Assembly: GCA_018304445.1 (NCBI GenBank)
Contig: JAGVWD010000026.1
Span: forward strand, 1 to 7,855
Length of the DNA: 7,855 nt
Source of the DNA: Candidatus Iainarchaeum sp.
GTDB lineage: Archaea > Iainarchaeota > Iainarchaeia > Iainarchaeales > JAXPJC01
Direction: 5' to 3'
Shown here: piece by piece, positions 1 through 7,855 of the stretch
Numbering within the stretch: the first letter of the stretch is position 1
Layout: each line of letters opens with the position of its first letter
Translations under genes and position numbers: made by a program
The notes under the pieces: model-generated
The model's database searches: none
What the model was told of the DNA's origin: nothing
The model's input: the letters and a program-made list of their open reading frames with translations, nothing else

Positions 1-1
1 G

Positions 2-1498
2 AATTACACTGCGCTCGCGCCCGTTGGCATAAGCGCCTATGTGCCTGCGGACGGGGAAATAATTGAAATGGCATACTCCGACTGGCCGGGCGATACTGCG
101 CTTACAGTGAATGTAAAGGATTCAGGCAATAATGCAATTGAAAACGCACAAATCTATTTGAATGGAATTCTAATTGGGAATACAAATGCGCAGGGCGCAT
201 TAAGCAAGAGCCTTACGCTCAAAAAAGACACTTATGAGATAAAGGCTAAAAAGGACACAAGCGAAAAAACTGCCTCAATCACTGTTGTTGATTATTCAGC
301 AATAACTGCAAATTTAGTTTTGGAAGATTCAACTGCAAGGGCGCTCAATTGGCTGCTTACGCATCAGGACAGCTCTGGGCAGATTGGAACGCATGCGGTA
401 TGGGGGAATGCGTTTGCGCTGATGGCGCTCAGCCTGTTTTCAGGTAATGACACTGTAAAAACAAATGCAATGAATTATCTCCTTGCAAACCAGGGGGATG
501 ACGCGGGCTTCGGATACCCCGGATTCGGAAGCGATGTGCTTCATACTGCAGTTTCAGCAATGGCGCTTATCTCGAATGGAAAACAGCTGCAGGAATTTGC
601 GAAAAACGGTAAAACCTCAACAGAATATATGCTTTCAAACCAAATCAGCGACGGGGGCTTCGGATATGGGGCAAGCGATGTTGATACAACCTCATGGAGC
701 GCGGTTGCGTTTGCGCAATCCGGACAGCAACAGCCAACGGTAAATTCAAAAACGCCGAAGGATTTTCTGTTAAGCGCCCAGAACAGCGATGGCGGCTTTC
801 CATACAATGCGGGCGGGGCGAGCAGCGTAGAGTACAGCGCCGAAGCATTAATCGGGCTTAAGGCTGCAAATTATGCGAAGGATTCCAAAATAACAAATGC
901 AATAAATTATCTGCGCGCAGGGCAAAGTGCGAATGGGTGCTTCTCAAATGCATACACAACTTCATTAAGCGCGATTGCGCTCATTGCATACGGGGAGGAT
1001 GCGAATTCTGCAATTGCCTGCCTTAAAACCTTGCAATTAAGCGATGGGGGTTTCGCGCGTTCTGGAAGCACTGGCAATTCTGTTGATACTGCTGCCGCAA
1101 TCATTGCAATTTCCGAAAAGACTTTCCCTTTGAGCACATCAAGCACGAGCTCTGATTCAAATGGAGTTGCGCCGCTTAACAGCGTTGTGAAGTTTGTTGT
1201 TCCCATTACAAACACAGGAAAGCACAAGGCTACAGATGTTTATGCGCAGATTCCGGGAATAAATGCAAATTGGATTCTGGAGGGGAGCTCCACAAGGTCA
1301 TTTTCGGAAATAAATCCCAATGAGACAAAAAACGCGGTAATTTATGTGAAGATGCAGAGCGTTGGGGAAATCAACATAAGGGCCGAAATAACTGCAAACG
1401 AGCTTGTGGGCGCCGCATCAACAAATTACGTGAAGGTCCTGGTTGAGGCAATTACGCTCCTTGCGAGCATGTATGTTGACTCCATCACTCAGGGATAA
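2..1498 (+). CDS. Secreted protein with six alpha-alpha toroid (prenyltransferase-like) repeats, 5' partial
   Basis: The frame is open to the left edge, so the N-terminus and any signal peptide lie outside the window; GTG 41 is only an internal codon. The visible part has three regions. First, a beta-rich segment (about nt 95-290) resembles carboxypeptidase-regulatory or PEGA-type surface domains. Second, six helical-hairpin repeats begin near nt 341, 467, 617, 755, 899 and 1013; each has a helix followed by a turn such as QGDDAGFGY, QISDGGFGY, QNSDGGFPY or QLSDGGFAR, then an Ala-rich helix. Third, a CARDB/APHP-like beta-sandwich (about nt 1175-1450) contains the typical 'ITNTGKHKATDVYAQIPG' pattern. 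Six such repeats form a closed alpha6-alpha6 barrel, as in squalene-cyclase-like folds and in cobalamin-binding intrinsic factor. No acidic DxDD-type cyclase motif is obvious, so ligand binding is more likely than cyclisation. No C-terminal membrane anchor is seen. The DUF4430 and ECF genes downstream suggest a role in extracellular ligand capture; that is inference. Confidence 0.8.
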   Translation, partial: NYTALAPVGISAYVPADGEIIEMAYSDWPGDTALTVNVKDSGNNAIENAQIYLNGILIGNTNAQGALSKSLTLKKDTYEIKAKKDTSEKTASITVVDYSAITANLVLEDSTARALNWLLTHQDSSGQIGTHAVWGNAFALMALSLFSGNDTVKTNAMNYLLANQGDDAGFGYPGFGSDVLHTAVSAMALISNGKQLQEFAKNGKTSTEYMLSNQISDGGFGYGASDVDTTSWSAVAFAQSGQQQPTVNSKTPKDFLLSAQNSDGGFPYNAGGASSVEYSAEALIGLKAANYAKDSKITNAINYLRAGQSANGCFSNAYTTSLSAIALIAYGEDANSAIACLKTLQLSDGGFARSGSTGNSVDTAAAIIAISEKTFPLSTSSTSSDSNGVAPLNSVVKFVVPITNTGKHKATDVYAQIPGINANWILEGSSTRSFSEINPNETKNAVIYVKMQSVGEINIRAEITANELVGAASTNYVKVLVEAITLLASMYVDSITQG

Positions 1499-1514
1499 GG
1501 GTATAATGCCCTTA

Positions 1515-1564
1515 TAAAACATCAAGCACGCAAGGTTTGCAAGCAAAGTGTGCTTGATGTTTTA
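1515..1564. terminator. Strong hairpin between the toroid gene and the downstream operon
   Basis: A perfect 15-bp inverted repeat has arms at 1515-1529 (TAAAACATCAAGCAC) and 1550-1564 (GTGCTTGATGTTTTA), separated by a 20-nt loop that holds a smaller GCAA/TTGC pairing. It starts 16 nt after the toroid stop codon, and the 3' arm ends in GATGTTTTA, so it could terminate transcription. It also overlaps a TATA-like TTATAAAA at 1512-1519, so an operator or a mobile palindromic repeat are alternatives. Confidence 0.6.
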
Positions 1565-1586
1565 ATGAACCCCAAGTTTGTTTCCC

Positions 1587-1592
1587 AGGTGA
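1587..1592 (+). promoter_or_regulatory. Ribosome binding site for the 1597 gene
   Basis: AGGTGA lies 4 nt before ATG 1597. It supports translation from this ATG and marks the start of the downstream gene group. Confidence 0.55.
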
Positions 1593-1596
1593 AAAA

Positions 1597-2097
1597 ATGA
1601 ATATTGTCGCGCTGAAGGTTTTTGCGGCTGTTGCTGCTATTTTTCTCGGGAGCGCGGCGATTACCCTTGTTATTGTAAATCCTAATGTGAATGCGTTTGC
1701 AGCACTTATTTTTGGGAACGGAGTGGGCGCGCAGGGCAATGGAAACAGCCTTGAAGCAGGATTGGCCGCAAACGGGAATTCCGCAGATGATAAAAATGCG
1801 GGCAGCGGCGCCGGCGCCAATGGAATTTCAAGCTCCCTTTCCTATGAGGTTATGGGCTTCACAAGGCTGGATGCTAATTTGCTTGCGGAGCAGGAAATTC
1901 CTGAATGCCCAAATTCTGCAGATTTAACAGTAAGGATAAGGAATTCTGGAAAATATGCCGCGGAGAAAATATCCATAGGCGCAAACTCCGGCCGCGGAAA
2001 GGGAAATAAAAATGAAATTGTGCAAATCCTCTGGGCAGGGGCTGGAGATTGCAATTTCGGCAGTAAATGCAAACCCTATCGAATTAAAAACAAATAA
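1597..2097 (+). CDS. Small membrane-anchored or secreted protein, possibly frameshifted at its C-terminus
   Basis: The family is not recognised. The product has 166 residues. Residues 1-40 form a hydrophobic signal-anchor or signal peptide (VFAAVAAIFLGSAAITLVIV). Residues 41-80 are a low-complexity Gly/Asn/Ala/Ser linker. From about residue 95 a beta-sandwich begins with a pattern like CARDB domains (ADLTVRIRNSGKYAAEKISI), similar in style to the last domain of the upstream toroid protein. The last 14 residues (GSKCKPYRIKNK and neighbours) look unlike a beta domain, while the +1 frame from 2060 reads AVNANPIELKTNNAE and stops at 2105-2107, just before the next gene. A one-base indel near 2058-2062 would explain this. 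The gene is probably co-transcribed with the regulator and ECF genes. An outward-facing accessory role in ligand capture is inference. Confidence 0.6.
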   Translation: MNIVALKVFAAVAAIFLGSAAITLVIVNPNVNAFAALIFGNGVGAQGNGNSLEAGLAANGNSADDKNAGSGAGANGISSSLSYEVMGFTRLDANLLAEQEIPECPNSADLTVRIRNSGKYAAEKISIGANSGRGKGNKNEIVQILWAGAGDCNFGSKCKPYRIKNK

Positions 2098-2110
2098 TGC
2101 AGAATAATAA

Positions 2111-2704
2111 ATGGATGCGGGAAAAATGGGAGCAATTGACCCTGGGCTGAATGTTGCGAATTTTTACGCGCTTGAGGCGCTTTATTTGCTCAGCAGGAAG
2201 GCAATAAGCAGGCGCAAGCTGATGCTGGAACTGGGATTGAGCGAGAGCAAGACCCGCACGCTGCTGCAGCATATGCAAGGAATAAAATACATAAAGCCAA
2301 CAACGAAGGGATATGCCCTTACTGAAAAGGGGATGAAGGGCGCGCTGAAGCTGCAGGGAATAATAAAGGACATGAAAAGCATTGATTTGGGGAATCTAAT
2401 AGATTCCAGGAAGGGATTTGCCCTGCACGCCAAGCATCTAAGGAGCGGCATGCGCACCTATGAGATAAGGGACATTGCAATCAAGGCGGGCGCAGAAGGC
2501 GCGCTGGTCCTGAGGGCATCGAACAACGGGCTGAAGTTTGTTGATCCCGCAACAAGGGAATACGAGCAGAAGCTGCACAGCATAGAAAGGCAGCTGAAGG
2601 GGCTGCGGAACAATGACACTGTAATAGTCAGCTTTGCGCAGAATGCAGAGAATGCAAAGGCGGGGCTTTGGAACATAATTGAGAATCTGATAAATGCGGG
2701 CTGA
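2111..2704 (+). CDS. Winged-helix transcriptional regulator, probably DUF4443 type
   Basis: The product has 197 residues. Residues 15-75 fit a winged helix-turn-helix: a helix (FYALEALYLLSRK), a second helix (SRRKLMLELG), a recognition helix (SESKTRTLLQHMQG) and a wing ending in GYALTEKG. Residues 115-195 form an alpha/beta domain (IRDIAIKAGAEGALVLRAS, then NDTVIVSFAQNAENAKAGL) resembling the archaeal DUF4443 domain, which is thought to be a ligand-sensing or oligomerisation module. The assignment comes from remembered family pattern, not a search. The start at ATG 2111 has no clear ribosome binding site; ATG 2126 is an alternative. The gene begins 13 nt after the preceding stop and overlaps the ECF gene by 11 nt, so it is translationally linked to the transporter. 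It is a good candidate to regulate the locus, perhaps through the imported ligand. Confidence 0.7.
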   Translation: MDAGKMGAIDPGLNVANFYALEALYLLSRKAISRRKLMLELGLSESKTRTLLQHMQGIKYIKPTTKGYALTEKGMKGALKLQGIIKDMKSIDLGNLIDSRKGFALHAKHLRSGMRTYEIRDIAIKAGAEGALVLRASNNGLKFVDPATREYEQKLHSIERQLKGLRNNDTVIVSFAQNAENAKAGLWNIIENLINAG

Positions 2705-3416
2705 GAAAATGGAAAAGGAAAAAAAGAGAAGCGCGCACGCGGTTGCGGAGCAGCAGGAAAGGGCAAGGGAAAAGCAGGACGCCTCGCTCAAGGGAATTGC
2801 GCGCCTGTGGAGGGAAGCGAAAGCAAAAAAGGAATTGCGCAATTTTGCAATATTCGCTGGCTTGCTTTCTGCTGCAGTTGCGGGAAGGGTTGCACTGCAG
2901 TATGTCCCTTCGGTTGAGCCCATAATTCCATTTGCAGTTCTTGCCGGTTTGCTGCTCGGAGTGAAGGAAGGATTTACTGTTGGGGGCGCGGCCTACATAA
3001 TCTCAAATTTCTTCATCTGGGGGTTGCAGGGCCCATGGACAGTATTCCAGGCAATTGGCGCGGCATTTCCAGGGGCATTTGCGGGAATTTTCGGGAAAGT
3101 AAAAAAGCCGAGCACTTGGGACCTTGTGTGGATTTCGCTTGCGGGAACGATATTTTTTGAAATAGTGATGAACATTTCCGGGGCGTTTATGGGCATCGGA
3201 TTGCTGGGCGCGTTTTCAATATTCATGATTCCCCTGTATTTTGCCACTTCACTCCCATTTTCCATTACGCACATAATTACAAATGTAATATTCGCACGGG
3301 CGTTTGCTCCGCTGTTAAAATTAAGGAGGCATGAGGATGAACTCAAAATCATTAGCTATATTAGGCATAATCCTGATGGCACTAGTGCTAACATCAGGGT
3401 GTATAAAGCAGAGTGA
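2694..3416 (+). CDS. ECF transporter S component (substrate-binding membrane subunit), possibly corrinoid-specific
   Basis: The product has 240 residues and several membrane segments, roughly residues 51-70, 77-90, 95-110, 115-133, 143-160, 165-185 and 187-205. The stretch VALQYVPSVEPIIPFAVLAG followed by GVKEGFTVGGAAYIISNFF and LQGPWTVFQ matches the pattern of S components in energy-coupling-factor uptake systems, including predicted cobalamin-type members. S components bind the vitamin and dock on a shared EcfT-EcfA module; no EcfA or EcfT gene is in the window. Two oddities stand out: a charged, probably coiled N-terminal extension of about 48 residues, and a C-terminal tail of about 26 residues encoded in the overlap with the next gene. 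ATG 2694 overlaps the regulator stop; ATG 2709 is also possible, and neither has a strong ribosome binding site. Corrinoid specificity is inferred from the DUF4430 and toroid neighbours. Confidence 0.75.
   Translation: MRAEKMEKEKKRSAHAVAEQQERAREKQDASLKGIARLWREAKAKKELRNFAIFAGLLSAAVAGRVALQYVPSVEPIIPFAVLAGLLLGVKEGFTVGGAAYIISNFFIWGLQGPWTVFQAIGAAFPGAFAGIFGKVKKPSTWDLVWISLAGTIFFEIVMNISGAFMGIGLLGAFSIFMIPLYFATSLPFSITHIITNVIFARAFAPLLKLRRHEDELKIISYIRHNPDGTSANIRVYKAE
3323..3329 (+). promoter_or_regulatory. Ribosome binding site that sets the DUF4430 start
   Basis: AAGGAGG ends 7 nt before ATG 3337 but only 1 nt before ATG 3331. The spacing favours 3337. The site lies inside the ECF S-component gene. Confidence 0.75.
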
Positions 3417-3744
3417 AGATCCGCTTTCATTGGAAAAGGTGAATTTCCAGCTGCTGATTGAGGCAAATGGGGAGGAAACCTCGCAAAGCATTTCGGTTCC
3501 AAAAGGAACAAATGCGCTTGAGGCAATGAAAATGCTTGCTGACGTTAATTACTCAACCTCGGCATTCGGGGCGTTTGTAACATCAATAAACGGCATTGCA
3601 AATACTTCAGACAGCTACTGGCTTTTCTGGATTGAGGGGAAATTCGCTGAAAAGGCGATTGATGCATATTCGATAAACGGGGACACTGTCGTGATATGGC
3701 GCTTCCTGGATGCTGAGGAGAGCAAGAAATTCTGGGGAAGTTAA
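3337..3744 (+). CDS. DUF4430 lipoprotein (transcobalamin-type beta domain)
   Basis: From ATG 3337 the product has 135 residues. Residues 1-21 are a lipoprotein signal peptide (SLAILGIILMALVLTSG) with the putative lipidated Cys at 22. Residues 35-123 carry the DUF4430 pattern: a VPKGTNALEAMKML segment, then GAFVTSINGIANTSDSYWLFWIEGKFAEKA and a final GDTVVIWRF strand. This fold forms the C-terminal half of intrinsic factor and transcobalamin, where it closes over B12 together with an alpha6-alpha6 barrel. Here it is a separate membrane-tethered protein, and the toroid domain is encoded at the start of the window. The gene overlaps the ECF S-component gene by 80 nt in another frame, which indicates tight co-expression. 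Expected role: hand the captured ligand to the ECF permease at the outer face of the membrane. DUF4430 also occurs in proteins of unknown ligand, so B12 binding is not proven. Confidence 0.8.
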   Translation: MNSKSLAILGIILMALVLTSGCIKQSEDPLSLEKVNFQLLIEANGEETSQSISVPKGTNALEAMKMLADVNYSTSAFGAFVTSINGIANTSDSYWLFWIEGKFAEKAIDAYSINGDTVVIWRFLDAEESKKFWGS

Positions 3745-3770
3745 TTGGTTTGAGTGAGGGAAAGAGCAGG

Positions 3771-3810
3771 GCAATATAATTGCAGCATTATATATTGCAG
3801 TTTATATTGC
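3771..3810. repeat. Three adjacent GCA-N(7/8)-TGC boxes, candidate operator
   Basis: The boxes are GCAATATAATTGC (3771-3783, a palindrome with GCAAT/ATTGC arms), GCATTATATATTGC (3785-3798) and GCAGTTTATATTGC (3797-3810). They are arranged head to tail at 12-14 nt spacing. The pattern looks like a cooperative regulator-binding site for nrdD expression; no binding protein can be named. Confidence 0.4.
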
Positions 3811-4032
3811 ATCCTGCGCTTCCATACTGCGGATTAGTGGAAAGTATATGCTGCAGTTTATATTCACGCAGGGATGAAAGCAATCTGAATGCGCCTTGCC
3901 TGATGCCGATTGGCAAATCTAACTCATGTGAAACATATTTCTGATGAAAGTTTGCAAAGGAGCGTTTTTGCGCTTAAAAACTTTATTTTCCAAATATAAA
4001 CTCCGCAATAATAAACCTTTATTAATGCTTCA

Positions 4033-4044
4033 GCAGTTTATATT
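4033..4044 (+). promoter_or_regulatory. Probable nrdD promoter (TATA-like box)
   Basis: TTTATATT at 4037-4044, within the third GCAGTTTATATT copy, is centred about 44 nt before ATG 4084. With the usual archaeal spacing of about 26 nt, transcription would start near 4066, just before the GAGGG ribosome binding site at 4069-4073. This also argues against the upstream TTG 4063 as start codon. Confidence 0.5.
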
Positions 4045-4083
4045 TCAGAAACCTAATTTTTATTGCCTGAGGGAAGCGGAAAA

Positions 4084-6123
4084 ATGAAAAAAGCGCAAAG
4101 CATCAAGTATGTCAAGAAGCGCGACGGGAGGACTGTAAAGTTCGACCCCTCCAATGTGGAAGAGGCAATTTTCAAGGCGGCGGTTGCTGTTGGCGGCCAT
4201 GACCGGGAGATGGCAAAGGCGATTGCCGAAAGTGTTGAAAAGGAAGCCAATAAGCAGTTTTCCGGCGCAATTCCGAGCGTCGAGCAGATCCAGGATATTG
4301 TTGAGAATGTGCTCATAAAGGAAGGGCATGCAAAAACAGCAAAGGCATACATCCTCTACAGGCAGAAGCGCGCCGAGATGAGGGAAAGCGCGGCATTCCT
4401 TAAGAAAATAAACGGCATTGTGGACCAGTATGTTGTAAAGAGCGACTGGAGGGTTAGGGAGAACAGCAATGCCAATTATGCGCTTTCAGGGCTGCAGGCG
4501 CACATTTCTGGAGCCGTAATCGCGGAGTATGCGTTAAGGAACATTTATCCATCAGAAATAGGAAAGGCACACAGGGACGGGGATTTGCACATTCATGATT
4601 TGGGGAACGGAACCTTCTCAGGATATTGCGCGGGCTGGAGTCTGCACCAATTGCTTGAAGTTGGCTTCGGCGGAATTGCAAATGTGGTTTCGGCAAAGCC
4701 AGCAAAGCATTTGAATGCGCTGCTTGGGCAGATGATTAATTTCATTGGCACTCTGCAGAACGAATGGGCCGGGGCGCAGGCGTTCTCCTCTTTCGACACT
4801 TATCTCGCGCCATTTGTAGCAAAGGACAATCTTGACTACAAAAAGGTCAAGCAGTCAGTCCAGGAATTTGTTTTTGCAGCCAATGCCACTTCCCGCTGGG
4901 GAAACCAGGTTCCGTTTTCAAATATTACCCTTGATTGGAAAGTTCCCGAAGACATGCAGGCTGAGCATGTTCTTTATGGGGGGAAGCTATTGCAGGATGA
5001 AACCTATTCAGATTACCAGGACGAAATGGACCTTATCAACAAGGCATTCATTGAAACAATGCTTGAGGGCGATGCAAAAGGCAGGACATTTACGTTCCCA
5101 ATTCCCACTTACAACATCACAAGGGATTTTGACTGGGATACCGAGAATGCGCAGCTGCTGTTTGAGCTTACTTCAAAGTACGGCACCCCCTATTTCCAGA
5201 ATTTCATAAACTCTTCCTTGAAGCCAAGTGATGTGAGGAGCATGTGCTGCAGATTGCAGCTGAATCTGAAGGAACTTGAGGCAAAAACAGGGGGATTGTT
5301 CGGAAGCGGGGAGAAAACTGGCTCCGTTGGAGTAGTAACAATAAACATGCCGCGCATCGGCTTCAATGCTAAGGGAAATGATGAGAAATTCTTTGAGCGC
5401 CTGGGGCACCTAATGCTGCTTGCAAAGGAATCGCTCGAGATAAAACGCAAGGAAGTTTCAAAGAACATGGAAGCAGGGCTGCTCCCCTGGAGCAAGCATT
5501 ATCTTGGAACGCTTGATTACCATTTCACAACAATCGGGCTTGTGGGAATGCATGAGGCCTGCCTGAATTTCCTCGGGAAGGGGATTGAAACCCGGGAAGG
5601 GAAGAAATTTGCGGAGAGGGCGCTTGATTTCATGAGGGAAAGGCTTGTTGAATTCCAGAAGGAAACTGGGCACATTTACAATTTGGAGGCAACGCCTGCA
5701 GAAGGCACTTCCTACAGGCTTGCAAGGATTGACAGGAAAAAACTGCCGAACATAATAACAGCCGGCAAGAAGGAGCCCTATTACACAAATTCCACGCACC
5801 TTCCAGTCAGCCACACTGATGATATTTTTGAGGCTCTCCAGCACCAGGATGCCCTGCAGACCAAATATTCCGGAGGGACTGTCCTGCATGGATTTATCGG
5901 GGAACAGATAAGCAGCTATGAGGCGTGCCGGAAGCTTGTGAAGAAAATTGCCTATAATTTCAGATTGCCATATTATACGATCACACCAACTTTCAGTGTG
6001 TGCCCCGTCCATGGCTATGTGAAGGGCGAGCATTTCAGCTGCCCGATGGAAATTGAAAAACCATCAACTGAAAATAAAAAGGAGGTGCTTGTGAATGAGC
6101 TCAAAGTGCAATGCGTCCACTGA
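4084..6123 (+). CDS. nrdD: Anaerobic ribonucleoside-triphosphate reductase NrdD, core without glycyl-radical domain
   Basis: From ATG 4084 (GAGGG at 4069-4073) the product has 679 residues. It reduces ribonucleotides to deoxyribonucleotides under anaerobic conditions. Residues 3-94 are an ATP-cone (YVKKRDGRTVKFDPSNVEEA), the allosteric activity domain. The rest is the class III catalytic barrel: HRDGDLHIHDLG at 163-174, YCAGWSLHQLL at 181-191 with Cys182, NEWAGAQAFSSFDTYLAPF near 226-244, SMCCRLQLN at 386-394 with the probable thiyl-radical Cys (388 or 389), EATPAEGTSYRLARID at 535-550 and YYTNSTHLPV at 566-575. Zinc-site residues Cys640, His643 and Cys653 are present, but the expected next Cys after CP is Met655. 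The protein stops at Cys677-Val-His without the RVVGY glycyl-radical motif, which is encoded by the next, overlapping gene. Canonical NrdD proteins carry it in the same chain. Confidence 0.95.
   Translation: MKKAQSIKYVKKRDGRTVKFDPSNVEEAIFKAAVAVGGHDREMAKAIAESVEKEANKQFSGAIPSVEQIQDIVENVLIKEGHAKTAKAYILYRQKRAEMRESAAFLKKINGIVDQYVVKSDWRVRENSNANYALSGLQAHISGAVIAEYALRNIYPSEIGKAHRDGDLHIHDLGNGTFSGYCAGWSLHQLLEVGFGGIANVVSAKPAKHLNALLGQMINFIGTLQNEWAGAQAFSSFDTYLAPFVAKDNLDYKKVKQSVQEFVFAANATSRWGNQVPFSNITLDWKVPEDMQAEHVLYGGKLLQDETYSDYQDEMDLINKAFIETMLEGDAKGRTFTFPIPTYNITRDFDWDTENAQLLFELTSKYGTPYFQNFINSSLKPSDVRSMCCRLQLNLKELEAKTGGLFGSGEKTGSVGVVTINMPRIGFNAKGNDEKFFERLGHLMLLAKESLEIKRKEVSKNMEAGLLPWSKHYLGTLDYHFTTIGLVGMHEACLNFLGKGIETREGKKFAERALDFMRERLVEFQKETGHIYNLEATPAEGTSYRLARIDRKKLPNIITAGKKEPYYTNSTHLPVSHTDDIFEALQHQDALQTKYSGGTVLHGFIGEQISSYEACRKLVKKIAYNFRLPYYTITPTFSVCPVHGYVKGEHFSCPMEIEKPSTENKKEVLVNELKVQCVH
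6081..6087 (+). promoter_or_regulatory. Internal ribosome binding site for the radical-domain gene
   Basis: GGAGGTG lies inside the 3' end of nrdD and ends 7 nt before ATG 6095. A TGA in the ATG frame at 6092-6094 directly precedes the ATG, so the small frame cannot be entered from upstream of this point. Together these indicate independent initiation, probably coupled to ribosomes finishing nrdD. Confidence 0.8.
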
Positions 6124-6256
6124 AGTGTACAGCAGAGTTGTTGGCTACTTCAGGCCTGTCCAGAACTGGAATTCCGGAAAGCAGGAGGAATTCTCGGAGC
6201 GCAAGGAATATTCGGAGCAGAAATCCCTTGCGAAAATCCCCGAACTGAAGGCGTAA
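6095..6256 (+). CDS. Detached glycyl-radical subunit of anaerobic ribonucleotide reductase
   Basis: This 53-residue product is the missing C-terminus of NrdD. It reads MSSKCNAST, then EVYSRVVGYFRPVQNWNSG, then KQEEFSERKEY and a short tail. The RVVGY segment followed by RPVQNWNxGKQEEF is the class III glycyl-radical motif, so Gly17 is the predicted radical site activated by NrdG. Cys5 sits where the last zinc-knuckle Cys of an intact NrdD would be, and may complete the zinc site whose other ligands are on the large chain. The gene overlaps nrdD by 29 nt in the +1 frame and has a strong ribosome binding site 7 nt upstream. The arrangement resembles the free-standing glycyl-radical domain of GrcA (YfiD) for pyruvate formate-lyase, though here the domain appears to be an obligatory subunit. 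A sequencing indel or a late +1 frameshift at 6095-6123 are the alternatives. It is too short for standard gene-length cut-offs. Confidence 0.85.
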   Translation: MSSKCNASTEVYSRVVGYFRPVQNWNSGKQEEFSERKEYSEQKSLAKIPELKA

Positions 6257-6270
6257 ATGCGATTTGCAGC

Positions 6271-6308
6271 GGCTTGTCTTTCAACAGGCCTTTCTGCCTA
6301 TTTCTTAC
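6271..6308 (+). terminator. Hairpin plus pyrimidine tract after the nrdD unit
   Basis: GGCTTGT (6271-6277) pairs with ACAGGCC (6284-6290) over 7 bp including one G-U pair, with a 6-nt loop. A T/C-rich run (TTTCTGCCTATTTCTT) follows. It starts 14 nt after the radical-subunit stop codon and is a plausible terminator separating nrdD from the toxin-antitoxin module. Confidence 0.5.
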
Positions 6309-6334
6309 TTGTAAGAAAGGTTTATTAATAACCT
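6301..6334. promoter_or_regulatory. Palindromic operator and TATA box of the toxin-antitoxin module
   Basis: A perfect palindrome TTTCTTAC-TT-GTAAGAAA spans 6301-6318. It abuts the TATA-like TTTATTAATA at 6321-6330, which is itself flanked by AGGTT (6318-6322) and AACCT (6330-6334). The TATA box is about 38 nt before ATG 6364. A palindrome touching the promoter is what AbrB-type antitoxin autorepression would need. Confidence 0.55.
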
Positions 6335-6363
6335 GCGTACCTATTAATGCAGGGGGTGCTTGA

Positions 6364-6621
6364 ATGCAACATATGCGTCAGATTGTTGAAACAACAAAAA
6401 TGTCTACAAAAGGGCAGATAGTAATCCCAAAGGAAACAAGGGAATTGACCGGCAGCAGGGAGAATACAATATTTACCGTGCTTCCCCTGGACAGGAAAAC
6501 AATAGTATTAAGGAAAGTGGACAGGGATGAAATTGCAGGGCAATTCAGGGCGTTGAGGGCAAGGGTAAAGGGCAAGATTTCAGAGGCTGAAGTGAATGCA
6601 ATCATCCACAAAGCAAGATAG
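6364..6621 (+). CDS. AbrB/MazE-type antitoxin (swapped-hairpin DNA-binding protein)
   Basis: The product has 85 residues. Residues 8-50 match the AbrB/SpoVT fold: TKMSTKGQIVIPKETRELTG, then a beta strand pair (NTIFTVLPLDRKTIVLRKVD). Residues 55-85 form a basic amphipathic helix that probably wraps the toxin. A GGGGGTG ribosome binding site (6352-6358) lies 5 nt before ATG 6364; Met4 and Met13 are less well placed. The gene overlaps the PIN toxin gene by 26 nt, the usual antitoxin-first order. The protein should neutralise the PIN ribonuclease and repress its own promoter, probably at the palindrome upstream. Confidence 0.88.
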   Translation: MQHMRQIVETTKMSTKGQIVIPKETRELTGSRENTIFTVLPLDRKTIVLRKVDRDEIAGQFRALRARVKGKISEAEVNAIIHKAR

Positions 6622-6988
6622 AGCGCGGGTTGTTCTTGACACGAACATTGTTGTTTCAGCGCTTATTGCAAAGGAAGGCGCATCAGCAAGGTTGTTTGAA
6701 AAACTTATTCTGGGAGAGATAGAGAATTATACAAACAAGGAAATTATCGCTGAGTTAAAGGAAGTTTTCGGCAGGAAGGAAATAACAGAAAGAACAACAA
6801 AAACCGCTAGAAAATTTGTTATAAGGGAATATCTGAATAATTCAATTCAAATTGCCGCAAAAGCAAGAGTTAATGTTGTTGAGCACCTGCAGGATAACAA
6901 GTTCATTGAAACCTGCCTGGATGCTGGCATTCCATGTCTCATTACAGGAGACCAGCATTTGCTGAAACTAAAAGAATTCTTGGAGTAG
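6596..6988 (+). CDS. PIN-domain toxin ribonuclease (COG1569-like)
   Basis: The product has 130 residues, about the normal length for a small PIN toxin. The fold is marked by VVLDTNIVVSALI at 12-24 (Asp15), a helix with Glu53/Glu56 (EIIAELKEVFG), LQDNKFIETCLDAG at 98-111 (Asp100) and LITGDQHLLKL at 115-125 (Asp119). These acidic residues form the metal-binding nuclease site, and all appear present, so the toxin is probably active on RNA. The layout fits the archaeal and bacterial 'PIN family toxin component' group. GAGG at 6583-6586 lies 9 nt before ATG 6596, inside the antitoxin gene, so the pair is translationally coupled. The target RNA cannot be read from the sequence. Confidence 0.88.
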   Translation: MQSSTKQDRARVVLDTNIVVSALIAKEGASARLFEKLILGEIENYTNKEIIAELKEVFGRKEITERTTKTARKFVIREYLNNSIQIAAKARVNVVEHLQDNKFIETCLDAGIPCLITGDQHLLKLKEFLE

Positions 6989-6997
6989 CAATATTGC
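6988..6997. promoter_or_regulatory. Palindrome in the nrdG leader
   Basis: GCAATATTGC is a perfect 10-nt palindrome in the 47-nt gap before nrdG. It shares GCAATAT and ATTGC with the boxes upstream of nrdD (3771-3810). It may be part of the nrdG promoter or a shared operator. A TATA-like CATTTATTT (7004-7012) follows. Confidence 0.35.
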
Positions 6998-7035
6998 AAT
7001 ACGCATTTATTTGAGTTTCCACGGAGCAGTATATT

Positions 7036-7734
7036 ATGGACATACACGGCCTGCAGAAGGTTACGCTGATTGATTTCCCCAAGCAAGTTGCCTGTACAGT
7101 CTTCCTTGACAGGTGCAATTTCCGCTGCGGCTTCTGCTTCAACCCCAAGCTTGCGCTCGGGAAGGAAACAAACTTCAATATGCAGGGGCGGGAATTCTTT
7201 GAATTCCTAGAAAAAAGGAAAAATCTCCTTGACGGGGTCTGCATTACAGGGGGGGAGCCCACGATGCATCCCGAACTTGCGGAATTCTGCGGAAAAATAA
7301 AGGGAATGGGCTTTTTGGTCAAGCTTGACACAAACGGCAGCAATCCCGGAATGCTTAAAACACTAATAAACAAAAAACTGGTTGATTACATTGCAATGGA
7401 CATTAAGGCGCCATTGGAGAAATATGATGAAATAGTGGGCGCAAAAGTGAACAAGGAGGCAATAAGGGAGAGCATTGCGCTGATAATGAATTCGGGAATT
7501 GATTACGAGTTCCGCTCAACGCTCCTTCCAAAATTCCATTCCGCGCAGGACATGGAAAAAATGGCTTCAATGGTTGAGGGCGCTGATTTGTACTGCCTGC
7601 AGCAGTTCAATCCGAATGCTGAAATGATTGATAATGAATTAAAAAAAGAAAGAAAATTCATAAAAGAAGAGCTTGAGGCGCTGAAGAAAATTGCCGAAAG
7701 GTATGTTAAGAAAGTGGAGCTGCGCGGAATTTGA
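7036..7734 (+). CDS. nrdG: Anaerobic ribonucleotide reductase activating protein (radical SAM, NrdG2 type)
   Basis: The product has 232 residues and is a radical-SAM enzyme that cleaves S-adenosylmethionine to make the glycyl radical on anaerobic ribonucleotide reductase. It opens with HGLQKVTLIDFP and VACTVFLDRCNFRCGFC, where Cys27, Cys31 and Cys34 form the CxxxCxxC site for the 4Fe-4S cluster. TGGEPT at 71-76 is the SAM-binding glycine motif, VKLDTNGSNP at 95-104 and DYIAMDIKAP at 117-126 are typical of the NrdG2/pyruvate-formate-lyase-activase branch. A GGAG at 7023-7026 lies 9 nt before ATG 7036. In this locus its substrate would be Gly17 of the detached 53-residue subunit (6095-6256) rather than a Gly on the NrdD core. 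It is separated from nrdD by the toxin-antitoxin module, so it probably has its own promoter. Confidence 0.93.
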   Translation: MDIHGLQKVTLIDFPKQVACTVFLDRCNFRCGFCFNPKLALGKETNFNMQGREFFEFLEKRKNLLDGVCITGGEPTMHPELAEFCGKIKGMGFLVKLDTNGSNPGMLKTLINKKLVDYIAMDIKAPLEKYDEIVGAKVNKEAIRESIALIMNSGIDYEFRSTLLPKFHSAQDMEKMASMVEGADLYCLQQFNPNAEMIDNELKKERKFIKEELEALKKIAERYVKKVELRGI

Positions 7735-7758
7735 TTTTGCGCTTTGTACCATAATCAC

Positions 7759-7766
7759 TTTTAAAT
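7759..7766 (+). promoter_or_regulatory. TATA-like box for the last, partial gene
   Basis: TTTTAAAT is centred about 28 nt before ATG 7791. With standard archaeal spacing the transcript would start at or next to the ATG. No ribosome binding site is visible, which fits a leaderless mRNA. Confidence 0.45.
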
Positions 7767-7790
7767 GTTGCGTGCAATAGTATTTCACAC

Positions 7791-7855
7791 ATGCAGCGCG
7801 AGAAAAATTACGAGATATTCTTCGGACTGCTTGCAAACAAATTCAAGCAGCGCAT
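7791..7855 (+). CDS. Start of an unrecognised gene, 3' partial
   Basis: An ATG at 7791 opens a frame that runs without stop to the window edge: 21 complete codons reading MQREKNYEIFFGLLANKFKQR. The segment is too short to assign a family; it suggests an amphipathic, basic N-terminus. The nearby TATA-like box and lack of a ribosome binding site suggest a leaderless transcript. It could still be a chance frame. Confidence 0.45.
   Translation, partial: MQREKNYEIFFGLLANKFKQR

Follow-up and report, generated by a model that had tools for sequence, protein, structure and literature searches.

A candidate two-chain class III ribonucleotide reductase in Candidatus Iainarchaeum sp. with its glycyl-radical domain encoded by a separate small gene

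Results

A small gene for the glycyl-radical domain overlaps the 3' end of nrdD

The window analysed here is a stretch of 7,855 nt from Candidatus Iainarchaeum sp. (contig JAGVWD010000026.1). Its relevant features are as follows:

4084..6123, + strand: core of a class III ribonucleotide reductase (nrdD), lacking the glycyl-radical loop (679 aa; Pfam NRDD 1-525 of 562, plus ATP-cone)
4105..4374, + strand: ATP-cone of the core, residues 8-97 (PF03477, E 2.6e-23)
5245..5250, + strand: finger-loop Cys-Cys (SMCCRL), expected thiyl-radical site (sequence; invariant C385 and C386 columns)
6001..6042, + strand: presumed zinc half-site of the core, Cys 6001-6003, His 6010-6012 and Cys 6040-6042 (sequence compared with the Thermotoga ligands)
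6046..6123, + strand: variable core tail beyond zinc ligand 3, including the overlap with the small gene
6081..6087, + strand: Shine-Dalgarno (SD) sequence GGAGGTG of the small gene, within the core frame, 7 nt before the ATG
6095..6256, + strand: predicted separate glycyl-radical subunit, 53 aa (Pfam NRDD 526-562 of 562; 91% identity to P0001)
6107..6109, + strand: small-chain residue Cys5, presumed to be the fourth zinc ligand (zinc-ligand census)
6143..6145, + strand: small-chain residue Gly17, where the radical is predicted to form (RVVGY; sequence, conservation)
7036..7734, + strand: nrdG2, radical-SAM activase, expected radical installer (TIGR02495, 204.9 bits vs a cut-off of 131.15)

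Read directly from the sequence, the core frame extends from ATG 4084 to TGA 6121-6123, with TTG 4063 as a possible alternative start. The NCBIfam profile NF006126 matched the core with 1014.7 bits over model positions 3-647 of 684. The finger-loop columns C385 and C386 were invariant across 49 aligned sequences, and a loose finger-loop pattern (CCR/CGR) matched every one of the 131 linked cores that exceed 330 aa. The activase gene nrdG2 lies 0.8 kb downstream of the core and small gene pair. The window holds the NrdD catalytic core, ATP-cone, finger-loop cysteine and NrdG activase of a class III enzyme. The glycyl-radical motif with which the single chain of class III enzymes normally ends is missing from the core. 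Of the four presumed zinc ligands that separate the barrel from the glycine loop, the core supplies three by sequence and the small chain the remaining one.

The small frame is offset by +1 from the core frame and overlaps it by 29 nt; TGA 6092-6094 stands immediately before ATG 6095, and the frame ends with TAA 6254-6256. The start codon, the GGAGGTG 7 nt upstream of it and the preceding TGA, all pointed out in the first-pass annotation, were each read in the sequence. The radical motif EVYSRVVGYFRPVQNWN begins at 6122. NRDD was the sole Pfam match of the small chain at E 0.001, and the 562 positions of this model are shared out between the two chains at 525/526. This division, together with P0001 and the 137 linked splits described below, confirms the earlier proposal that NrdD is split, with its radical domain in a 53-residue gene. 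The proposal that the core ends before its radical motif stood in that the motif is on the small chain, but the cut itself falls within the zinc ribbon, which leaves the presumed fourth zinc cysteine (6107-6109) on the small chain as well. Residues E10, S13, R14, G17, Y18, R20, P21, W25 and N26 of the small chain were invariant among 14 sequences. On the NCBIfam NrdD models the small gene reached 22-43 bits, with model cut-offs of 326-585 bits, and a search with the isolated 53-mer found no similar solved structure at E 1.

Close relatives and selection on the small gene

A deposited protein, P0001, is 91% identical to the small chain across the same 53 residues, a match to the protein record alone. 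The nearest relatives found, L001 and L006, are split with the two-gene layout of the window (73% identity in the best segments). Relatives had been proposed as a test for a single continuous NrdD frame: some are indeed fused, among them L002, L003 and L118, but those found to be closest (L001, L006 and P0001) are split. Across 35 pairs, pN/pS of the motif region was 0.15 in the frame of the small gene, against 1.6 and 1.9 in the two alternative frames, and the small gene is thus under purifying selection. P0001, the many relatives and pN/pS rule out a sequencing error or a pseudogene. The earlier view of a genuine gene with a strong initiation site is supported.

Split nrdD genes are widespread among the surveyed genomes

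We surveyed genomes belonging to the phyla in which named DPANN loci lie; treating these phyla as DPANN is our assumption, guided by the titles that the centre loci bear. A radical domain within 400 nt of a core was called linked. This gave 137 distinct linked pairs, window included, among 157 not-fused cellular places; 14 others were unlinked and six lay at contig ends. The radical glycine was kept in 156 of the 157 places; when three misses of the glycine pattern were read by eye, L186 and L181 retained the glycine and L152 was without it. The linked splits showed all three relative frames, gaps, in-frame stops and overlaps, with the small gene up to 339 nt downstream. Our script found no usable start in nine of the 137; in the remaining 128, the small domain started in frame 0, 1 or 2 relative to the core in 26, 48 and 54 cases, respectively, at a median distance of -1 nt from the core. 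An SD sequence of at least 5 nt preceded the small gene in 108 of these 128, compared to 3.6% of 1255 internal ATGs, where the best-SD start was chosen per small frame and the control consisted of single ATGs.

Fused places were sampled in part (about 60-62, with two counted twice in some tallies and possibly in the tree as well), so 137 against 60-62 gives no population frequency. On a midpoint-rooted FastTree phylogeny of the core only, parsimony required 19 changes between fused and split states, and one fused clade was nested within splits.

Presumed zinc-ribbon ligands lie on two chains in the window and in many relatives

The zinc ligands of the Thermotoga NrdD are given as CxxxHx6CxxC in the available part of the source (PMC4493059). 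Among 119 scored cases with the C-H-C arrangement, a fourth ligand was present on at least one chain in all 119: by pattern, on the small chain only in 49, on the core only in 54 (49 Cys, 5 His), on both in 16 and on neither in none. In two of the 16, L224 and L178, the small-chain cysteine lies upstream of any start codon, which makes them core-only and leaves 14 in which either chain could supply the fourth ligand. A third layout type has a CxxC on each chain (11 of 11). In the split L174, the presumed ligands are gone from both chains, and a shared zinc is thus not universal. The AlphaFold model of L118, a natural fused relative, had a mean pLDDT of 87.8. Confidence dipped locally between the third and fourth zinc ligands (residues 651-660, block mean 72), but the lowest-confidence stretch was residues 394-405. 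Docking of the two chains most probably involves the joint completion of a single zinc ribbon.

Extra radical domains lie beside oxidative-stress genes in four genomes

Four genomes (G025, G028, G588 and G414) carry an extra, unlinked radical domain (GRD) besides a linked or fused one. Each of these orphans overlaps the preceding gene by ATGA and, by Pfam scans, has oxidative-stress genes alongside, the nearest within 0.7 kb. The loci read Fur, rubrerythrin-ATGA-GRD and peroxiredoxin in G025; Fur and rubrerythrin-ATGA-GRD in G028; Fur-ATGA-GRD and then rubrerythrins in G588; and DUF1858-ATGA-GRD, glutaredoxin and peroxiredoxin in G414. By whole-genome count, G025 and G028 each have a single Fur gene above cut-off, which is the one adjacent to the orphan; of the two such genes in G588 one is adjacent, and G414 has none above cut-off. 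The main NrdD of G025 is fused and complete. In all four, the orphan has a zinc layout compatible with the core of the same genome, with G588 as the one discriminating case, and for three of the four the closest match is not the radical domain of the same genome.

Such neighbours were missing in nine of the 13 unlinked domains with full flanks, including extra copies in four further genomes, and we rejected the idea that unlinked domains generally sit in such a context (4 of 13 only). The context of the orphans gave a Fisher value of 1.9e-5, which is post hoc because the query proteins came from orphan loci already seen; flanks counted as full when each side had 1.4 kb or more, to a maximum of 3 kb, and about 1.5 kb was all that many linked or fused loci reached. 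The Pfam scans and the whole-genome Fur counts are the more independent evidence. With an orphan as query, no additional small-frame place was found in 352 genomes of the order to which G414 belongs. The family of G588 contains G588 alone.

Among 50 viral contigs with a radical domain, 41 had no core match, these contigs being fragments. Three INPHARED records of annotated phages matched, and none supported a stand-alone domain: two had a core match directly beside the domain, apparently fused, and the third was annotated as a reductase. A search of eight proteins at E 0.001 gave no dedicated PHROG for the small domain, only NrdD large-subunit families.

Discussion

We propose, with a probability of about 0.85, that the window encodes a two-chain class III ribonucleotide reductase in which the 53-residue chain would be the glycyl-radical subunit and dock through the zinc ribbon. 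The large chain would be a complete NrdD core, with ATP-cone, barrel and finger-loop cysteines, and the small chain would be translated from its own start within the 3' end of nrdD. Cys, His and Cys of the core and Cys of the small chain would assemble the zinc ribbon; docking would set the glycine loop against the finger loop, and NrdG2 would then put the radical on the small chain. We infer that such a reductase would be enzymatically active. Oxygen destroys glycyl-radical enzymes at the glycine, and for this reason the cheap small chain might, as a further step, be replaceable after oxygen damage. Relatives with an extra radical-domain gene by Fur, rubrerythrin or peroxiredoxin genes look like users of this replacement option.

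Whether the small chain is exchanged divides two accounts. In one, which we place just short of even odds, chance split nrdD at a surface loop that tolerates a break, and the two parts co-fold into a constitutive two-subunit enzyme, with no exchange or repair. The presence of 137 of the 157 not-fused places within 400 nt of a core suggests co-expression, the 19 state changes and the nested fused clade are as expected for near-neutral change, and the Prevotella copri enzyme has a naturally mobile GRD, according to the accessible text (PMC11226230). However, this account leaves unexplained the extra unlinked copies beside linked or fused domains, the ATGA overlaps and Fur or rubrerythrin neighbours of the four orphans, and the core-less viral copies. 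In the other, to which we likewise give slightly less than an even chance, small radical chains made in excess or on oxidative stress replace oxygen-cleaved NrdD ends, as GrcA does for its enzyme. The oxidative-stress neighbourhoods of the four orphans, the sole or one-of-two Fur genes that adjoin three of them, the coexistence of the G025 orphan with a complete NrdD, the zinc layouts that suit each genome's own core and the 41 viral contigs all point this way. Against it, the four loci were found post hoc and nine of 13 unlinked domains are without such context; G414 has no Fur above cut-off; three of four orphans are not closest to the domain of their own genome; and the viral contigs are fragmentary, with annotated phages giving no stand-alone case. 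Programmed +1 frameshifting or a sequencing error that joins the two frames into one NrdD is very improbable, even with a 29-nt overlap at a +1 offset, given the TGA immediately before the ATG and the 91% identical 53-mer P0001, and as a general explanation frameshifting is refuted by the small genes of relatives in all three frames, after in-frame stops, up to 339 nt away and with their own SD and start.

The window resembles class III NrdD (PF13597, TIGR02487, NF006126) in core family, ATP-cone, finger-loop cysteines, zinc ligands by sequence, glycyl-radical motif and a nearby NrdG activase. It differs in that the radical domain has a gene of its own and that two chains share the presumed ribbon, whereas the ribbon lies within one chain in the Thermotoga and Prevotella enzymes, as far as the available text of the two sources goes (PMC4493059, PMC11226230). 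The best PDB matches of the fused-relative model L118 are also class III reductases.

GrcA duplicates the C-terminal part of pyruvate formate-lyase (PFL), and the only Pfam match of our small chain is NRDD; the small chain is thus no GrcA by descent. Like GrcA/YfiD and T4 Y06I, the PFL spare parts, it is a small chain bearing the glycyl-radical domain of the enzyme that it presumably targets. Unlike them, it belongs to the NrdD family, has 53 aa vs the 14 kDa of YfiD, and accompanies a main enzyme without any radical domain of its own. The orphan and core-less viral NrdD domains mirror GrcA and Y06I as described in parts of two sources (PMC8683613, PMC12338860), and the available part of the former lists YfiD and Y06I as the only validated spare parts and treats other enzymes as speculation. 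The split class II NrdJa/NrdJb likewise divides a reductase chain into two genes (PMC9669993, in part), but this class is B12-dependent.

In the literature searched, we found no description of a GrcA-like spare part for ribonucleotide reductase. The extra domains provide context evidence for one, from which we infer that exchange may occur. More tentatively, and at somewhat less than even odds, free-standing NrdD radical domains may form a general spare-part system with shared-zinc docking, in which archaea would express extra copies from Fur/rubrerythrin oxidative-stress operons and so renew oxygen-cleaved reductase, and viruses of prokaryotes would bring in the domain by itself and so sustain the reductase of an infected host.

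The small gene is easily overlooked, given its low NCBIfam scores; some source annotations label small radical-domain proteins hypothetical, and a large RNR phylogeny excluded sequences of <400 residues, by the available part of its text (PMC9531940). Among the protein records, P0048 and P0224 come from contigs of more than 3 Mb. A divided zinc ribbon, if true, would make one cysteine a handle on radical-domain movement, docking and NrdG recognition. Swapping of the radical tip has been validated for pyruvate formate-lyase only, within the accessible text of PMC8683613; the same logic is suggested here for an enzyme that makes DNA precursors, and for anaerobic ribonucleotide reductase it comes with testable gene pairs. 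The two-piece arrangement, common to many related microbes, could permit a damaged tip to be swapped rather than the whole enzyme.

Gene layout around nrdD

The nrdD region of the window comprises five features:

4084-6123: nrdD core (sequence and Pfam NRDD match 1 to 525)
6095-6256: 53-residue reading frame, radical domain (Pfam NRDD match 526 to 562)
6364-6621: MazE-like gene
6596-6988: PIN gene (PIN_3)
7036-7734: nrdG2

Both the ATP-cone (Pfam) and the finger-loop Cys-Cys (read in the sequence) are kept in the core. The ATG of the small frame lies immediately 3' of a TGA and 7 nt past GGAGGTG, as the first-pass annotation had described. Between the radical-domain gene and nrdG2, the MazE-like and PIN_3 genes (6364-6988) overlap in the manner of a toxin-antitoxin pair. 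By eye, a perfect 14-bp inverted repeat (1517-1563; arms 1517-1530 and 1550-1563), a possible terminator, was found 3' of the first reading frame.

Core and radical domain as separate conserved genes

By script, 219 cellular places were sorted into 137 linked splits (small radical gene beside the core), 62 fused, 14 unlinked (no core within 400 nt) and 6 contig-end cases; a stricter recount changed only the fused places, to 60, and all fused and split counts are of fetched places, the fused ones having been fetched in part only. In the 128 linked splits with a usable start, the small gene occupied frame 0, 1 or 2 relative to the core in 26, 48 and 54 cases; 66 starts overlapped the core, 50 lay 0-60 nt past it and 12 were further away. 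An SD of at least 5 nt preceded 108 of these 128 starts versus 3.6% of 1255 internal ATGs. Across 35 independent pairs, pN/pS of the motif region was 0.15 in its own frame versus 1.6 and 1.9 in the two alternative frames. The strict radical-motif pattern was present at 154 of the 157 not-fused places, and two of the other three keep the glycine, which is lost only at locus L152. At the level of sequence, these results show one NrdD encoded jointly by two genes that are conserved and subject to purifying selection.

The L152 domain (2991-3266, minus strand; genome G524) is a separate type C domain in which tryptophan replaces the radical glycine (RVVWYY), so it is unable to carry a glycyl radical at that site; G524 has two other radical-domain copies, both with the glycine.

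A presumed zinc ligand set divided over two chains

Zinc in Thermotoga NrdD is bound by a CxxxHx6CxxC motif that lies past the last barrel strand and ahead of the glycine loop (PMC4493059). In Prevotella copri the radical domain comprises a zinc site, the glycine loop and a tail, and it is disordered in the presence of dATP (PMC11226230). Three cut sites were found: past ligand 3 (type A, as in the window), past ligand 4 (type B) and between the two CxxC halves (type C). Pattern scoring of the 119 linked splits whose core has C-x2-H...C placed a fourth ligand on the small chain only in 49, on the core only in 54 (49 Cys, 5 His), on both chains in 16 and on neither in 0. The small-chain Cys lay downstream of a start codon in 49/49 small-chain-only cases; in 2 of the 16 "both" cases it did not lie behind one, which leaves 14 with the ligand on both chains. 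Type C splits had a CxxC on each chain (11/11). Among the other linked splits of the 137, five were unscorable, one was without the anchor motif and one (L174) without ligands; in L174 (G617) the split nrdD retains its separate radical domain, and the presumed zinc ligands are gone from the core. Because the ligand set is divided over two genes, the partner supplying the missing member, a zinc ribbon common to both chains is, with moderate confidence, the best explanation.

In the PDB, class III reductases are matched by an AlphaFold model of the fused NrdD of genome G025 (mean pLDDT 87.8). Its local confidence dips at the insert, the place of the cut in relatives, and is lowest elsewhere.

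Relatives and history of the split

With the 53-mer as query, 5.8 billion proteins yielded 247 short relatives; the closest among the matches listed (best 120 of 247) has 53 residues and 91% identity. Most of the 33 that were read begin with Met, a few residues and Lys/Glu-Cys, then TEVYSRVVGYFRP or a near variant; a second group lacks this Cys. Taxa named for some listed relatives are Diapherotrites, Micrarchaeota, Saganbacteria, Margulisiibacteriota, Spirochaetota and Thermodesulfobacteriaceae. A Spirochaetota 60-mer as query returned 876 short relatives, at least two on contigs above 3 Mb (best 120 of 876). Short relatives from both searches are known as proteins alone, with contig-end fragments perhaps among them. 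The 53-mer was matched, in fused or separate form, in 50/87, 45/295, 95/371 and 82/287 genomes of four sets, the last overlapping the 95/371 set and all being reached from genome loci found with the core. The radical domain was fused in 4/4 Actinomycetota genomes.

With the core as query, 15 genome loci were found, one of which (L014) stops short of the C-terminus; in the remaining 14 the radical domain is a separate frame behind the core in 5 and fused in 9. L005 has both (G005, 3998-8995): its split pair is followed about 0.8 kb downstream on the same contig by the start of a second frame with a fused radical domain. Unusually long or interrupted nrdD cores at L123, L127, L179, L187, L256 and on viral contig G880 are perhaps due to inteins or introns.

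Parsimony requires 19 changes between fused and split on a tree built from 187 core sequences alone, versus a mean of 50.5 after shuffling. Two splits are the sister group of a fused clade (L027, L029, L030, L038, L118; node support 0.997), which is nested in a clade of 19 splits that takes in the window (0.991). In members of the fused clade, zinc ligands 3 and 4 are separated by a short insert that looks like a scar of re-fusion.

Extra radical domains and their neighbours

An unlinked domain of type A or A-like occurs alongside a linked or fused one in four genomes (G025, G028, G588, G414); the main NrdD of G025 is complete and fused.

Gene order at the four orphan loci, in each of which the domain overlaps the preceding gene in ATGA (marked /)
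G025: Fur, rubrerythrin/domain, peroxiredoxin
G028: Fur, rubrerythrin/domain, CDGSH protein
G588: Fur/domain, followed by several rubrerythrins
G414: DUF1858 protein/domain, glutaredoxin, peroxiredoxin

The orphan-adjacent Fur is the sole one above cut-off in the draft genomes G025 and G028 and one of two in G588; genome-wide, G414 had no Fur above cut-off. Rubrerythrin matches (E 0.001) numbered 2 to 6 per orphan-carrying genome. Fur, rubrerythrin or peroxiredoxin homologues were nearby at 4/13 unlinked places flanked by 1.4 kb or more on each side, 0/116 linked and 0/45 fused places, a post hoc count whose query proteins came from the four orphan loci; six of the linked and fused places had glutaredoxin only. 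Such neighbours were found neither at the nine other unlinked places (seven of type C), which weakens the oxidative-stress context as a general rule, nor at a tenth with short flanks. Places without them include extra copies in G524, G540, G525 and G623, each of which also has a linked copy. Where the orphan's zinc layout is compared with its own genome's core, G588 is the one discriminating case: the zinc cysteine is absent from orphan and linked small chain alike, and the core has His instead.

A 53-mer scan of IMG/VR gave 68 loci: 7 were fused, 1 was linked and 60 had no core within 400 nt; L258, one of the 60, has a core at a distance of 1370 nt. For 49 of the 60, 4 kb or more of upstream sequence was in view, and 41 of 50 viral contigs of 18 kb or more had no core match at E 0.001. 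These core-less copies are suggestive only, because the contigs, viral by IMG/VR classification, are linear and often fragments, and no stand-alone radical domain was found among annotated phages. In three stand-alone viral cases (L275, L266, L299), two CxxC pairs precede the radical domain within the small frame itself, a layout that looks like a full zinc ribbon on the one chain.

A probable two-part reductase and its possible repair

With high confidence, we infer that core and small chain would form one enzyme activated by NrdG2; their docking via the shared zinc ribbon is a step in which our confidence is moderate. The class III reductase backbone is cleaved by oxygen, according to PMC12288474. 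At near even odds, free small chains could replace oxygen-cleaved ones, as YfiD/GrcA does for pyruvate formate-lyase. Only YfiD and Y06I are validated as spare parts according to PMC8683613, where extension to other enzymes is "tempting to speculate". A separate NrdD radical domain is not described in the accessible parts of PMC8683613, PMC12338860, PMC12288474, PMC4493059, PMC11226230, PMC9669993, PMC9531940, PMC4390871 or PMC11528403, nor in the title or abstract start of the papers listed in literature searches, a scope outside which most subscription literature lies. Repair by subunit exchange, as proposed in the first-pass annotation, is plausible, with context support from other genomes and least support for the window organism. 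The annotation's observation of a split nrdD was correct and also understated: the two-gene class III reductase, of which the window offers one example, is widespread and has evolved repeatedly.
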